Shown here one piece after another: positions 1-64,000 of a stretch of 64,000 nt of DNA. The DNA is taken from positions 50,108-114,107 of the forward strand of contig JAENZL010000004.1 of NCBI GenBank assembly GCA_016841265.1. Direction: 5' to 3'. The notes under the pieces were generated by a model, which had not been told where the DNA came from, did no database searches, and saw only the letters and a list, made by a program, of their open reading frames with translations. Made by a program: the position numbers and the translations under genes. This DNA is from Methanobacteriota archaeon (GTDB lineage Archaea; Halobacteriota; Methanosarcinia; Methanosarcinales; Methanosarcinaceae). The number at the start of each line of letters is the position of its first letter. Within the stretch, counting starts at the first letter, position 1.

Positions 1-290
1 TCTGAATTATCCTGATTCTGAATTATCCTGACTCTGAATTATCCTGATTCTGAATTATCCTGATTCTGAATTATCCTGATTCTGAATTATCCTGACTCTG
101 AATTATCCTGGTTCTGTATTATTCTGATTCTGAATTATCCTGATTCTGAATTATCCTGACTCTGAATTATCCTGATTCTGAATTATCCTGATTCTGAATT
201 ATCCTGGTTCGGAATTATCCTGATTCTGAATTATCCTGACTCTGAATTATCTTGACTCTGAATTATCTTGACTCTGAATTATCCTGATTC
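1..290. repeat. 16-bp tandem repeat array, about 18 copies
   Basis: A 16-bp unit (TCTGAATTATCCTGAT, last base T or C) is repeated almost without interruption from the window edge to about 290, with single-base variants. It runs into the 3' end of the ABC ATPase gene and supplies that gene's last codons and stop. The unit length is not a multiple of three, so copy-number change would alter the protein tail. Confidence 0.95.
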
Positions 291-1180
291 TGAATTATTC
301 CGTCTTTTACGAGCACGACCCTGTCCGCGTATTTTGCGATATCCGGGTCATGGGTAATCATCACAATAGTCCGGCCTTCTTCGTTAAGTTTTGTGAACAT
401 GTTCAGGATTTCACAACCGGTCTTAGAATCCAGGTTCCCGGTGGGTTCATCCGCAAGGAGAATGGACGGGTCGTTGATAAGGGCGCGGGCAATTGCAACT
501 CTCTGTGACTGGCCTCCCGAAAGCTCACTTGGTTTATGGTGCATGCGGTCTTCGAGCCCAACCAGTTTCAGGAGGTCCCTTGCCTTTTTGTGAGAGTCAA
601 CCCCGGGCCTGGCATTTGCGTATGTAGGAAGCTCCACATTTTCAAGGGCATTAAGCCGCGGGATAAGGTTAAAAGTCTGGAATATGAAACCTATCTCCAG
701 CCCCCTGAGCCTGGCGATCTCCTTGTCCGAAAGTTTGTTGACATCCCTGCCTTTAATAATGATCTTTCCCTCAGTAGGCCTGTCGAGAAAACCGATAAGG
801 TTCATAAGAGTGCTTTTTCCGGAGCCTGAAGGTCCCATGATTGCAAGGAAATCCCCTTCCCGGACTGTCAGGTTGATCTCGTGAAGGATAAGAACTTCCA
901 TATCTCCAAGCGTGTAGCTCTTTTTGACATTGATAACCTCGATAATAGGGGCAGCTTCCACCGAGCCTGCACCCTGAGAACGATTTTTTGAACGGCGCAC
1001 CTCGCATACGAAGGACTCTTCATCTGTCGACTCCTTATCGGGAACCAAATTCCGGCCTTCAGAGGGAAGAGCATCCCCTTCAATCCCTGAAGCTTCGCTT
1101 CCGGCTTCCGGACCTGGATTCTCGAGCCCTGAATCATCATCGGATATTATATTTTCCATGTCCACTCCACTGTTTTTCAT
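263..1180 (-). CDS. ABC transporter ATP-binding protein, MacB/LolD type
   Basis: ATPase subunit of an ABC transporter of the MacB/LolD/FtsE class, which powers a FtsX-like permease for export or release from the membrane. The Walker A motif (GPSGSGKST), the LSGGQ-type signature (ELSGGQSQRVAIARAL) and Walker B (LLADEPTGNLDS) are intact. About 80 residues before the ABC fold are acidic and low in complexity, which is unusual; translation may instead start at the internal Met8 (about 1159). The last nine or so codons lie in the 16-bp repeat array. The permease is probably beyond the left edge. Two winged-helix regulators follow upstream on the same strand and may control it. Confidence 0.9.
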   Translation of the reverse strand: MKNSGVDMENIISDDDSGLENPGPEAGSEASGIEGDALPSEGRNLVPDKESTDEESFVCEVRRSKNRSQGAGSVEAAPIIEVINVKKSYTLGDMEVLILHEINLTVREGDFLAIMGPSGSGKSTLMNLIGFLDRPTEGKIIIKGRDVNKLSDKEIARLRGLEIGFIFQTFNLIPRLNALENVELPTYANARPGVDSHKKARDLLKLVGLEDRMHHKPSELSGGQSQRVAIARALINDPSILLADEPTGNLDSKTGCEILNMFTKLNEEGRTIVMITHDPDIAKYADRVVLVKDGIIQNQDNSESR

Positions 1181-1211
1181 ATATTGAAGCTAATGGTACC
1201 GCCAGGCAAAT

Positions 1212-1649
1212 TCACCCTATTAATATATCATTGTTCTGACTTTTATGCTTTGAGCCTCGTGATGCAGGACAACTGTTCAATACCCTGAGTACCGAAGAAG
1301 GGTCGGCTTTTTTTCCGGGGACCAGCACGATAAGCTGATCCACTGTGACGTACACTTTTATTTTCCGCCCTTTCCGGCTCCACCTTACCTGCTGGACACT
1401 GATCAGGCCCGATTCCTCCAGGGCATCAAGGTTGTATTTCAGGGTATTGAGCCGTATACCCAGAGCTTCCGAAAGGTCCCCTGCAGACATGCTTTTTTTG
1501 CCAAGAATTTCAAGGATTTTAAGGGAAGTTTCATTGGAGAGAGACCTTGCAAGCTTTCTGGAATCTCCGGAAAAGGGAAGGATCAGCAATTTCCCCTGTT
1601 TTTCAAAGGAAGTCACCCTGGTGTTCGGATTCTGTTCTGGCATTTTCAC
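1212..1649 (-). CDS. ArsR-like winged-helix transcriptional regulator
   Basis: A 145-residue DNA-binding protein. The central part (SLKILEILGKKSMSAGDLSEAL, read in two parts around residues 43-64) followed by a recognition helix and a wing (residues 65-110) fits ArsR-type winged helix proteins common in methanogens. It has no obvious metal-binding Cys cluster. It is co-directional with the ABC ATPase gene 31 bp downstream and with a GbsR-like regulator upstream, so a regulatory link to the transporter is plausible but inferred. Met3 is an alternative start. Confidence 0.75.
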   Translation of the reverse strand: MKMPEQNPNTRVTSFEKQGKLLILPFSGDSRKLARSLSNETSLKILEILGKKSMSAGDLSEALGIRLNTLKYNLDALEESGLISVQQVRWSRKGRKIKVYVTVDQLIVLVPGKKADPSSVLRVLNSCPASRGSKHKSQNNDILIG

Positions 1650-1688
1650 CCCTTACAAGTATAAAGCAGCCGGGATTCGATAGAAAAT

Positions 1689-2174
1689 TCAGGATTCCCG
1701 GCTGAGCTCCTCAAGTTTTTCGAGCATTTCCTCAAGCACAGAATCAAGCTTGAGCATATCCCGATGGTAGCGCCTGAGAATCTCAAGCTTCTCCTGCTGC
1801 TTTTCGCTCAACTCTTCCTTTTCAAAGCGTTTTATCATACGAGGAATTTCAACAGCTGCCGGCTGGGTTTCATTAGCTCTTGTCCTTAGCAACTGCCCCA
1901 TAGCAATTTTCAGGATATCTTTGTCGGTATGAACATAGACCTTCCTGGTGCCCGGCTTTGTACTTCGGGTAATTAAGCCCGAGGGTTCAAGCTGCCGGAT
2001 CTTATTGCTCACCGAAGCAAGGGAGTAACCGGTTTCTTCAGCGAGCTCACTCATAGCCAGCTCCCCGGGTTCGATAAAAGCCCGTGCAAAGATGGTGGCC
2101 ATCAGACTGTCCATCCCATAGGCTTTGCCAACATTCTGATAAAAAGCAATAAATTCTCTATCAATTTCATCCAT
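1689..2174 (-). CDS. GbsR/MarR-family transcriptional regulator
   Basis: A 161-residue protein with a winged helix at about residues 38-80 (SELAEETGYSLASVSNKIRQL), where GbsR-type regulators carry theirs, followed by a basic wing and a long charged coiled coil (residues 105-158) suited to dimerisation. GbsR-like proteins often control osmolyte or drug transport genes. It is the first gene of the minus-strand group leading to the ABC ATPase. A perfect 11-bp inverted repeat lies 22 bp before its start codon and is a likely autoregulatory operator. Confidence 0.8.
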   Translation of the reverse strand: MDEIDREFIAFYQNVGKAYGMDSLMATIFARAFIEPGELAMSELAEETGYSLASVSNKIRQLEPSGLITRSTKPGTRKVYVHTDKDILKIAMGQLLRTRANETQPAAVEIPRMIKRFEKEELSEKQQEKLEILRRYHRDMLKLDSVLEEMLEKLEELSRES

Positions 2175-2195
2175 GAAAGGTCATTAAGTTCCATT

Positions 2196-2225
2196 TACTA
2201 TTTTTAGTATTTAGTAAAAATAGTA
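2196..2225. promoter_or_regulatory. 11-bp perfect inverted repeat, likely operator of the GbsR-like gene
   Basis: TACTATTTTTA (2196-2206) and TAAAAATAGTA (2215-2225) form a perfect inverted repeat with an 8-bp spacer, ending 22 bp upstream of the GbsR-like start codon. Its position over the expected promoter and its symmetry suit a dimeric winged-helix repressor. The sequence is directly visible; the role is inferred. Confidence 0.55.
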
Positions 2226-2599
2226 TAGATATGAAATTACTTAAAAGTATCCCAGCCGGACGGAAATCCGGAACAGCCAGAAAAAGAAAAAAAGGGAAAG
2301 GACTGGAGGTTTCAGTTTGCTCACGGGAAATTTTTTGTTGATTTTACTCAAAGGTTGCCCTGAGATGGACGAAACGTCAGAATTTCCGAACATTGGCAGA
2401 AATTCAGAGAGAAAAGAGTGAAAAAAATAGGAGTGCATGAGATTAAAAAAATAATGTAAGTAATCGAGAGATTCTGTTTTAGAGAATTTATCGTATTTTT
2501 ATTTACAGATAATATATTTTAAAATACATGCAATCGTGGGTTAAATTTATATACTTTAATGTCTACAGTCAGTTACCGGTTGCCGAGAAAAGGAGGCAA
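2226..2599. other. intergenic region between GbsR-like gene and amt
   Basis: No convincing gene. A short minus-strand open frame here is compositionally biased, with Phe runs from A-rich DNA, and lacks a ribosome-binding site. The AT-rich sequence AATTTATATACTTT at about 2543-2556 is the likely TATA element of amt. I searched for a GGTA-N6-TACC NrpR operator near it and found none with one mismatch or less. Confidence 0.5.
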
Positions 2600-4018
2600 A
2601 TGAGAATTATGTTAAAAAACCTGGAAAATATTGGAAAATTATTATTGTTAACCTGTGTGATACTTATCGCATTGTCATCACCGGGAGCAGCTGTGACGGC
2701 AGAGGAAAACGCGCAGGCGATCTCTGACGTGCAGACAGCTCTTACCTTTGTATGGCTCCTGGTAGCAAGTGCCCTGGTATTCTTCATGCATACCGGGTTC
2801 TCAATGGTAGAAATCGGGCTTACGAGAAGCAAAAACACGGCAAACATTCTCATGAAAAACTTCATGACCGTGGTTCTCGGGATCCTGGTCTACTGGGCCG
2901 TGGGTTGGGGTGTCATGTATGGAGCTGATGCTTCAGGCCTGATAGGGACTGACCAGTTCTTCTTAATGGGGGCCGACAACGCGACCTTTAACGGCTGGTT
3001 CTTCCAGATGGTCTTTGCAGCAACCGGAGCAACTATCGTATCCGGGGCAATGGCTGAACGTACTGATTTCAAGGCATATCTGGTCTACTGTATCCTGATG
3101 GTTGCAATAATCTACCCCATTTACGGACACTGGGTCTGGAGCGGGGCTGACATGGCACTCCTGACCGGAGCTGAGAGCCCGATCGTCAAGGCAATCGGAG
3201 TCGCACACCACGACTTTGCGGGATCGGGAGTCGTACACTCCATTGGCGGATACTCTGCCCTTGCAGGAGTAATCCTCGTGGGGGCCAGGATAGGCAAGTT
3301 CAAGAAAGGAAAGCCTATGGCAATTCCGGGCCACAACCTGGCATTTGCTTTCTTCGGGACTTTGATCCTTGCCCTTGGCTGGATAGGGTTCAACGGAGGA
3401 AGTACCCTTGACGGAAACGATGCTTACATGAACCTTGTCGTGGTCAACACTTTCATTGCAGGCGCTGCAGGCGCTGTCATAGTAATGCTGATCACCTGGA
3501 TGAAGACAGGGAAACCTGACCCGTCCCTTACAGCAAACGGGCTTCTCGGCGGACTTGTTGCAATCACCGCCCCCTGTGGATCAGTTAGTCCCTGGGCAGC
3601 CCTTGTTATCGGAACCATTGCAGGATTTGTGATTTATTTCGGGGTAATGTTCAACGAAAACGTCCTCAAGGTAGACGACCCCGTAGGTGCGATTGTAGTA
3701 CACGGGTACTGCGGAAGCTGGGGCCTGCTCTCAGTAGGGCTTTTCTCCATAGGAATGGGGAACGGAATCCTTGCAGACGCGGTCTATGCCGCTGAAGTCC
3801 CGGGCCTGCTCTATGGCGGTGGAATAGGACTGCTAACAATCCAGACAGTGGCTGTAATCATCAGCATGATCTGGGGATTCGGGATGTCATATATAATCTT
3901 CAAGATAATTGACGCAGTAATCGGACTGCGGGTGCCCGAAGACGTTGAAATCATGGGTCTGGACATCGCTGAACACGGCATAAGGGCATACCCTGAATAC
4001 CAGCCTGCAGAGGACTAA
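2600..4018 (+). CDS. amt: ammonium transporter Amt
   Basis: Membrane channel for ammonium uptake. After a signal-like hydrophobic N-terminus the protein has about 11 transmembrane segments, with family motifs including GAMAERTDF, the first pore histidine in VVHSIGG and the second in VVHGYCGSWG. AGGAGG at 2591-2596 precedes two in-frame ATGs (2600 and 2609). An upstream ATG at 2528 is also in frame but has no ribosome-binding site. glnK follows 12 bp downstream, the usual Amt-GlnK pair in which GlnK blocks the channel when nitrogen is sufficient. Expression is expected to respond to nitrogen, though I found no clear operator. Confidence 0.95.
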   Translation: MRIMLKNLENIGKLLLLTCVILIALSSPGAAVTAEENAQAISDVQTALTFVWLLVASALVFFMHTGFSMVEIGLTRSKNTANILMKNFMTVVLGILVYWAVGWGVMYGADASGLIGTDQFFLMGADNATFNGWFFQMVFAATGATIVSGAMAERTDFKAYLVYCILMVAIIYPIYGHWVWSGADMALLTGAESPIVKAIGVAHHDFAGSGVVHSIGGYSALAGVILVGARIGKFKKGKPMAIPGHNLAFAFFGTLILALGWIGFNGGSTLDGNDAYMNLVVVNTFIAGAAGAVIVMLITWMKTGKPDPSLTANGLLGGLVAITAPCGSVSPWAALVIGTIAGFVIYFGVMFNENVLKVDDPVGAIVVHGYCGSWGLLSVGLFSIGMGNGILADAVYAAEVPGLLYGGGIGLLTIQTVAVIISMIWGFGMSYIIFKIIDAVIGLRVPEDVEIMGLDIAEHGIRAYPEYQPAED

Positions 4019-4030
4019 GAGGTGATCTGA

Positions 4031-4369
<339 letters not shown>

Positions 4370-4440
4370 AAGCATCCCTCTCCTATTTCCTTAATTTATT
4401 TCCCGGGGTGAAAAACACCTGAAAAGGATCATTCCAAAAA

Positions 4441-4475
4441 ATCTCAAAACATCAAAACATCAAAACATCAAAACC
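4441..4475. repeat. 10-bp tandem repeat
   Basis: About three copies of a CAAAACATCA-like unit in the spacer between glnK and the next gene. It is one of many locus-specific short repeats in this window. Nothing else is visible in the 235-bp spacer apart from an AT-rich possible promoter near 4537. Confidence 0.7.
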
Positions 4476-4604
4476 GTTAAAAGCTAAAAAGCTGCAGACC
4501 TGCAAAAAACAAAGATCAAATTGTATTCTCTTCAAATTTTAATAAACATGAAATTGATAATAAAACCCAGACAGTAAAAACAACTTTAAACCCGGTAGGT
4601 ATCC

Positions 4605-5054
4605 ATGATGTCAGAATTCAAATCAGTATCAGAATTCAATGCAAAAAACGTAAACTTCGAGATCCCTCGAGGATACGGAACGTCCATCATCAAGTTTTAT
4701 TTCTGGATCGGGCTCGTATCCGCAGTCCTGCTGAGGGCCATAATAATAGCTGACCACTACAGCGCATTCTACGCAAAAGTGATCTGGTATCTCGGGGTCA
4801 CAGGATACCTCTGGTTCTTCATGCATAGATACCATATCGCTAAGCGCAGATTCAGCGTCATAAAGGACCTGGAGCTGCTTAAAAAAATCCGAACCCAGCA
4901 AAAACTCTCTGAAAAAGATATTGAAGGGCTCGATTATCTGCTATGGAGCCTCTCGGTTTCCAAAGAGCGCTCAAACTATCTGGTAATCTCGGTATTTTCC
5001 GTGATTTCAATCGTGTTGTCCCTTATTCTGGACCTGGGGATCCTTAACATCTAA
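4605..5054 (+). CDS. small membrane protein of unknown function
   Basis: I do not recognise this 149-residue protein. It has an N-terminal soluble stretch, two hydrophobic segments at about residues 27-46 and 52-72, a basic helix-rich loop (HRYHIAKRRF, then about 40 charged residues), and a C-terminal hydrophobic segment (about 125-147), so three membrane helices are likely. Codon use matches its neighbours. The start follows CGGTAGGT with two adjacent ATGs (4605, 4608). It stands alone between the amt-glnK pair and two Hsp20-like genes. Confidence 0.6.
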   Translation: MMSEFKSVSEFNAKNVNFEIPRGYGTSIIKFYFWIGLVSAVLLRAIIIADHYSAFYAKVIWYLGVTGYLWFFMHRYHIAKRRFSVIKDLELLKKIRTQQKLSEKDIEGLDYLLWSLSVSKERSNYLVISVFSVISIVLSLILDLGILNI

Positions 5055-5303
5055 AAGGGACTTCCCCCAATTTTCTCCCCTACTATTTTTACATGAAATT
5101 CAACAATTCTTGAATCAAAACTTTCGAAATCAAACTTTTTTAGGCTTGAAGAGTTCCGGAAACTTCTCACCTTAAACTGCCTGGAACCACCCTAAAACAT
5201 CTGAAAAAACATGAAAAAACCAGAGAACACCTTAAAACATCTTAAACCAGAGAAACAGGACCACTTGCCGCTCCAGAATATATTTAAAGATATGAATAAG
5301 AAA

Positions 5304-5314
5304 TCTATATAATA
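5304..5314 (+). promoter_or_regulatory. TATA element of the Hsp20-like pair
   Basis: TCTATATAATA lies about 32 bp before the start codon at 5346, a spacing that allows a short leader carrying the GGGGGAG ribosome-binding site at 5335-5341. The preceding 250 bp (5055-5303) is AT-rich and shows no gene. Confidence 0.5.
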
Positions 5315-5345
5315 CATAGCTGATTATGATCTTAGGGGGAGTGTT

Positions 5346-5645
5346 ATGGCAGAAGTTTTGAGATTATCCCCAGCTATCTGCGCATATCCTGACGAGAAGT
5401 ATGAAAATTTGAAGATTGAAGTTATACTTCCGGGGATTGAGAAAGAAAACAGATATTTCAAGCTGGCAGAAGACGGTTTCTACGTAAAAGCGACAAAAGA
5501 GGGAGTGGAATACGTAGACAGTTATTCGATCTGCTGCCCGGTAAACACTGACAAAGCCGTTGCCACCTATTCAAAAGGGATTCTGAAGGTCACTGTCCCC
5601 TACCAGGAGCCCTTTGAAAATGTAGTGGACGTGAAAATCGAATAA
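5346..5645 (+). CDS. Hsp20/alpha-crystallin-like protein, copy 1
   Basis: A 99-residue protein consisting almost only of an alpha-crystallin-like beta-sandwich (YENLKIEVILPGIEKEN near the start and KGILKVTVPYQEP near the end, the characteristic last strands). It lacks the N-terminal arm and C-terminal I-x-I tail used by typical small heat-shock proteins to form large oligomers, so it may be a minimal or divergent chaperone. A clear GGGGGAG ribosome-binding site precedes the ATG. A second homologue follows 62 bp downstream. Confidence 0.8.
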   Translation: MAEVLRLSPAICAYPDEKYENLKIEVILPGIEKENRYFKLAEDGFYVKATKEGVEYVDSYSICCPVNTDKAVATYSKGILKVTVPYQEPFENVVDVKIE

Positions 5646-5707
5646 ATGCCTGAAACAGTAAACAGGAATCCAGACCGGAGTACCTAATTTTTTCGGGGAG
5701 GGGCATT

Positions 5708-6016
5708 ATGGAAAATCCGATACCTAAGATAATGAAAACTCCTATAATAGCAATGTATCATGATGATGAGCATGAAAACCTCACAGTTGAGGTTGAATTG
5801 CCGGATGTGGAAAATGAAAACATAACCCTCATGATGCATGAGAACAGCTTTTATCTGAAGGCCTTCAGCAATAGCGTTGAGTACCTGGGGTCCTTTTTTA
5901 TGGACGGGCCTGTGGACCCCGAAAAAGCCATAGCGACGAACAATAAAGGTATGCTTACGATTAACGTCCCATATAAAAAAGGCTTCCTGTGCGCAAGAAA
6001 CATACCAATTAAATAA
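5708..6016 (+). CDS. Hsp20/alpha-crystallin-like protein, copy 2
   Basis: A 102-residue paralogue of the preceding gene: HENLTVEVELPDVENEN, KAFSNSVEYLG and KGMLTINVPYKKG align with the corresponding segments of copy 1, so the pair arose by tandem duplication and then diverged. It also lacks the C-terminal I-x-I anchor. GGGGAGGGGC precedes the ATG. Probably co-transcribed with copy 1. A role as a small chaperone is inferred from the fold only. Confidence 0.8.
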   Translation: MENPIPKIMKTPIIAMYHDDEHENLTVEVELPDVENENITLMMHENSFYLKAFSNSVEYLGSFFMDGPVDPEKAIATNNKGMLTINVPYKKGFLCARNIPIK

Positions 6017-6108
6017 AAGCTATGGGCTAGAATCGGAATGTAAAAACAGAAAACTTATTTTTTTGATATTAATTTTACCCGTATTCCTTGAAAAGAAGAG
6101 GGAATCCC

Positions 6109-6318
6109 ATGAAGATAGTAAAATGCGGAGATCTTGGATTCAGGTGCAATTTTATTGCAACCGGCACCAACGCCGAGCAGGTAAAAAAAGAAATGTTCGA
6201 GCACATAGAAAAGGAACATAAGGACCTTCTCGAAGAGATGTCCGAAGACGACATAAACCACATAAAATACAGGATCTCGACTCTTCTTGCCCGGAGCTGC
6301 GGCTGCGGTGCCCTTTGA
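6109..6318 (+). CDS. DUF1059 family small protein
   Basis: A 69-residue protein with the DUF1059 pattern: KCGDLGFRCNFIATG near the start, then a charged helix (EQVKKEMFEHIEKEH). Members are small Cys-containing proteins of unknown function found in many archaea and bacteria. Unusually, it ends with a C-x-C (CGCG) motif that could bind metal. I chose the ATG at 6109 with GAGGG upstream; an in-frame TTG at 6088 would add seven residues. Confidence 0.75.
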   Translation: MKIVKCGDLGFRCNFIATGTNAEQVKKEMFEHIEKEHKDLLEEMSEDDINHIKYRISTLLARSCGCGAL

Positions 6319-6519
6319 AGCCAACCACCCGCCAATAAATTTACGGGCATGTAATGTGCCCTTGTTGACCAGATCCTGAGTTTAGCTCAGGGGTAGTTGA
6401 CTTCAATTTTGATTTTTACTTCCCTGAAACTTCCACATCCATATACAGATTTATTTCCGTTACTATTATAGTACACCCGTATTACACCCGTAGTTTCATT
6501 GAAATTGGGGACCCTTACC

Positions 6520-7014
6520 TCACAGGTTCAGCACCCAGATCCGGTAATTAAGCAATGCTGCGAAACTGACCCAGAGAAGGTAGGGGACCAGCAGAAGGGA
6601 AGCTGTTTTTGAAATTTTGCCGAAGAGGACTATTGTCAGGAAGATCGACAGCCAGAGCAGAATGATTTCCATGAAGGCATAAAAAGGAGACTGGAGCCCG
6701 AAAAAGAGAAAGGACCAGAGGATATTTAGTGCCAGCTGAAGCCCGAAAACAAAGATCCCCACTTTAACTTCCTTTCGCTCCAGGCCTTCTTCCCAGACCA
6801 GGTAAAGAGAAATCCCCATAAGGGCATACAGGATAATCCATACAGGGGAAAAAACCCAGGAGGGAGGGTTGAAAGCAGGCTTTTCAATAGCAGCATACCA
6901 GCTGTCAATGGAAGTTACCGTAAAAACCGATCCAACTGCCCCCGCAAGTTGACAGATCAGTACCGAAACAATGAGTCTGAATTTGTTTATTTCTTGAAGC
7001 ACATATCCCACCAC
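6520..7014 (-). CDS. tspO: TspO/MBR family membrane protein
   Basis: A 164-residue protein with five predicted membrane helices and the family landmarks: WYAAIEKPAFNPPSWVFSPVWIILY around residues 38-62 (read in parts), multiple Trp, and a final helix containing W and N residues (LLWVSFAALLNYRIW). TspO proteins bind porphyrins or other hydrophobic ligands and act in stress signalling. The neighbouring genes give no firm link. It is transcribed away from glnA, from the shared 290-bp spacer. Confidence 0.9.
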   Translation of the reverse strand: MVGYVLQEINKFRLIVSVLICQLAGAVGSVFTVTSIDSWYAAIEKPAFNPPSWVFSPVWIILYALMGISLYLVWEEGLERKEVKVGIFVFGLQLALNILWSFLFFGLQSPFYAFMEIILLWLSIFLTIVLFGKISKTASLLLVPYLLWVSFAALLNYRIWVLNL

Positions 7015-7248
7015 GCAATATCCGGTTCCCGGGAATTTCCGAGCCCTGGAGAATATAAAGTACTCAGGAATTATATACGTGAAATGATAAGTATCTATAC
7101 TAAAGGGAAGGAGATCTGTTAGCTGGATCTGTTAATAGGGTATGTTAACTGAAACTGTTAATAGCCAGGATCTCTTACCCGATTTCCCGAAAAAAACCAG
7201 TTTTCAAAAAACGTCCTTCCGAATTCCAATTCACAAAATAATAGAAAA

Positions 7249-7281
7249 TTATATATAAAATGAGATAGGCAATATATTACC
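7249..7281 (+). promoter_or_regulatory. glnA promoter with NrpR-like operator
   Basis: The TATA element TTATATATAA (7249-7258) is followed 9 bp later by GGCAATATATTACC (7268-7281), one mismatch from the GGTA-N6-TACC operator described for the nitrogen repressor NrpR in Methanosarcina mazei. The operator would overlap the transcription start, as expected for repression. The rest of the 290-bp spacer to tspO shows no gene. Confidence 0.65.
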
Positions 7282-7307
7282 GTGTGTCTAGTGAGGATGA
7301 CGTCAAG

Positions 7308-8654
7308 ATGGTGCAAACAAACAACATACCTAAGACTAAAGAAGATGTACTTCAGGCTGTAGTCGAGCGTGATGTGAAATTTATCAGGACTCAGTTTACC
7401 GATACACTCGGGATTATCAAAAGCTGGGCAATTCCTGTTGAACAGCTCGAAGAGGCCTTTGAAAACGGAGTCATGTTTGACGGCTCTTCCATTGAAGGAT
7501 TCACCCGAATCGAAGAATCCGACATGAAACTCGTACTTGACCCTTCGACTTTCAGAATTCTCCCCTGGAGACCCTCAACCGGAGCTGTTGCCAGGATTCT
7601 TGGAGATGTTTACCTCCCTAACGGAAAACCTTTCGAGGGAGACCCTAGATATGTTCTGAAGAGCGCAATTGCAGAAGCCGAAGAAATGGGCTATTCCATG
7701 AACGTTGGCCCGGAACTCGAATTCTTCCTCTTCAAACTGGACGAAAACGGAAACCCCACAACCGAACTTACAGACCAGGGCGGGTACTTTGACTTCGCAC
7801 CCCTGGACAAAGCCCAGGACGTCAGGAGAGACATTGACTATGCCCTGGAACACATGGGCTTCCATATCGAAGCTTCCCACCACGAAGTAGCCCCGTCCCA
7901 GCACGAAATCGACTTCAGGTTCGGAGACGTGCTGACCACGGCAGACAATGTGGTCACTTTCAAATACGTGGTTAAGTCCATAGCATACCACAAAGGTTAT
8001 TATGCAACCTTCATGCCAAAGCCCCTATTCGGCGAAAACGGCTCGGGTATGCACACCAACCAGTCCCTCTTCAAAGACGGCAAAAACGTCTTTTATGACC
8101 CTGAAACTCCGGACCAGCTTTCCAATGAGGCAAGATACTACATCGGTGGGTTGATGAAGCACATTAGAGAATTTGCAGCCGTAACAAACCCGGTGGTAAA
8201 CTCTTACAAGAGGCTCGTCCCGGGGTATGAAGCCCCCATTTATGTAACCTGGTCCGCCAGCAACAGGAGTTCCCTGATCAGGATTCCAGCCACCCGCGGC
8301 AACGGTACCAGGGTAGAACTCAGGTGCCCGGACCCGGCATGCAACCCCTACCTGGCCTTCGCCCTCATGCTGAAAGCCGGAATCGAAGGGATCAAGAACA
8401 AGATCGAGCCTGGAGAAGCGACCAACGTCAACATCTTCAACCTGACGGAAAAGGAGCGTGAAGAAAAAGGCATCGTATCCCTGCCCGGAAACCTTAAGGA
8501 AGCAGTCGAGGAGATGGAGCAGAGCAAATTCGTAAAGGAAGCCCTGGGGAAACATGTCTTCGAAAACTACCTCTGCTCAAAGACCGCCGAGTGGGACGAA
8601 TACAAAGCTGTTGTCCACTCCTGGGAACTCGACAGATATCTGTCGATGCTTTGA
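7308..8654 (+). CDS. glnA: glutamine synthetase, type I
   Basis: Makes glutamine from glutamate, ammonia and ATP in the cytoplasm. The 448-residue protein has the GSI landmarks DGSSIEGF, NGSGMHTNQ, KRLVPGYEAP and NRSSLIRIP. The region that carries the adenylylated Tyr in bacterial GSI-beta enzymes has no Tyr, so this is a GSI-alpha type enzyme controlled by feedback and protein partners such as GlnK. The ATG at 7308 has GAGGATGA at 7293-7300 just upstream; the in-frame GTG at 7284 would place the operator over the start and is less likely. It lies between the amt-glnK and glutamate synthase clusters. Confidence 0.97.
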   Translation: MVQTNNIPKTKEDVLQAVVERDVKFIRTQFTDTLGIIKSWAIPVEQLEEAFENGVMFDGSSIEGFTRIEESDMKLVLDPSTFRILPWRPSTGAVARILGDVYLPNGKPFEGDPRYVLKSAIAEAEEMGYSMNVGPELEFFLFKLDENGNPTTELTDQGGYFDFAPLDKAQDVRRDIDYALEHMGFHIEASHHEVAPSQHEIDFRFGDVLTTADNVVTFKYVVKSIAYHKGYYATFMPKPLFGENGSGMHTNQSLFKDGKNVFYDPETPDQLSNEARYYIGGLMKHIREFAAVTNPVVNSYKRLVPGYEAPIYVTWSASNRSSLIRIPATRGNGTRVELRCPDPACNPYLAFALMLKAGIEGIKNKIEPGEATNVNIFNLTEKEREEKGIVSLPGNLKEAVEEMEQSKFVKEALGKHVFENYLCSKTAEWDEYKAVVHSWELDRYLSML

Positions 8655-8943
8655 GTGTTTAACATCGGCATTATAGAACAGCACTGAAAATTAGGTGAAC
8701 TACCTCTTCCGGTCTCCTTCGGAGCCGAGGAAAGAGTCTTCTGCTTTTGAAGATAAAGCATCAGACATCCTCCAGGAAACATTGTGAATGCCTGCCGGAA
8801 AACTCAGGAGGAAAATGTTCCTGCCTGAAACCCCGGAAGGCATGTATATTTACCTGGGAAATGTACCCTCAGTTAAAAAGGAAAAAGTACACTATTAAGT
8901 ACATATATTAATTTATTATATAAGAGATATGAGAAAGTATTTC

Positions 8944-9036
8944 TTTTAATAAGTTCTTTTTGCAGGCATAAACCAGCATCGAAGTTCACGGCATGGACTG
9001 CCGTCAGAACCCCGTGATTTCCCTCACTTTTTTTCG
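8944..9036 (+). ncRNA. candidate small RNA downstream of glnA
   Basis: A TATA-like TTATTATATAAG (8913-8924) is followed, at the expected distance, by about 90 nt that includes a perfect hairpin (ACGGCA, loop TGGAC, TGCCGT at 8988-9004), a second possible pairing (TCACGG with CCGTGA at 9012-9017) and a T-run at 9028-9034. No open frame fits. The ends are estimates. It could instead be a processed glnA 3' region. Confidence 0.35.
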
Positions 9037-9306
9037 ACCAGGAGAAACAACTTCCATTTTCAAATTCCCTTTTCCATGAGATATCAACTGTTATCCGGGC
9101 TGTCCGGAATTTCCGCGGTGAGGATAAGCAGAGCGAATAACAATATCAGGGATCAAATCGAAGATTCCGATATCCTGACTACGACCACAGGAGGGAAAAC
9201 CCATTTCGGGAGGAACAAAACCGGGAAAAAAAGTATCCCCTTTCGGGGAAAAAAACGGTTTTTATCGGAGCTGCTTCAAAGGAAACATTGGTCAGGAAAA
9301 AAGAAA

Positions 9307-9340
9307 CATATATATATTGTCAAATAGGTACTAAATTACT
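9307..9340 (+). promoter_or_regulatory. promoter with NrpR-like operator upstream of glutamate synthase
   Basis: An ATATATATATTG TATA region (9307-9318) is followed 9 bp later by GGTACTAAATTACT (9327-9340), one mismatch from GGTA-N6-TACC. The arrangement and spacing are the same as at the glnA promoter. The first downstream gene starts 400 bp away, so the product is either a small RNA or a long-leader glutamate synthase transcript. Confidence 0.5.
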
Positions 9341-9420
9341 TACTTCCCGTAGCGGCGGCCCTCTCAACACCTGGCAAGGAAAAAACAGAATCAGGAGAGG
9401 GGAATGCTGAATAATATACA
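9340..9420 (+). ncRNA. candidate nitrogen-regulated small RNA or leader
   Basis: Immediately after the NrpR-like promoter lies a GC-rich island (about 9345-9402) in otherwise AT-rich DNA. CCCTCTC (9359-9365) can pair with GAGAGGG (about 9396-9402), and no open frame is present. Methanosarcina mazei has a conserved NrpR-controlled small RNA (sRNA154), and this position in a nitrogen locus makes a homologue worth testing. I cannot confirm identity from memory. Confidence 0.35.
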
Positions 9421-9540
9421 CATTATAAACATAATTAGAATTAAACAGATTTATGCGACTTGTTATCATTAAAAATCGAAAGCATAAACCCCACTGGAAT
9501 CCGGATTCGTCACTGATAATTTTTTGAAGAAATTTTTAAT

Positions 9541-9690
9541 AACGGAACATCGGATAATCAAAATATCCGGATTCAAAAAATATTCCGATTATCAAAAATA
9601 CCCGGACTACCAAATATCCGGATTATCAAAAATACCCGGACTACCAAATATCCGGATTATCAAAAATACCCGGATTTAAGAAAAGGTCTG
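9541..9690. repeat. 34-bp tandem repeat before glutamate synthase
   Basis: Roughly three copies of a 34-bp unit (beginning TATCCGGATTATCAAAAATA and ending ACCCGGACTACCAAA) precede the glutamate synthase operon, with degenerate copies on the left. The TATCCGGAT cores are near-palindromic. The rest of the gap 8655-9745 holds only the two RNA candidates. An 83-codon open frame at 9076-9327 lacks a ribosome-binding site and family features, and I do not accept it. Confidence 0.8.
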
Positions 9691-9745
9691 GATTATCAGA
9701 AATTTGTTAACGAAAAACATTACGTTCATTTCTAGAGTGATCGAA

Positions 9746-10798
9746 ATGTGTGGAATAATAGGCTTCATAGACAAGACAAAGTCCACAATGGACGGGTCGA
9801 AAATAAAAGCCGCCCTGAGTCTCATGAATGAAAGAGGCAGTGGAGACGGGGCAGGCTATGTCGCATACGGGATTTACCCCGATTATGCAGACTGTTACGC
9901 GCTTCATGTTTTTTTTGACAACATGGTAGAACCAAAAACAAAGGTTGATGAAATCCTCCACCGATGGGGCACTGTTGTCCACCAGGAAGAAATCCCCACC
10001 GTCGAACAACCGGGACTGAAGAGGGTTCATACCCCCTGGAGATACTTCTTCAAGCCCTTTGACGACATGATCGGAGGAAAGGTAGGTTCCGAGAAGGACA
10101 TCATCAAGCACATCGTAATGGAAGTAAACTCTTCTATCAACGGAGCCCTGATCTTTTCCTCAGGTAAGAACATGGGAGTTTTCAAGGCTTCCGGCTGGCC
10201 GGAAGAAGTGGCGGACTTCTACAGGATCGAGGACTACGAGGGCTACATCTGGCTTGCCCACAACCGTTACCCCACTAACTCTCCGGGCTGGTGGGGAGGT
10301 GCACACCCCTTCAACCTGCTTGACTGGTCCGTTGTACACAACGGGGAAATTACCTCTTACGGGACAAACCAGCGCTACGTGGAAGGCTATGGGTACAAGT
10401 GCACCCTGCTAACGGACACCGAAGTGGTAGCCTACCTCTTTGACCTCCTCGGAAGGCAGCACGAGCTTCCGACAGAAACGGTGGTCAAGGCCCTTGCCCC
10501 TCCATTCTGGGATGAAATCGACCGCATGCCCCCTGCCGAAGAAGAACTGCACCGGGCAATCCGCCTGACCTACGGCTCTGCACTCATGAACGGCCCCTTT
10601 GCGATTGTTGTCGCGTCAAACGAAGGGATTGTGGGCTTCACTGACAGGATTAAACTCCGCCCCCTCGTGGTAGGAGAAAACGGAGACAAACTCTATATCT
10701 CCAGTGAAGAGTCCGCAATGAGGGTCCTGGACCCCGAAGTTAAAAACGTCCGTACCCCAAGAGCAGGAGAGCCCATCATAGGGAGGTTTAACGCATGA
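9746..10798 (+). CDS. glutamate synthase, class II glutaminase domain protein
   Basis: Releases ammonia from glutamine for glutamate synthesis. Translation must begin at 9746, because class II amidotransferases need Cys as residue 2 (MCGIIGF) and it becomes the N-terminal nucleophile. The 350-residue protein also has the substrate-binding pattern LAHNRYPTNS and VVHNGEI, and ends with SSEESAMRVL. In archaea the bacterial GltB polypeptide is often split into separate genes; this is the first of four. Its stop overlaps the next start (ATGA), giving tight translational coupling. Confidence 0.93.
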   Translation: MCGIIGFIDKTKSTMDGSKIKAALSLMNERGSGDGAGYVAYGIYPDYADCYALHVFFDNMVEPKTKVDEILHRWGTVVHQEEIPTVEQPGLKRVHTPWRYFFKPFDDMIGGKVGSEKDIIKHIVMEVNSSINGALIFSSGKNMGVFKASGWPEEVADFYRIEDYEGYIWLAHNRYPTNSPGWWGGAHPFNLLDWSVVHNGEITSYGTNQRYVEGYGYKCTLLTDTEVVAYLFDLLGRQHELPTETVVKALAPPFWDEIDRMPPAEEELHRAIRLTYGSALMNGPFAIVVASNEGIVGFTDRIKLRPLVVGENGDKLYISSEESAMRVLDPEVKNVRTPRAGEPIIGRFNA

Positions 10799-12306
10799 GC
10801 CTCGGAAGCATACCCCCGAAATACAAAGTCAGCATCGACCGGGAACAATGCATGGACTGTGGGCGCTGCATTGAAAACTGTTCCTACGGCACCTTCAGGA
10901 GAGAAGGAGACAAAATCCTTATCCAGTCCAGGAAATGTACTGCCTGTCTCCGCTGTGTTTCCATGTGCCCGCGGGACGCAATCTCACTTACAGAAAACCC
11001 CGTGGACTACCGCAGCCACCCCCTCTGGACGCGGGAAGCCAGGGAAGATATCATCAAACAGGCCAGGAGCGGAAAGATCATCCTCGCAGGGATGGGAAAC
11101 GCAAGCAACCTCCCAAGCATATTCGACCGCCTCCTGCTGGACGCCTGCCAGGTAACAAACCCGAGCATTGACCCCCTGAGAGAGCCGATGGAACTTCGGA
11201 CCTACATCGGGAAAAAGCCCTCAAAGCTCGAATTCAAGAAGACCGAAGCAGGGGACGTGGAACTTGCAACAAAACTTTCCCCCAACCTGAAGCTTGAAAC
11301 CCCGATCATGATCGGGCATATGAGCTACGGGGCCATCAGCTTAAATGCCCACCTCAGCATGGCAAAAGCCGCAAAGGAAACCGGGACCTTCATGGGAACC
11401 GGGGAAGGCGGACTGCACAGGAAACTTTACCCCTACCAGGGCAACATGATCGTCCAGGTCGCTTCAGGCCGTTTCGGTGTGAACGTGGACTACCTTGAAA
11501 GGGGAGCGGCAATCGAGATCAAGATAGGCCAGGGTGCAAAGCCCGGAATCGGCGGACACCTGCCGGGAGAAAAGGTCTCTGCAGAAGTCTCCCGCACAAG
11601 GATGATCCCTCTCGGAAGCGACGCAATCAGCCCTGCCCCTCACCATGACATTTACAGCATTGAAGACCTGGTCCAGCTTGTCAGGAGTCTGAAAGAAGCG
11701 ACCGAATGGAAGAAACCGGTCTTCGTAAAGATTGCAGCCGTGCACAACGTGGCAGCCATTGCAGCAGGCATTGCCCGCTCTTCTGCGGACGCGGTAGTAA
11801 TTGACGGGTCCCGCGGAGGGACCGGAGCCGCCCCGAAGGTCTTCAGGGACCATGTAGGAATCCCTATAGAAGGCGCCATTGCAAGCGTTGACCAGAAACT
11901 AAGGGAACAGGGCACAAGAAACGAAGTCTCCATCATTGCCAGCGGCGGGATGAGGAACAGCGCCGACCTTGCAAAGTCCATTGCTCTTGGCGCGGACGCG
12001 GTCTACATCGGAACAGCTGCCCTGATTTCCATGGGTTGCCGGGTCTGTGGAAACTGTTACAGAGGCCTCTGCCCGTGGGGTATTGCTACCCAGCGTCAGG
12101 ACCTTGTGGACAGGCTTGACCCCGAACAGGGAGCCATGCAGGTTTCGAACCTGATCCATGCCTGGACTCTGGAACTCAGCGAACTGATGGGTGCTGCAGG
12201 CATCAACAGTATAGAAAGCATGCGCGGAAACAGGGACCGCCTGCGCGGGTACATGCTTGACGAAGGAATACTTGAAGTCCTTGACGTAAAGAACGCGGGG
12301 GCCTGA
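10795..12306 (+). CDS. archaeal glutamate synthase, FMN/Fe-S catalytic subunit
   Basis: Catalytic subunit that adds ammonia to 2-oxoglutarate and reduces the intermediate using FMN. The N-terminal 70 residues are a two-cluster ferredoxin (CMDCGRCIENC and CTACLRCVSMC). The Glu_synthase barrel follows, with GTGEGG, GQGAKPGIGGHLPG and DGSRGGTGAAP. A Cys cluster near residue 420 (CRVCGNCYRGLC) matches the Fe-S site of the family. 503 residues is the usual length for the archaeal form. Overlaps the glutaminase gene by 4 bp and is followed 2 bp later by the GXGXG subunit. Confidence 0.95.
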   Translation: MSLGSIPPKYKVSIDREQCMDCGRCIENCSYGTFRREGDKILIQSRKCTACLRCVSMCPRDAISLTENPVDYRSHPLWTREAREDIIKQARSGKIILAGMGNASNLPSIFDRLLLDACQVTNPSIDPLREPMELRTYIGKKPSKLEFKKTEAGDVELATKLSPNLKLETPIMIGHMSYGAISLNAHLSMAKAAKETGTFMGTGEGGLHRKLYPYQGNMIVQVASGRFGVNVDYLERGAAIEIKIGQGAKPGIGGHLPGEKVSAEVSRTRMIPLGSDAISPAPHHDIYSIEDLVQLVRSLKEATEWKKPVFVKIAAVHNVAAIAAGIARSSADAVVIDGSRGGTGAAPKVFRDHVGIPIEGAIASVDQKLREQGTRNEVSIIASGGMRNSADLAKSIALGADAVYIGTAALISMGCRVCGNCYRGLCPWGIATQRQDLVDRLDPEQGAMQVSNLIHAWTLELSELMGAAGINSIESMRGNRDRLRGYMLDEGILEVLDVKNAGA

Positions 12307-12308
12307 AG

Positions 12309-13052
12309 ATGAAGACAGTCACGATTGACGCCAAGGATATGCACTACACCCCCCTGAACCAGAAGGTCAGGGCTGCAGTTGCTGACGGAGCTGAGGAAAT
12401 CATCCTTAACAACGTGCTTGGCCAGCGCTTTATCGGAAACGGGGTTCGGGGCAATTCCCGGATCATAGTCAACGGAGTCCCCGGAGGAGACGTCTGCATG
12501 TTCATGAGCGGGCCCACCTGTATCGTAAACGGGAACGCCGAACACGCCCCAGGGAACACCATGGACAAAGGCATGCTCGTGATCCACGGGAGCGCAGGAG
12601 ACGCTGTTGCCCACGGGATGCGCGGAGGCAAGGTCTTTGTAAGGAACAATATCGGGTACAGAGGCGGCATCCACATGAAGCAGTACGAAGTGGAAGCCAG
12701 GCCCATGCTCGTGGTGGGCGGCACAGCCCACTCCTTCCTGGGAGAATACATGGCAGGGGGGCTTGTGCTCGTGCTCGGGATTGGCCAGGAAAAAGCCATG
12801 ACCGACAGGGGCATCGGAAGCGGGATCCACGGCGGAGAGATCATTATCCGCGGGGAAGTGGACGACTACCTGCTGGGAGTCGGAGCCAAAAAGTTCGAGT
12901 TCACTGAAGCCGACCTGGAAAGGACAAAACCGGTTATCGAGAGCTTCTGCGAACAGTTTGGTCTTGACCCGGCCCCCTTCCTGGACACAAACTACACCAG
13001 AATTGCCCCGGCAAGCAGCCGGCCCTTTGCAGGGAAATACGTCTGGGAGTGA
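12309..13052 (+). CDS. glutamate synthase GXGXG-domain subunit
   Basis: A 247-residue protein equal to the C-terminal GXGXG beta-helix of bacterial GltB. Regularly spaced glycines (NGVRGNSRIIVNG, HGMRGGKVFVRN, DRGIGSGIHGGEI) mark the repeated beta-helix turns. In the bacterial enzyme this domain is structural and helps hold the glutaminase and synthase sites together. It overlaps neither neighbour, sits two bases after the catalytic subunit and ends just before the FrhB-like gene. Confidence 0.93.
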   Translation: MKTVTIDAKDMHYTPLNQKVRAAVADGAEEIILNNVLGQRFIGNGVRGNSRIIVNGVPGGDVCMFMSGPTCIVNGNAEHAPGNTMDKGMLVIHGSAGDAVAHGMRGGKVFVRNNIGYRGGIHMKQYEVEARPMLVVGGTAHSFLGEYMAGGLVLVLGIGQEKAMTDRGIGSGIHGGEIIIRGEVDDYLLGVGAKKFEFTEADLERTKPVIESFCEQFGLDPAPFLDTNYTRIAPASSRPFAGKYVWE

Positions 13053-13057
13053 TCGAG

Positions 13058-14092
13058 ATGGCAGAAGGAAAACCAATTAGCAAGAGTTACATTGACCTTG
13101 AAAAGGAAGTCTGGGACGCAGACCTCTGCTCAGGCTGCGGGGCCTGCATTGCGGTCTGCCCTGCCGACGCCCTTTATTTCGAAACCGGAATCGATTCCGC
13201 AAAGCCCAAGAACAACGGCTACTGCAAAGCCGCAGTTGACGACGTATCCTGTGGAGCCTGCTATGAGGTCTGCCCGAGGATAGGCGAACAGCCCGAATCC
13301 ATCTTCGGGGACTATCTTAAGATCACCGCCGCAAAAGCCGAGTTCGATATCCCGAGAAAACAGAGCGGGGGAGCCGTTACAGCCCTCCTTGCAAACGCCC
13401 TGGATACCGGCCTTGTGGATGCCGTGGTCACGGTCACCGAAGACTCCTGGACCCTCAAACCGCACTCCGTGGTTATCACAAAAAGCGAGGCCCTGATAAA
13501 CCAGGCCGGAAGCCGCTATAACTGGTGGGTCCCCCTGGTCTCGGCCCTCAAGGAAGCCGTGGTCACCCGGAAATACCGGAACATCGCAGTTGTCGGTGTC
13601 CCCTGCGTCGTCCAGGCAGTCAGGAAAATGCTCGAAAGCGACCACGACCTTGTCCGCCCGTACAAAGACTCCATCCGCTTCGTGATCGGCCTCTTCTGTA
13701 CCGAAAGCTTCGACTACGAAAAGCTGGTCGCAGGCAAGCTGAAAAGCGAGTACGCTCTCGAGCCCATGAAAGTTTGCCGCATCGACGTCAAAGGCAAGCT
13801 CGAAATCACCCTCAACGACGGGACCCAGTACGTAATCCCCCTTGCCGAACTCGAGGACACCGTCCGCCCCGGCTGCCATGTCTGCACGGACTTTACAGCC
13901 CTCAAAGCCGACATCTCCGCAGGCGCGGTTGGAAGCCCGAACGGCTACACCACCCTGATCGTCCGCACCCTGGTAGGACAGCACCTTCTGGAAAGCGCGG
14001 TTGCCAGCGGGAAGCTCAGCACCACCGATGAGCTCAACCTCGGAATCGTCGAGAAGCTTGGCGCAAAGAAGCTCGAGCGGAAACAGAAATAA
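13058..14092 (+). CDS. FrhB/FpoF-family F420-oxidising subunit linked to glutamate synthase
   Basis: A 344-residue protein with an N-terminal two-cluster ferredoxin (CSGCGACIAVC near residue 24 and CGACYEVC near residue 66) followed by the FrhB domain (KQSGGAVTALL, GVPCVVQAV, GLFCTESF), the fold that binds FAD and hydride-accepting F420 in F420-reducing hydrogenase. It is the fourth gene of the glutamate synthase operon, so it probably supplies electrons from F420H2 in place of the NADPH-linked GltD, which is absent. I chose the ATG at 13058 because GGGAGTGATC at 13045-13054 precedes it; a GTG at 13049 is possible. Confidence 0.88.
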   Translation: MAEGKPISKSYIDLEKEVWDADLCSGCGACIAVCPADALYFETGIDSAKPKNNGYCKAAVDDVSCGACYEVCPRIGEQPESIFGDYLKITAAKAEFDIPRKQSGGAVTALLANALDTGLVDAVVTVTEDSWTLKPHSVVITKSEALINQAGSRYNWWVPLVSALKEAVVTRKYRNIAVVGVPCVVQAVRKMLESDHDLVRPYKDSIRFVIGLFCTESFDYEKLVAGKLKSEYALEPMKVCRIDVKGKLEITLNDGTQYVIPLAELEDTVRPGCHVCTDFTALKADISAGAVGSPNGYTTLIVRTLVGQHLLESAVASGKLSTTDELNLGIVEKLGAKKLERKQK

Positions 14093-14113
14093 AATTTCTT
14101 CAAAAATGGATTT

Positions 14114-14140
14114 AGATGGAGCAAGCTCCATCTTTTTACT
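14114..14140 (+). terminator. terminator of the glutamate synthase operon
   Basis: A perfect inverted repeat AGATGGAGC / GCTCCATCT (14114-14133, separated by AA) is followed directly by a T-run, 22 bp after the last stop codon. The 150 bp after it, up to the radical SAM gene, are empty. Confidence 0.75.
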
Positions 14141-14266
14141 TTCTTATGGCAGGTAAAATCCTACACATGCCCCCGATAAAAATCGGAAACAAGGTCAAAA
14201 ATCACATTCATGAATAGCCAAAAATCATATTGAAACAATAGAGTTTCTTGAATAAGAGAGGGTTAT

Positions 14267-15409
14267 TCAACCCCGTTGAGACTTTTTCATATATGCTTTA
14301 TCTAATTCTTCAGTTATGACATTATCAATATGTTTAAGCAACATTTTGTATGCATGACAAAATTGATCCTTCTTATTTATATCCCCATAAGTTGAATATG
14401 CATTATGTGGGCAACCACTATGACATTTATCAAAAAACTCGCAGTCTTTGCATTCATATACATTCCTATCAATGAATGAATTCCTCTTTGGATTATGTTC
14501 CATAAGGTTTTCAAGGCTGTCCACATTTATGTTTCCGTATTTAAACTCCTTATTTCCAGCAAATCTGCCACATGGATATACATCCCCTTTATCATCAACA
14601 GAAACAAATGTATCTTGACAGGTATCATGGAAACTACAACCAACTGGGCTATTAGATAGTATCATAGATACAAAGTCTTCAAACTGAGATACAGAAACAA
14701 ATTCATCTTCCAAGAACCATCTATTAAATAATTTAATTAATTCTAACCCATATTTTTTAGGACTAAGCTCGAGATCTTTATGCTTATTTGCTCTTCCATC
14801 AAGGTATACAGGGTTAAACTTAACGCCTATATTTTCTTGCTTAAAAAAAGAATAAATTTCTTCTATACTATCAATATTCTTACCAGTAAGGATACATATT
14901 GCTCCAAACCTCATATCATTTTTTTTCATGAGCTCTATAGAATTCATTATACACCTAAAAGTCCCACTTCCATCTGGATAAATACGTGTTAAATTGTTTA
15001 CTTCTTCAGGCCCATCAAGACTTAACCCTATAGTAAAATCGTTTTTTTTAAAGAAATCAATCCATTCTTGATTCATTAAAGTTCCATTTGTCTGAACCGT
15101 ATTTATTATCCATTGATTTGAGCTTTTTTCTCTTTTTTCGATCTCAATAACTTTTTCATAGAAATCAATTCCCATTAAAAGCGGCTCTCCACCATGCCAT
15201 ATATATTCTATACCATCATATGTTCTTTGCAACTTTGAGATCATATTTTCTAGAGTTTCATAACTCATCATCTCCCCCTCGCCACTTTCTGCATAGCAGT
15301 ACTTACAAGCAAGGTTGCACCTATTTGTTGGTTTAACTATAACAGATACTTTTTTATGTTTTAAGTTCTGCTCTAAACTTGAATACTTTTGAATAGTGTT
15401 AGAAGTCAT
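14267..15409 (-). CDS. SPASM-domain radical SAM enzyme, probable peptide maturase
   Basis: A 380-residue radical SAM protein. CNLACKYC (Cys31, 35, 38) is the CX3CX2C site for the SAM-binding cluster; HGGEPLL and TNGTL are typical core motifs. The C-terminus carries a SPASM domain, with GDVYPC and CKDCEFFDKCHSGC, an exact CX2CX5CX3C pattern, then a last Cys in QFCHAYK. Anaerobic sulfatase maturases and RiPP-modifying enzymes share this layout. No sulfatase is nearby. The gene is far more AT-rich than its neighbours, suggesting transfer. I chose the ATG at 15409, because upstream in-frame starts run into the insertion sequence. Before that insertion it was divergent from the small Tyr-rich ORF at 17065. 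Confidence 0.85.
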   Translation of the reverse strand: MTSNTIQKYSSLEQNLKHKKVSVIVKPTNRCNLACKYCYAESGEGEMMSYETLENMISKLQRTYDGIEYIWHGGEPLLMGIDFYEKVIEIEKREKSSNQWIINTVQTNGTLMNQEWIDFFKKNDFTIGLSLDGPEEVNNLTRIYPDGSGTFRCIMNSIELMKKNDMRFGAICILTGKNIDSIEEIYSFFKQENIGVKFNPVYLDGRANKHKDLELSPKKYGLELIKLFNRWFLEDEFVSVSQFEDFVSMILSNSPVGCSFHDTCQDTFVSVDDKGDVYPCGRFAGNKEFKYGNINVDSLENLMEHNPKRNSFIDRNVYECKDCEFFDKCHSGCPHNAYSTYGDINKKDQFCHAYKMLLKHIDNVITEELDKAYMKKSQRG

Positions 15410-15476
15410 AATTAAAATACATATGTGCATATAGATAAATGTAGTGAAAAGAAAAAATATATAATTTATATAAAAA

Positions 15477-17001
15477 CAGTACTTCACCAACTCGTAAGCA
15501 GCGATTCTAATATTGATTTTCCGATATAATACTAAAATTATACATGTGTGGGTTATTTTATTTACAACCTATGGCTGAGACAAAACACGAATCAAAAAAT
15601 ACTGATGTTTGTACTTTGGATGGAGCCAAATGTATAAACCCCGTTGTTAAATTGCTTGTTAAACATGTTCCAATGTCTATTAGATCAAGCCAAACCCCTA
15701 ATCAATTTTTCAAGGTTCTAACGTCACTGGCTATCCAAAAGTTATCCATACACTCAATTCAAAGTCCAGGTTCAAACATACCCAGCGAAAACTCGTTACA
15801 TCATAATCTGAAAAAAATCGACATAGAACAGTTAGAAACAGTAAATCACCTTATGCTTGCTGAACAAGTTAAGCCTTTCATAATACCCGGCAAAAAGTGT
15901 GCATTTGCTATTGATATTACAGATGATCCTTACTATGGGGAAAAGAATGGAGATTATGTTGTTGGTGGAAAAAGAAAAGCATCAATTAACCGCTTTTTCT
16001 CATACGCAACGTGTTATTTAATTGATGGGAAAAGGAAGTTTACAATCGGAGTTATTCCAAAAAAAAGAAGATGTTAATGATTGATTTCGTAACTAAATTC
16101 ACAGAAATTATTCATGAACTTGGCGTCAAAGTAAAAGTTCTGTGTATTGATCGCGAATTCTACACACATGCAGTGATGGGATATCTCCAGGCAGCGAAGA
16201 TTCCATTTATTGTTCCTGTTAAGGTTCAAGGGAAACAGATGAAGGAACTGCTACAAGTAAAGAGATCATGTTGCTTTGAGTATGTTATGTCTCCACAAGG
16301 AAAGGAGCCATTAAACCTCAATATTGTAGTCTGTGTGAATTATTTGAAAGGTAAAAAAGATAAAAATGGATTAGAAATTCATGCCTTTTCAGTTGGTGGT
16401 TTTACAGATCCAAAAAAAGTCTCAAAAATGTATGAGCGAAGGTTCTCAATTGAATCTTCTTACCGAATCCGCAATACATCCAAACCGAGGACTTCGTCTA
16501 AAAAACCAGAAGTACGCTACCTTTATACGATTATTTCGTTTTTAATCCAAAATCACTGGGTAACATTACAGTGGAACTATTTTGTGAAAAGACAAACTGG
16601 TCCAAAAATTATTGATGAGGATAAATTTCGTTTTGATACATTTAAAATGATTTCGTGGAGCTACTTAAAAAGGTTGTTTCGAATCCCAGATGGGGTGGTT
16701 ACTCTAAGCAATATTAAGTACGGCTGAGTGCAAAAAAGCATTTGACGTAGTTTGATTTGGAAGATATAGTACAATAGTTATAGCGTAGCATATCGATTTT
16801 TAGGTATCATTGGCCTTAAAACACGAGCTGATTCTATGTGTTTGAGACAATTTCAACTGGAAATTTTTTATTTATCCAGCCAATTCAAACTTGGAACAAA
16901 TATTGTGGTAGAAATAATCAAGGTTTAACACTCAGTTATTGTAAAAATAAAATAAGTACATGAGATCTTGATGATAATTCAAGTCAATTGGTGAAGTACT
17001 G
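15477..17001 (+). mobile_element. ISH3-like insertion sequence with 14-bp terminal inverted repeats
   Basis: CAGTACTTCACCAA (15477-15490) and its exact reverse complement TTGGTGAAGTACTG (16988-17001) bound a 1,525-bp element. It is flanked by AAAAA on each side (15472-15476 and 17002-17006), consistent with a 5-bp target duplication, although both flanks are A-rich. The only gene inside is an ISH3/IS4-type transposase split by a frameshift. The 260 bp after the transposase (16728-16987) is non-coding IS tail. The element sits between the radical SAM gene and the small Tyr-rich ORF. Confidence 0.88.
15544..16727 (+). pseudogene. ISH3-family transposase, frameshifted
   Basis: Two overlapping frames (15544-16077 and 16071-16727) together give one DDE transposase of about 394 residues. 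The catalytic Asp in FAIDITDDPYYG, the second Asp in LCIDREFY and the Glu in RRFSIESSYR are all present, so the frame change is the only visible lesion. The shift is -1 and falls at a run of eight A (16059-16066), in register with a slippery A-AAA-AAA heptamer. It is therefore either a homopolymer indel (a pseudogene or sequencing error) or a programmed frameshift. ISH3 elements are not known to me to use frameshifting, so pseudogene is the default. Confidence 0.8.
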
Positions 17002-17064
17002 AAAAAACAAAAAAACTAAATAAATTCGCCTCGTAGGAGGTATATTGTATCTAAGGTGGTTGTA

Positions 17065-17361
17065 ATGGTGAATCTAGAAAAGTATAAAAATTTAAAAGTT
17101 ATGGATATTGAAAATCCGATTCTAAGAAAATTAATTGAAAATGAATGTCGCGGAAATACAGAAGAATTTCTTTTTAATATATTTCTTGCAGGATATTCAG
17201 AGGGTTATTATACAGAATATAAAGATAAAGGGAAAAAAAAGATGAAGCATACTGACTATACTGAAACATATAGGGATTCATATACTGATTATCCTGAAGG
17301 TGGGAATCCCAATCACCATCTTGCTGGTAGTAACGTACCAGGTAAGGGGGAACGACCCTAA
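17065..17361 (+). CDS. small Tyr-x-Asp/Glu-rich peptide, candidate RiPP precursor
   Basis: I do not recognise this 98-residue protein from a family. An AAGGTGG ribosome-binding site (17053-17059) lies five bases before the ATG. Residues 1-40 look like a leader (helical, charged). Residues 44-76 then contain six Tyr-x-acidic triplets: Y44SE, Y49TE, Y52KD, Y65TE, Y69RD and Y73TD. Such aromatic-x-acidic triplets are the kind of motif cross-linked by SPASM enzymes that form three-residue cyclophanes. It lies 64 bp right of the insertion sequence and, without it, would be divergent from the radical SAM gene. Base composition becomes GC-richer after codon 78, so the tail (GG onward) may come from a DNA junction. 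Confidence 0.6.
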   Translation: MVNLEKYKNLKVMDIENPILRKLIENECRGNTEEFLFNIFLAGYSEGYYTEYKDKGKKKMKHTDYTETYRDSYTDYPEGGNPNHHLAGSNVPGKGERP

Positions 17362-17660
17362 ATTCCTAATTGTTAGGCCCATCGACGCCTCTTGATGTTG
17401 AATCGTGCGCTCAAATGTAAGCATATCACCCATTTGGCTGAATTTCAAAATCGGCATATATTGAGATAGTCGGTCAAATAGGAGTCTTTTTATTTCTTCC
17501 GGGGAGGTGCCGCCAGGCAAACTGGCGGGGGCACTTTCTAACGTCCGGATTGAAATCGATTTCCGGGTTCAAGGGAAGTATTTCTCGGGCCAGGCGGACT
17601 ATTTCTCTGTAACGTTCAAGACCTCTATAGTATTCAATCTGGATTCTTTATTTTCTCAAA
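17278..17660. other. junction region with antisense coding-like fragment and hairpin
   Basis: On the minus strand, 17278-17520 encodes an 80-residue frame (starting MPGGTSPEEIKRLLF) with protein-like composition that I cannot assign. It overlaps the 3' end of the Tyr-rich ORF and has no gene context, so it may be a remnant of a larger gene. A strong GC-rich hairpin (GTGCCGCCAG, loop GCAAA, CTGGCG...GCAC) covers 17507-17534. The remaining bases to 17660 show no gene. Confidence 0.35.
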
Positions 17661-18917
17661 TCAAAATACAGGAATCAAGCCCGGGTTATCCCCTGTAATG
17701 CACTCTCCACCCTCCTTTGTTACTATGAAGGTATTTTCGATTCCCACCATCCCTATGTTTTCAATTCCCTTTTTGGGTTCCAGGGCAAATACCATTCCTT
17801 CCTGCAGGGGCTCGTCAAATCCTCTGGCAATTACGGGGGTTTCATCGACAAATAAGCCAATCCCATGCCCGAGGAACTTTACTTTATGGTTCCCAAAGCC
17901 CATGAAATTTACCAGGAATTCCTCATCCAGCTTATTCATTATGGTATTGTAGATTTCCGAGGGTATGGCGCCGGGTTTTAACATCGATGCAGCTTCATTC
18001 TGTATATCCACGCATTTCCTGTGGATATCTACGGCATATTGGGGAAGAGCTGATCCGAACATGTATGTCGTGGTTTTATCGGTATGATAACCTTCAACTT
18101 CGCAGCCGATATCAACAAAGACCAGGTCGCCTTTCTTTAATTTCCGATCCCGGCTTCCAAGTTCGGGTACTGCAGGACTCAGCCCGCGCTTTCCGCCGGG
18201 CCCGTTGAAATAACACGGGTAAATGGAGCTTTCCCCAAAACAGACGTTTCCCAGAATCATTTTCGTATCGAACATTCCAAATCGGATTACTCCATGGTGC
18301 CCTTCCTCTATCATAAGCGAAAACAGTTCACTTTCGAGATCCGCTTCACTCATCCCTTCCCGCAACATCTCCGGCACAAGGTCTTCAAGCACATGCTGAT
18401 GAATCCTGCCGGCATCTCGCATAAGGGAGAGTTCATATTCGCTTTTTACGGCCCTGACGGCAGCAATCTGGGGGTCAACGGGTTTAACAGCCTTGAAAGG
18501 GAAGTATTTTTGGAAGCGCTGGTATAAAGCCAGCGGGACTACCTCGGTTTCCAGATAGACCGTATCCGGAAGCTTGCTTGAATTACCTGCATTACCTGCA
18601 TTATCCGCTTTACCTGCATCACTTGTCCTGCTAACCTTGCCTATACTCCCTGCTGCATCCCGGAAGCTGTTCATAGGTTCTATATTGGAAAATAGTGATT
18701 CGTCCAGAGCCCTTTCATAGCTGCGCCGGACCCAGAATGTTGCGTCTCCGTTCTTCGGGATAATTAGCATTCCGTCCTGCATCGTGCCGGTAAAGTAGTA
18801 AAGGTTAATTTTGCTGAAGATTACGGCGATTTCCCAGTAGGGGTTCGATGCATCCATCCGTTTTCTGAAGCGATACATACGGTTTTCAAGTTCAGATGAA
18901 GGTACTTTCTTCGTCAT
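17661..18917 (-). CDS. M24-family metallopeptidase (Xaa-Pro peptidase like)
   Basis: A 418-residue pita-bread fold peptidase likely to remove N-terminal residues before proline or act as a related aminopeptidase. All five metal ligands expected of the family are visible: Asp in VFVDIG, Asp in YHTDKT, His in GHGIGL, Glu in LEPK and Glu in GIENTF. The N-terminal creatinase-like half (residues 1-150) contains a low-complexity linker ([15 protein letters not shown]) encoded by a short DNA repeat, which is uncommon. It is transcribed alone, from the spacer shared with the DUF2284 gene. Confidence 0.9.
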
Positions 18918-19124
18918 GGGGATCCCTATTAAGATTATTTGTTACAAATTATAGAAGTGTAACCCACGCAGCGGAAAATGCAGCCAGAATAGTGAAAAGT
19001 ATAACTTACCAGTAAAAGGAACAGCAAATTTGGGGTAAATTGTCAAAGTTAGTAAAGTTATATGAGTGCAGTTACCAAATTATATCAAGCACAAATTCTA
19101 AAATTAAAAAGAAGGGGGATTGAA

Positions 19125-19664
19125 TTGACCGAAAATTTCAACAACCTGATTGAAAAAGCCTCAAACCTGGGGCTTAAAGCCTACCCGCTTGAATCGGGAG
19201 ATATTGCGGTGGAAAACCGGATCGCATTGAAGTGCGCCTACGGCTGCAAAAGCTATGGGAAACGGCTGAGCTGCCCACCCCACATTATTTCCATTGACGA
19301 ATTCAGGCAGGTCCTTCAGGAATACAGCAACGCGCTGCTCCTTGTGGAAGAACATGACACTTCAGAAGTGCAGGATATCCTTGAAGTCTGGGGGGATTAC
19401 AGGAAAGAGTCTTTCCGGAAGATGTTCGAGCTCGAACAGGAAGCTTTCAGGAAAGGTTTCATCTATGCCCACCTGCTCAGGCCCGGGTCCTGCAACGAAT
19501 GCGACAAATGCAACCTTGAAAGGTGCGTAAAACCTGAAAGAAGGCGCTTTGCCCCGGAAGCTGTGGGGGTAAACCTGCAGAAGGTAATGGAAAGGGCAGG
19601 AGTCGACTTAAAATTCTGCAAGCCCGAAAAAACGATGTGTGTGGGGATTTTGCTGGTGGAGTGA
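19125..19664 (+). CDS. DUF2284 putative metal-binding protein
   Basis: A Cys-rich protein of about 179 residues with the DUF2284 layout: KCAYGCKSYGKRLSCPP near the start and CNECDKCNLERC in the second half, followed by a late Cys pair. The spacing suits binding of one or more Fe-S clusters or metals; function is unknown. I chose the TTG at 19125, which has GGGGGAT at 19114-19120, over an in-frame ATG at 19062 with no ribosome-binding site and a poorly conserved-looking extension. Confidence 0.75.
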   Translation: MTENFNNLIEKASNLGLKAYPLESGDIAVENRIALKCAYGCKSYGKRLSCPPHIISIDEFRQVLQEYSNALLLVEEHDTSEVQDILEVWGDYRKESFRKMFELEQEAFRKGFIYAHLLRPGSCNECDKCNLERCVKPERRRFAPEAVGVNLQKVMERAGVDLKFCKPEKTMCVGILLVE

Positions 19665-19732
19665 AAAGGTTTCGCCCAACCTTCACTGCCCTGTGCCATT
19701 CCCGATCCTCACTACCCTGCACCCCCCAATCT

Positions 19733-21502
19733 TCACTGCCCTTCCATAAAGGCACTTGCATCGACAATCCCGTAGCCGAAGATGCTGTCGTATCCGGGGG
19801 TTCCCAGGTCTCCTGCTGTGGAACATAAGATTTCCCGTATTTCACTGCCGTTTATCTCCGGATGGGTGCTCCAGATCAGGGCAGCAACCCCGGCTACGTA
19901 GGGAGCCGAAGCGCTGGTGCCTGCAAAAAGATTCTTGCTTTCTTCCGTGCCCCTGAGTTCCATGGAACCGGGACCGCAGAGGTCCGGCTTTTCCCTGACT
20001 TCGTACTGCGGGGAATAGATGCTTACCAGTCCCCGGGAAGAGTAAGGAGCAATGCCAGAAGCCCCTTTTTCCAAACCTACCGGACCAACCGAACCGGGAG
20101 AATATGTAGAATCAACCGCCCCGACACAGAGCACCCCCGGGACAGCCGGGTGTCCGAATACCGAATCCTCTTCGACCAGGTTGTCAGGGTAGACGTCCCT
20201 GCAGGATTCCGGATAGATGAACACTTCCAGCACCTTTGGCTCTCCTGAATACTTTTCAATACAGACCATTCCTTTCCTGGCTGTTATTTCCGGGTTCGCG
20301 TATCTAAAGAACTCCAGGGGAACGCCTTTTCCGTCCTGGGAATTTTTGCTTGAAGCAAGTTCCTCTCCATCGGAACAGTCCTTGAGGTAGAGGTCGTAAT
20401 CGTTTTCCGAAGCGTCCCAGGGGTCATTCCACTGGAGGACCACGGTCACTTCCCCGCCAGGAGGGATGTCAACATAAAGGTTTTTAGAGCTGCTATTCCC
20501 TGAGCTGAAATCATGCCAACCTGAGCCGTCATCGAAAAACATGCCCTGGTAGTGACGGCTCGCATCATTGCCTGCAGCACTTACATAAAGGAGGTCCCGG
20601 CTTTCAAGGGCTTCCCGGACATGGGAAGCGACGACCCCGTCTTCGAAGAAAGGCTCGTCCGGCCAGCCGATGTCATCACAGATGACCTGGCAGCCCTCGG
20701 CAAGGAGAGCATCGACCGCTTTGTTAAATTCAAATTTGTTGCTGCCTGCCTCGTGGAAATACAGCTCAGCATCCGGGGCGATACCATGCACTATTTCGAG
20801 CATAGCCGTGCCTTCGTCCCCCTTTCCTGCGGCAAGGACATGCACATCCCCGGGAAGAGCCCCCGCAGCCTGAGCTCCGGCAAAAGAATCCACTCCATCG
20901 GAGATGATCCCGACCCTGACCCCCTTTCCCGAGACTTCGTTGAACGTCCCGAAGTTTTCCAGCCCTGGGATGTGGGAATTTCCATCCTGGTAATTTCCGC
21001 CATGAGGAAAAACTTTTCTGACCAGAGGGGGTGATACTGTCCGGATTCCCCGGACTTCCTCCAGCAAAACAAGCGCTTCAAGGGAGACGGGATTCACCCG
21101 GGCCACAGCAACATGATTGTTTTCGTCCCTCTCCGTGACCCGGACAAAAGGGTCAAGCACATGGGTACTGAAAGCCGGAAAGAGGTATATGTACACCAGG
21201 CCCTCCTGTTCATCTATCTCTCTTGTATCTCTTGTATCTCTTGTATCTCTAATCTCTCTTATCTCCCCCATATCTCCCGTCTCTCCGATCTCCCTTATCT
21301 CTCCCGGATCAGAAACCTCAATTATCTCACCAGGTCCGGTTTTCAAATTTACCTCATCCGGAACTAAAAAAAATCCTGAGGGCCAGGCCTGTCCTGGAGC
21401 CCATCCCTGGAGCTTATCGATCCCACTCTCCTCCGAAGTTTTGAAACAGGGAGAGAAAAATATGCCTGTGACAGCTACTGCTGCTATAAACACATATAAC
21501 AC
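19733..21502 (-). CDS. subtilase-fold serine protease with Glu at the His position
   Basis: A 589-residue secreted or membrane-anchored protease. The first 18 residues form a signal-like hydrophobic segment. Residues 58-98 are a low-complexity stretch of GEIREI/DTR repeats. The catalytic domain has VGIISDG (Asp202), AAGND (oxyanion Asn) and GTSASAPYVAG (Ser530). Where subtilisins have His in HGTxxA, this protein reads DEGTAMLEI (Glu230), a pattern seen in sedolisin-like members of the subtilase fold that use Glu/Asp/Ser. The insert at about residues 330-420 looks like a beta-sandwich. Start is a GTG at 21502. Stands alone, 68 bp from the convergent DUF2284 gene. Confidence 0.85.
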   Translation of the reverse strand: MLYVFIAAVAVTGIFFSPCFKTSEESGIDKLQGWAPGQAWPSGFFLVPDEVNLKTGPGEIIEVSDPGEIREIGETGDMGEIREIRDTRDTRDTREIDEQEGLVYIYLFPAFSTHVLDPFVRVTERDENNHVAVARVNPVSLEALVLLEEVRGIRTVSPPLVRKVFPHGGNYQDGNSHIPGLENFGTFNEVSGKGVRVGIISDGVDSFAGAQAAGALPGDVHVLAAGKGDEGTAMLEIVHGIAPDAELYFHEAGSNKFEFNKAVDALLAEGCQVICDDIGWPDEPFFEDGVVASHVREALESRDLLYVSAAGNDASRHYQGMFFDDGSGWHDFSSGNSSSKNLYVDIPPGGEVTVVLQWNDPWDASENDYDLYLKDCSDGEELASSKNSQDGKGVPLEFFRYANPEITARKGMVCIEKYSGEPKVLEVFIYPESCRDVYPDNLVEEDSVFGHPAVPGVLCVGAVDSTYSPGSVGPVGLEKGASGIAPYSSRGLVSIYSPQYEVREKPDLCGPGSMELRGTEESKNLFAGTSASAPYVAGVAALIWSTHPEINGSEIREILCSTAGDLGTPGYDSIFGYGIVDASAFMEGQ

Positions 21503-21914
21503 TTTTAGGGTGTAACTCCCCAGTTACCCCCACCCCCGGTACTTGCTTACGTATTAACGCGAAAATAAACAGGAAATAACCCGGAAAAGAATGCCATGAA
21601 GAGACATAATCCTAAACAAAGTTATCCCCTGTAGACAACACTCCCACATTAACAAATTATTTAGTAAATAGGGGCACCTACATTATAAATATATCTACAA
21701 TGATAGAGGGGGAGAATTTGAAAATGCTCGGGCAAAAAAACCGAATTGATTAAAAACTTTAGCCCCGTAGTACCCAGGATATCTGCCAGGTAACCTGCAA
21801 AAATAACAGCGACATAACTTGGAAATTATACTTTGATGTAAAAAATGAGAGAAGGTATATTAAGCACCCCGGATATGTTATGGGGTGACATAGCAAACTG
21901 GAGGTTTAGGTGAA
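21503..21914. other. leader region of the F420H2:NADP oxidoreductase gene
   Basis: No full gene. A TATA element (ACATTATAAATATATC, about 21680-21696) is followed by GAGGGGGAG and a 12-codon frame from a TTG at 21718 that ends TAA, which could be a leader peptide or a decayed start. Just before the fno ribosome-binding site is a hairpin, CACCCC (21865-21870) pairing with GGGGTG (21882-21887), that could affect translation. Confidence 0.4.
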
Positions 21915-22622
21915 TTGAATTCTGAAAAGCTGAAAATAGCTGTCCTGGGAGGAACCGGCAATATAGGAGAAGGCCTGGTGCTAAGGCTTGCCCTTCAAAA
22001 CCTGATGGACGAAGGAGTTAAAAATGAAATAATCATCGGGTCCAGATCGCCGGAAGCTGCAGAGGAAGCTGCAAAAAAAGCGTTAGGAGAACTTGAGAAC
22101 TGCGGTTTTGACACCACAGAAATCAGGATCGCCGGAAACAGCAACCTTGAAGCCGCAAAGGCAGCCGACCTCATCGTCCTCACAATCCGTTTCGATAATG
22201 TTCCATCCCTGCTAGAGGAAATCCACGAGGCCATTGAAGGCAAAATCCTTATCAGCCCCGTTGTTCCCATGGCAAAAGCAGGCCCTCTCTTCGAATACAG
22301 ACCCCCGGCCGAAGGCTCGGCAGCCCAGGCAATCCGGGAAATGACCCCGGAGTCAACAAAAGTAGTCGCAGCTTTCCACAATATTGCAGCCAGGAAATTA
22401 AAAGACATCGTCAAATGCAAGGCAGTCAACGATTCCGTAATCTGCAGTGACGATGAAGAAGCGAAGAAACTTGTCATGGAACTGACCCGCCATATGGGCT
22501 GCCTGAAACCCCTGGACGGCGGACCCCTGAAGAACGCAAACACAATTGAATCCCTCACCCCACTTTTAATAAATCTCGCAAAACTCAACGGGATGAAAGA
22601 CCTGGGTGTAAACTTCTCCTGA
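21915..22622 (+). CDS. fno: F420H2:NADP oxidoreductase
   Basis: Transfers hydride between F420H2 and NADP+, supplying NADPH for biosynthesis. The N-terminal Rossmann motif LGGTGNIGEGL and the NADP-specific IGSRSPEAAEEAA loop (the Ser-Arg that binds the 2'-phosphate) are intact, as are VPMAK and AFHNIAA in the F420-facing half. 235 residues is near the family length. The start is a TTG at 21915 with GGAGG at 21900-21904. It lies upstream of hdrCB on the same strand but 615 bp away, so it is a separate transcript. Confidence 0.93.
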   Translation: MNSEKLKIAVLGGTGNIGEGLVLRLALQNLMDEGVKNEIIIGSRSPEAAEEAAKKALGELENCGFDTTEIRIAGNSNLEAAKAADLIVLTIRFDNVPSLLEEIHEAIEGKILISPVVPMAKAGPLFEYRPPAEGSAAQAIREMTPESTKVVAAFHNIAARKLKDIVKCKAVNDSVICSDDEEAKKLVMELTRHMGCLKPLDGGPLKNANTIESLTPLLINLAKLNGMKDLGVNFS

Positions 22623-23237
22623 AATATTTCCTAGAGGAGTTCGACCTTAAAACAGGGAAAAACGCAAAAATCCTGTTTACTCCATAAAAAAGGCAGAGAA
22701 CTCCCCACCCAGGAGAAGCCCGCAGGAAAAAATTCCGGAGGCAAACTCCCGGGCAAAAAAGTCTGGGATTATCGGACTTCAGGGAATGATCATTGCCACT
22801 TATTTTATATATATTGAGAGATATAATAAGAGAATATAGGACAGGGACAGACAGAAAGGGCATTTTTCTGAAAAAAGGCGTTCATTACCTTTACGGACTT
22901 TTTAAAGCCTTAGGGTCTTTATTATGGAAAAATGTTTGGATTAAAGGCTTGGATTGAAGGCTTAGATAAAAGGCTTGGATTGAAGGCTTGGATAAAAGGC
23001 TTGGAACCAAATTTACCAGCCTGACAAAAGGTAATTCAACCCCGTGAACAAATTTGATCTACATTAAATATTATGAGAGTTATAGGATAATATACAGAAG
23101 AGGGAAAAATTGTTATTTCTGGAACATTTGAAGCGCTACCGCGGTCGGGTAATACTTCATTTAGAAGCGTGCAGCTTCAATCTCAACTTTGCTATTTCTA
23201 AAACGGACCAAACCAAAAAATCAGCCGGTGAACCTGT
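22623..23237. repeat. spacer with 13-bp tandem repeat before hdrC
   Basis: Between 22938 and 23008 a 13-bp unit (GGCTTGGATTGAA alternating with GGCTTGGATAAAA) is repeated about five times. The rest of the spacer shows only AT-rich possible promoter sequence near 23063-23095 (TTAAATATTATG, ATAATATAC). A 92-codon minus-strand frame at 22585 overlaps the fno end and lacks coding character. Confidence 0.75.
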
Positions 23238-23726
23238 ATGAGTGATGACGAAGAAGTATTGGAAGTTTTAAAGGCTGCAGGGATTGACATTCTTTCCTGC
23301 ATGCACTGCGGCACATGCACCGGAAGCTGCCCTTCGGGAAGACATACCGGGCTAAATACCAGGAGAATCCTGAGGGACGCGCGCAAGAACAGGCCTGTCC
23401 TGGAAGATAAGGACCTGTGGCTCTGCACCACCTGTTACACCTGTCAGGAACGCTGCCCCAGAGGGATCAAAATCACAGATGCCCTGCTGGAAATCCGCAG
23501 GCTTGCGGTCCGGAAAGGGTTCATGCTGCCCGAGCACCGACGGGTTTCGGAAATGGTGCTGGAATACGGACATGCCGTCCCGCTTGACGAGGAAACCAGG
23601 AAAAAGAGGGAAGAACTGGGGCTGGACCCGCTCCCAAACACGGCTCAGCACTCCCCGGAAGCCCTGGAACAGGTAAAAACCCTCCTTAGAACCTGCAGAT
23701 TCGATGAACTGACGGCTGAAAAATAA
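23238..23726 (+). CDS. hdrC: CoB-CoM heterodisulfide reductase subunit C
   Basis: Fe-S subunit of soluble heterodisulfide reductase that carries electrons to HdrB. Two [4Fe-4S] motifs are visible: CMHCGTCTGSC near residue 20 and CTTCYTCQERC near residue 58. Length (162) is typical. hdrB follows after 15 bp; hdrA is not present. Methanosarcina species carry a separate hdrC2-hdrB2 pair encoded apart from hdrA2, and this stand-alone arrangement fits that set, although I cannot prove which paralogue it is. Confidence 0.93.
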   Translation: MSDDEEVLEVLKAAGIDILSCMHCGTCTGSCPSGRHTGLNTRRILRDARKNRPVLEDKDLWLCTTCYTCQERCPRGIKITDALLEIRRLAVRKGFMLPEHRRVSEMVLEYGHAVPLDEETRKKREELGLDPLPNTAQHSPEALEQVKTLLRTCRFDELTAEK

Positions 23727-23741
23727 AAAGAGGACTTTACT

Positions 23742-24644
23742 ATGACAAAATTATCACTCTTTCTCGGCTGCATAGTCCCAAACCGTTACCCGGGTATTGA
23801 AAATGCCACAAAGCTCTGCCTTGAGAAACTTGACCTTGACGTGGTCGACCTGCCCGGAGCCTCGTGCTGCCCTGCCCCCGGGGTTTTCAAGTCTTTTGAT
23901 AAGGGGACCTGGCTATCTCTTGCTGCCAGGAACGTCGTCATTTCCGAAAAAATGGAAAGGGATGTGCTGACCATCTGCAATGGCTGCTATGGTTCTCTTG
24001 CGGATGCCAACATTGAGCTGAAAAGCGACCCCGAAATGAAAGCCCAGACGAACATGTGCCTGAAAGGAATCGGCATGGAGTACCAGGGCACAGTAGAAGT
24101 CAGGCACATCATAGAACTGCTCTATGAAGAAATCGGGCCTGAAAAGCTCAAAACTTACGTTACTACCCCCCTTGACCTGAAAGTAGCCCTCCACTACGGC
24201 TGCCACCTGATAAAGCCTACAAAAGAAAGAAAACTCGGAAACTCGGAAAATCCTACTTTCTTTGACGAACTGGTCGAAGCCACGGGGGCTGAAAGTGTGG
24301 ATTACACTGACAAAATGATGTGCTGTGGAGCAGGGGGCGGGGTGCGCTCGGGACACATAGAAGAATCCCTGGAAATGCTCGAGCACAAACTGGCATGCAT
24401 CCAGCGGGCCGGAGTGGACTGTATAGTCAACGCATGTCCCTTCTGCCACCTCCAGTTTGACAAAGGTCAGCTTGCAGTGAACGAAAAATTCGGAACGGAC
24501 TATTCCATCCCGGTCCTGCATTATTCCCAGCTCCTGGGCCTGGCCCTGGGGATCTCTCCCGATAAGCTCGGGATTGAGCAAAACGCAGTCCAGAACCTGG
24601 AATTCCTGGCAAAAGTATATGAAATCAATGCAGGAATAAGGTAA
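23742..24644 (+). CDS. hdrB: CoB-CoM heterodisulfide reductase subunit B
   Basis: Catalytic subunit that reduces the CoM-S-S-CoB heterodisulfide at two noncubane Fe-S clusters. Both CCG-type cysteine sets are visible: LGC...SCC...CNGC in the first half, and CHL...MMCCGAGGG...CPFC in the second. 300 residues is the normal length. It follows hdrC by 15 bp, with an AAAAAGAGGA ribosome-binding region. The complex is expected to be cytoplasmic and to work with an HdrA encoded elsewhere. Confidence 0.95.
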   Translation: MTKLSLFLGCIVPNRYPGIENATKLCLEKLDLDVVDLPGASCCPAPGVFKSFDKGTWLSLAARNVVISEKMERDVLTICNGCYGSLADANIELKSDPEMKAQTNMCLKGIGMEYQGTVEVRHIIELLYEEIGPEKLKTYVTTPLDLKVALHYGCHLIKPTKERKLGNSENPTFFDELVEATGAESVDYTDKMMCCGAGGGVRSGHIEESLEMLEHKLACIQRAGVDCIVNACPFCHLQFDKGQLAVNEKFGTDYSIPVLHYSQLLGLALGISPDKLGIEQNAVQNLEFLAKVYEINAGIR

Positions 24645-24703
24645 AAACAAAGAACGGAGTTCCGGATTCAAAAGGCTTTAATGTGAATTCCGGAGCTAAA
24701 AGC

Positions 24704-25132
24704 TCAGTTTCCCTCATTTTTTTGCAGGTACCAGAGGCACTTTTGCCTCCACCTGCAACTTCCGCAGACCTCCTCAATATCGGAGGGGTTTTTAAATTTT
24801 GTATTGACAAGTCTGAAAAGCTCTTTTGCTTCCCCAACAGTTTGTTCTTCCATACCAAGCTTTTCCAGCACAAGCTGGTCCATCTTCCGGATCTTGAGCG
24901 CAAGGAAAGAATCGGAAAGTGAACATTCTTTTTTATTGGGACAGGAAACGCAGATTGCATCACATTCGGACACAAGTTCCAGATGCCCGGAAGGGGAGGC
25001 TTTAATCGATTCCAGAACCAAACGCATATTTGCCACAAACTCAGAGCTATACCCGTAACCCTGGAAGCCCTGCATGCAAAAAAGGTGATGAGCCCGGATT
25101 CTTATATATTCTGATTCGGATTCTTTGAACAT
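24704..25132 (-). CDS. DUF1284 family Cys-rich protein
   Basis: A 142-residue protein with the DUF1284 pattern: RIRAHHLFCMQGFQGYGYS at the start, then CDAICVSCPNKKEC in the middle and VCGSCRWRQKC at the end. The cysteine groups suggest Fe-S or zinc binding, possibly redox. Function is not known for the family. It is convergent with hdrB, with only about 60 bp between stops. Confidence 0.8.
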   Translation of the reverse strand: MFKESESEYIRIRAHHLFCMQGFQGYGYSSEFVANMRLVLESIKASPSGHLELVSECDAICVSCPNKKECSLSDSFLALKIRKMDQLVLEKLGMEEQTVGEAKELFRLVNTKFKNPSDIEEVCGSCRWRQKCLWYLQKNEGN

Positions 25133-25250
25133 GTTTTATCTCCGGTACAAAAAAGCTCTATATTCCAACTTTAAAAAATCCTAGTAATGGTTTGTAATGG
25201 TTTGTATTGATATGTTATTATATAAAGAGATTTTTCAGAACTCCCAAGAA

Positions 25251-25784
25251 TCATTCAATCATATCGATATCGGAACTACCCAGCTGAGAGAGTTCCTGCA
25301 CGGGAAGAAACACAGATGGGGCATCGGAATGCGCTGCAAAGAGAATATCGTACCCCGTTTTCATCCCGAGCATGATGTTCAGATCGGTTTCGTCGTCGTT
25401 CAGGAGCAGGGCCTGCCCTATGGGGTTGCAGGCAACATCAAATCTTGCGCCTTCGCATTTCCTTAACCCGAGATCAGCTTTACCGAACCCGCAGACTTTG
25501 CAGCAGACCGAAAACACTTCAAAGTACCGGGAAAGAATTTCATAGACAAGCCTGGCTTCCCTTTCGTAATCGATACAAAACGCAACCCCTATCTTCCCGT
25601 AACCCAGCTTTTTTGCATAAATTACAATTTCTTCAACCCTTGTCCTTTTTGTGAGGTCAGCCTCAAGCCACGCGGAAACCTGAAGCGATTTTAAGTCCTT
25701 GCTGCCATACTCAAGCCCCGACTTAATCACAGAACAGTTCTTGCCCTTCAAGCATTCTTTATTTTTGCATAACGCACACTGCAT
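25251..25784 (-). CDS. DUF1847 family metal-binding protein
   Basis: A 177-residue protein beginning MQCALCKNKEC, with further Cys in CCKVCGFGKADLGLRKC and CNPIGQA. This is the DUF1847 layout of a Cys-rich N-terminus followed by an alpha/beta domain. The ATG at 25784 is chosen; in-frame sequence upstream is Phe-rich read-through of A-rich DNA and is not credible protein. Function unknown; metal binding is inferred from cysteines. Confidence 0.8.
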   Translation of the reverse strand: MQCALCKNKECLKGKNCSVIKSGLEYGSKDLKSLQVSAWLEADLTKRTRVEEIVIYAKKLGYGKIGVAFCIDYEREARLVYEILSRYFEVFSVCCKVCGFGKADLGLRKCEGARFDVACNPIGQALLLNDDETDLNIMLGMKTGYDILFAAHSDAPSVFLPVQELSQLGSSDIDMIE

Positions 25785-25899
25785 TTTTACTCCCAGTGAT
25801 TTTTTTAAACAAGAAGAAAGTGTTATAAATTCATAAATAAACTTAGAAGGTATAAATATTTCCATGGAAGCCAAAAGGACAGGAGAGAAAACACAGGTA

Positions 25900-26035
25900 A
25901 AAAAGAAAAAAACAAGATTGAAAGGCTGAGAAAATGGAAAAACAAAGAAAACATAAAGAAACGGAAAAAAGGCAGAAAACATAAAGAAACGGAAAAACGA
26001 AGAAAACATAAAGAAACGAAAAAAATGTTGAAAAA
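25900..26035. repeat. A-rich degenerate tandem repeat
   Basis: Irregular repeats of a GAAAACATAAAGAAACGGAAAA-like unit (seen at about 25925-26030) fill the spacer between the DUF1847 and DUF169 genes. No gene is visible in this stretch. Confidence 0.6.
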
Positions 26036-26076
26036 TTTATAAGGGATGTAATAAAAGGGTAAAAAGGCAGAAGAAA

Positions 26077-26775
26077 TTATTTCTGCCGGGCTTTCTGCAT
26101 TGGGCCTTCGTAGATCTTTTCGAGAGCGCTGACGATTTCCTCGATCTTGCTGAAGGGGATCCCAACAAGCATTTCGTCATCCTCGATGTCCGTGGACCTG
26201 CGGCAGCCGAAGCATCCGAGGGAGAGGTTGATTTCCCCGGTCAGGGTAGGGAGGATGGTCGTATCGGCACAGGTCGCCTGGAAAGCCGCAGTGCTGAAGT
26301 TTACCCTTCCGCCTTTGTAGAAGGTGCTTGCCGGGACAATCCAGTAGATAGTCTCAGGCCTGTCCACAAGGATTATAGAATCGGGGTCAACTTTTGCGTC
26401 CTTGAGGGGGCAGACTACGGTTGCAATCCGGCTTCCTGGCTCAAAAGTCGGGCGCTGGGCGACCATTTCGGCTGCAGCTTCTGCGCTATCAAACATGCCA
26501 ATATTTTTATGGAAATCGCCGGAAGCCACTTTATCAGGAGTAACAAGAATTCCCAGGCTCGAACCTCCGACCACACAAGCGTGCTTGTCTGCCGGGACTA
26601 CAAGAGACTCGCCTTTCCGGGCTCTCATGATGGACTGGCAGTGACGGATGTTTTTCTCGGGAATATTATATCCCTCAGGAATGGGTTCACCTTTCTTAAC
26701 AACCTTCACTGCTACAGGTTCATATCTCAGATCCAGTATCTTGACAAGTTTCTCTGAAATTTCAGCGTAATCCAT
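26077..26775 (-). CDS. DUF169 family protein
   Basis: A 232-residue protein with the DUF169 pattern: EPVAVKVV near residue 20, HCQSIMRARKG with a conserved Cys, KHACVVGGSSLG, and a C-terminal LGCFGCRRSTDIEDDEMLVGIP signature. Conserved Cys residues hint at cofactor or metal binding. DUF169 proteins are frequent in methanogens and have no agreed function. It stands alone, with 233 bp of AT-rich spacer on its 5' side. Confidence 0.85.
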   Translation of the reverse strand: MDYAEISEKLVKILDLRYEPVAVKVVKKGEPIPEGYNIPEKNIRHCQSIMRARKGESLVVPADKHACVVGGSSLGILVTPDKVASGDFHKNIGMFDSAEAAAEMVAQRPTFEPGSRIATVVCPLKDAKVDPDSIILVDRPETIYWIVPASTFYKGGRVNFSTAAFQATCADTTILPTLTGEINLSLGCFGCRRSTDIEDDEMLVGIPFSKIEEIVSALEKIYEGPMQKARQK

Positions 26776-27008
26776 TTAAATTCCTCACCAACTATTTATT
26801 AAATATTAATAACAGGCTGTTACATTATCTAACTTTCGAATAATATCTTTTTAAACTTATCTATTCCTGAAACCCGCACCGGCCTGTTTTCAAGCCAGCC
26901 GGAATTGCCATCGTTTTTGAGGAAAAATAAAAATATGAGATATTAAAATTGAAATTGTTAAGATTTATTCATTTCAAGGAACGCCATCCCCGATCCTATA
27001 AAGGACAG

Positions 27009-27962
27009 TTAGGAAAGCCGTTCCTCGAGCTGTTCCCAGATTTTACAAACCTCTGATACGAAATCTCTTCCTTTTACAGGTTCTTCATGCTCATGACTGT
27101 TTTCAAAGCAAGGACTTTTTGCAGGGAAAGAGACGTTTTCTTTACTAAGGGAACATTCCCTGGCTGCATACTCGATTACGGTTTCTTCCCGCATCATTGC
27201 CCGGGTCGTGATGTCGTCGTAGGGCAACCTTCCGAGTACCGGCACCCCGGCTTCGGCACAGAATTTCTCAATCGTCAGGCTGTTTACCTCATTGATGTCG
27301 AACTTGTTGATGCATACAGTTACAGGAATTCTGAAATGTTTGGCGAGTTCGATCACCCGTTTCAGGTCATGTATCCCCGAAACCGTGGGTTCGCTAACCG
27401 CAAGGACAAGGTCCGTGCCGGTAATTGCTGCAATCACAGGACAGCCAATCCCGGGGGGCCCGTCAATAATGATAAGGTCCTTAGTATATTGTTCCGCAAG
27501 CTTTATTGCCCGTTCCCGGGCCGCACTCACAAGTTTTCCGCTAGCCTCCTCCCCTATACCAAGTTTTGCATGGGCAAAAGGGCCAAAGCGTGTTTTGGAG
27601 GAAAAAACCTGCCCTGAGATTCTCGGCTTCATGGAAACCGCATTTTCAGGACAGGCAACGGTACAGACTGCACATCCTTCGCAGCTATACTGGTTTATCG
27701 TGATATCTGCGCTTATCGCGCCGAAACGGCAGGCTTCCCTGCACTTTCCGCAGCCGGTACAGAGTTCCGGATCGATAGAAGCGACTTCGAGTCCTAAATA
27801 GTCCTCTTCTTCCTGAATTTCAGGCTTAAGGATCAGGTGCATATCTGAAGCGTCCACATCACAGTCCGCGAGAACAGCATTTTTTGCAAGGGAAGCAAAC
27901 GCCGCCGTAAGGGTGGTCTTTCCACTGCCGCCCTTTCCGCTGATAATAGCAAGCTGCTTCAT
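27009..27962 (-). CDS. MinD-type ATPase with ferredoxin insert, copy B
   Basis: A 317-residue P-loop ATPase of the MinD/Mrp class: deviant Walker A GKGGSGKTT at the N-terminus, then an inserted two-cluster ferredoxin (CTGCGKCREAC near residue 70 and CEGCAVCTVAC near residue 97), then the rest of the fold with DGPPGIGCPVIA. Such proteins occur in pairs next to NifX-like proteins and are thought to load or move metal clusters. Its start overlaps the stop of copy A by 4 bp. Last gene of a five-gene minus-strand run. Confidence 0.92.
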   Translation of the reverse strand: MKQLAIISGKGGSGKTTLTAAFASLAKNAVLADCDVDASDMHLILKPEIQEEEDYLGLEVASIDPELCTGCGKCREACRFGAISADITINQYSCEGCAVCTVACPENAVSMKPRISGQVFSSKTRFGPFAHAKLGIGEEASGKLVSAARERAIKLAEQYTKDLIIIDGPPGIGCPVIAAITGTDLVLAVSEPTVSGIHDLKRVIELAKHFRIPVTVCINKFDINEVNSLTIEKFCAEAGVPVLGRLPYDDITTRAMMREETVIEYAARECSLSKENVSFPAKSPCFENSHEHEEPVKGRDFVSEVCKIWEQLEERLS

Positions 27963-28813
27963 GCATTCATCACCCCGGATTCGGAACCGGATTCAATTGC
28001 TTTGAACATAGCTGCAAATTTTTCTTTCCACCCGGGCATTTCTTCAACAAAGGGAATCCCTTCGGAATAAAGCCGGGCTATCCTCATGTCATTCGGAATC
28101 TTCAGGAGGATAGGGATTTTTTCGGCCCTGCAGAAATCCTCTACCCTTGAATCCCCAAGCCCGTCCCGGTTGATGACCACTCCGAAGGGGATTTTCATCA
28201 GCTTTACGACCTCAACGGCAAGCTTGAAGTCGTGGAAACCAAAGGGGGTGGATTCGGTAACAAGCACACAGTAATCCGCGTTCCCGACTGCCGCAATGAC
28301 AGGACAGGCGACTCCTGGTGGGGAATCAATAATTGCGGGTCTGCTTGCATCTATATGCTCTTGAAGAGTCCTTATGACAAGGGTTGCCATCGCTTCCCCT
28401 ATGTTCAAAAGTCCGCGGTAAAACTCGAGGGGAGCAGTTGTCTTTCCTTTTTCAACCACACCAAGAACCCTCGGCTCTTCCTGCACAGCTCCTTCGGGGC
28501 AGACAAGCCCGCATCCTCCGCAGCCGTGGCAGAGGAAGGGGAAAACCATAATCCCTGTAGGAAGGGCAGCCAGGGCGTTGTACCTGCAAAAAGTCGCACA
28601 TTTGCCGCAGAGGGTGCATTTATCAGAATCGATGACCGGGACCGGGCAGGAGACGTCCTCCACCTTTTCAAGTTCCTGGCCCAGAAAGAGGTTGCAGTTT
28701 GGCTCTTCAACATCACAGTCAAAAAGCTGCATGCCCTCAACTGACAGGACAAGGTTTACGGCAACCGTTGTTTTTCCGGTCCCTCCTTTTCCGCTTGCTA
28801 TTGCAATTTTCAT
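27959..28813 (-). CDS. MinD-type ATPase with ferredoxin insert, copy A
   Basis: A 284-residue paralogue of the adjacent gene with the same plan: GKGGTGKTT, a ferredoxin insert (CTLCGKCATFC and CHGCGGCGLVC) and DSPPGVACPVIA. Paired paralogues that overlap by 4 bp are probably translated together and form a heterodimer. This pairing with NifX-like genes matches the orp gene set of Desulfovibrio and related sets in anaerobes, so metal-cluster handling is the likely role. Confidence 0.92.
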   Translation of the reverse strand: MKIAIASGKGGTGKTTVAVNLVLSVEGMQLFDCDVEEPNCNLFLGQELEKVEDVSCPVPVIDSDKCTLCGKCATFCRYNALAALPTGIMVFPFLCHGCGGCGLVCPEGAVQEEPRVLGVVEKGKTTAPLEFYRGLLNIGEAMATLVIRTLQEHIDASRPAIIDSPPGVACPVIAAVGNADYCVLVTESTPFGFHDFKLAVEVVKLMKIPFGVVINRDGLGDSRVEDFCRAEKIPILLKIPNDMRIARLYSEGIPFVEEMPGWKEKFAAMFKAIESGSESGVMNA

Positions 28814-28844
28814 ATTTTTCGTCCTTATTCAGGCACCTTTATTC

Positions 28845-30077
28845 TTATTCCGGCTCCTCGATTTCTTCAAGGTCCTCGATTCGATCGAGGATTTCAAGAG
28901 CAGTTTCAACACCATCCGGAGTCCGGTAAATCCGAACAAGATTATCCCTGAGCATGTGAAAAGGGCCTTCTCCCACACTGCTCAACACCAGGGCATTTGC
29001 CTTTTCCTGCAGAAGAAATTCCACGGTCTTGACGCCCCTTTTTTTCTCGATGTCCGAGGCGGGGTTTTCAAGCACTTTCCAGTTTCGAAGCTCCCGGGCT
29101 TCCACGTCGGCAAAGAGGAAATATGGAGCTTTCCCGAGGTGCTCCGAAAGCCTTGCAGAGAGCCCCTCATTTCCGAAAACCGGAAGGGCAAAACGGACAC
29201 GTTTCCGTTCCACCGCCCTGGCATTGACTGCAAGGTGTTCAAGGTTTTCCACCTCCTTTCGGACTGCCCTTTCGACAGATTCCGAGAGAAGATTGATCTG
29301 TTTCAGGTCAGGATCACCTTCGATTTCAACAGTAGCTTCCCCGAAGACCACGAGCCCGGATTTCCGGAGTTTCAGGTCCTTGAGGGCAAGCAATCCGGGA
29401 ATGTTTTCGATGTTTTGCCTTATCTTCTCGTTTGTTTCCCTGTCCAGCCAGGCGTCCATGAGAATGAGCATCGCATCCCTTGCACTTTCAAGCCCGAGCT
29501 TGAAGATGAGGAAAGAGATCACGATCGCCCCGAAACTATCCAGCTGCGGCACCCCGAACATTGAGCCAAGAACCGCCGCAACCACCACGAGGGAAGCAAA
29601 GACATCCGTGTACGAATGCCTGGCATCCGCGATCAGGGCCTGGGAATTGATCAAATTCCCGATCCTTGCCTTGTAGACTGAAAGAGCATAAATCCCAAGG
29701 ACCGAAAACACGGACGTCGCAAGAGCCAGCCCTTCAAATTGGAGCTCCGAGGGGGCCTTTATACCTGCAAGTCCTTCCCGAAGCAGTTCGACCCCGGAGA
29801 GGAGAATAATGAGGGAGACAAAGAGCGCAACTATGTTTTCGGCCTTGTAGTAACCGTAAGGAAAACTCTCTCCCCCGCTTTTCAGGCTCACTTTCAGACC
29901 TATCCAGACTGCCAGGGAAGTAAAGACATCCATGGCCGTGTGGACTGCGTCTGCCAGCAGAGCCGTGCTTCCAGAATAAAGCCCGACAGAACCTTTGACC
30001 AGGGCCAGCAGGACCATGGAAAAGATGGCGTTTCTGGAGGCCGTGATCCCGAGTCTCAGCTTCTCCTGTACAGTCAT
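28845..30077 (-). CDS. cation diffusion facilitator fused to a NifX-like domain
   Basis: A 410-residue protein. Residues 1-200 form a CDF transporter with six membrane helices and metal-site motifs DAVHTAMD and DARHSYTD. A cytoplasmic regulatory domain follows to about residue 290. The C-terminal 120 residues (from about ERKRVRFALPVFGNEGLS) are a dinitrogenase iron-molybdenum cofactor (NifX/NifB-like) domain. The fusion of a metal exporter with a cofactor-binding domain fits a role in metal homeostasis tied to the neighbouring NifX and MinD-type proteins. The DGLGD-like metal is not identifiable from sequence. Confidence 0.88.
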   Translation of the reverse strand: MTVQEKLRLGITASRNAIFSMVLLALVKGSVGLYSGSTALLADAVHTAMDVFTSLAVWIGLKVSLKSGGESFPYGYYKAENIVALFVSLIILLSGVELLREGLAGIKAPSELQFEGLALATSVFSVLGIYALSVYKARIGNLINSQALIADARHSYTDVFASLVVVAAVLGSMFGVPQLDSFGAIVISFLIFKLGLESARDAMLILMDAWLDRETNEKIRQNIENIPGLLALKDLKLRKSGLVVFGEATVEIEGDPDLKQINLLSESVERAVRKEVENLEHLAVNARAVERKRVRFALPVFGNEGLSARLSEHLGKAPYFLFADVEARELRNWKVLENPASDIEKKRGVKTVEFLLQEKANALVLSSVGEGPFHMLRDNLVRIYRTPDGVETALEILDRIEDLEEIEEPE

Positions 30078-30123
30078 TTGGAAAGTCCTTTTAGAATCTC
30101 AGAGCAAGTTTTTCAGAACCATT

Positions 30124-30498
30124 TTAATCGTGGTGCCCGTGATCGGCGCAGGAATTGCTAGCATTTGCATCCTGCAACTTGCCTGCCTCCCAGGCTTCGA
30201 AAGTTTCTCTGGCCGTACCGCCAGCTCCTACGAAGACTTTAATCCCGTAGGACTCAAACATCTGAACTGCTTTGAACCCAAGCCCTGCACAGAGCATGAT
30301 ATCTACGCCTTGCTGGTGGAGGTACTCAGGGGGCAGCCCTACACCACCCAGGTGTTCACTGGTGTTGGGGATCACCACAACTTCCCTCGTATCGGTGTCA
30401 AGGATCGTATATGTGGGAGCTTTTCCAAAGTGCTGTTCAACAATTCCTTCCATACCGTTTTCATCCCTGGTGGGAACGCATACCTTCATAGGAGTCAC
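30124..30498 (-). CDS. NifX/NifB-like cofactor-binding protein, copy 1
   Basis: A 124-residue dinitrogenase iron-molybdenum cofactor domain protein: KVCVPTRDENGMEG at the start, EQHFGKAPTYTI, then GAGGTARETFEAWEAGKL. The tail is His-rich (CADHGHHD), an added possible metal site. Related small proteins in the bacterial ORP complex bind a Mo-Cu-S cluster. Met1 or Met4 may be the start; GGTGAC lies just before. In the same orientation as the CDF and MinD-type genes. Confidence 0.88.
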   Translation of the reverse strand: MTPMKVCVPTRDENGMEGIVEQHFGKAPTYTILDTDTREVVVIPNTSEHLGGVGLPPEYLHQQGVDIMLCAGLGFKAVQMFESYGIKVFVGAGGTARETFEAWEAGKLQDANASNSCADHGHHD

Positions 30499-30518
30499 CT
30501 TAAATTGTTTTACATATA

Positions 30519-30582
30519 AATGAGAGTTGTTTGAGAGTTGTTTGAGAGTTGTTTGAGAGTTGTTTGAGAGTTGTTTGAGAGT
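30519..30582. repeat. 11-bp tandem repeat between the NifX-like genes
   Basis: About six copies of GAGAGTTGTTT lie in the 134-bp spacer between the two NifX-like genes, on the 5' side of copy 1. No promoter or gene is otherwise evident here. Confidence 0.9.
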
Positions 30583-30631
30583 TATACGTGTAATTTACAC
30601 GTGTTTTTTGTATTCCACCTTATTCTTTGCT

Positions 30632-30997
30632 TTATTTCATTCCTGCGTGTGCAGAGGCATTCGGGGAGTCTATTGCTTCAAGTTTCCCTTCCCGATATGC
30701 ATTCAATGCGTCTGCGACAGTGCCTTTTATGCCAATCCGGACTTCGATTCCGACCTCAGAAAGGATGGAAAATGCATTCGGACCTACCGAACCTGTCAGG
30801 AGGGCTTCTGCCCCCAGGTTTGCCACGGCTTCCGCAGCCCGTATGCCAGCTCCGCCTGAGGCATCTAACGCTGTATTTTCAAAAGAGTTCACGGAACCTG
30901 ATTCGGAATCAACGATTACAAAATACGCGCATCTTCCAAAACGTGGGTCAATCCCTGAATCCATGCCTTTATCTTTAGCTGTTACGCAAATTTTCAT
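30632..30997 (-). CDS. NifX/NifB-like cofactor-binding protein, copy 2
   Basis: A 121-residue paralogue: MKICVTAKDKGMDSGIDPRFGRCAYF is split here as the family's N-terminal strand and DPRFGR loop, followed by ENTALDASGGAGIRAAE and KGTVADALNAYREGKL. This form is the closer match to stand-alone NifX-like proteins of anaerobes. It is the first gene of the minus-strand cluster, divergent from the DUF134 regulator 208 bp away. Confidence 0.9.
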   Translation of the reverse strand: MKICVTAKDKGMDSGIDPRFGRCAYFVIVDSESGSVNSFENTALDASGGAGIRAAEAVANLGAEALLTGSVGPNAFSILSEVGIEVRIGIKGTVADALNAYREGKLEAIDSPNASAHAGMK

Positions 30998-31204
30998 GTT
31001 TCTTGCTCCGTTTTCGACGGTTTATCTTACGGAAGCCGTCCTTTCCCGGAAATGACGAGTTCCCGGATTCCAACCGGAACCTGTCGGGACTCGAGTACAT
31101 TCACAATAACTAATTTAACTCAATAGTACATAAATATTTATACTTTTCCGTGTGGAAAGAGAAATAATTATATATTTACTCCGCAATGTGCATAAGTAAT
31201 TACC

Positions 31205-31543
31205 ATGAAAAAATGCAGAGGAAGACCAAAGTGCCCCAGGCGCGTATCACAGACGCCTGATATCACGTACTTCAAGCCAAGAGGGGTCCCTCTATCCGAA
31301 CTTGAAGTAGTATCCCTCACAATAGAAGAACTCGAAGCTCTCAGACTGGTGGACCTTGAAGACCTGCGGCAGGAAGATGCCGCGACCAGGGTGGGAATCT
31401 CGAGAAGGGCTTTCTGGGAAGACCTGAAAGCTGCCCGCATGAAAGTCGCTCTGGCCCTTAGTAAGGGCAAAGCAATAGAAATAAAGGGCGGGAACTATAT
31501 CGAGGCAGAGAGTACGGATAACCTCAAAAATGATGAAACGTGA
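31205..31543 (+). CDS. DUF134 DNA-binding protein
   Basis: A 112-residue UPF0251/DUF134 protein with the Cys/Arg-rich start [13 protein letters not shown], followed by a sigma-70 region 4-like helix-turn-helix ([17 protein letters not shown] then [15 protein letters not shown]). Members are encoded beside NifX-like and MinD-type genes in many anaerobes and are likely regulators of them. It is divergent from that cluster here and precedes mrp by 82 bp. Confidence 0.88.
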
Positions 31544-31625
31544 AAGGGATATAGGGAATTAATAGACACAGGGAATAGTGGATACTATTTAAAAATCATA
31601 ATAAATCTCACAAAGGCGATCAGAA

Positions 31626-32456
31626 ATGACAGAACAAGTTCAACCACTGGAAAGCTTATCTAAAAAGCCCGAGGAACCAAAAATAGTAGTCAACCTCCGG
31701 CGCATCAAACGCAAGATCATGGTCATGAGCGGAAAAGGGGGAGTCGGAAAAAGCACCATTGCCGCGAACCTTGCCGCCGGCCTGGCCCTGCGCGGGTACA
31801 AGGTAGGGCTTCTTGACTGTGACATCCACGGCCCGACAGTCCCGACCATCTTCGGACTCGAATCCTCTAGACCTGAGGTCAACGAACAGGGAATTATCCC
31901 GGTCCAGGTCTTTTCCAACCTGTCCGTTATGTCTGTGGGCTTCCTGCTCGAAAACAAGGATTCCCCCGTAATCTGGAGAGGTCCCGCCAAAATGGGAGCA
32001 ATCAAGCAGTTCCTTGAGGAGGTATTCTGGGGCGAACTTGACTACCTGATAATCGACCTTCCTCCGGGCACGGGAGACGAACCCCTAAGCGTAGCCCAGC
32101 TCATCCCCAATTGCGACGGTTCCGTGATCGTCACGACCCCCCAGGACGTGGCCCTGGTCAGCGTCCGGAAGTCCATCAACTTCTCGTCCAAACTCAACGT
32201 CCCTGTAATCGGGATCGTGGACAACATGAACGGCCTCGTCTGCCCCCACTGCGGCGAGATGATCAATGTCTTCGGAAGCGGAGGCGTGGAAAAAGCCTCA
32301 AAGGACTTCAACGTCCCCATCCTTGCCGAACTCCCTATCGAGCCCAAAGTAGCCGAAATGGAAGACAAAGGGACAGTTCTCCAGGGCATCGACCACAGCA
32401 CAGAGTGGCAAAAGAACTTCGAGCTAGTGGTAGACTCCGTCGAAAAGATCCTCTAA
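31626..32456 (+). CDS. mrp: Mrp/NBP35-type Fe-S carrier ATPase
   Basis: A 276-residue P-loop ATPase that binds and transfers [4Fe-4S] clusters to target proteins. Walker A is GKGGVGKST, and the CPHC motif in LVCPHCGEM, which bridges a cluster between two subunits, is present, with DLPPGTGD in between. Length is usual for the archaeal form without the DUF59 domain. A TATTTAAAAATC promoter element lies near 31584. Its link to the divergent MinD/NifX cluster fits a shared role in metal-cluster handling. Confidence 0.93.
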   Translation: MTEQVQPLESLSKKPEEPKIVVNLRRIKRKIMVMSGKGGVGKSTIAANLAAGLALRGYKVGLLDCDIHGPTVPTIFGLESSRPEVNEQGIIPVQVFSNLSVMSVGFLLENKDSPVIWRGPAKMGAIKQFLEEVFWGELDYLIIDLPPGTGDEPLSVAQLIPNCDGSVIVTTPQDVALVSVRKSINFSSKLNVPVIGIVDNMNGLVCPHCGEMINVFGSGGVEKASKDFNVPILAELPIEPKVAEMEDKGTVLQGIDHSTEWQKNFELVVDSVEKIL

Positions 32457-32470
32457 AAAAAAATAAACTT

Positions 32471-32497
32471 AAATGGGTTTTACCCATTTTCTTTTCT
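32471..32497 (+). terminator. terminator of mrp
   Basis: AAATGGGT / ACCCATTT (32471-32489, loop TTT) is followed by a T-rich tail, 15 bp after the mrp stop. Confidence 0.75.
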
Positions 32498-32810
32498 ATT
32501 TGCAAATTATTATTTTTACTTTCATTTCAAGTTGATTTCAGTTCAAGTATTTTCCAATAATTTTTATGTTGCTTCCTTATTTTATCTCGTCCCCCGATCA
32601 TCCCTCTGGTTCATTTCCTTGCACGCCGAATAAGTCAAAATTAAATCCCGGAAAGGGGTCCGATTTCTTGAAATATGAGACCATTCGACACGACTGCTGT
32701 AATTATTCCATTCAAAAGCAGTAGACACAAAACTATTTGTTAAAAAAGAATTTATAAATAAGGAACCAATCAAATATGATAAAATAAGGAAATCAACACG
32801 TTGAGGTCTT
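32498..32810 (+). promoter_or_regulatory. upstream region of the thioredoxin-like lipoprotein
   Basis: No gene is evident in most of this stretch. TTTATAAATA at 32751-32760 is a good TATA element about 50 bp upstream of the lipoprotein start codon. Confidence 0.45.
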
Positions 32811-33308
32811 ATGAAAAAAATTGTTTTACTCCTGATCCTTGTTTCAGCCTTCCTTTTTACGGCAGGCTGCACGGAAGAGACCCCGGGAGATTCCGCAGGT
32901 TCCGACGGAGCCGAAAACTCAGGGGAAAATCTTGTTGTCGAAGTAAGCGACCTGGAACAGATAAACGAAGCCCTGGCAGAAGGCCCTGTCTTCCTGAAAA
33001 TGGGAGCCGAATGGTGTACCCCCTGCAAGGAAATGAAACCAATAATGGCTGAGATGGCATTGGAATATGAAGGAAGAGCCACGATTATGTCCGTAGACGT
33101 GGATGAGAACCAGCACCTTGCAGCCTATTTCAACGTAGGCTACATCCCGGACTCCTGCGTGATCGCAGGCCTTGAAAATGGAAAGTACCTGTACGTGCAG
33201 CAGGATGGAAGCGTCACGGAAGACAGGATACAGGCAAGAATGATCGGATTAAGGGAAAAAGAAGCCTTTGAAGCCCGCCTGGAACTTGCCCTGCCGCAGA
33301 CAGAATGA
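32811..33308 (+). CDS. thioredoxin-like lipoprotein with CxxC
   Basis: A 165-residue exported thiol-disulfide protein. A lipoprotein signal (hydrophobic core then FTAGC, lipid-modified Cys about residue 22) anchors it outside the membrane. The thioredoxin fold has the active site WCTPC and the cis-Pro loop YIPDSC. A CcdA-like membrane protein and a second thioredoxin-fold lipoprotein follow, so electrons probably pass from the cytoplasm through CcdA to this protein. Start ATG at 32811. Confidence 0.9.
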   Translation: MKKIVLLLILVSAFLFTAGCTEETPGDSAGSDGAENSGENLVVEVSDLEQINEALAEGPVFLKMGAEWCTPCKEMKPIMAEMALEYEGRATIMSVDVDENQHLAAYFNVGYIPDSCVIAGLENGKYLYVQQDGSVTEDRIQARMIGLREKEAFEARLELALPQTE

Positions 33309-33359
33309 AAAATAATCAAAGTAGAGAAAACAAGTCAAAACCCGAATCCCGGATGAAAC

Positions 33360-34010
33360 ATGTTCAATGAAGCGATTTCTCCACTGGCTGCTTTTGGGGC
33401 AGGGATCCTCAGTATCCTCTCCCCCTGCATCCTGCCCCTGCTGCCGGCCGTCCTGGCCTCATCCACAGAGAAAGAGAAGTTAAGGCCGCTTGCAATAGTC
33501 CTGGGGCTTTCCATGACATTTACACTCATGGGTGTGGTGACTTCTACGTTCGGAGCAACTGCCCAGGCCTACATTGGCCATCTTAAAATCCTCGCAGAAA
33601 TCCTTATTATCATAATGGGAGTGGCAATGCTCCTTGAGCTCTCCCTCTTCAATGCCTTTGCGAGATTCCCTCTCCTTGCGGGATTGAGGGAAGGCGGCCT
33701 GATCTCAGGTCTGCTGCTGGGACTTTCCCTGGGAATTATCTGGATTCCCTGCGTGGGACCTATCCTTGCCTCGATCCTGACCCTTGTGGCTCTGGAAGGA
33801 GACACTTTATACGGAGCACTGATGCTTTTCATCTATTCTCTGGGCTTTGCGGTCCCGATGCTCTTGCTTGCTTATTCGACGCACCTTACCTCCACAAAAC
33901 TCAGGACGATCTCCCAGTACGATGCAGCCATTAAGAAGGGGGCCGGGATCGTGCTTATCCTGGTAGGGCTCTGGATGGTATACCAGAACCACCTGGTCAG
34001 GCTTTTTTGA
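33360..34010 (+). CDS. CcdA/DsbD-like transmembrane thiol reductant carrier
   Basis: A 216-residue membrane protein with six hydrophobic segments. The two redox Cys are in typical positions, in SPCILPLLP near the first helix and IPCVGPILAS in the fourth. CcdA moves reducing power across the membrane to extracytoplasmic thioredoxins. It lies 51 bp after one such lipoprotein and 141 bp before another, and the three genes probably work together. Confidence 0.92.
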   Translation: MFNEAISPLAAFGAGILSILSPCILPLLPAVLASSTEKEKLRPLAIVLGLSMTFTLMGVVTSTFGATAQAYIGHLKILAEILIIIMGVAMLLELSLFNAFARFPLLAGLREGGLISGLLLGLSLGIIWIPCVGPILASILTLVALEGDTLYGALMLFIYSLGFAVPMLLLAYSTHLTSTKLRTISQYDAAIKKGAGIVLILVGLWMVYQNHLVRLF

Positions 34011-34151
34011 AAAGGCACCCAGGCTTACCAAACAAACTCCCGGACTGCCAGGCTCTGCACCTTACACACCACACTCACCGCCACACTCCAAATATTTTAT
34101 CGCAACCCTACTTTTTTATTCATCCCCGCCGTTTTATTTTCAGGGGAATTT

Positions 34152-34661
34152 ATGAAGGGAAATGCCGCAATTCTGCTCTTGATATTTTTTATCTTTATAG
34201 CCTGCGGTTGTATTGAAGAAAAAGAAAACAACCCGGATAGTTCCGGATGCGGCTTTGAACAGATCGCACAGATAACGGAACCCGGGCAAATCAAAGAAGC
34301 TACTCAGCAAGGACCTGTACTCCTTATGGCAGGCTCTTCAAAAGACCCGGAGTACATAGCACAGGCTGCGGTTTTCGAAGAGCTTGCAGAAGAATATGAA
34401 GGCAGAGCAACGGTCTCATGCGTTGACTCCGACCAGGACCCTGACCTTGCAAAACGTTTTCTGGGGAGAAAGGACGATAAAAAACTGGCCTCCTGCGTAA
34501 TCCTGAACATAGAACGCGGCATGTACCTTTACATGCTAGAGAACGGAAACGTAACCCCTGAATACCCGTCTGCAAGTTTTTCAGGGTTTACGGAAAAAGA
34601 AGTCCTTGAAAGAACCCTGGACCATGCAGTCAGGCACAGGGAAGAAGATTCCCAGAAATAA
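34152..34661 (+). CDS. thioredoxin-fold lipoprotein lacking the CxxC motif
   Basis: A 169-residue homologue of the lipoprotein two genes upstream. The signal ends in IACGC (lipobox). GPVLLMAGS, EEYEGRATVSCVD and YLYMLENGNVT align with the paralogue, but the WCTPC site is replaced by SSKDPEY. Two unrelated Cys remain (SCVD and ASCVIL). It cannot act as an ordinary thioredoxin; a binding, scaffold or altered redox role is possible. GGGGAA precedes the ATG. Confidence 0.8.
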   Translation: MKGNAAILLLIFFIFIACGCIEEKENNPDSSGCGFEQIAQITEPGQIKEATQQGPVLLMAGSSKDPEYIAQAAVFEELAEEYEGRATVSCVDSDQDPDLAKRFLGRKDDKKLASCVILNIERGMYLYMLENGNVTPEYPSASFSGFTEKEVLERTLDHAVRHREEDSQK

Positions 34662-34819
34662 TTCGAACAGCGGAACAATAAGACAGTTGAATAAACACTA
34701 ATGAAGACTAATGAAGAGAAATAATTAGGCTGAAAAAAGGTAAAGAAACTAAGTAAAGTAAGGAAAATAAAAAAAGGAAAATAGTAAATAAAGAAAAAAT
34801 AAAGGAAAGCCAGAATAAC

Positions 34820-35548
34820 TTATTCTTCACTTTCCCTTGCGATTGCCACAAGCTCGTTTACGCAGGCAACAGCCATCGGAGTCCCACCCCTTGTCCCGAC
34901 ACAGCTTATGGAGGGGACGGGGATTTTCAGGTTCCTGACAAGTTCCCTGGACTCGGCTGCGTTTACGAAACCGACGGGAAGCCCGATAATGAGAGCAGGC
35001 CTGACCCCTTTTTCAATCATTTTGCAGACCATGATAAGGGCGGAAGGAGCATTTCCGATTGCGATGATGCTCCCGTCCAGTTTGTTCTTTGCTGCCAGGT
35101 AGCCTGCGGAGGTCCGGGTAATCCCGAACCTGTTGGCGATTTCGGAGTTCGGGTCTTCGTCGAGGACGCAGATGATTTCGGAGGAGTGCCCGACCTTTGT
35201 GATCCCGGCTTTTACCATGTTGATGTCCACGAAAATGGGGGCACCTTTCTTGACGGCTTCGACGCCTGCAGGGATTGGGTCATGCGAAAAACGCATGATG
35301 TCAGCTACGGAAAGGTCGCCTGTAGCAATCACGCAGCGCTGGCGGAAGCGGTCTTCAAGGGTGTTGTTCCCGACCAGTTCCTGGATCATGGTCCGGCTCT
35401 TCATGTAGATGGCTTTGGCTTCCTCGGTCCTTGCCCCGGAATCCTTGCAGATGCTCACGAGTTCGGGGTCAACATCCACGGTGAGTTCGGTAAACTCTTC
35501 CAGGTCGTCCACTGACCCGGCCTGTTTGGAACTTTTTTCAGTAGTCAT
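34820..35548 (-). CDS. cbiC: cobalt-precorrin-8 methylmutase
   Basis: Moves the C11 methyl group to C12, giving cobyrinate, in anaerobic cobalamin synthesis. The 242-residue protein has the CbiC pattern ATGDLSVADIMRF, GHSSEIICVLDEDP, and IGNAPSALI...IGLPVGFVNAAESR. The His that CobH uses (in a IHACG/VHATGD motif) is not obvious: this protein reads CVIATGD. It is the last gene of a minus-strand run and overlaps cbiH by 11 bp. Confidence 0.93.
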   Translation of the reverse strand: MTTEKSSKQAGSVDDLEEFTELTVDVDPELVSICKDSGARTEEAKAIYMKSRTMIQELVGNNTLEDRFRQRCVIATGDLSVADIMRFSHDPIPAGVEAVKKGAPIFVDINMVKAGITKVGHSSEIICVLDEDPNSEIANRFGITRTSAGYLAAKNKLDGSIIAIGNAPSALIMVCKMIEKGVRPALIIGLPVGFVNAAESRELVRNLKIPVPSISCVGTRGGTPMAVACVNELVAIARESEE

Positions 35549-36338
35549 ATTTCTTATGATACCCCCTGGGTGTGATGATGATATCCTTTTTCGAAGAGTT
35601 CCAGATTCTGGACTCTCCGTTGCCTACGAGAATGACGGTGCTCATGTCCACCCAGTCCTCATATTCCATGACTTCCCCAAGGGTTGTCACGGTCTGGCCC
35701 TCGCCCTCGCCTCTCATGGCGTTCTTGACAAGCCCGACCGGCACGGAGTCAGCCTTATGCTTGCGGATGATCTCGATTGCCCTTGCAAAGTTGGACTTTC
35801 TCTTCCGGCTCTTCGGGTTGTAGAGTCCGATAACGAAATCAGCCTCTGCGGCCAGGTTAAGCCTCTTTTCGATGACATCCCAGGGAGTCAGGAGGTCGCT
35901 TAAGCTGATCACTGCAAAGTCCGTGACCACGGGAGCTCCGAGCAGGCTTGCTCCGGCAAGGACAGCCGTCACCCCTGGCAGGATCTCGATGTCAACGTCA
36001 AGGTTCTCGTGTTCTGCAACCTCCAGCACAATGCCTGCCATGCCGTAGACGTTGGTGTCGCCCCCGCTGATCATGACCACGTTTGCATCCTTTGCGAGTT
36101 CCACGGCTTTTCGGGCTCTTTCGACCTCTTTCCCCATGAAACTCCGGATTACTTCCTGGGTGCCAAGAAGGCTTTCCATCTGGTCCAGGTATGTACTGTT
36201 CCCGAGCACGTAATCAGCATTGAGGATCACTTCCCGGGCTTTGATAGTCAGCTGTTCCACGGAACCCGGTCCGATCCCCACAACGTAGAGTATTCCACCG
36301 GTTTCCTTACCTTGCGATTGCGATTGTGACTCTGCCAT
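35538..36338 (-). CDS. cbiH: cobalt-precorrin-3 C17-methyltransferase
   Basis: SAM-dependent methylase that contracts the corrin ring at C17. The 266-residue protein has the N-terminal GIGPGS motif of the family, ISGGDTNVYGMAG (the GD-rich SAM loop), PGVTAVLAGASLLGAP and GLYNPKSRKR. Its start overlaps cbiG-C by about 30 bp, and AGGAAG lies upstream. Cytoplasmic, acting between CbiL and CbiG/CbiF in the pathway. Confidence 0.93.
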   Translation of the reverse strand: MAESQSQSQGKETGGILYVVGIGPGSVEQLTIKAREVILNADYVLGNSTYLDQMESLLGTQEVIRSFMGKEVERARKAVELAKDANVVMISGGDTNVYGMAGIVLEVAEHENLDVDIEILPGVTAVLAGASLLGAPVVTDFAVISLSDLLTPWDVIEKRLNLAAEADFVIGLYNPKSRKRKSNFARAIEIIRKHKADSVPVGLVKNAMRGEGEGQTVTTLGEVMEYEDWVDMSTVILVGNGESRIWNSSKKDIIITPRGYHKKYDY

Positions 36339-36660
36339 AGACTTTCTTCCTGCAAATCAATTCCTTTTTTTCCGAAAGGGCCAGAGCAGCCGGTTCTGCT
36401 ACCCCTTTAAGCCCGAAGCGAGAAGCTTGAGACGCCGAAGGCGGATTGTAACTATTCAGCACCTCATCCGGCACAAATGTTACCGGGATGCCCAGCAGTT
36501 CGACCGCTTCCAGCAGCCCCTGTTCATTTTCTTTGAGTTTCGCAGAGGCGAAAGCTGTGACCTCTTCCAGGCTTGCCCCGCACTCTTCGAGGGCCTGCTC
36601 CACAGCCTCAATGACTTCTTCTTTTGTTATACCCCTGCGGGTTCCGATTCCTATGATCAT
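36307..36660 (-). CDS. cbiG: CbiG C-terminal domain protein
   Basis: A 117-residue protein equal to the C-terminal CbiG domain (MIIGIGTRRG, FASAKLKENEQGLLEAVELLGIP, then SGL/KGVAEPAAL and GRVTIAIAR). CbiG opens the delta-lactone and releases acetaldehyde from cobalt-precorrin-5A. The N-terminal part is encoded by a separate ORF 245 bp upstream across a repeat-filled spacer, so cbiG is split here. Confidence 0.9.
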   Translation of the reverse strand: MIIGIGTRRGITKEEVIEAVEQALEECGASLEEVTAFASAKLKENEQGLLEAVELLGIPVTFVPDEVLNSYNPPSASQASRFGLKGVAEPAALALSEKKELICRKKVYGRVTIAIAR

Positions 36661-36905
36661 CCGTAATCGTAACCTGGATTTACCTGTTAACCTTAAATTA
36701 ATTAACCTTATTATCCGTAACCGTAGCGAATTACAGGTAAACTGATGATTAGTTAACCTTTCATCCGTAACCTTAACCTGAATTAACCTGTTAACTGATG
36801 ATTAGTTAACCTTATTATCCGTAACCTTAACCTGGTAACCCATTAACACTATTGCCGGAAACCTGGTAACCCATTCAGATAACCTGTTCCATTACGTTAA
36901 CGGGA
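36661..36905. repeat. repeat-filled spacer splitting cbiG
   Basis: Irregular repeats of TTAACCTTATTATCCGTAACC and AACCTGGTAACCCATTA-type units fill the gap between the two cbiG ORFs. No frame bridges it. It separates two domains that form one protein in most bacteria. Confidence 0.85.
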
Positions 36906-37445
36906 TTAGTCGTCATCCTGTTTTTTCCTGACCAGCACGGAGACGTTTTCGTCCACGACAACGATCTTTGGCCCCTTCACTTCAAGGACCTCGACATCCT
37001 GGTCAAGAAGCGCACAGTTTACGGCGACTGTGGATTCCTTATTGAAAATATTGCAGCCAAGCCTGTCGGCAATTCCTTCTACGGACGGTTTGCCGTGCAC
37101 TTCCGTGGCGGTGGTCAGGACCGGGACTGCTCCGAGTTCCGCCAGTTTCTTTGCGATTTCGTTTGCCCCGTGGTGCCCGCCAAGGATTGGAATTGCAAAA
37201 TTCAGGTTCGAGTCCACAACGACTACTCCGGGGTCAGACCATTTGTCCTTGAGGAGGGGGGCTATATCCCTGATCACTATGCCTGAAGCAAAGACGGCTA
37301 CGATTGCCCCGTACTTTTCAAAGGCGGTTTCGAATATGCCCTTTTCGTAGAGGAGCAGGTCTGCGCCCAGATGCTCCGCTATCCTGGAAGCGACTTCCCG
37401 GTTCCTTTCAAAGGTAATTACAGCGGTTCCTGGGGCACTCCGTAT
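36906..37445 (-). CDS. cbiG: CbiG N-terminal and middle region, with apparent AUA start
   Basis: The CbiG N-terminal domain ([22 protein letters not shown], in parts, residues about 7-28; [46 protein letters not shown]). A frame beginning at the first ATG/GTG/TTG codon (37277) would lose about 56 residues of clearly conserved sequence. AGGAGGT at 37453-37459 lies seven bases upstream of an ATA codon at 37445-37443, which is the only start-like codon before the conserved strand. Either AUA initiates, or an ATG/GTG was mutated. It overlaps the end of cbiF by 28 bp. Middle-domain coverage is partial; the C-terminal domain is on the separate ORF. Confidence 0.75.
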
Positions 37446-38146
37446 AGGTGTGACCTCCTGTAGTTCTTTGGGTCGACAACCCCGCCGATGAGGATCATTG
37501 CCGAGCGCTTGATCCCTGCGTCCTTCACCTTCTCCGCGATATCTTCCACGGTCCCGGTGATAACCTCCTCATCTTCCCAGGAAGCATGGAAGACAACCGC
37601 TACAGGGGTGTCTTTCGGGCACTCTACCTTTTCCATGATTTCTTTGATCTTCTGGGTTCCCAGGAAAATCGCCATGGTGGTTCCGTAAGAGGAAAGCTCG
37701 GGGATCAGGTCCTTTTCCAGGGTCTTGCCTGCGGGGCGAGTAATGATCAGGGTATCGGAGACCCCATTTAAGGTCAGCTGGGTGTTCAGGGCTGCTGAAG
37801 TTGCAAAGACCGAGGAGACTCCCGGGACCCTTTCGACCTCGATATCGAATTTCTTCAGCTCTTCCATCTGCTCCACGATGGACCCGTAGAGGGAGGGGTC
37901 CCCACTGTGGAGGCGTACGACGAATTTTCCGGCATCCACGGCGTCCACAATAATCTTCGTGGTTTCGTCAAGGGTCAGCCCGTAGCTGTCCACAGTCTCC
38001 CCGTTAGTATAGTCCAGGACTATGGGGTTTACAAGGGACCCTGCATACATTACAAGGTCCGCCTTCTCAAGCAGTTCCCGCCCCAGCACGGTAATGAGTT
38101 TGGGGTTTCCGGGGCCTGCTCCAACAATATATACTTTCCTTTCCAT
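37418..38146 (-). CDS. cbiF: cobalt-precorrin-4 C11-methyltransferase
   Basis: SAM-dependent methylase acting at C11. The 242-residue protein has [13 protein letters not shown], the MYAGSLVNP signature, [21 protein letters not shown] and [12 protein letters not shown]-like text ([15 protein letters not shown]). Length is normal. Directly upstream of the cbiG N-terminal ORF, whose start lies inside its last codons, so the two are translationally coupled. Confidence 0.95.
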
Positions 38147-38226
38147 CTGACCATTCCCTTAGCATTCTTTGTAAATTAAAACTTGCCCGGAGACCGTAAT
38201 TTCAGGGTGCCGGCGCAAAAATTCAA

Positions 38227-38835
38227 TCATTTCTTTCCGTAAACAATGCTGAAATAGTTCCCCTTTTCAGGGATCTCTTCCTTCTTGTCGATAATCACTT
38301 CATCGTCCGAAAAAAGCTTTTCCGCAAAGATGAATTCCCTGTAACCTTCGGCTTCAAGCGTTTCGATTATCTGTTTCGGTTTTGTGGCTTTCAGGTGGAT
38401 CTTATACCCAATTTCCGAGCCATCACTTACCTCAAAGGAAGTTTCAACCGCCACATCGGTCCTGGCAGCAAAGGATGTGATGGAACTGATGCCCGGGATG
38501 GTTGAAACTTCAACATCCGGATAATACCTGCGCATGACCTTTTTCAAGTGGGTGAAGGTAGAGAAAAAGTTGGGGTCGCCTATGAGCCCGAAAGCTACGG
38601 TCCCATTCCGGGCTTGCTCCGCAACCTTATCGGCATTTTCTTTCCAGAGGGCGTTTAACGCCTCAAGGTCCCTGATCATGGGAAACTCCAGAATTTCGGA
38701 ATCCGCGTAGGGGGCCACAAGCTCCTGTGCCATGCGCCCGGGCACGTAAACCTTATCACTGTTTTTCAAAACATTCACTGCTTTCAGGGTCAGAAGTTCA
38801 GGGTCTCCGGGACCAAGTCCTACTCCTATTAACAT
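38227..38835 (-). CDS. cbiL: cobalt-precorrin-2 C20-methyltransferase
   Basis: Adds the C20 methyl to cobalt-precorrin-2, the first methylation of the anaerobic route. The 202-residue protein begins GVGLGPGDPELLTLKAV, then has GLIGDPNFFSTFTHL and IPGISSITSFAA, all characteristic of CbiL/CobI. It is somewhat shorter than bacterial CbiL, mostly at the C-terminus. 80 bp separate it from cbiF. Confidence 0.93.
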   Translation of the reverse strand: MLIGVGLGPGDPELLTLKAVNVLKNSDKVYVPGRMAQELVAPYADSEILEFPMIRDLEALNALWKENADKVAEQARNGTVAFGLIGDPNFFSTFTHLKKVMRRYYPDVEVSTIPGISSITSFAARTDVAVETSFEVSDGSEIGYKIHLKATKPKQIIETLEAEGYREFIFAEKLFSDDEVIIDKKEEIPEKGNYFSIVYGKK

Positions 38836-38857
38836 CTTATCGCTCCATAAACTGTTA

Positions 38858-38930
38858 AATATAAACGTAAATTGGCACGTTAAACGTAAATTGTCACATT
38901 AAACGTAAATTGTCACGTTAAACGTAAATA
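38858..38930. repeat. 19-bp tandem repeat between cbiL and cbiT
   Basis: About 3.5 copies of TTAAACGTAAATTGTCACG, with one-base variants, fill the spacer between cbiL and cbiT. Confidence 0.9.
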
Positions 38931-38965
38931 ATCAAAGATGATCACAAAGCATGAAATTCAGTTAT

Positions 38966-39511
38966 TCAACTTTTTCCGACAATAATGTACACCGGGTTTT
39001 CAGGCTTGAACATGGTCTCCCCTGCAATCGGGGCACTTCTTGAGACCACCAGATGGATAACTTCATCAAAAATCCCGAGTTTCTTCATGGCCTCGATTGT
39101 CCTGACAACAGTCTCGATCCGGACGGCATTTACCACAATGCGCCGGGCATTTTTCTGCACCAGTTTTTCGAGCACAGTGCCAATGTTCTTTGTCCCGCCG
39201 ACAAAAGCACAGTCAACAGAATCAATAAGTTCTCCACCCAGGATTTCCGAGGCTTCTCCGGCAAAAATCCTGCCGTTCTCAATATTGAAATTTTTAAAAT
39301 TCGCTTCCGTAGCCCTGAGAGCCTCTTCCCGGGCATCGATTGCATAGATCGTGAGATCCCGGGCCAGCCGGGCTGCTGCAATTGATACCGAACCCGTACC
39401 ACAGCCTACATCTGCAAACCGGTCCCCGTCTCGAAGCCCGAGCTTTGAGAGGGACACCGCAATGATTTCCGGTTTTGTCGGACCGCCGCTAACACCTACT
39501 ATTTCGGACAT
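38966..39511 (-). CDS. cbiT: cobalt-precorrin-6B C15-methyltransferase/decarboxylase
   Basis: Methylates C15 and decarboxylates the acetate at C12. This 181-residue class I methyltransferase has the SAM motif DVGCGTGSVSIAAA, AIDAREEALRAT, and GGTKNIGTVLEK. Residues 1-20 (GVSGGPTKPEIIAVSLSKL) match CbiT. It is the first of the minus-strand cobalamin genes in this window; cbiD, cbiE, cbiJ and cbiA are absent here. Confidence 0.94.
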   Translation of the reverse strand: MSEIVGVSGGPTKPEIIAVSLSKLGLRDGDRFADVGCGTGSVSIAAARLARDLTIYAIDAREEALRATEANFKNFNIENGRIFAGEASEILGGELIDSVDCAFVGGTKNIGTVLEKLVQKNARRIVVNAVRIETVVRTIEAMKKLGIFDEVIHLVVSRSAPIAGETMFKPENPVYIIVGKS

Positions 39512-39531
39512 GTTCCACCTGGGTAAAAGTG

Positions 39532-39632
39532 ATGTGAATAAATCAAATGTAAATAAATCAAATGTAAATAAATCAAATGTAAATAAATCAAATGTAAATA
39601 AATCAAATGTAAATTAAATATCAAATGTAAAT
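39532..39632. repeat. 15-bp tandem repeat upstream of cbiT
   Basis: Six to seven copies of a 15-bp unit (ATCAAATGTAAATAA) begin about 20 bp upstream of the cbiT start and would lie in its promoter or leader. Confidence 0.92.
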
Positions 39633-40359
39633 TAAATATGTGCCGGACGCAAATTTGAATTGAAACAAATTAACTATACAACAAATTTGCTTAATACCAA
39701 ATTACATCATATAATTCTGGGCAAGTCAGGCATGAGATATTATACAACAATAAATATAAATCATACACCTGAAATCTGCGGAGATAGAAATATAATTTGT
39801 TCTAGATATACCTTATTATCAGCAGTAGGGGCTTGTCAGGAAAGTAAACTTTCATGCAAGAAAAAAAGTGTTCGGAAAAATAGTCCATGGGAAAGTTCGT
39901 ATTTACTGACAGATACCTGATCGAGGAGAGATACATTAAGAAAATATTTACTAGAAATGAGGGGAATTGCCCATTTGAGGTAAAAATGAAAAACAACATG
40001 ATGGGAAAGATTTGTGGATATTACCGGGCGACTTTGGAAAGAATATTTTTATAAATAAAAATATATTTTTTAAATAGAAGAAAAACGTTTTAACCATAAA
40101 CGCATATATTTATGCTGACAACTTGACCTGAAAAGGCAAATATCGACTCAGGTATACCTGAAAAGGGGATTTTCAGGTTAGAAACGGGATAATTTATCGC
40201 TTAGTAAGAAACGGGACAATTTCTCGCTTATTTCGACTGGTTTTTCCGACTTTATACCACGTAACTACATTTTTTAATAGGGGAATGGGGGCCCCCAACA
40301 GTGTAAGCCCGCTCCCCCGGTGCAGGCCACTGTTATCTAAAAATACAGGAGGAAATGTG
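39633..40359 (+). promoter_or_regulatory. gene-poor region and structured leader of the citrate/homocitrate synthase gene
   Basis: No convincing gene from 39633 to 40250 (an 86-codon frame at 39660 lacks coding signs). At 40190-40240 a GAAACGGGA(T/C)AATTT(A/C)TCGCTTA sequence occurs twice. ACATTTTTTAATAG (40266-40279) could be a TATA element. The following leader has AACAGTG (40297-40303) pairing with CACTGTT (40328-40334) around a GC-rich segment, a possible regulatory structure just before GGAGG and the ATG. Confidence 0.45.
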
Positions 40360-41655
40360 ATGAAGGTTTACGAATCATATGAAGATTTACCCAAGTTAAA
40401 GCTGCCCTACGGAAATGAGATTTTTATCAGTGACAGCACTATCCGCGACGGCTCCCAGATGCCGGGGATAGTCCTGACCAGGGACCACAAGCTTCAGATC
40501 TACGAATACCTCCACGAGATAGGAATTGAAAAACTGGAAGCTTTTGTTTTCAACCAGAGAGACAAGGACGCCGTTAAGCTCATGTTTGACAGGGGATACG
40601 AGTCCCCCGAGATAACGGGCTGGTCAAGGGCTTCCCGAGGAGACATTGATAAGATCCTGGAAGTTGACGGGATCGAAGAGACAGGAATATTAATGTCGGT
40701 ATCGGATACCCACATAACGTCCAAGATGCGGCTTTCGGGAAGGGAAGAAGCCGAAGAGAAATACCTTGACGCCCTCCAGTACGCCGTTGACCATGGGCTT
40801 CGCACCCGGGCTCACCTGGAAGACATGACAAGAGCCGACAACTACAACTTCGTCTTTCCTCTTATCGAAAAAATCATGGAAATCGATCCTGACTGCGTAA
40901 TCAGGGTCTGTGACACCGTAGGGTACGGGCTTCCGTACATAGGAATTGACGAACCTTACGGCATCCCGAAAATCGTGGAATATCTGAAAAAGGAGATAAA
41001 AGTCAAGAACATCGAGACCCATATTCATGACGATTACGGAATGGGGACAGCAAGTTCCATTGCAGGGTACTGGCATGGAGCTAACTGGTGCAGTGTGACC
41101 TTCCTCGGAATAGGAGAACGTGCAGGAAATACGGGGATGGAAAAAATCCTTCTTTTCCTGGCAGACCGTGTTGAAGGCTTTGAGAAATACAACCTCGAAC
41201 CCATTTCCCGTTTCACGGACTTCATGGAAAAGGCCCTGGGGCTCCGGACCCCAAGAAACAAACCGGTTGTGGGAAAAAATATCTTCGCCCACGAATCAGG
41301 GATACATGCCGCAGGCATCCTGAAAAACCCCTTCAACTACGAACCCTATCCCCCTGAACTGATAGGAGGAAAAAGGTTACTCCTCATCGGAGATTCCTCA
41401 GGCCTGGAAGTAATACGGCACAAGGTCCAGGAAACCTTAAACGAATTGCTGGGGGTCGAAACAGCCGTAGAAAAAGACGATGAAAGGCTTCTTAGCATCC
41501 AGCAGGAAATCCAGAAACTCTACGACAACGAAGAACGGGTCTCATGCATCTCGGACGAAGAACTCCTGGCCTACGTTGAGAAGTATTTCCTTTGCCAGTC
41601 GATCTGTGACCCTGTACATGCAGGGGGCAGAGGGAAGTTTGCGAAAAAGAGATGA
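40360..41655 (+). CDS. homocitrate/isopropylmalate synthase family enzyme, possibly Re-citrate synthase
   Basis: A 431-residue enzyme of the DRE-TIM family that condenses acetyl-CoA with a 2-oxo acid. FISDSTIRDGSQMPG carries the metal and substrate residues; HIHDDYGMGTASS and ERAGNTGMEK follow in order, and HESGIHAAGI is present. It has no LeuA-type regulatory domain. It faces an isocitrate dehydrogenase gene, with a shared terminator between, and glutamate genes are nearby, so Re-type citrate synthase feeding the oxidative branch to 2-oxoglutarate is a reasonable reading. Homocitrate synthase is the alternative. GGAGG at 40348-40352 supports the ATG at 40360. Confidence 0.85.
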   Translation: MKVYESYEDLPKLKLPYGNEIFISDSTIRDGSQMPGIVLTRDHKLQIYEYLHEIGIEKLEAFVFNQRDKDAVKLMFDRGYESPEITGWSRASRGDIDKILEVDGIEETGILMSVSDTHITSKMRLSGREEAEEKYLDALQYAVDHGLRTRAHLEDMTRADNYNFVFPLIEKIMEIDPDCVIRVCDTVGYGLPYIGIDEPYGIPKIVEYLKKEIKVKNIETHIHDDYGMGTASSIAGYWHGANWCSVTFLGIGERAGNTGMEKILLFLADRVEGFEKYNLEPISRFTDFMEKALGLRTPRNKPVVGKNIFAHESGIHAAGILKNPFNYEPYPPELIGGKRLLLIGDSSGLEVIRHKVQETLNELLGVETAVEKDDERLLSIQQEIQKLYDNEERVSCISDEELLAYVEKYFLCQSICDPVHAGGRGKFAKKR

Positions 41656-41699
41656 AACTGAAACCAAAACAGGAAAAACAAGAAAATAAAGAGCATCAT

Positions 41700-41735
41700 A
41701 AGGCTCTGGAGTAGTAGAACTCTCCCAGAGACCTT
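41700..41735. terminator. bidirectional terminator
   Basis: AAGGCTCTGG (41700-41709) pairs with CCAGAG-A-CCTT (41725-41735) around a loop, between two convergent genes. T-rich sequence lies on the minus-strand side. Confidence 0.5.
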
Positions 41736-41771
41736 ATTCAGCCTATTCACTGATGAATCAGAATTACTTTT

Positions 41772-42800
41772 TTACTTGAGAATTTCTGCCGTGTACTTTG
41801 CGATCTCGCCGGCCATCTCGCTGAGTTTTGCGTTTCCACCGAGATCGTAGGTGACGTACTTGCCTTCGGAAACCACGCGCTCCGTAGCTTTGAAGATGGC
41901 TTCGGATTTATCCTTTTCACCCAGGTAGTCAAGCATCCAGGCCCCTGCAAGGACAGTTGCAACCGGATTGACTTTGTCCAGACCTGCATATTTGGGGGCT
42001 GAGCCGTGGGCGGGTTCGAACATGGCAAAGGAGTCCCCGATATTGGCGGAGTAGATCATCCCGATGCTGCCGACCAGGGCCGCACATTCCTCGCTGATAA
42101 TATCCATGAAGAGATTGGTGGACAGGAGGACTTTCTTGTCGAAGATCTGCGGGTTCTTGATAAGCTGCATGGCGATGTTGTCTACGTGGTAGGGCCAGAT
42201 CTCGATATCAGGGTATTCCTTCCCGACCTTTTCGACTTCTTCGAGGAAGGCTCCGCAGGTCTGCTTGAGAATGTTGCTTTTGTGGATGGGGACGACAGTG
42301 TCGTAACCTCTCCGCTTTGCTTCTTCAAAGGCATAGCGTGCAATCTTATTAGAGGAAGTGCGGGTTATTTTACGGATAGCTATCGAGACATCATCCGTAA
42401 GTGCGATTTCTTCGCCAATGTAGAGGCCTTCCGTCCCTTCCCTGACACAGATGTGTTCAACATCTCCGAGGGGGGCATTGGAGTTGGGGAAAGTCTTTAT
42501 GGGCCGCACATTTGCATAGAGGTCGTACTTTCTCCTGATGGACACGGCCACACTTCTCGGAGAACCGATCCCTCCGGGAGTGGTAGTAGGGCCCTTAAAG
42601 GAGGCGTCGGAACTGTCCATGACATCCCAGGTCTCATCAGGGATAAGGGAATTTCCACCGTGCTCTCCCCACCAGGTGGCACCGGCTTCACACATAACGA
42701 ATTCGACGTCCGTACCTGCGGCTTCCACGACTTTAAGCATTGCGTCGACAAGTTCGGGGCCGACCCCGTCACCTTTGATTACTGCTGCGGTTTTACTCAT
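41772..42800 (-). CDS. icd: isocitrate dehydrogenase family enzyme
   Basis: Oxidative decarboxylase of the isocitrate/isopropylmalate dehydrogenase family. The 342-residue protein has GDGVGPELV at the N-terminus, the substrate-binding SIRRKYDLYANVRP, the metal/catalytic region around HVDNIAMQL, and the cofactor loop FEPAHGSAPKYAG. The Ser in GSPRSVAVS at the position contacting the C-3 carboxylate fits isocitrate more than isopropylmalate. It faces the synthase gene above. With aconitase elsewhere, these two would make 2-oxoglutarate for glutamate synthase. Confidence 0.9.
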   Translation of the reverse strand: MSKTAAVIKGDGVGPELVDAMLKVVEAAGTDVEFVMCEAGATWWGEHGGNSLIPDETWDVMDSSDASFKGPTTTPGGIGSPRSVAVSIRRKYDLYANVRPIKTFPNSNAPLGDVEHICVREGTEGLYIGEEIALTDDVSIAIRKITRTSSNKIARYAFEEAKRRGYDTVVPIHKSNILKQTCGAFLEEVEKVGKEYPDIEIWPYHVDNIAMQLIKNPQIFDKKVLLSTNLFMDIISEECAALVGSIGMIYSANIGDSFAMFEPAHGSAPKYAGLDKVNPVATVLAGAWMLDYLGEKDKSEAIFKATERVVSEGKYVTYDLGGNAKLSEMAGEIAKYTAEILK

Positions 42801-43135
42801 ATTATCACCATCTGTGGGTTACCATAACCAGGTGTCCATTTCAGGTCACCGTCATCAGGTAACCATGCGTTTGGTTTCGTATTTGAAGAATGGTAGCGAT
42901 TGATAAGCTGGAAAAGGGAAAAAAACCTTTCAAAAAATATGTCTAAATATTACTTGATTGTTTCCCGGATACTCAACTACAGGCTATCTATTTCAAGCTT
43001 TGGGTGCTAATATTACCCGAAACAATGCTTCAGAGTAAGTAAAAACATAAGCATAAAACCCTGCAAACATTTAAAAATGTTCAGGGCAAGAACCCGGAAA
43101 AACCCGTATTCAAGCAAAATTTGAGGACGAAAAAA
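42801..43135. other. intergenic region between icd and tatD
   Basis: Divergent promoter region. GGTTACCATAACC near 42815 and AGGTAACC near 42860 are short imperfect palindromic repeats of GGTAACC on the icd side. AT-rich sequence occurs on both sides, and nothing else is visible. Confidence 0.35.
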
Positions 43136-43978
43136 ATGCCCGGAAAAATTCCGATTACCGACAACCACATGCATATCGACCCGAGAGCCAGGGGACTTGC
43201 CGCCGTAAAAGACTTCCAGAACGCAGGGGGGACCCACATTATCCTGGTCGCCAAGCCGACCTGGACCCTAGGAACCACTGTAAAAAAGCCCGAAGATTAC
43301 CTGCCCGTCTTTGACGAGACCGTGGAAATCGCCGCAAAAATTAGGGAGATGGGAGTTGGGGTATTTCCCGTGCTTGGGGTACACCCTGCAGAGATTTCAA
43401 AACTCACGGAGTACATGGAACTCCGGGAGGCTGCCGAGACCATGAAAAAAGGCCTTGAGCTTGCGGCAGGCTACGTGGAAAAAGGTCTTGCGGTGGGAAT
43501 AAAATCAGGGCGTCCGCACTATCCCGTCCCCGGAGAGGTCTGGGAAGCCTCAAACGAGATCATGGAACATGCTTTTTCCCTTGGAAGAGACCAGGACTGT
43601 GCAGTCCAACTCCACACAGAAAGTGTCGAAGAGCCGGAACTCACCGATATTGCGGAGAGGGCAAGGAAAACCGGGATCAAAATGTACAGAGTGGTCAAGC
43701 ACTATGCCCCGCCTCTCGTTAACGCCTGCGAGAAACTGGGAGTCTTTCCCGGAGTGATCTGTTCCAAAGGAGCGATTGAAAAAGCCCTTGAAGAAGGTAC
43801 CCGTTTCATGATGGAAACAGACTATATCGATGATCCCGAAAGGCCCGGAGCGGTACTTGGCCCGAAAACAATCCCCCGCAGAACATTAAAACTGGTTGAG
43901 GAACATGGGGAAGAACCTTTCTGGACCATCCACAAGGAAAATCCTGAAAAAGTGTACGATATTGAGATCGAACTGTAA
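43136..43978 (+). CDS. TatD-family metal-dependent hydrolase
   Basis: A 280-residue amidohydrolase-like enzyme. DNHMHIDPR at the N-terminus supplies the metal-binding His-x-His, GVHPAE is the following conserved stretch, and QLHTESVE and METDYIDD give the later His and Asp ligands. Archaeal members differ from bacterial TatD DNases, and the substrate is unknown. I chose the ATG at 43136; a TTG at 43121 is in frame. GAGGA lies just upstream. Confidence 0.85.
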   Translation: MPGKIPITDNHMHIDPRARGLAAVKDFQNAGGTHIILVAKPTWTLGTTVKKPEDYLPVFDETVEIAAKIREMGVGVFPVLGVHPAEISKLTEYMELREAAETMKKGLELAAGYVEKGLAVGIKSGRPHYPVPGEVWEASNEIMEHAFSLGRDQDCAVQLHTESVEEPELTDIAERARKTGIKMYRVVKHYAPPLVNACEKLGVFPGVICSKGAIEKALEEGTRFMMETDYIDDPERPGAVLGPKTIPRRTLKLVEEHGEEPFWTIHKENPEKVYDIEIEL

Positions 43979-44059
43979 AAGGGAGATAAAAGAAAGGTAA
44001 AAGGCAGGAAACTATACAGACCGGGACCTAATGAAGAGAAAAATCAGAAAACGTAGAGA

Positions 44060-44345
44060 GGGGAAAGTGAAGGAGATAAGAAAAGGAGATAAGAAAAGGA
44101 GATAAGAAAAGGGGATAGGAGAAAAAGGAGAAAGAACGGACTCTCTGACCTAATTCCAGTCCGGATTTCTGATGTATCAGGATTGAAAGCCGATACCCCG
44201 GAATTCACCTTTATATTAATTTATCTATCTTAATACCCGATCTTAGTACCTTATCTTAATTACCCAACTTATTACCTGATCTTTACTACCTGATCTTTAC
44301 TACCTGATCTTTACTACCTGATCTTTACTACCTGATATTAATTAC
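44060..44345. repeat. two tandem repeat arrays between tatD and mbf1
   Basis: GGAGATAAGAAAA (13 bp, about four copies, 44065-44115) and TACCTGATCTTTAC (14 bp, about five copies, 44268-44345) lie in the spacer 43979-44376. The second array ends about 30 bp from the end of the MBF1 gene. No gene is visible. Confidence 0.9.
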
Positions 44346-44376
44346 CATAGCCTAATTAACATATCTCAGCGGAGAA

Positions 44377-44862
44377 TTACTTCCTTTTGATCGTAACGAT
44401 GTCCCCGAGGGTGGTATCCGTCTTAAAGTGGGAGACCTCCTGATCCGAACCGGACGTCCGCTCCGTTAGCTTGATGTTGAGAGTGTGCTCAAGTTTCTTG
44501 CGCACGGAGTCTTCGGGTACGATCTCTTTTCGTTCTATTTTCTTAATTAGGGATGATTTCTCTTTTATTTTGGCAGCCAGCTCTTCCTGAGACCAGCCGT
44601 GGGCTTCCCGGGCTTCCCGGAGGAGATGTTCATAATTTTCTATGAGTTCATCCTGCAAAATGTCAAAGTAGTTCCTTTGGGGCCTCTTTGTGACCCGTGG
44701 TGCCGTTCGAGCCACCGGAGAGACTTTCCTGGAAACAGGTGCCCTCTTATTGACAGGCTGCCCGTATGGAGCACATTTGGGGCATACCTGAAGTTCACTA
44801 TTGTCTATGGTAACGCTTATCGGCTTTTCACGGATCTCCGCACCACATATTTCGCACTGCAT
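44377..44862 (-). CDS. mbf1: multiprotein bridging factor 1-like transcription factor
   Basis: A 161-residue archaeal MBF1: an N-terminal zinc ribbon ([10 protein letters not shown] and CPKCAPYG, residues 1-35), a basic linker, then a HTH_3 domain ([16 protein letters not shown]). In archaea it bridges TBP and regulators or works in translation stress response. I chose the ATG at 44862 rather than 44871. It is divergent from the proteasome ATPase gene, with about 90 bp between start codons, so promoters overlap. Confidence 0.92.
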
Positions 44863-44952
44863 ATTGATCACTTCGAAAACGCTATATACGGTACGAACTT
44901 AAATATTATTCGGAGCTCCATGACGGAAAGTACCAAAAGTAAGGATGAAAAC

Positions 44953-46215
44953 ATGCGCAGTCACATTGTGAAGTCCGGACCTGTGTATGACGGAATCGAG
45001 ACTGGCGGGATGGAAGAGTCATCAGAGAACCTTCAGGACCGCATGAGACAGCTTGAAAGCCGCAACACCTATCTGGAAGAGCAGTGTAGCCAGATCGAAT
45101 CAGAAAAGCGCTATCTGGAAAACCAGAAGATCAAATATGAAAGGGAAATCCGGAAGCTGCAGTCAGAACTGGATCGCATGAAAACCTCTCCACTGATCAT
45201 TGGTACGGTTATCGATGTGATCAAAAACGATCGGATCATTGTGAGGAGCAGCAACGGACCCCAGTTTCTGGTAAACGTGTCCCAGTACATTGACGAGAAA
45301 AAACTGGCCCCGGGATCAAAAGTCGCCCTGAACCAGCATACCCTTGCCATTGCTGAGGTGATTCCCTCTACGGAAGAGCCTTTTGTAGCTGCGATGGAAG
45401 TCCTCGAAACAGTGGAAGTGGACTACGGACAGATCGGCGGGCTAGAGGAACAAATCCAGGAACTTCAAGAAGCAGTAGAACTGCCGCTTATCGACCCTGA
45501 ACGCTTTTCCCGCATAGGGATAGAACCTCCCAAGGGAGTGCTTCTTTTCGGTCTCCCGGGAACAGGTAAGACCCTGCTCGCAAAAGCTGTGGCTCACAGG
45601 ACAAAAGCGACCTTCATCAGGGTAGTCGGCTCGGAACTTGTGCAAAAGTACATAGGGGACGGTTCCAAGCTTGTCCGGGAAATTTTCGAAATGGCCCGGA
45701 AAAAAGCCCCGAGTATTATATTTATAGACGAACTGGACTCGATTGCAGCCAGGCGTCTGAATGAAACCACCGGCGCCGACCGGGAAGTCCAGAGGACGCT
45801 CATGCAGCTCCTTGCGGAAATGGACGGCTTTGACAAGCGGAAGAACATCCGGATCATTGCGGCAACTAACCGCCCGGACGTCCTTGACCCGGCAATTCTC
45901 AGACCGGGGCGCTTTGACAGGCTGGTGAACGTTCCGATGCCCGGGCCCGAAGCAAGGGAAAGAATCCTCCAGATCCACAGTAAAAACATGACCCTTACCG
46001 GAGAGATCAATTTCAAGAAGCTCGCAAAACTCACCGAGGGTATGAGTGGAGCCGACCTGAAGGCAATTGCCACGGAAGCGGGGATGTTTGCAGTCCGGAA
46101 GGACGGGCAGGCAGTGGAAATGGAAGACTTCCTGGAAGCAGTAGATAAGGTTTCAATGGCTGCAAATACGCAGAAAATGAACCAGATCGAGCTAGCCGAA
46201 ACAATGTTCGTCTGA
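44953..46215 (+). CDS. pan: proteasome-activating nucleotidase (AAA ATPase)
   Basis: Hexameric unfoldase that feeds proteins into the 20S proteasome. The 420-residue protein has an N-terminal coiled coil (residues about 15-75), an OB domain, Walker A GLPGTGKT, Walker [10 protein letters not shown], and sensor/arginine-finger text ATNRPD and RPGRFDR. The C-terminus is Met-Phe-Val, in place of the usual hydrophobic-Tyr-X tail. The ATG at 44953 has AAGGATGA in front and gives the length I expect; the ATG at 44920 would add 11 residues and has a GGAG only four bases away. Upstream in-frame sequence overlaps mbf1 and is not real. Confidence 0.94.
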
Positions 46216-46220
46216 AACCG

Positions 46221-46258
46221 AGGGGGAAAAGCCCCCGGGGGCATTTTTTAGATTCAAA
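46221..46258 (+). terminator. terminator of pan
   Basis: GGGGG-AAAA-GCCCCC and the adjoining GCCCCCGGGGGC give strong GC hairpins directly after the stop, followed by ATTTTTT. Confidence 0.7.
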
Positions 46259-46397
46259 GCCTGATGAATACCGACGACAGCATGTCCTCTAAAAAAAGCA
46301 GTTTCCAGAAAAAATATTCTGGGAAAACGATCCTGAAAAACGGATCTTAAAAAAAATCTAAAAAAGATTATCTTGAAATAGATTTTGAGAAAACGAA

Positions 46398-46482
46398 TGT
46401 AAAAAACGATTCCTGTAAAGCTATTCCTGTAAAGCTATTTCTGTAAAACGATTCCTGTAAAGCTATTCCTGTAAAACTGCTT
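46398..46482. repeat. 14-bp tandem repeat
   Basis: About five copies of TGTAAAGCTATTCC with variants fill the middle of the 314-bp spacer between pan and the DUF99 gene. No gene is seen. Confidence 0.9.
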
Positions 46483-46529
46483 TTTGGGAACCGGCAAACT
46501 ATTTTTGCAATCTAAACATAAAGAAAAGC

Positions 46530-47120
46530 GTGGAATCGGATTTTCATGTCAAACCCGAGATCCGGATCCTCGGGATAGATGACTCGGCCCTCATTAACGA
46601 AAAAATAATGATAGTCGGGACAATTTTCAGGGGAGGGGACTGGATGGACGGGGTCCTGCGCTCGGAGATCACCAGAGACGGGCTTGATGCAACCGAGGTT
46701 ATCAGCCGCATGACAAAGGAAAGCAAGCACTACAGGCAGCTCAGGGTGATCATGCTGGACGGGGTCACATACGGAGGCTTCAACGTCGTTGACATTGTAG
46801 AGCTTCAAAAAGAAACAGGGATTCCCGTAATTGTGGTCATGCGCTCGTACCCGGACTTTGAAAAAATCAAAGCCGCACTCAAGCACTTCCCTGACGGGGA
46901 AAAACGCTGGGAAATAATAGAGAAAGCCGGGAAGATCGAAAAGGTCGTCACGAAAGACCGGGAAAATCCCGTGTACATCCAGAAAAAGGGGATTGGGATC
47001 AAAAGCGCGGAGAAAATAGTTAGGCTTACAGCAATAAGAAGCAATATTCCGGAACCCCTGAGAGTAGCCCACCTGATTGCTACGGGAATTGTTTTAGGGG
47101 AATCAAGGGGGAAAGCATAA
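46530..47120 (+). CDS. DUF99 family protein
   Basis: A 196-residue UPF0215/DUF99 protein: RILGIDDSAL, GTIFRGGDWMDGV, LDGVTYGGFNVVDI and RVAHLIATGI are family landmarks. Its fold is related to endonuclease V, and the GIDDS acidic site suggests a nuclease-like role, but function is unproven. Start is a GTG at 46530. Located between the proteasome ATPase and FtsZ genes, each apparently separately transcribed. Confidence 0.85.
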   Translation: MESDFHVKPEIRILGIDDSALINEKIMIVGTIFRGGDWMDGVLRSEITRDGLDATEVISRMTKESKHYRQLRVIMLDGVTYGGFNVVDIVELQKETGIPVIVVMRSYPDFEKIKAALKHFPDGEKRWEIIEKAGKIEKVVTKDRENPVYIQKKGIGIKSAEKIVRLTAIRSNIPEPLRVAHLIATGIVLGESRGKA

Positions 47121-47644
47121 CACACAGGGCAAAAACCCGAAGGATGCAGCCTTACGAAAAACCTTGCAGGGTCTAAAAAGCCGGACCTGAGATTAATAGA
47201 AACCGGGTCTGAAACACTGGAAACCATGTCTGAAACACTGGAAACCATGCCCCGGACATTAGAAGCCGTGACAGGTTAAGAAGGGTTCATAAAAAAGAAA
47301 AGGAAGAAAAAATCCGGGGTAAAAGGGAAAAATAAAAATAGAAGGACGCCTTCAAAAAATATAAAATCTAAAAAAATATACAGCGTGCCGAAAAAAATAA
47401 GAGAAGATCCGGAAAATAATTGGGAAAAAACATATCAAGAGATGGGCAATCGGCCGGAAAAAGCAAATTGAAGAGGGGAATCAGAAAACATTAACAAAAT
47501 TCTTAAACAATGAAATTCTAAACCAGAAACCCGGAAAAGGAAAACTCTTAAATTGGAAACTGTATATGTGATGTTTAAAAATAATTTTATCCTTCAATAC
47601 TATTCACTAAGTGATTACCCTACAGATCGGAGGAAAACAGTAGC
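47121..47644. other. intergenic region upstream of ftsZ
   Basis: No gene. CTGAAACACTGGAAACCATG-like units repeat at 47200-47265. A TATA-like TTTAAAAATAATTTTAT (47574-47590) lies about 55 bp before ftsZ, and GGAGG at 47629-47633 is its ribosome-binding site. Confidence 0.5.
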
Positions 47645-48769
47645 ATGAGATCCATTGTGGAAGAAGCCCTTGCTCGATCTGCCCAGGAAGGACGTGGCGG
47701 GCAGGGAGAGTATTTAAACCCTGATAACTCGAACGAAAACGACGAAATCAACGCCGAACTCGAAGAAATCCTGAAAAGCCTTCAAACAACCATCAAGGTC
47801 GTTGGCTGCGGAGGCGGCGGTTCGAACAGCATCCAGCGCATGCTGGGGGAAGGAATCCAGGGAGCGGAAATGGTTGCCCTGAACACTGATGCTCAGCACC
47901 TCCTCCATGTACACGCTAACAAGAAGATCCTTATAGGGAAAAAGAAGACCCGTGGACTTGGAGCGGGCAGTCTCCCCCAGATCGGAGAAGATGCTGCAAT
48001 CGAGAGCATCGATGAAATCAACAGGATTGTCGAAGGCGCAGATATGGTCTTCATAACGGCAGGCATGGGTGGAGGAACCGGAACGGGGTCTGCCCCGGTC
48101 GTTGCCGAAGCTGCCAGGGACGCAGGAGCCCTTACAATCGCAGTCGTTACCCTCCCCTTCAGTGTGGAAGGACACATCCGTCGGACCAATGCCGAAGCAG
48201 GGCTCGAACGCCTGAGAGACGTTGCTGACACCGTGATCGTGGTTCCCAATGACAAACTGATAGAAGTTGTCCCGAGGCTCCCGCTGCAGGCAGCTTTCAA
48301 GGTATCGGATGAGATCCTGATGAGGGCCGTAAAAGGTATCACTGAGCTTATCACGAAGCCGGGACTTGTCAACCTTGACTTTGCGGATATCAGGACTGTC
48401 ATGCAGAACGGAGGCGTTGCTATGATAGGGCTCGGGGAATCCGATGGCGAGAACAAGGCGGTAGAATCCGTGCAAAAAGCTCTCAGAAGCCCTCTTCTTG
48501 ACGTTGATATCTCAGGCGCGACCTCTGCCCTCGTAAATGTGGTCGGAGGCCCTGACATGACCATAGCCGAAGCAGAGAACGTGGTCCAGGAAGTATACAA
48601 CCGGATCGACGCCAATGCCCGCCTGATCTGGGGTGCCCAGGTAGACCCCGAACTTGAACAGACCGTGCGCACAATGATCGTGGTCACCGGAGTTACCTCC
48701 GCCCAGATTTACGGGCACGGAAACGACAAAAACGTCACCCTCAAATACGGGATCGACTTTGTAGAGTGA
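47645..48769 (+). CDS. ftsZ: cell division GTPase FtsZ
   Basis: Tubulin-like GTPase that forms the division ring. The 374-residue protein has the tubulin signature [10 protein letters not shown], the N-terminal GCGGGGSNS loop and [12 protein letters not shown]. The N-terminal 45 residues are a charged extension, and the C-terminus (GIDFVE) is the FtsZ1 type. The strong GGAGG ribosome-binding site lies 11 bases before the ATG. Neighbouring SecE-Spt5 and ribosomal genes suggest the conserved archaeal information-processing region. Confidence 0.96.
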
Positions 48770-49225
48770 TAGGGTATAAAAAGCAGAAGATCAGGGATAA
48801 AAAAGACCGATTGGATAAACGTACTGTTTTCCTCTCCATAAGGGAAAAAAATAAAGGGTAAAAATCCAATCGAAAACTATTTTTATGGTAAATAACGTAT
48901 GATGCCGATACGACTCGGCATCAAAAAAACATTTCAGGATACTGATGCGGATACTGATGCAGGTACTGATGCGGTTTCGAATTCAAAGCAGACAAAAGGT
49001 CCGAAAATCGGAACCATATGAGGATTTAAGGCCTGAATCAGTGATATCTTAAAATAAGAGGAATTAGTAATATTACCCGCGCGGTACATCCCGAACAGAG
49101 CCCGGACATCCTTGCGGGCAGGGCAAACAGATCCTGTCATGGGCGTAAGGGGAGAAGCCGGAAGCGTATTTATATAACAATTCCGATTATCAAAGAGAAG
49201 TACAGAAAACCTGGATGTGAATCAT
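48770..49225. repeat. spacer with 12-bp tandem repeat between ftsZ and secE
   Basis: GGATACTGATGC with variants repeats about four times at 48938-48976. Elsewhere the spacer has only AT-rich sequence near 49165-49180 (ATTTATATAAC), a likely TATA element of secE. A 68-codon minus-strand frame has no coding signs. Confidence 0.7.
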
Positions 49226-49441
49226 TTGGCAGAATCCATGTTTGAACAGAAAATAAGTACAGAACGCATCGGTCAGATAATCAGGGCACACCTGAGAGTC
49301 TTAAAACTTACAAAGAAACCGTCCAGGGAAGAGTTCTTGACCATTGCTAAAGTTGCAGGTGCCGGGATCCTGGCTGTGGGTGCAATAGGCTTTATTATCT
49401 ATGCATTGTTAACAATGTTGCCCCAGTGGGTGGCTCAATGA
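49226..49441 (+). CDS. secE: protein translocase subunit SecE/Sec61 gamma
   Basis: A single-span membrane protein that clamps SecY. Amphipathic N-terminal helix ([20 protein letters not shown] is the conserved cytoplasmic part) followed by one hydrophobic helix. I chose the TTG at 49226 because GGATGTGA at 49213-49220 is five bases upstream; the GTG at 49217 and the ATG at 49238 are also in frame. The stop overlaps the spt5 start (ATGA). Confidence 0.9.
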
Positions 49442-49899
49442 GTGAAGAGTCTCAGATATTCGTTATCAAGACCACGGCAAACCAGGAAAGATCGGTAGCG
49501 ACAGCCCTTGCGAGGGTTGCAAAGAAAGAAAGGTCCGACATAAGGGCGATCCTGGCTCCGGATGAGCTGAAGGGATACGTCCTTGTAGAAGCCCCAAAAT
49601 CCGGGATAGTGGAACTGGCAATCCAGACCATCCCCCACGCGAGAGCTCTTGTCAGGGGGAATTCCACGATTGCCGAAATAGAGCACTTCCTGAAACCGAA
49701 GCCTGTGGTGACCGGAATCAAGGAAGGGGCCATAATAGAAGTAACCTCAGGACCCTTTAAAGGTGAGAAAGCCCGGGTCAAGCGGGTTGACGAAGGGCAT
49801 GAAGAAATTACGGTGGAACTCTTCGACGCAGTTGTCCCGATCCCCATTACAATCCGCGGGGATACCGTGAGGGTACTGAAAAAAGATTTTAACAATTAA
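49438..49899 (+). CDS. spt5: transcription elongation factor Spt5
   Basis: A 153-residue NusG/Spt5: NGN domain ([15 protein letters not shown]...) and C-terminal KOW motif ([17 protein letters not shown]). It binds the RNA polymerase clamp with Spt4 for processivity. The ATG at 49438 overlaps the secE stop. An in-frame ATG at 49426 lies inside secE and is less likely. Confidence 0.95.
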
Positions 49900-49961
49900 A
49901 GAAAAAGGATACAGGGCGCTATCGAACGTTAAAAGCCCGAAATATTCCACTTATTAATTAC

Positions 49962-50092
49962 TCACCAGTACTCAATAACCAGTACTTGATAACCAGTACT
50001 TAATAACCAGTACTTGATAACCAGTACTTAATAATCAGTACTTGATAACCAGTACTTAATAACCAGTACCTGATAATCAGTACTTAATAGAA
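49962..50092. repeat. 14-bp tandem repeat before rpl11
   Basis: Nine or so copies of CCAGTACTTGATAA/CCAGTACTTAATAA lie between spt5 and the L11 gene. The array ends about 20 bp before a TATA-like TTATAATTAT (50115-50124). Confidence 0.93.
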
Positions 50093-50150
50093 AATAAAGA
50101 TAAATTCAAGCAAAATTATAATTATACTTATTAAAACCGGTGATACTCAG

Positions 50151-50636
50151 ATGACAAGTATTGTTGAAGCACTTGTCCCGGGTGGAAAAGCAAACCCAGG
50201 ACCCCCCTTAGGTCCGGCACTTGGTCCCCTCGGGGTCAACATAAAAGAAGTTGTCGACAAGATCAACGAGAAAACCAGGGATTACAATGGAATGCAGGTC
50301 CCTGTAAAGGTAATCGTTGATGACAAGAAAAACGTTGAGATCGAAGTTGGTACCCCTCCGACCTCGGCCCTGGTAATGCAGGAAGCCGGGATCAAGAAAG
50401 GATCGGGGACTGCGGGAAGCGAAGTTGTTGGAAACTTGAGCATCCAGCAGGTTGCGAAGATTGCCCGCATGAAAAAGGATGACATCCTTTCCTACGACCT
50501 CAAAGCTGCAATGAAAGAGGTTATGGGGACCTGTGTTCCCATGGGTGTAACCATCGAAGAGATGGATGCCAGGGAATGCCAGAAGGCACTCGACGAAGGC
50601 AAGTTCAATGACGTACTTGCTGGCGAGGAGTGGTAA
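50151..50636 (+). CDS. rpl11: ribosomal protein L11
   Basis: A 161-residue L11: PGGKANPGPPLGPALGPLGVN at the N-terminus (read in parts) and KIARMKKDDILSYDLKAAMKEVMGTC at the C-terminal rRNA-binding part. Binds the GTPase centre of 23S rRNA. GGTGAT precedes the ATG. It lies upstream of L1-L10-L12 but has its own promoter region. Confidence 0.97.
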   Translation: MTSIVEALVPGGKANPGPPLGPALGPLGVNIKEVVDKINEKTRDYNGMQVPVKVIVDDKKNVEIEVGTPPTSALVMQEAGIKKGSGTAGSEVVGNLSIQQVAKIARMKKDDILSYDLKAAMKEVMGTCVPMGVTIEEMDARECQKALDEGKFNDVLAGEEW

Positions 50637-50921
50637 AACCTTCAACCCTTCCTTTTTATCCGGGACACCCAATCCACACCAATAGTTTTAAATGGGATAC
50701 CACTAATAGCTCAGAAGCTTTGACCAGCATCCCTCGGGACAGTGTAAAAGCTAGAGAGCTATGAATGGCTTACTGTCATAGGAATTATATGATTATATAA
50801 AATATGATTATATGAATTAACAGTAAGGGGGCCCAAAATCCCGGGCAGCCAACTATCGACAAACCGTAGTAAGCCGTAGCGGCTGATGGACATTAAGTTC
50901 AACACTACGGAGAGGAGCAAG
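50637..50921 (+). promoter_or_regulatory. leader region of the L1-L10-L12 operon
   Basis: No gene. ATTATATAAAATATG at 50788-50802 is a likely TATA element, about 120 bp before the L1 ATG. The leader contains GGGCCC-rich sequence (50827-50848) and AGCCGTAGCGGCT (50872-50884), a short hairpin. Archaeal L1 represses its own mRNA, so an L1 site may be here, but I do not recognise one with confidence. Confidence 0.4.
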
Positions 50922-51563
50922 ATGGTAGAAGATCGTATACTGGAAGCCGTCAAGAAAGTACTTGAGGAATCGCCGAAGCGCAATTTTTCGGAAAGCATAG
51001 ACATGGCGATTAACTTAAAGAACCTTGACATGAACCAACCAAAGAATAGAGTCGACGAAGAAATTATTCTTCCAAACGGACTCGGAAAAGACCTTAAAAT
51101 AGGCGTTTTTGCAAAAGGTGACGTGGGACTCAGGGCAAAGGATGCCGGTGCCGCGTACGTTATTTCTGATATTGAGCTTGAAGAACTTGTCGGCGACAAG
51201 TCAAAGGCGAGGTCTCTTGCAAACGAATGTGACCTTTTTATCGCAGAAACCCAGTTCATGCCAATAATCGGTAAGAACCTTGGTGTCGTACTTGGACCAA
51301 GGGGAAAGATGCCGATCCCACTCCTGCCAAACAAGGACATAGGGGAACTGATCCAGAGCAAGCAAAGTGCAGTAAAGCTCAGGTCAAAGGACAAGCTCAC
51401 TTTCCACGTGGCTGTCGGCAGGAGAAACATGGACTCGGAAGCCCTGGCAGAAAATGTTGAGACTATTGTGGCTAGACTGGAGCGCTCCCTTGAAAAGGGT
51501 AAGCACAACATGAAATCGGTCTATGTCACGACAACTATGGGCAAATCTGAGAGGGTGGTGTAA
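50922..51563 (+). CDS. rpl1: ribosomal protein L1
   Basis: A 213-residue L1. KNLDMNQPKNRVDEEIILPNG, VLGPRGKMPIP and VGRRNMDSEALAENVE are conserved. It forms the L1 stalk and, in methanogens, represses its own operon. I chose the ATG at 50922 with AGAGGAG at 50911-50917, over an ATG at 50886 that has no ribosome-binding site. The stop adjoins the L10 start. Confidence 0.96.
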   Translation: MVEDRILEAVKKVLEESPKRNFSESIDMAINLKNLDMNQPKNRVDEEIILPNGLGKDLKIGVFAKGDVGLRAKDAGAAYVISDIELEELVGDKSKARSLANECDLFIAETQFMPIIGKNLGVVLGPRGKMPIPLLPNKDIGELIQSKQSAVKLRSKDKLTFHVAVGRRNMDSEALAENVETIVARLERSLEKGKHNMKSVYVTTTMGKSERVV

Positions 51564-52610
51564 ATGGCTGAGGAGAGGCATCATACCGAACATATCCCGC
51601 AGTGGAAAAAGGATGAAATCGAGAACATAAAAGAACTCATCCAGTCCCACAGCATTTTCGGAATGGTGGGGATTGAAGGTATCTTTGCAGCCCAGATTCA
51701 GAAGATGCGCAGAGACCTTAAGGACGTTGCAGTGCTTAAGGTTTCCAGGAACACCCTCATCGAGCGGGCTTTAAGCGAACTCGGGGAAAACATTCCCGAG
51801 ATGAAAAATCACATTGACAGCCAGACCGCTCTGGTTTTCACAAACGAAAGCCCTTTCAAGCTTTACAAACTGCTCGAAAGTACCAAGACCCCGTCTCCAA
51901 TAAAAGGAGGCGCAATCGCCCCCAGTGACATTATTGTCCAGAAGGGCCCGACCAGTTTCCCCCCTGGCCCGATCCTCGGTGAATTCCAGAGTGCCGGGAT
52001 CCCCGCAGCAATCGAAGCGGGAAAGGTTTCCATTAAGGAAAAGAAAGTGGTCTGTAAGGAAGGCGAAGCCGTCCCCCAGAAGCTTGCAACTATGCTTGCA
52101 AAACTGGAAATCTACCCCCTTATAGTCGGTCTGGACTTAAGGGCGGTTTACGATGCCGGGACTATTTACAAGCCTGACCTCCTTGCAATTGATGAAAGCA
52201 AGTACTTTGCCGACATCACAAGAGCAGCTCAGAACGCATTCAACCTCTCTGTCAACACGGCATTCCCAACCGACGCAACCATCAGCACCCTGCTCGCAAA
52301 AGCCTTTGCAGAAGCAAAGAACCTGGGTGTCAATGCTGTCATCCTTGAACCGGGAGTCATGGACGCCCTGCTCGGCAAGGCACATGTCCAGATGACCTCT
52401 GTCGCATCCAAAGCCGCAGACAAGGACGCAAACGCAGTGGACGACGAATTGAGGGAAACTCTCGGAGCTGCCGCAAGCGCAGCCGTTGCAGCCACCACAA
52501 GCGCTACAGTTGAGGAAGCCACTGAGACTGAAGAGGAAGAAGCAGAAGAGGAAGAAGAAGACAGTTCCGAAGAAGACGGAATGGCAGGTCTCGGATCCCT
52601 TTTCGGATGA
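51564..52610 (+). CDS. rpl10: ribosomal protein L10 (P0)
   Basis: A 348-residue archaeal L10: N-terminal rRNA-binding domain (residues 1-105), the archaeal/eukaryotic insert, and a long C-terminal spine helix region that binds L12 dimers. The end is Ala-rich then acidic, finishing [13 protein letters not shown], almost the same as L12's end, which binds elongation factors. GGTGGTG precedes the start. Directly follows L1. Confidence 0.97.
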   Translation: MAEERHHTEHIPQWKKDEIENIKELIQSHSIFGMVGIEGIFAAQIQKMRRDLKDVAVLKVSRNTLIERALSELGENIPEMKNHIDSQTALVFTNESPFKLYKLLESTKTPSPIKGGAIAPSDIIVQKGPTSFPPGPILGEFQSAGIPAAIEAGKVSIKEKKVVCKEGEAVPQKLATMLAKLEIYPLIVGLDLRAVYDAGTIYKPDLLAIDESKYFADITRAAQNAFNLSVNTAFPTDATISTLLAKAFAEAKNLGVNAVILEPGVMDALLGKAHVQMTSVASKAADKDANAVDDELRETLGAAASAAVAATTSATVEEATETEEEEAEEEEEDSSEEDGMAGLGSLFG

Positions 52611-52650
52611 ACAAATTTACTATTTACGCTAATACAAATCTAGGTGATTA

Positions 52651-52968
52651 ATGATGGAATACATATACGCAGCACTCTTATTGCACAACGCAGGTAAAGA
52701 CGTTACCGAAGAAGCAGTCACTGCAGTCCTTGCGGCAGCAGGTATCGAAGTGAACGACGCCAGGGCAAAGGCCCTTGTCTCAGCCCTTGAAGGCGTGGAC
52801 ATCGAAGAAGCAATCGCACAGGCAGCATTCGCAGCACCCGCAGCAGCAGCAGCACCCGCAGCAGCAGCAGCACCCGCAGCAGCAGCTGAAGTAGAAGAAG
52901 AGGAAGAAGAGGAAGACGATTCCTCCGAAGAAGACGGCATGGCCGGCCTCGGCGCCCTCTTTGGCTAA
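52651..52968 (+). CDS. rpl12: ribosomal protein L12 (P1)
   Basis: A 105-residue stalk protein: N-terminal dimerisation domain ([17 protein letters not shown]), an Ala-Pro hinge encoded by a GCAGCAGCA-type repeat, and an acidic tail ending [10 protein letters not shown]. Recruits elongation factors. Two adjacent ATGs (52651, 52654) follow AGGTGA. Last gene of the operon, followed by a clear terminator. Confidence 0.97.
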
Positions 52969-52982
52969 ACTCGATCTACGTT

Positions 52983-53013
52983 GCTCGCCTCAGGGCGGGC
53001 ACACTTTTTTTTT
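52983..53013 (+). terminator. terminator of the L1-L10-L12 operon
   Basis: GCTCGCC (52983-52989) pairs with GGCGGGC (52994-53000) over a four-base loop, followed by nine T (53005-53013), 15 bp after the L12 stop. Confidence 0.85.
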
Positions 53014-53198
53014 GGTTTTGAGAACTTTATAATAATTTTAAGAATTGCGGGGTCCCGCATTAAAATTCCCCAACTTTTTCAAATCCACCTTACCTTTTTA
53101 GCTCACATATTACAAAAAAGCTATAATAAAAAAGCCCATGAATAGAAGACATTCTTTTGTTAAAAACAAAATATTGTTAAAAACAAAAAGCGATCCCC

Positions 53199-54191
53199 AT
53201 GTCCCGATTCGACCCCCTCCTCGCAGCAAGAGCTCTCTGGCAGATAAGAGTAAAAAAACGACCCTTCGTAATCTCCCACGGCGTAAACGCCCGCTGCAAC
53301 ATGCGCTGCAGTTTCTGCGAATACTGGAAGGAAACGGGCGAAGATCCGAGCCGTGATGAAGTCTTCAAACTGCTCGAGGATGCAAAAGCCTTCGGGATCG
53401 GAGTCTACAACGCCTGGACAACCGAACCTCTCCTCCGAAAAGACCTCCCCGAGATCATGGCTCACGCCAAAAAGCTCGGCATGATTACATCCATGGTCAC
53501 AAACGGCAAACTCCTCTACAGGCGGGCGCACGAGTTGAAGGACGTGGACTTTCTCTCCGTCTCCGTAGACGGTACGAAAAGCTACAAAGAAATCCGGAAC
53601 ATGGACTTCGAAGACCTGATGAAGGGACTAAAAAAAGCCATCGAAGTCAGAAAGCAGCAGAACAAGGAAAACCCCATCCTGATGAACTGCGTGCTCAGCA
53701 ACAAGAACCTGGACGACATCGAAGCCCTCATTATGCTTGCAAAAGACCTGGGCACAAAAATCTCCTTCGAACCGGTCCACGAATTTCCGGGAATCGACAA
53801 AGAAACCTGGGACGAAATCGGAATCCGCGACAAAGAAAAATTCCGCAAAGTTGTGGACAGGATAATCGAACTGAAAAAACAGGGCTACCCCATCATCAAC
53901 TCCAAGACTTACCTGCGCATGGTCAGGGACGGGAACATGGACTACAAATGCCGGGCAAGCAGCGTAATCATCAACGTCACCCACGACGGCACGGCAGAAG
54001 CCTGCAGGGTGCAGCATGAGCCGCTCGGGAATGTTATGAGAGACGGGTTTGAAAAGGTCTGGAAGGATTCGAAAACCCGGCGGGAAGAGATCGTTAGGAA
54101 CTGTGAGGGGTGCCTCTTTTTCGGGTACGCGGAAAATAGTTTGATGCAGGGGTTTAATCCGGAAGTTTTGATGTGCTACGAGTGGATGTAA
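53199..54191 (+). CDS. radical SAM protein with C-terminal Cys cluster
   Basis: A 330-residue radical SAM enzyme. CNMRCSFC (the CX3CX2C site, about residue 33) follows a basic N-terminus; AWTTEPLL, VTNGKLL and SVSVDG are core motifs. The C-terminal CRASSVIIN...ACRVQHEPLGNV...CEGCLFFGY resembles a SPASM/twitch auxiliary cluster. Substrate is unknown. No ribosome-binding site is strong, but the ATG at 53199 fits the start of the conserved region. A terminator-like hairpin follows. It stands between the ribosomal operon and the accessory region. Confidence 0.85.
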   Translation: MSRFDPLLAARALWQIRVKKRPFVISHGVNARCNMRCSFCEYWKETGEDPSRDEVFKLLEDAKAFGIGVYNAWTTEPLLRKDLPEIMAHAKKLGMITSMVTNGKLLYRRAHELKDVDFLSVSVDGTKSYKEIRNMDFEDLMKGLKKAIEVRKQQNKENPILMNCVLSNKNLDDIEALIMLAKDLGTKISFEPVHEFPGIDKETWDEIGIRDKEKFRKVVDRIIELKKQGYPIINSKTYLRMVRDGNMDYKCRASSVIINVTHDGTAEACRVQHEPLGNVMRDGFEKVWKDSKTRREEIVRNCEGCLFFGYAENSLMQGFNPEVLMCYEWM

Positions 54192-54445
54192 CAGCAGAGT
54201 TGCGGCTCTGCAGTGCGCGGTCCTTTTCGCTCGCCCGAATTGCGCTTCGGGAGCACGCGTCCTTTTCGCTCGCTGCGCTCCCTCAAGAGGACTAGAAACC
54301 TGTATTTGAATAAGTTATTCCAAGAGGACTGAAAACCGGTGTGGGGATAAGTTTGGGGAATGAAAAACAGGGCAACCGGAATACCGTATCAAATGTGTCC
54401 TGTCACGTTTGCGAAGCAAACGGCTTTTTCCGGAATGAGATCCAG
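54192..54445. repeat. terminator hairpin and dispersed repeat, copy A
   Basis: GCAGAG-TTGCGG-CTCTGC (54194-54211) forms a hairpin right after the radical SAM stop. Then comes GCTTCGGGAGCACG...CTCCCTCAAGAGGAC (about 54250-54285) and a unit containing AAAACAGGGCAACCGGAATA and CCGTATCAAATGTGTCCTGT (54363-54405). Both parts recur at 55781-56010 on the other side of the AAA ATPase gene. No gene is seen up to 54503. Confidence 0.8.
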
Positions 54446-54503
54446 AATTTTCACAGTAGATCACTTATTCACTGCCAGATTATGAAAACTTAATAGACTT
54501 CAC

Positions 54504-55682
54504 TCATTCCGGCCCCTGTCCCAGGATGTTCCTTTTAATCCAGAGCCTGAACACGTTATCTGTTATCTCGTACAGGCCTTCTTTTGGTTTGCTGACCGTC
54601 ATTGTGCTGTAGAGATCCCGCATGGAGGTTGTGAGGGAGGAGGCGGGTGTATCCATGTCCTGAGCGATCTGGCTTAGACGCCTTTGCTTTTCGGCGGAGA
54701 GGTATTTAAGGACCTTTTTTTGCTGTTCGCTGAATTTTTCCATGTAGCGGGCTTCGTATTCGCTGTCGAATTCTTCAAGCATTGCGGAAAAAGCCCGGTC
54801 TACGTCTTCGGAGCCTATCCGAGTCTTTTCTTCGAGGAAAGCGTCCTGGTAGAGCAGGAAGCCGAGTTTCTGGAAGTAAAAGGGGAAGCCTCCGGTTAGC
54901 TCGTGGATTTTTTCAAGAGCCTGTTCCGAGATTTTGATTTTCCTTGTTGCGAGCCGGCTCCGGATGTATTTTTTAACATCGGCTTCCTGTATCGGTTTGA
55001 GTTCGGTTCTGGCGGCCATGAGGTAGAGGGGGGAGTCGGGTTTTAAGAAAATTTCATGCAAGAGGGATATGGAAGAACCTGAGAAAATATACCTGACCTC
55101 CGGATGCCTGTCCATCCGGCTTTTCAGCGTATTGAAGACGCTGCCGTTAAACCGGCTGAGTTCCTGGAACTCGTCAAAAGCTATCAATACAGGCTCTTTT
55201 TTTTCATGAGAGAAGCTTTCAATAAACTCAAAAGTTTCCGTTATCAGGTCCTCCCCTTCCAGTTCATTGTCCCGGAACTTGAGGTAGACCTTTCCCACAT
55301 GTTCTATACTACCTCCGATTTCTGCAAGGGTCCCGTAAGCTGCCGTAATTTTATCCCTGAAGATTCCGGAAAACTTCCGGGCAAGCCCCCTGACCCTGTG
55401 TTTTTCTTCATAAGCTTCAACCAGGGCTTGAGCCGTTACCCCGAAAAAATCAGCAAGACCTGTCATTTCCCGGCAGTTGACCGGGACAAATAGGACTTCT
55501 TTTTCCACTGCAGATTTGAGGTTTCCGAGCAGGGACGTTTTTCCGATCCTGCGCGGACCTATGATCACATTGTTCTGGGCCTGTTCCAGGATGTCCAGTG
55601 TCAACTTTTGAATCTCCCGCTCCCTTCCGATAAAGTACGGAGGCTCCACTTCCCCTCCAACCACAAACACCTTTTCGGCCAT
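54504..55682 (-). CDS. archaeal AAA-type ATPase
   Basis: A 392-residue P-loop ATPase of the archaeal ATPase family: GREREIQKL at the N-terminus, Walker A IGPRRIGKTS, Walker B PVLIAFDEFQEL, FSGSSIS sensor, then helical and winged-helix regions (LSQIAQDMDTPASSLTTSMRDL). Family members are often multicopy and mobile in archaea; some act as antitoxin-like or STAND-type regulators. It is flanked by repeat copies on both sides, and an inverted-repeat operator lies just before its start. Confidence 0.88.
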   Translation of the reverse strand: MAEKVFVVGGEVEPPYFIGREREIQKLTLDILEQAQNNVIIGPRRIGKTSLLGNLKSAVEKEVLFVPVNCREMTGLADFFGVTAQALVEAYEEKHRVRGLARKFSGIFRDKITAAYGTLAEIGGSIEHVGKVYLKFRDNELEGEDLITETFEFIESFSHEKKEPVLIAFDEFQELSRFNGSVFNTLKSRMDRHPEVRYIFSGSSISLLHEIFLKPDSPLYLMAARTELKPIQEADVKKYIRSRLATRKIKISEQALEKIHELTGGFPFYFQKLGFLLYQDAFLEEKTRIGSEDVDRAFSAMLEEFDSEYEARYMEKFSEQQKKVLKYLSAEKQRRLSQIAQDMDTPASSLTTSMRDLYSTMTVSKPKEGLYEITDNVFRLWIKRNILGQGPE

Positions 55683-55688
55683 AGAATG

Positions 55689-55743
55689 TAGTTAAATTTG
55701 ACGATATTTAAATTTAACTAAGAAATTAGTAGTTAAATTTGAC
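55689..55743 (-). promoter_or_regulatory. inverted-repeat operator of the AAA ATPase gene
   Basis: TAGTTAAATTT (55689-55699) and AAATTTAACTA (55710-55720) are a perfect 11-bp inverted repeat, and a further direct copy of AGTTAAATTTGAC lies at 55730-55743. They start 6 bp from the gene's start codon and would overlap its promoter. A similar sequence (GATATTCAAATTTAACTAC) recurs at about 59391-59410, upstream of the KAP gene. Confidence 0.5.
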
Positions 55744-55780
55744 TAACCAACGTGAAGCAAAATAACTGATGAAAAATAAT

Positions 55781-56040
55781 AACCGGCGTGGAGGATGAGT
55801 TAAGGAAATGAAAAACAGGGCAACCGGAATACCGTACCAGACGTGTCTCACCCGAGTTCCGCTTCGGGAGCACGGGGTCCTTTTCGCTCGCTCCACTCCC
55901 TCAAGAGGACGAAAAAGCGGTGGAGGGGATCAGTTTTGAGATTTAAAAACATGGCTGCAGGAATACCGTATCAAATGTGTCTTGTCACGTTTGTGAAGCA
56001 AATGGCCTTTCCAATGCAGAACCCAAAAATTGACACGCAA
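55781..56040. repeat. dispersed repeat, copies B and C
   Basis: A first segment (55781-55840) matches GAAAAACAGGGCAACCGGAA and its surroundings in copy A, a second (55855-55915) matches the CTTCGGGAGCACG-to-CAAGAGGAC segment, and a third (55920-56010) again matches the GGAATACCGTATCAAATGTGT unit. The order is rearranged relative to copy A, as if the unit had been duplicated and trimmed. No gene is seen from 55683 to 56047. Confidence 0.75.
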
Positions 56041-56047
56041 GAAGCTA

Positions 56048-56449
56048 CTAACAACGGCTAGCCTGAAGCGCATTCAAAGAAGTCGGCTTCGTAACCGAAA
56101 TCCGGGCAAGCTGCATATTATTGCAGATAATGTACGGCGGAATCCCATCTTTCTTGCTCTCTTCTCCCCTCCACTCTTTAAGCACCTTGAACAAAGGCCA
56201 GTCAGCATCGGTAAGTATTTCCTTATACCCCTCTCCCTTCTTCGCTGCCTTTTCCACACCCTGCTTTACCTGCCCCGGAACAGAAGAAGCCCGGTATTCC
56301 GCAAGCACCGTCCAGAAAAACTCCCCTTTCCTTTCAAAAAAATTGCTCTCCCACCGCAGCACCTCCTTATCAGCCAGAAAACCGGACATTGCCGAATCAG
56401 GGAAACTTTCGCTTTTCTCCGAATACTTTACGGTGAATATTTTCAACAT
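56048..56449 (-). CDS. HRDC-domain protein of the DGR accessory type, C-terminally truncated
   Basis: A 133-residue protein. The N-terminal LADKEVLRWESNFFERKGEFFWTVLAEYR (in parts) and the C-terminal DWPLFKVLKEWRGEESKKDGIPPYIICNN, QLARISV and PTSLNALQA match the HRDC-containing accessory proteins found with diversity-generating retroelements. Intact members continue after LxxLxxI with a GIGKxKxxxYG stretch; here the frame ends in SRC immediately after NALQA, next to the dispersed repeat, so the last third of the HRDC domain appears lost. I chose the ATG at 56449. It is downstream of the KAP-lectin gene on the same strand. Confidence 0.7.
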   Translation of the reverse strand: MLKIFTVKYSEKSESFPDSAMSGFLADKEVLRWESNFFERKGEFFWTVLAEYRASSVPGQVKQGVEKAAKKGEGYKEILTDADWPLFKVLKEWRGEESKKDGIPPYIICNNMQLARISVTKPTSLNALQASRC

Positions 56450-56597
56450 GATGGATCTTCCAGATTTTATATTAATTGTCACGTGCGGGGCTCAGCACCT
56501 CAGGCTCGGCGGCTTCGCACGCTTCGAGCCTTCGGGCTTCGCCGGGGTTAGTTATTACATCCATTGTAAAGTGGTAAAGTGGTAAAGTGGAAGGTAG
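56450..56597. other. GC-rich hairpin region downstream of the variable gene
   Basis: The 148-bp spacer between the KAP-lectin stop and the HRDC gene holds a GC-rich hairpin cluster at 56479-56545 (GGCTTCGCAC-GCTTCGAGCC-TTCGGGCTTCGCC) and three copies of TAAAGTGG (56570-56592). Hairpins just after the variable region assist retrohoming in studied DGRs. No A-rich template copy of the variable region is present here. Confidence 0.45.
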
Positions 56598-56725
56598 TTA
56601 CGGTTTCCTCAGAAGACGGAAGCCAACGTAGTAGACGCGGTCGTCGGGGTCGAGCCCAGAGCGGGAAGCAGACCGGCAGTGCCTGGCGTCGCTGAACCAG
56701 CTGCCGCCCCGTAAAACACGCTTGG
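56598..56725 (-). other. candidate DGR variable region
   Basis: From RVLRGGSW to the stop, the positions that vary in this fold are mostly NNC or NNT codons: TTC AGC GAC after the Trp, CAC in ARHC, and TCC, TCT, CTC, GAC, GAC, GTC, TAC, TAC, GTT in the following loop. Adenine-specific mutagenesis of AAC/AAT template codons would give this pattern. The region ends in an unvaried GGCTTCCGTCTTCTG stretch, where an IMH-like site would sit. No template repeat occurs in this window. Confidence 0.5.
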
Positions 56726-59114
56726 AGCTATCTCCATCTTCCCAAGCACTACCATCAGGAGGAGCACCTTCATAATTACCATGATATTTGTCCTGAACCC
56801 ATTCCCAGACATTACCATGCATATCATAAAGACCCCAAGGATTGGGCTTTTTCTGGCCTACTGGGTGAGTACTGCCCTCTTTTCGAATCTTATCAATATT
56901 TTGATTCCATTCTTCAGAAGTCGCATAACCACTATACCAAGCATAATCCCCGAGTTTTGACTCGTCATCCCCGAAAGAATACTTTGTATTTGTTCTGGCA
57001 CGGCAGGCATATTCCCATTCAGCTTCAGAGGGCAAACGGTAATTATCAGTGCCTTTATTGAGTTTGTTTATAAACTCCTGAACATCATCCCAGGAAACAG
57101 AATCAACAGGCAGATTATTGCCTTTGAAATGGGAAGGATTACTGCCCATGACTTTTTCCCACTGTTCCTGAGTAACCGGGTATTTACCAAGGTAAAAAGG
57201 ATTTTCGATATTTACATTATGGACTGGCTTTTCATCGTCATACTCATTTGACCCCATCATGAAATCTTCTGCAGGGATCGGAATGAATTCGATTCCATCT
57301 ACAGTAATAGGCGAAAGCCCGAAAGTGCCTCCTTCAGGAGGTGCAACCACAGGTGAAATCTGCAACAACTTGCTAAAATCAAGACCTGAAAGGGTATAGT
57401 TAGCTTTCTCTTCTGAGAGATTACCCTCTTCTACACAGCCGTATTTCAATAAGCCGATTAACTTTTCATCTTTGGTCCACTTTTTCAGGTATTCATTTTC
57501 GTTATCTTCATTTCCTAGCTTCAACGCATATTCCTGTAACTGGTCGAGAAGCTTACTGTTTGAAACGAGAGCTGAAATGAGTAAGTTCCACTGTATGCTT
57601 ATTGCCACGAATTTTGCAAGTTTTTTGCAGTTCCACATATTTTCAGGATCTGTATCTTCGCCATAACAAAAAAGGCCCGTATTGTATCCTATAGTCCTCT
57701 GAAAACGGAACTGATTAATGAACTGTTTTATCCGACGAGGATTATTATCCAGAGCAGGAGCAACCATTTCCAAAATTATTTTTGAAGTTTCAAAATCTTC
57801 CACACAATCCTTATAGTTCCGGATTTCCTGCTTATTTGATTCTGTTACAACATTATTGGAATCATCTGTTCCTGTTTCTTGTTCGTTATTTTTATTCAGA
57901 GAGGATTCGACATCTCCTTCAGGAGATTTATCAGGGGCAGAATCTTCCGATATACCTGATTTGTCCACGGGTTCAGATGATTTAGAGGGAGATTCGCTTT
58001 CATCGAAGGATGTTAAAAATTTTAAAAAATCGACGCTTTTTGGGCTTGGAACTTTAAAAGGAAGCTGAATAAATTTTTCAATATAGTCATCCCCGTATTC
58101 AAGTCCTTCGACATCCAAGTATCCGATAACTTTTTCATTTTTAGCCACTAGTCCTGCAGAAATGACTTTTCTGTCCATACCTATGGAAAAATAAACATTT
58201 GTGTCATCAGAGATCATTAGGTTTAGCGCCTGCATGAGTTCAGCAGCTTTTGGAACTTCACACCGGTCGAGGTCATCAACAAAGACATAAACTCTTGAAC
58301 TTCCGGCGTAGGACTCAATTATCTTGCCGAAATCAGAATGAAAATGCTCTATGAAAGATATGTGTTCTTTGTAATTGGGATTAGATACAAATTTACTGAA
58401 ATTAAAAGGGTTCCCAACCACATCTTTAATATCTTTACCAACATACAATATCGGAAGTATAGGAGCTATAATTTTAGTCAACGTTATCAGAAGACTACCA
58501 GATGATCCATCTATAGAATACGAAGATAAAAACACCATAAACTTTGGAATAGAATAATCGATAAAAAACCAAACTGCGAAAATAAATAAAACGATGTGAG
58601 TAAAAATTGAATTTTTACTTTTCCATTTAAATTCAAGTCTTAGAAGCCTCAATTTTAATTGTGCCCACAGTCGCCGCTCCCAGGAAAGCTGCTCTGATAA
58701 CTGCTCCATGAAATGAAGTGCAAAAGCAGCCCATAACTCGTCTTCTTTCTCATATCTCCAGCAGTTGAACCATACAGCAAAATATTTCTTTTTAGGAAAT
58801 AAAGACTCCCAAAATCCACTTCCCGTTATTTCAGAGTTAGTTTCAATATCAATATGACCATTAGCCTCTATTGTTCCAAGGTTGTCGGTTTCTAAATCGT
58901 TTAGTTCTCTAATACGATCTTTCAGTTGTTTCATGAAAGAAGATTTACCGCACCCCCACTGCCCCTCAATAGAAAGAGTGATTGGAGGTTTCGTGCCTTC
59001 GGCAGTAAGAAACTCTGCGATAGCCTCGACGTAAGGTTTGAATCCAAGTATATCTTTCTCCGCCGCAACATCATTTAAACATTCAAACGGAGATTTCGAC
59101 TTTTCGCCTGCCAA
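56598..59114 (-). CDS. membrane KAP-family NTPase fused to a C-type-lectin/FGE domain
   Basis: An 838-residue protein. Residues 20-290 are a KAP P-loop NTPase: Walker A GQWGCGKSS (51-59), two membrane helices between the motifs (about 170-188 and 207-226), as usual for KAP, and Walker B VYVFVDDLDRC (275-285). An acidic linker (about 369-430) follows. Residues about 600-838 are an FGE-sulfatase/C-type-lectin fold (GSNEYDDEKP, YPVTQEQW, RLPSEAEWEYACR, YDMHGNVWEW, RVLRGGSWF, GFRLLR). This fold end is the usual target of diversity-generating retroelements. Start is a TTG. The protein may sense a ligand through the lectin end and signal through the NTPase. Confidence 0.88.
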   Translation of the reverse strand: MAGEKSKSPFECLNDVAAEKDILGFKPYVEAIAEFLTAEGTKPPITLSIEGQWGCGKSSFMKQLKDRIRELNDLETDNLGTIEANGHIDIETNSEITGSGFWESLFPKKKYFAVWFNCWRYEKEDELWAAFALHFMEQLSEQLSWERRLWAQLKLRLLRLEFKWKSKNSIFTHIVLFIFAVWFFIDYSIPKFMVFLSSYSIDGSSGSLLITLTKIIAPILPILYVGKDIKDVVGNPFNFSKFVSNPNYKEHISFIEHFHSDFGKIIESYAGSSRVYVFVDDLDRCEVPKAAELMQALNLMISDDTNVYFSIGMDRKVISAGLVAKNEKVIGYLDVEGLEYGDDYIEKFIQLPFKVPSPKSVDFLKFLTSFDESESPSKSSEPVDKSGISEDSAPDKSPEGDVESSLNKNNEQETGTDDSNNVVTESNKQEIRNYKDCVEDFETSKIILEMVAPALDNNPRRIKQFINQFRFQRTIGYNTGLFCYGEDTDPENMWNCKKLAKFVAISIQWNLLISALVSNSKLLDQLQEYALKLGNEDNENEYLKKWTKDEKLIGLLKYGCVEEGNLSEEKANYTLSGLDFSKLLQISPVVAPPEGGTFGLSPITVDGIEFIPIPAEDFMMGSNEYDDEKPVHNVNIENPFYLGKYPVTQEQWEKVMGSNPSHFKGNNLPVDSVSWDDVQEFINKLNKGTDNYRLPSEAEWEYACRARTNTKYSFGDDESKLGDYAWYSGYATSEEWNQNIDKIRKEGSTHPVGQKKPNPWGLYDMHGNVWEWVQDKYHGNYEGAPPDGSAWEDGDSSKRVLRGGSWFSDARHCRSASRSGLDPDDRVYYVGFRLLRKP

Positions 59115-59488
59115 AAGAATTTAGCCCCATTTTTAGTTCAGTTCCTCGAATAACCTGCGCACAAATTTGTGAGAAAACAAGTTTTTGATCAATGTATTCC
59201 GAAGAGTATCAATATTGTTAAATTGTTTACTGGCAAGCTGTATAAATATTTATTGAAATATCCGGATGACTGCCAGATATCATAAATTGATATTCACAGC
59301 CCCTGTTTTCAACCAGATCTTATTGTGCCCTGTGCAAAAGCCACTATGCAAAAAAAGAAATGAATGGAGTGTTTGAGGATTATTTAAATTCAACGATATT
59401 CAAATTTAACTACGAATTTAATCGTCAATTATAACTAATTACTCCTCAAACGGTCCAGAAACCTGCATAAACTCCCTCCGGGCATTTT
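59115..59488. other. intergenic region upstream of the KAP gene
   Basis: No gene. CGATATTCAAATTTAACTACGA near 59389-59410 resembles the operator of the AAA ATPase gene at 55689-55720. TTGTTAAATTGTTTACTGGC and AT-rich sequence at 59215-59255 may hold the KAP promoter on the minus strand. Confidence 0.4.
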
Positions 59489-61009
59489 TTACCTGAAATC
59501 CCGGTTTTCGGAAATAATTCCCAGGGCTCCGGCTGCAACTCTCCTGACCTCGGGATCCAGGTCATTCAGCCTATTGACGAGTACTTCGACTGCCTTTTTA
59601 TCCCCGCTTTTTCCAAGAGCCTCAGCGGCACACTTTCTTACCCAGTGGTTATTGTCATCCAGCATTTTGATTAGCGGGTCTATCACCTGCGGGGACCTGA
59701 GGTTTCCAAGGGCGTATACGGCAGTGATCCTGAGTTCGGGGTCGGGTTCTTCAAGCATCCCGAGGAGAGGCTCAAGCGCCCGTTTGTCCCCGAGCTTTCC
59801 GAGAGCGTATGCTGAAGCGTTTTTTACTTCGGGGTTGGGATCGGAGAGCTTTTTGACCAGGGGGGATACGGCCCTTTCGTCCCCGAGGTTTCCAAGAGCT
59901 TCTGCGGCATGCTTTCTGATTTCCGGATAGGGGGAGTCCAGGCTGGAAAGGAGAGGGTTCAGGGCTTTTTTATCTCCGATTTTCCCAAGAGCGGAAAGGG
60001 TTTGCTTCTGGAGTTCCAGGGAAGTGCCTGCCATCCTGACGGCTTCCCAATTATCTACCTGAGTATTTTCCAGTTTTTTGAGAAGGGCATCTACCGCATC
60101 CCGGCTGCCCAGGTTTCCGAGAGCTTCGGCTGCAGTAGCCTGGACGTCGGGGGATTTGTCGTCCAGCTTCCGGATTATAGGGTCAACTGCCCTTTCATCC
60201 CCGAGCCTGGCAAGGGCGCGGACCGCCTGCAGCCTGAGCCATTTGTCTTTGTCCTCCAGGCATCCGAGGAGTTCTCCGACCGTATCTTCGTCCCCTATCC
60301 TGCCAAGGGCCTCAACTGCAGCTTCCCTGACCCGGGAATTTTTGTCCTTCAGGCAGGAGAGCAGGGCATGTGCTGCCCTTTCGTCCCCTATGCGGCCCAG
60401 CAATTCGGCTGCAGCCAGGCGAACTTCGGGTTTTTCATCATGAAGGGCCTGGATGCACAGCTCCGTATCCCCGGCGCTGAGTCCCTCAGTTTCCGAAAGG
60501 TTCCCTTCTTTCAAGTCCCGGAGAAGGGAGGAAATATGGGCAAATTTTTCCGATGAAGTCTTCAGCCCTGAAACGTCACTCAACATCTCCAGGGACAGAT
60601 AGACAATCGCGATCAGGGAGGCTATCAATGAGAGCAGGGATGCGAAAAGCAGGAGCTTTGCCTTCGTTTCCGGAGGGGAATATATGCTGAAAATGATGAG
60701 CAAGAGCCCGTTTAAGTATATGCTTCCTGCCGCTGTGTAGGATACGATTTTCAGAGGAGGTTTTAACCTGTTTGCAATCGAATGGATGCTGTCCAGATTC
60801 CTCTGCAGGGACAACGCAAAAATGGCAATAAACACGGCATATACTGCAGCTATTGACTGCATTACGGCGGAAGGAACCCAGTAGTAATTATTCATACTCT
60901 CTGCCCCGGCCCCGGAATCATTTCCGGAAAGAGCAGCATAGCTCAAAATAATTAAAACCAAAAAGAAAAAAACTTCCAGTTTGTAGGTTTTTAGATCAGA
61001 CAATTTCAT
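59489..61009 (-). CDS. membrane protein with HEAT/PBS-lyase repeats
   Basis: A 506-residue protein. The N-terminal 150 residues hold four hydrophobic segments. After about residue 170 come roughly ten HEAT-like repeats of about 31 residues, each with a DxxVRxxAAEALGxLGDxxA pattern (read in parts), which form a curved protein-binding surface. A role as a membrane-anchored scaffold is likely. I chose the ATG at 61009; longer frames read through the A-rich repeat upstream and are not real. Confidence 0.88.
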   Translation of the reverse strand: MKLSDLKTYKLEVFFFLVLIILSYAALSGNDSGAGAESMNNYYWVPSAVMQSIAAVYAVFIAIFALSLQRNLDSIHSIANRLKPPLKIVSYTAAGSIYLNGLLLIIFSIYSPPETKAKLLLFASLLSLIASLIAIVYLSLEMLSDVSGLKTSSEKFAHISSLLRDLKEGNLSETEGLSAGDTELCIQALHDEKPEVRLAAAELLGRIGDERAAHALLSCLKDKNSRVREAAVEALGRIGDEDTVGELLGCLEDKDKWLRLQAVRALARLGDERAVDPIIRKLDDKSPDVQATAAEALGNLGSRDAVDALLKKLENTQVDNWEAVRMAGTSLELQKQTLSALGKIGDKKALNPLLSSLDSPYPEIRKHAAEALGNLGDERAVSPLVKKLSDPNPEVKNASAYALGKLGDKRALEPLLGMLEEPDPELRITAVYALGNLRSPQVIDPLIKMLDDNNHWVRKCAAEALGKSGDKKAVEVLVNRLNDLDPEVRRVAAGALGIISENRDFR

Positions 61010-61089
61010 ATTTAACTTGAGACATATATTTGAAGCATTATATAAAAACGCTGCCCGGATTGAAGCAGAAAACCCCACAGTTTCAGAGA

Positions 61090-61258
61090 AGGAAAGAAAA
61101 ACACAAAAAAATACAAAAAAACAAACACAATAAGCAAAAACAACACAACAAAAACACAAAAAACAAAAACAATAAGCAAAAACAACACAAAAACAACACA
61201 AAAACAACACAAAAAACAAAAACAATAAGCAAAAACAACACAAAAAAACAAAAAAAGA
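61090..61258. repeat. A/C low-complexity repeat
   Basis: A dense run of AACAACACAAAAACAA-type units fills the spacer between the HEAT gene and the first SAM-hydrolase paralogue. In the minus-strand frame it reads as false Phe/Cys-rich protein. Confidence 0.9.
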
Positions 61259-61274
61259 ATTTAAATCCGGATAT

Positions 61275-62069
61275 TCACAACACCCTTATTTCCACTGGAC
61301 CTCCTCTTTTAATCCCCAACTGCGACTCTGCGTTTCCCCGGTTCACTGCAAGTTCCAGAAAGCCGTGCATTCCAATCAAAGCAAGTGGTTTTCCCTGCCT
61401 GACCAGGTCATAAGTCTGCACAAAAGGAAGTTTCCAGCCGTTAACTTCCACCTTCGAGCCGAAACAGCAAAGGTCCAGAACTACTTCTTCCGGGATGTTC
61501 GTGATTATGTTTCCAAAGCTGTCTGCAAGAAGAGCTTCCCCGGAGAGAGCACTTCCATTGACCTCGAAATTTCCGAAATTAAGGGCCGTGAAATCAGATA
61601 CTTCGGGCCCCAGCTTTTCAATAGGAAGCCCGGCTGCAAGATGCTTTCCCGCGTGTGTAAAGACCTCGCTGTCGCAGACGTTTTCCGGGGATTCGGGCTC
61701 ATGAGAAAGGTTCAGGTCCCTTATTTCAAATACGTTCACATTACCCAGCCGGCGGGCAGCAGGAAGCAGGAGGCCGTTGTCTGGACCGACAAAGAATTGT
61801 TTTTCACCTTTTCGCCCGGCTGCTACGGCAATGGGGCGGCAGGATTTTCCGGATTCGGATCCGGATTCGACCACGCCCAGGTGAACGGTTTTTGCCGGGA
61901 AATAGGAGACAATGGAATAGAGGACAAAAGCCCCTTCCCGGACGGCCGACTGCGGGATCGAATGGGTTATGTCGATAATACGACCTTCGGGGATTTCCCC
62001 CTTAAGCGCGGCTTTCACGGTTGCGGGATAAAAATCCCCAAAATCAGTAGTAAGCGTTATTAAGGACAC
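61275..62069 (-). CDS. SAM hydrolase/halogenase-family paralogue with altered active site
   Basis: A 264-residue DUF62 protein, clearly homologous to the next gene (TTDFGDFYPATVKAA, FFVGPDNGLL, ADSFGNIITN, FLELAVN). The catalytic motifs are changed: DPGVG is ESGSESG and FHGRDIFAP is CDSEVFTHA, so the Asp and His used with Arg to activate water are missing. It is therefore unlikely to hydrolyse SAM; a regulatory or structural partner role, or decay, is possible. 158 bp downstream of the intact paralogue. Confidence 0.85.
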   Translation of the reverse strand: MSLITLTTDFGDFYPATVKAALKGEIPEGRIIDITHSIPQSAVREGAFVLYSIVSYFPAKTVHLGVVESGSESGKSCRPIAVAAGRKGEKQFFVGPDNGLLLPAARRLGNVNVFEIRDLNLSHEPESPENVCDSEVFTHAGKHLAAGLPIEKLGPEVSDFTALNFGNFEVNGSALSGEALLADSFGNIITNIPEEVVLDLCCFGSKVEVNGWKLPFVQTYDLVRQGKPLALIGMHGFLELAVNRGNAESQLGIKRGGPVEIRVL

Positions 62070-62227
62070 TAAAGATCACCACTCCACCTGTATTTTATAA
62101 GCGGGGAAGAATATAAGAATTCCCCACACGGGTAGTGTGCTTAAGAAAAGATCGGATTTTAAAGCCAAAATCAAGAGAAGCGAACTTCACCTGCGAGGAA
62201 GAAGGGACAGGAAATTTCAGAGGCTTT

Positions 62228-63016
62228 TCAAATCACTCTTATTTCCACAGGGTCCCCGCCTTCAATCCCGAAATAATGCGCAGCACTCCCCTGATTAACC
62301 GCAAGTTCAAGAAAGCCGTGGCTGCCGATAAGGGCAAGAGGTTCTCCTTTTCCTGCCATGCCGTAGGTCTGCACGAAAGGCACCTGCCTGCCATTTACTT
62401 CAAACAAAGAACCGTAATCACATAGTTCCAGGATCAGGTCTTCAGGGACGTTTGTGACAACATTTCCGAAGCTGTCGGAAAAGAGCACTTCCCCGAAAAC
62501 AAAGCGCCCATCGATTCCGAAGTTCCCGAAATCAAGGTCCACGAAATCCCCGGTCTTTGGTCCGACCTCCTCTACAGGGACACCCATGGAAAGGTGAGCT
62601 CCGACCGGTGCGAAGATGTCCCGGCCGTGGAAGGTTGCAGAGACTCCGGAATGGAGGATCAGGTCCAGGTTCGTGATCTCATATACTTCCATCCCCCCCA
62701 GGCGATGGGCTGCAGGGATCAGGAGCCCGTTGTCAGGGCCCACGAAAAACTGTTCATTCTCTGCGGAACCGGCTTTCACGGCAAGAGCCCGGCGGGCAGT
62801 CCCGACCCCGGGATCGACAACGCCCACATGCACGGTTTTCGCAGGAAAATAGGGCACAAGAGAATAAAGGACAAAGGCCCCTTCCCGGATTCCGGCCTGA
62901 GAAATACGGTGAGTAATGTCAACGATCTGCGCTCCGGGATTGAGACCCAGGATAACGGCTTTCATGGCTGCAGGGTAGAGGTCCCCAAAATCAGTGGTAA
63001 GTGTGATGATAGACAT
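62228..63016 (-). CDS. SAM hydrolase (SAM hydroxide adenosyltransferase)
   Basis: A 262-residue member of the family that splits SAM into adenosine and methionine. The conserved triad regions are intact: VVDPGVGTARR (Asp and Arg) and TFHGRDIFAP (His), along with FFVGPDNGLL and SDSFGNVVTNV. GGGGATC lies just before the ATG. Cytoplasmic. A degenerate tandem copy follows. Confidence 0.92.
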   Translation of the reverse strand: MSIITLTTDFGDLYPAAMKAVILGLNPGAQIVDITHRISQAGIREGAFVLYSLVPYFPAKTVHVGVVDPGVGTARRALAVKAGSAENEQFFVGPDNGLLIPAAHRLGGMEVYEITNLDLILHSGVSATFHGRDIFAPVGAHLSMGVPVEEVGPKTGDFVDLDFGNFGIDGRFVFGEVLFSDSFGNVVTNVPEDLILELCDYGSLFEVNGRQVPFVQTYGMAGKGEPLALIGSHGFLELAVNQGSAAHYFGIEGGDPVEIRVI

Positions 63017-63150
63017 ATTGCGATCCCCGGTTTTAATTCAGTTTTCAAACTATAAAACCTATTTCAGCCGGATACTCCGGCAGAAATCCAGGATGCCATT
63101 TATTTCACGGAAATTTATTCGGACGCCCTTTCTTCAACAAGCTCTCAGCT

Positions 63151-63942
63151 TCAGAGAGATCTCAGGGCACAGGGCCCGGTTGCGCATTTACCGCAGGCAA
63201 CCTGTTTAAGTTCAGGGAACGCACTGCCATATTTCCGGACCTGCTTGAAACACTTTTCCTTATCAAGGCCGCCAGCCCGAAGTGCCCCTGCAGGACACCT
63301 GTCCACGCAAATAAGGCAGATTCCCCCTTTCTTGTGACGGCAGTACTCTTCAGAGGGCCGGGGAGTCGGAGGAATTTCGGCGGAGATCAGGAGAGTCCCA
63401 AAGCGACCTGCACACCCGACTTTCGTAATCAGCATGTGATGGACCCCGAAAGTGCCAAGCCCCGCGGCGTAAGCGGCGCTCTTATGGGACCACGCCACGT
63501 TGAAACCGGCCCCGGCATGATCAAAAACAGCTTCAGGGACCACGGAATTTATTTCATCCGTAGCAAGTTCAGAAGCGAGTTTTTCATTAATCTTCGCGAT
63601 CAGGAATTCGGTTTCACCCTTCGCGCGAATCCATTCTTTCACCGGACCTGAAGCCTTCCGGTTCAATTCCACAAGCTTCTCATCAAAAGGCAGGAAAAAA
63701 GATACCAGGGTTTTTGCCCCGGGAAAGACCTCCTTCGGGTGCATGTGGTGCTGGCCTATGGTTTCCTTCATTTCATCAAATATCGGGTCCTCGGTGGAGG
63801 CAAAGCCAACCAGGGGTTCCCTGTAGCAAGTTTCCGTTCCGGGATTTGAGGTTACGTTTTTGATTATTTTTTCGATCCTCTTTATCAGGTCCGTGTTATG
63901 TAGGTCCGTGCTATTCGGGTCCTTGTTCTTTTTTAAGTGCAT
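63151..63942 (-). CDS. 4Fe-4S double-cluster protein (epoxyqueuosine reductase-like)
   Basis: A 263-residue protein with a C-terminal two-cluster domain: CLICVDRCPAGAL near residue 212, then CFKQ and CGKCATGPC. The N-terminal half, with GVHHMLITKVGCAGRFGTLLI, resembles QueG-type and corrinoid-related Fe-S proteins but lacks a clear cobalamin motif. Function is unknown; electron transfer is likely. It is the last gene in the window on the minus strand, with 58 bp of non-coding sequence to the edge. Confidence 0.8.
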   Translation of the reverse strand: MHLKKNKDPNSTDLHNTDLIKRIEKIIKNVTSNPGTETCYREPLVGFASTEDPIFDEMKETIGQHHMHPKEVFPGAKTLVSFFLPFDEKLVELNRKASGPVKEWIRAKGETEFLIAKINEKLASELATDEINSVVPEAVFDHAGAGFNVAWSHKSAAYAAGLGTFGVHHMLITKVGCAGRFGTLLISAEIPPTPRPSEEYCRHKKGGICLICVDRCPAGALRAGGLDKEKCFKQVRKYGSAFPELKQVACGKCATGPCALRSL

Positions 63943-64000
63943 GCTTTGTTCTCCAGGCAGCAGATTTGTACAGGTTTTCCCACTTATTACACCCTAATTA

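Follow-up and report, generated by a model that had tools for sequence, protein, structure and literature searches.

The question raised by this locus is whether a radical SAM/SPASM enzyme gene and a small ORF rich in Tyr-x-acidic triplets, which now lie on either side of an insertion sequence, belong to a single RiPP system. Both are found in a 64,000-nucleotide stretch of an archaeal contig, referred to here as the window. The reading that we favor, as possible rather than probable, is that they represent a minimal RiPP cassette of two genes that was acquired horizontally, performs Tyr-to-acidic i+2 cross-linking, and was later the target of an ISH3-family insertion. In archaea, radical SAM-modified RiPP clusters have been predicted, and identified RiPP products are scarce (PMC12144867). 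With its many Tyr-x-acidic repeats in the core, such a cassette would be a compact and testable substrate for studying the action of a SPASM enzyme along repeated motifs, and the same cassette could show whether Glu substitutes for Asp at the third position.

The insertion sequence and the accessory island

The radical SAM/SPASM enzyme gene encompasses nucleotides 14267 to 15409 of the reverse strand (380 aa, ATG at 15409, stop codon at 14267), and the small ORF nucleotides 17065 to 17361 of the forward strand (98 aa, ATG at 17065). As stated in the preliminary description, the two start codons flank a 1,525-bp ISH3-like element. This insertion sequence, located at nucleotides 15477 to 17001 on the forward strand, was defined by its matches to the ISH3 model and by a perfect 14-bp terminal inverted repeat, CAGTACTTCACCAA (15477-15490 and 16988-17001). 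It includes two frameshifted transposase halves on the forward strand (15544-16077 and 16071-16727), whose best NCBIfam match is ISH3 (NF033541); they match adjoining parts of the model with 65 and 141 bits (E 8.5e-18 and 3.9e-41), each under the full-length cutoff of 225 bits. The sequence AAAAA is present on the left (15472-15476) and on the right (17002-17006) of the element and can be read as a putative 5-bp target duplication, of which it is weak evidence, being of low complexity in A-rich DNA. The only other copy of the element found in the host genome is a 367-bp right-end remnant with 93% identity (contig C25, 34813-35179), which includes the right terminal sequence and thus supports the right boundary of the insertion sequence. 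The element is located 63 to 67 bp from both start codons. When it is excised together with one copy of AAAAA, the start codons are divergent and 67 + 58 = 125 bp apart, and the coordinates therefore agree with the spacing of about 125 bp that had been proposed for the uninterrupted pair.

Both genes are part of an accessory island (14146-17486) that was delimited by its AT-rich composition and by BLAST of its flanks against three genomes of the same genus (G001 to G003). The flanks are 84-95% identical in these genomes, and none of the three has the interval of approximately 14146 to 17486. The G+C content is 32% in both the enzyme gene and the small ORF, compared with 56-58% in the left neighbors and 47% in the right neighbor; the earlier statement that both genes are AT-rich with respect to their surroundings thus stands. 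From the composition and the absence in relatives we infer a foreign, horizontal origin for the island. The same-genus genomes lack both genes, and the ancestral adjacency of the pair is therefore argued only from the anatomy of the insertion sequence and the shared composition.

Other DNA is found at this site in the relatives: the flanks are on one contig with about 4 kb between them in G002 and about 24 kb in G001. The region C1:446291-474424 of G001 includes four extra copies, 92-94% identical, of the last ~250 bp of the left-hand FrhB-like gene, whose end in the window corresponds to nucleotides 13888 to 14145. The longest of these copies ends where the island of the window begins, and one extra copy is present in G003. 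The spread of the extra copies of the gene end through the G001 interval points to the end of the FrhB-like gene as an apparent integration hotspot. Two short dispersed repeats (17362-17465 and 17487-17605) have many sites in the genomes of the genus, with 72-90% identity, and the first of them starts directly after the stop codon of the small ORF. No Rfam family was found in the region, and the island includes no other convincing small ORF.

The enzyme and the sulfatase maturase question

The enzyme has a radical SAM CX3CX2C motif (C31/C35/C38), and the SPASM pattern CX2CX5CX3C, previously described as exact, is indeed so (C320/C323/C329/C333). It exceeds the Pfam cutoffs of both domains, scoring 85 bits with Radical_SAM and 26.6 bits with SPASM. 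The best-scoring relative found is a 36% identical enzyme encoded in the Bacteroidota genome G566; in the alignment of both proteins all three radical SAM cysteines are invariant, as are C258, C264, C280, C320, C323, C329, C333, and C351, and most of the invariant cysteines can be traced in the alignment to a solved structure of an anaerobic sulfatase maturase (anSME). On account of these motifs, the Pfam domains over cutoff and the invariant cysteines, the enzyme looks intact. The ATG at 15409 is the more plausible start codon since the longer listed ORF starts at a TTG located within the insertion sequence. AlphaFold2 run on the enzyme sequence alone produced no usable model (mean pLDDT 32).

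The best NCBIfam model for the enzyme was that of the dynobactin maturase DynA (NF041298), with a match that spans nearly the whole model and a score of 324 bits, under the cutoff of 450; several of the lower-scoring NCBIfam models represent cross-linking peptide maturases. The scores were 274 bits with the anSME model TIGR03942 (cutoff 349) and 207 bits with TIGR04083 (cutoff 300), a family of methanogen peptide-modifying radical SAM enzymes. The proteins of this last family also have the radical SAM/SPASM architecture and a hypothesized peptide substrate, but the window enzyme, unlike its members, scores below the cutoff. Among the NCBIfam families listed the enzyme is over no curated cutoff, and it is under each of those of the named cyclophane-forming families GrrM/OscB, FxsB, XyeB, YhhB, and AmcB. 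With respect to DynA there is a difference in the substrate as well: the dynobactin core contains Trp-to-Asn and His-to-Tyr links, and the candidate precursor in the window is unlike that core as described (PMC11002830).

The domain architecture of the enzyme is also that of the anSMEs, and structures of these proteins are its best PDB matches, which together with the 274-bit score would speak for a sulfatase maturase. On the other hand, that score is under the cutoff, and both the alignment to the structure 4k36 and the multiple alignment show a Gly directly after the YPC ligand, at the position where anSMEs have an Asp that we take to be their catalytic residue. The G566 enzyme likewise has Gly at this position, and the sequence YPCGRFAG is common to both. 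The larger of two phylogenetic trees includes an anSME-type clade of 37 rows (support 99/85) with the window enzyme outside, and the enzyme was again outside the anSME clade (support 100/100) in a reduced tree, whose rows were our own choice made after the larger tree had been seen. The window and G566 enzymes are sisters in the reduced tree with weak support (87/66), a grouping that the larger tree did not recover as resolved. No ORF of the window matched the sulfatase motif pattern, and within these limits the earlier statement that no sulfatase is nearby is borne out. An anSME-type gene from the same sample does adjoin a sulfatase-like gene, so inspection of neighbors was able to detect sulfatases. 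As judged from its sequence, a role in peptide maturation appears to fit the enzyme better than one in sulfatase maturation, and we regard the latter as highly improbable.

The small ORF and its Tyr-x-acidic triplets

The small ORF, a candidate precursor peptide gene, is preceded by a Shine-Dalgarno-like sequence, AAGGTGG, on the same strand (17053-17059), 5 nt upstream of the ATG. Its G+C content at the first, second and third codon positions (45/30/20%) is of the coding type, and its codon score is the best of the six frames. A candidate core, residues 44 to 78 (nucleotides 17194-17298, forward strand), includes seven Y-x-D/E triplets and no Cys. The triplets, in order YSE, YTE, YKD, YTE, YRD, YTD, and YPE, start at Y44, Y49, Y52, Y65, Y69, Y73, and Y76 without overlap, account for seven of the nine Tyr residues of the protein, and end in Glu in four cases. 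The preliminary description had correctly noted the Tyr-x-acidic triplets, counting six of them instead of seven. Their enrichment is supported by a shuffle test, in which 1.45 triplets were expected (p ~ 2e-5, a post hoc value as the motif had been noticed before testing), and by the control ORFs of at least 200 aa, none of which (n = 328) had even five Y-x-D/E in any 35-aa stretch. Spacings from Tyr to an acidic residue of +1 and of +3 to +6 were not enriched.

The sole Cys of the small ORF, C28, is outside the triplet region, and the lack of Cys among the triplets excludes thioether chemistry there. A sactipeptide or ranthipeptide was rejected on the same grounds, the core having no Cys to act as thioether donors. 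The G+C content of the last 20 codons is 52% as compared to 26% before them, and because of this jump the ORF may have been joined to other DNA at its end, which would then not be the original one. The dispersed repeat was rejected as the source of this C-terminus, as it begins after the stop codon.

Relatives, proposed function and alternatives

No family match was found for the small ORF, nor a homologue in 393 genomes of the host phylum, plasmids, phages, and viral contigs; the scan of genome contigs relied on short exact peptide patterns and may for that reason have missed distant homologues. Its only match in that scan, in Flaviramulus, was a chance DSYTDYPE inside a larger protein, and a match in another genome (G429; E 0.007) has an internal stop and overlaps an unrelated membrane-protein gene; both were rejected. 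As for the enzyme, none but that of the window scored above 196 bits in the 393 genomes of the host phylum, and the enzyme of G566, with 246 bits, was the only one above that level in 395 genomes of Bacteroidota, the phylum of Flaviramulus. Archaeal enzymes with 33-36% identity are mostly of the anSME type, several with a SEC-C-like tail, and were not considered orthologues. The searches of viral contigs, plasmids, and phages revealed no close relative of the enzyme or of the small ORFs. The preliminary description had proposed the joint occurrence of enzyme and small ORF in a second genome as a test of their pairing; it was not found in the limited set of collections searched, which counts against the pair.

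The neighborhood of the G566 enzyme is nevertheless of interest with respect to the RiPP reading. A 74-aa Cys-free ORF with a strong ribosome-binding site is located 26 bp downstream of the enzyme gene on the same strand, and its C-terminal end, EYSDYGNIYKYAFF (also given as GNEYSDYGNIYKYAFF), includes YSD and YGN. None of the 328 control ORFs, and 0.25% of the 20-aa control windows, had two Y-x-D/N in such a stretch of 20 residues, the last 20 in the case of the ORFs. No sulfatase-like ORF was seen in the 14 kb around the G566 enzyme. Both systems have in common a related enzyme and an adjoining small ORF with Tyr triplets, but they differ in that the G566 ORF follows its enzyme gene on the same strand, carries two triplets instead of seven, and gave no alignment to the small ORF of the window (E 1.8). 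From this single neighbor and at the level of sequence, a motif preference common to the two systems is plausible. Thus, of the RiPP reading of the preliminary description, the maturase-like nature of the enzyme and the association of such an enzyme with a small Tyr-x-Asp/Asn ORF found support, while the co-occurrence of the pair and the conservation of its triplets did not.

The favored reading, a two-gene RiPP cassette, can be considered in the light of YxdB, a SPASM radical SAM enzyme that joins Tyr C3 to Asp Cbeta in Tyr-x-Asp to form a three-residue cyclophane, as summarized in PMC11002830. The window has features of such triceptide systems, namely Radical_SAM and SPASM domains over cutoff and, once the insertion sequence is removed, a Y-x-D/E peptide encoded 125 bp away. 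The two genes would act together: the enzyme would bind the N-terminal leader of the small-ORF product and, by analogy to YxdB acting on Tyr-x-Asp, form as many as seven C-C cross-links per peptide, each linking a Tyr with the Asp or Glu at i+2, presumably as three-residue cyclophanes. Later proteolysis and export would be carried out by other proteins. The ISH3-family element would have entered the 125-bp divergent intergenic region at a later time, breaking neither ORF. As far as the published description goes, YxdB-type triceptides (Sugiyama et al. 2022, via PMC11002830) likewise combine a SPASM enzyme with a small Tyr-x-Asp peptide; the window differs in the four of seven triplets that end in Glu, in its archaeal host, and in its divergent genes split by an insertion sequence. 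Our literature search found no cyclophane precedent for Glu at the third position. That the locus encodes an archaeal Tyr-x-Asp/Glu polycyclophane system with up to seven rings, including those at Glu, and hence a new triceptide family, possibly the first from a methanogen, is a doubtful proposition at this stage.

Several other interpretations need to be weighed against this one, and taken together they receive roughly half of our confidence. The enzyme could modify the small peptide by a different reaction at Tyr, Asp, or Glu, such as a PqqE-like Tyr-to-Glu bond, an ether cross-link, or an epimerization; the product would be a RiPP all the same, though not a three-residue cyclophane. PqqE couples Tyr with Glu, the residue at the end of most of the triplets, and the enzyme is below the cutoffs of all the cyclophane families listed; but the fixed i to i+2 distance is that of three-residue cyclophanes, and PqqE acts across another spacing. 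We consider a different reaction unlikely. It is also conceivable, with a still smaller likelihood, that the cassette is a former RiPP pair whose function was ended by the insertion and by the alteration of the end of the small ORF. The proximity of the element to both start codons, the abrupt change of G+C content in the last 20 codons, and the dispersed repeat directly after the stop codon would fit such decay, against which stand the completeness of both ORFs and the conservation of the cluster-ligand cysteines of the enzyme.

The two genes might, finally, be unrelated neighbors brought together at a hotspot, with a different protein or peptide as the substrate of the enzyme and a separate role for the acidic, Tyr-rich ORF. 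This would be in line with their divergent orientation, with the lack of the pair in any second genome, and with the gathering of unrelated genes at this locus in relatives. The matching composition of the two genes, the similarly ended small ORF adjoining the G566 enzyme, and the lack of another convincing small ORF in the island argue in the opposite direction, and we judge chance proximity to be as improbable as decay.

Other radical SAM loci were observed in the course of the searches. On the Cetobacterium somerae plasmid NZ_CP092524.1, at approximately 3836-6413, a radical SAM gene lies between an unannotated 29-aa ORF upstream, itself behind a ribosome-binding site, and an MFS transporter gene downstream. 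The 29-aa ORF has no Tyr-x-acidic motifs, and the locus was rejected as a relative; it may represent a radical SAM peptide system unrelated to that of the window. DynA-like radical SAM genes at two loci (L049, 680-3784, and L079, 76-2003) adjoin APH-type kinase-like genes, and a 70-aa ORF with the C-terminus VSYKEVHDKWEKSGW is present at L049 as well. At a further locus (L086, 1038-3414), a gene for a 444-aa radical SAM protein and one for an APH-type kinase are preceded by a 51-aa ORF ending in GYDGCGTHGHQ.

Follow-up and report, generated by a model that had tools for sequence, protein, structure and literature searches.

The locus at 56043 to 59114 of the window (the whole 64,000-nt stretch of contig JAENZL010000004.1 that was analysed) is very probably a decayed diversity-generating retroelement (DGR): an ancestral cassette suffered a deletion into the leader of its template repeat (TR), the target gene remained intact under purifying selection, and its variable repeat (VR) is now frozen. 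A DGR remnant composed of a target and a truncated HRDC gene, with reverse transcriptase (RT) and TR lost, had been proposed in a first-pass annotation, and we retain that reading because TR and VR differ in an adenine-specific manner, the gene order recurs in relatives, a deletion scar was found and the stem following the VR covaries. The features of the locus and its border are as follows.

56598..59114, minus strand: DGR target (variable protein), a KAP NTPase-FGE/C-type-lectin fusion of 838 aa with a TTG start (ORF; Pfam; dN/dS)
57705..59042, minus strand: KAP P-loop NTPase domain, residues 25-470, with Walker A GQWGCGKSS and a DDLDR motif (Pfam; motifs read from translation)
56607..57290, minus strand: FGE-sulfatase/C-type-lectin-fold domain, residues 609-836 (Pfam)
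56608..56732, minus strand: VR, 125 bp (comparison with the TR of congener G001)
56503..56530, minus strand: post-VR hairpin, 6-bp stem GGCTCG/CGAGCC and 16-nt loop, likely a DGR target-site element (conservation, covariation, DNA fold)
56048..56482, minus strand: HRDC-type DGR accessory gene, truncated, with translation likely beginning at ATG 56449 and the domain lost after LNALQ (Pfam and homology)
56043..56063, minus strand: deletion scar, TR leader and first TR bases joined to the HRDC fragment, GGCTAGCCGTTGTTAGTAGCT (match to leader consensus)
55851..56010, plus strand: interspersed repeat adjoining the scar, outside the DGR (29 genome-wide matches)

Residues 25-470 of the 838-aa protein matched KAP_NTPase (E 1.8e-33) and residues 609-836 matched FGE-sulfatase (E 1.1e-53) in Pfam, which together with the ORF agrees with the initial description of a KAP NTPase carrying a C-terminal FGE/C-type lectin. 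Two hydrophobic stretches in the KAP domain were read from the translation as putative membrane segments. As in DGR targets, the VR lies inside the C-type-lectin/FGE domain at the C-terminus. The RGGSW...GFR-type C-terminal motif is common to FGE domains across the whole genome, so a lectin/FGE C-terminus alone is not diagnostic of a DGR; the adenine pattern is the proof.

The window's own TR is gone, and past activity at the locus was judged via the TR of the congener G001. Compared with the TR of the syntenic G001 locus, the window VR showed 22 differences, 19 of them at TR adenines (p about 3e-10; this and the other adenine p-value count mismatches as independent draws). Three differences fell outside adenines, the window VR being the same as the non-coding G001 TR at 87 of 90 non-adenine positions. 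Between window and G001, dS was 0.17 in the VR, 0.75 in the adjacent FGE part and about 0.7-0.9 in the remainder of the two KAP-FGE genes. The low VR dS and the 87/90 match are as would be expected of DNA overwritten from a TR. Because VR dS is low and its dN/dS is 1.6, against 0.30 for the KAP part and 0.23 for the constant FGE part (both compared with the G001 KAP-FGE protein), the window target gene appears to encode a constrained protein whose tail was probably written from a TR of G001 type. Invariance of the lectin tail would have spoken against a DGR; the tail differs at the template-adenine sites.

A search of the genome with the target-gene end revealed a TR on contig 63 (C63:6367-6491), with a further FGE gene lying about 200 bp upstream of it. 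This TR, whose translation is in the usual TR style, differs from the neighbouring VR (C63:6043-6167) at 17/125 positions, 17/17 at TR adenines out of 34 A in total (p about 6e-12). The cassette (G000:C63:6043-6592, L034) carries a structured RNA after the TR, and no RT was found nearby or in the genome. This genome did once have a DGR, and the contig 63 scars look recent. The first-pass annotation had suggested looking for an in-genome copy of the window VR that differs only at adenines; the contig 63 TR, which was the best copy, differs at 34/125 positions, 21 at adenines and 13 elsewhere. Because of these 13 non-adenine mismatches, it is not the window VR's own template. DGR-derived targets are marked by VR changes at the adenines of a TR, and such changes were seen with both templates (19/22 for G001; 21/34 for contig 63).

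DGR targets adjoin an accessory gene (Avd or HRDC), which here is the truncated HRDC gene. Truncation is evident because the HRDC match (E 2.3e-10) covers profile positions 4-48 of 68 only and stops at the extreme C-terminus of the gene; intact DGR HRDC relatives are about 160-168 aa long. The fragment is 67% identical to the HRDC of a Methanolobus DGR and 71.5% identical to that of the archaeon LFW-280 DGR, and the profile and these homologs uphold the original call of a truncated HRDC accessory gene. Its frame breaks after LNALQ and then reads on as GGCTAGCCGTTGTTAGTAGCT, a 21-nt stub of the leader and TR 5' end. This sequence has 2 mismatches to the leader consensus, matches once in the 64 kb and was found in 0 of 100 shuffles. 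The same leader lies directly before the TR in contig 63, G001, G008 and archaeon LFW-280; in LFW-280 it reads ACAAGGGTAGCGGTCATT, apart from the RT stop. Since the HRDC fragment runs straight into the leader and 5' stub, this locus has lost by deletion the end of HRDC, Avd, RT and almost the whole TR. Elsewhere, fragments from the 5' part of HRDC were seen joined to the TR-downstream element at G000:C24:65821-65943 and at a 3.21-Mb site in G001 (G001:C1:3213021-3213146); these two relics apparently share one deletion junction across both species.

The post-VR element is conserved after VRs, with stem variants GGCTCG/CGAGCC, GGTTCG/CGAACC and GGCCCG/CGGGCC between loci. The stem, picked by eye beforehand, covaries (77% of cells paired, a value reached by 0/500 shuffles), and the DNA fold of the hairpin gave a z of -2.7; RNAalifold over the entire post-VR alignment found little. 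A hairpin or cruciform downstream of the VR is expected of a DGR target, and covariation and fold together predict one here. In BPP-1 such a structure after the VR is needed for retrohoming (PMC3240598), and the window stem occupies the same place after the VR. The other side of the system also has a structured element, an RNA of about 115 nt located 3' of the TR, for which a covariance model was built from family members and LFW-280. In three bacterial DGRs left out of the model (L102, L103 and L106), it matched immediately 3' of the TR. The RNA was found in 9/111 family genomes, among which only Methanolobus has the DGR RT. It was not found in the window with the covariance model (best chance match E 0.53).

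DNA resembling TR/VR or the TR flank was found in 11/111 family genomes. Methanolobus psychrotolerans YSF-03 (G044; NZ_MBKP01000045, L066/L101) has a complete DGR, its parts arranged as target, HRDC, Avd, RT and TR. Its RT bears the motifs IGNLTSQ and YMDD, and 17/17 TR/VR differences are at adenines. This RT is 68% identical to that of an uncultured archaeon and 57% identical to that of an Aminicenantes bacterium; movement of the RT between domains is suggested. The Methanolobus DGR shares with the window an FGE-ended target, the HRDC, the post-VR region, the TR leader, the TR sequence type and the family; it differs in that Avd (assigned by PHROGs), RT and TR are present and the target has something other than a KAP NTPase at its N-terminus. 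The order FGE target, HRDC, (Avd), RT and TR was found in about 20 further loci, from bacteria and the uncultured archaeon LFW-280, and nearly all of their TR/VR differences are at adenines (27/27 in LFW-280). That RT and TR normally come after HRDC, as had been stated from the window alone, is therefore true of Methanolobus and of most related FGE-HRDC DGRs.

In G001 the syntenic site, bounded by a HEAT-repeat gene and by radical-SAM/ribosomal-protein genes, is occupied by two targets, the first KAP-FGE and the second caspase-FGE, together with a TR. Between this TR and the caspase-FGE target there are 21 differences, 21/21 at adenines (L064 7957-10340). The first G001 VR differs from the same TR by 18 mismatches, 14 at A and four non-adenine, and may already be decaying or may have been written from another TR. 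A truncated second TR was noted 3' of the KAP-FGE gene at about 7383 in L064. In G083 (L065 8247-8635) a truncated target end is fused directly to TR-like sequence and the 3' RNA element; this fusion, at the window's chromosomal site, is probably a relic of VR-TR recombination.

An autonomous functional DGR has a DGR-type RT and a nearby TR; no such RT was found in this genome, and of the TR only the 21-nt stub is present at the window locus. The RVT_1 domain was not found in the 3.65-Mb, 97%-complete draft genome (an RT could sit in a gap), and no relative of the DGR RT was found there. The same RVT_1 model scored a genuine DGR RT at 69.9 bits as a positive control, and the lack of an RT noted in the first-pass annotation was thus confirmed at genome scale. 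RTs of three congeners were rejected as DGR RTs, being of group II intron type (QGG..SP) or retron-like. The other family RT matches in the loci that were read were rejected as well: they are of QG/LG...SP type where the motif is present, the SQ type being that of Methanolobus only, and in the match at locus L082 no motif was found. No close DGR RT was found among the 111 family genomes outside Methanolobus, no TR match in the phage DNA collection, and no relative of the Methanolobus RT among viral contigs. Absence of a DGR RT from close relatives had also been named as evidence against a DGR; the family does have one, in M. psychrotolerans, but none was found in the genus.

We propose that the ancestor carried a cassette of KAP-FGE target, hairpin, HRDC, Avd, RT and TR. 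In copying the TR RNA, the RT would have put in random bases wherever the template has an adenine; the resulting cDNA would then have taken the place of the VR, which lies at the gene's 3' end, altering ligand-facing loops in the lectin domain of the KAP NTPase. A deletion that began inside HRDC, after LNALQ, and reached the TR leader, perhaps by way of a short CAGG homology, would have taken Avd, RT and the last part of HRDC. Also missing are the body of the TR and the 3' RNA element. The target was kept intact by purifying selection, its VR now frozen.

Three other explanations were weighed against such decay in place. It is highly improbable that no DGR was ever involved and that an ordinary FGE protein happens to have an unrelated HRDC gene for a neighbour. 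KAP and FGE are both common domains, and the RGG.W...GFR-type C-terminus is general in the FGE domains of this genome, but the adenine-specific TR/VR relations and the TR-leader scar contradict such a coincidence. Furthermore, HRDC matches longer than short fragments occur in 2/111 family genomes, and the one besides the window's lies within the complete Methanolobus DGR. Alternatively, recombination or transfer could have brought in a cassette that had decayed beforehand, so that the gene pair was broken on arrival. The target-HRDC remnant is flanked by 58-nt AT-rich imperfect direct repeats (55689-55746 and 59381-59438, 79% identical), and dS of the KAP-FGE pair is about 0.8 against 0.28 for the neighbouring radical-SAM gene. 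However, the same site holds a KAP-FGE target and TR in G001 and a TR remnant in G083, and DGR parts there therefore predate the window lineage; we consider arrival in a broken state unlikely.

It is also quite unlikely, by our estimate, that the DGR is still active, with an RT (and TR) that lies elsewhere, whether in a gap of the assembly or on a virus or plasmid, acting in trans to rewrite the window VR. Trans-acting DGRs with RT-less loci were reported in Thiohalocapsa PB-PSB1 (PMC10907252), and contig 63 and G001 have adenine-only TR-VR pairs in genomes where no DGR RT was found (single-contig in the case of G001). Against this stand the negative RVT_1 and viral-contig searches and the 13 non-adenine mismatches of the sole TR found in the genome. 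A frozen VR in a decayed DGR remains the preferred reading.

One leader of about 80 nt is common to contig 63 and the two G001 cassettes; it lies between the post-VR element and the TR, where complete systems carry HRDC, Avd and RT. The contig 63 TR and the G001 TR differ at 16/125 positions, and since the RT-less leader is shared, the arrangement is older than the divergence of contig 63 and G001. The contig 63 VR and the second G001 VR equal their own TRs at every non-adenine site. The shared leader and these clean pairs together suggest that retrohoming went on after the cassettes had lost their RT, with an RT acting in trans that is since gone or unsampled; alternatively, the same deletion may have happened independently more than once, or the cassettes may have undergone exchange at a later time. 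The chances seem to us evenly divided as to whether Methanosarcinaceae have RT-less mini-cassettes (target, hairpin, short leader, TR and structured RNA) that were hypermutated in trans after losing their own RT and that outlived it. The genome may have lost its own RT at the window locus.

No methanogen DGR was found in the literature searched. The DGRs of DPANN archaea and of the ANME virus ANMV-1 belong to other lineages. They have in common with this locus an archaeal setting and C-type-lectin targets (PMC5006420). Bacterial NTPase (KAP included) and peptidase-domain proteins with DGR-diversified lectin ends are described as putative antigen sensors within conflict systems (PMC10907252, PMC7159879). 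By domain match, the 838-aa protein has the KAP NTPase with C-type-lectin end typical of NTPase conflict/defence sensors, and by analogy it is plausibly a membrane NTPase sensor of that kind. The clade 5 DGRs of Thiohalocapsa PB-PSB1, for which degenerate loci and trans action were reported, resemble the window in their targets with an NTPase and a C-type-lectin end (KAP in clade 5D), in degenerate loci that miss parts and in repeat-driven decay (PMC10907252). Thiohalocapsa is bacterial, however, and keeps an intact locus per class, unlike this genome, in which no RT was found. In BPP-1 the TR lies before the RT, whereas it follows the RT in the intact relatives; the BPP-1 target is a phage receptor-binding protein, and Avd is the only accessory. 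TR-to-VR adenine mutagenesis, the hairpin after the VR and an accessory locus (avd or HRDC) are shared (PMC3240598). Thiohalocapsa had already provided reports of DGR loci that degenerate, of action in trans and of KAP-type targets; what is new is the occurrence in a methanogen clade and the TR-VR pairs that lack an RT.

DGR surveys usually start from the RT, and RT-less targets and TR-VR pairs are overlooked as a result. This methanogen clade shows repeated RT loss with retention of diversified sensor genes, and its TR-VR pairs are clean enough to date the last activity. Complete system, RT-less cassette and orphan target form a natural series, its complete end represented by a relative in culture, in which one can ask whether hypermutated immune-like sensors are kept after loss of the mutator and whether archaeal DGR RTs act in trans.

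Rearranged repeats had been noted where TR and RT would be expected. Repeats are present, with further copies of the interspersed repeat at 54234-54292 and 54321-54428, but the sequences at 54234-54428 and 55788-56010 were rejected as a decayed TR or RT: with 29 matches they represent a genome-wide repeat that is not part of the DGR. This repeat adjoins many of the DGR relics. Single-site relatives of the 58-nt repeat lie beside the HEAT gene in G001 and beside an AAA gene in G083.
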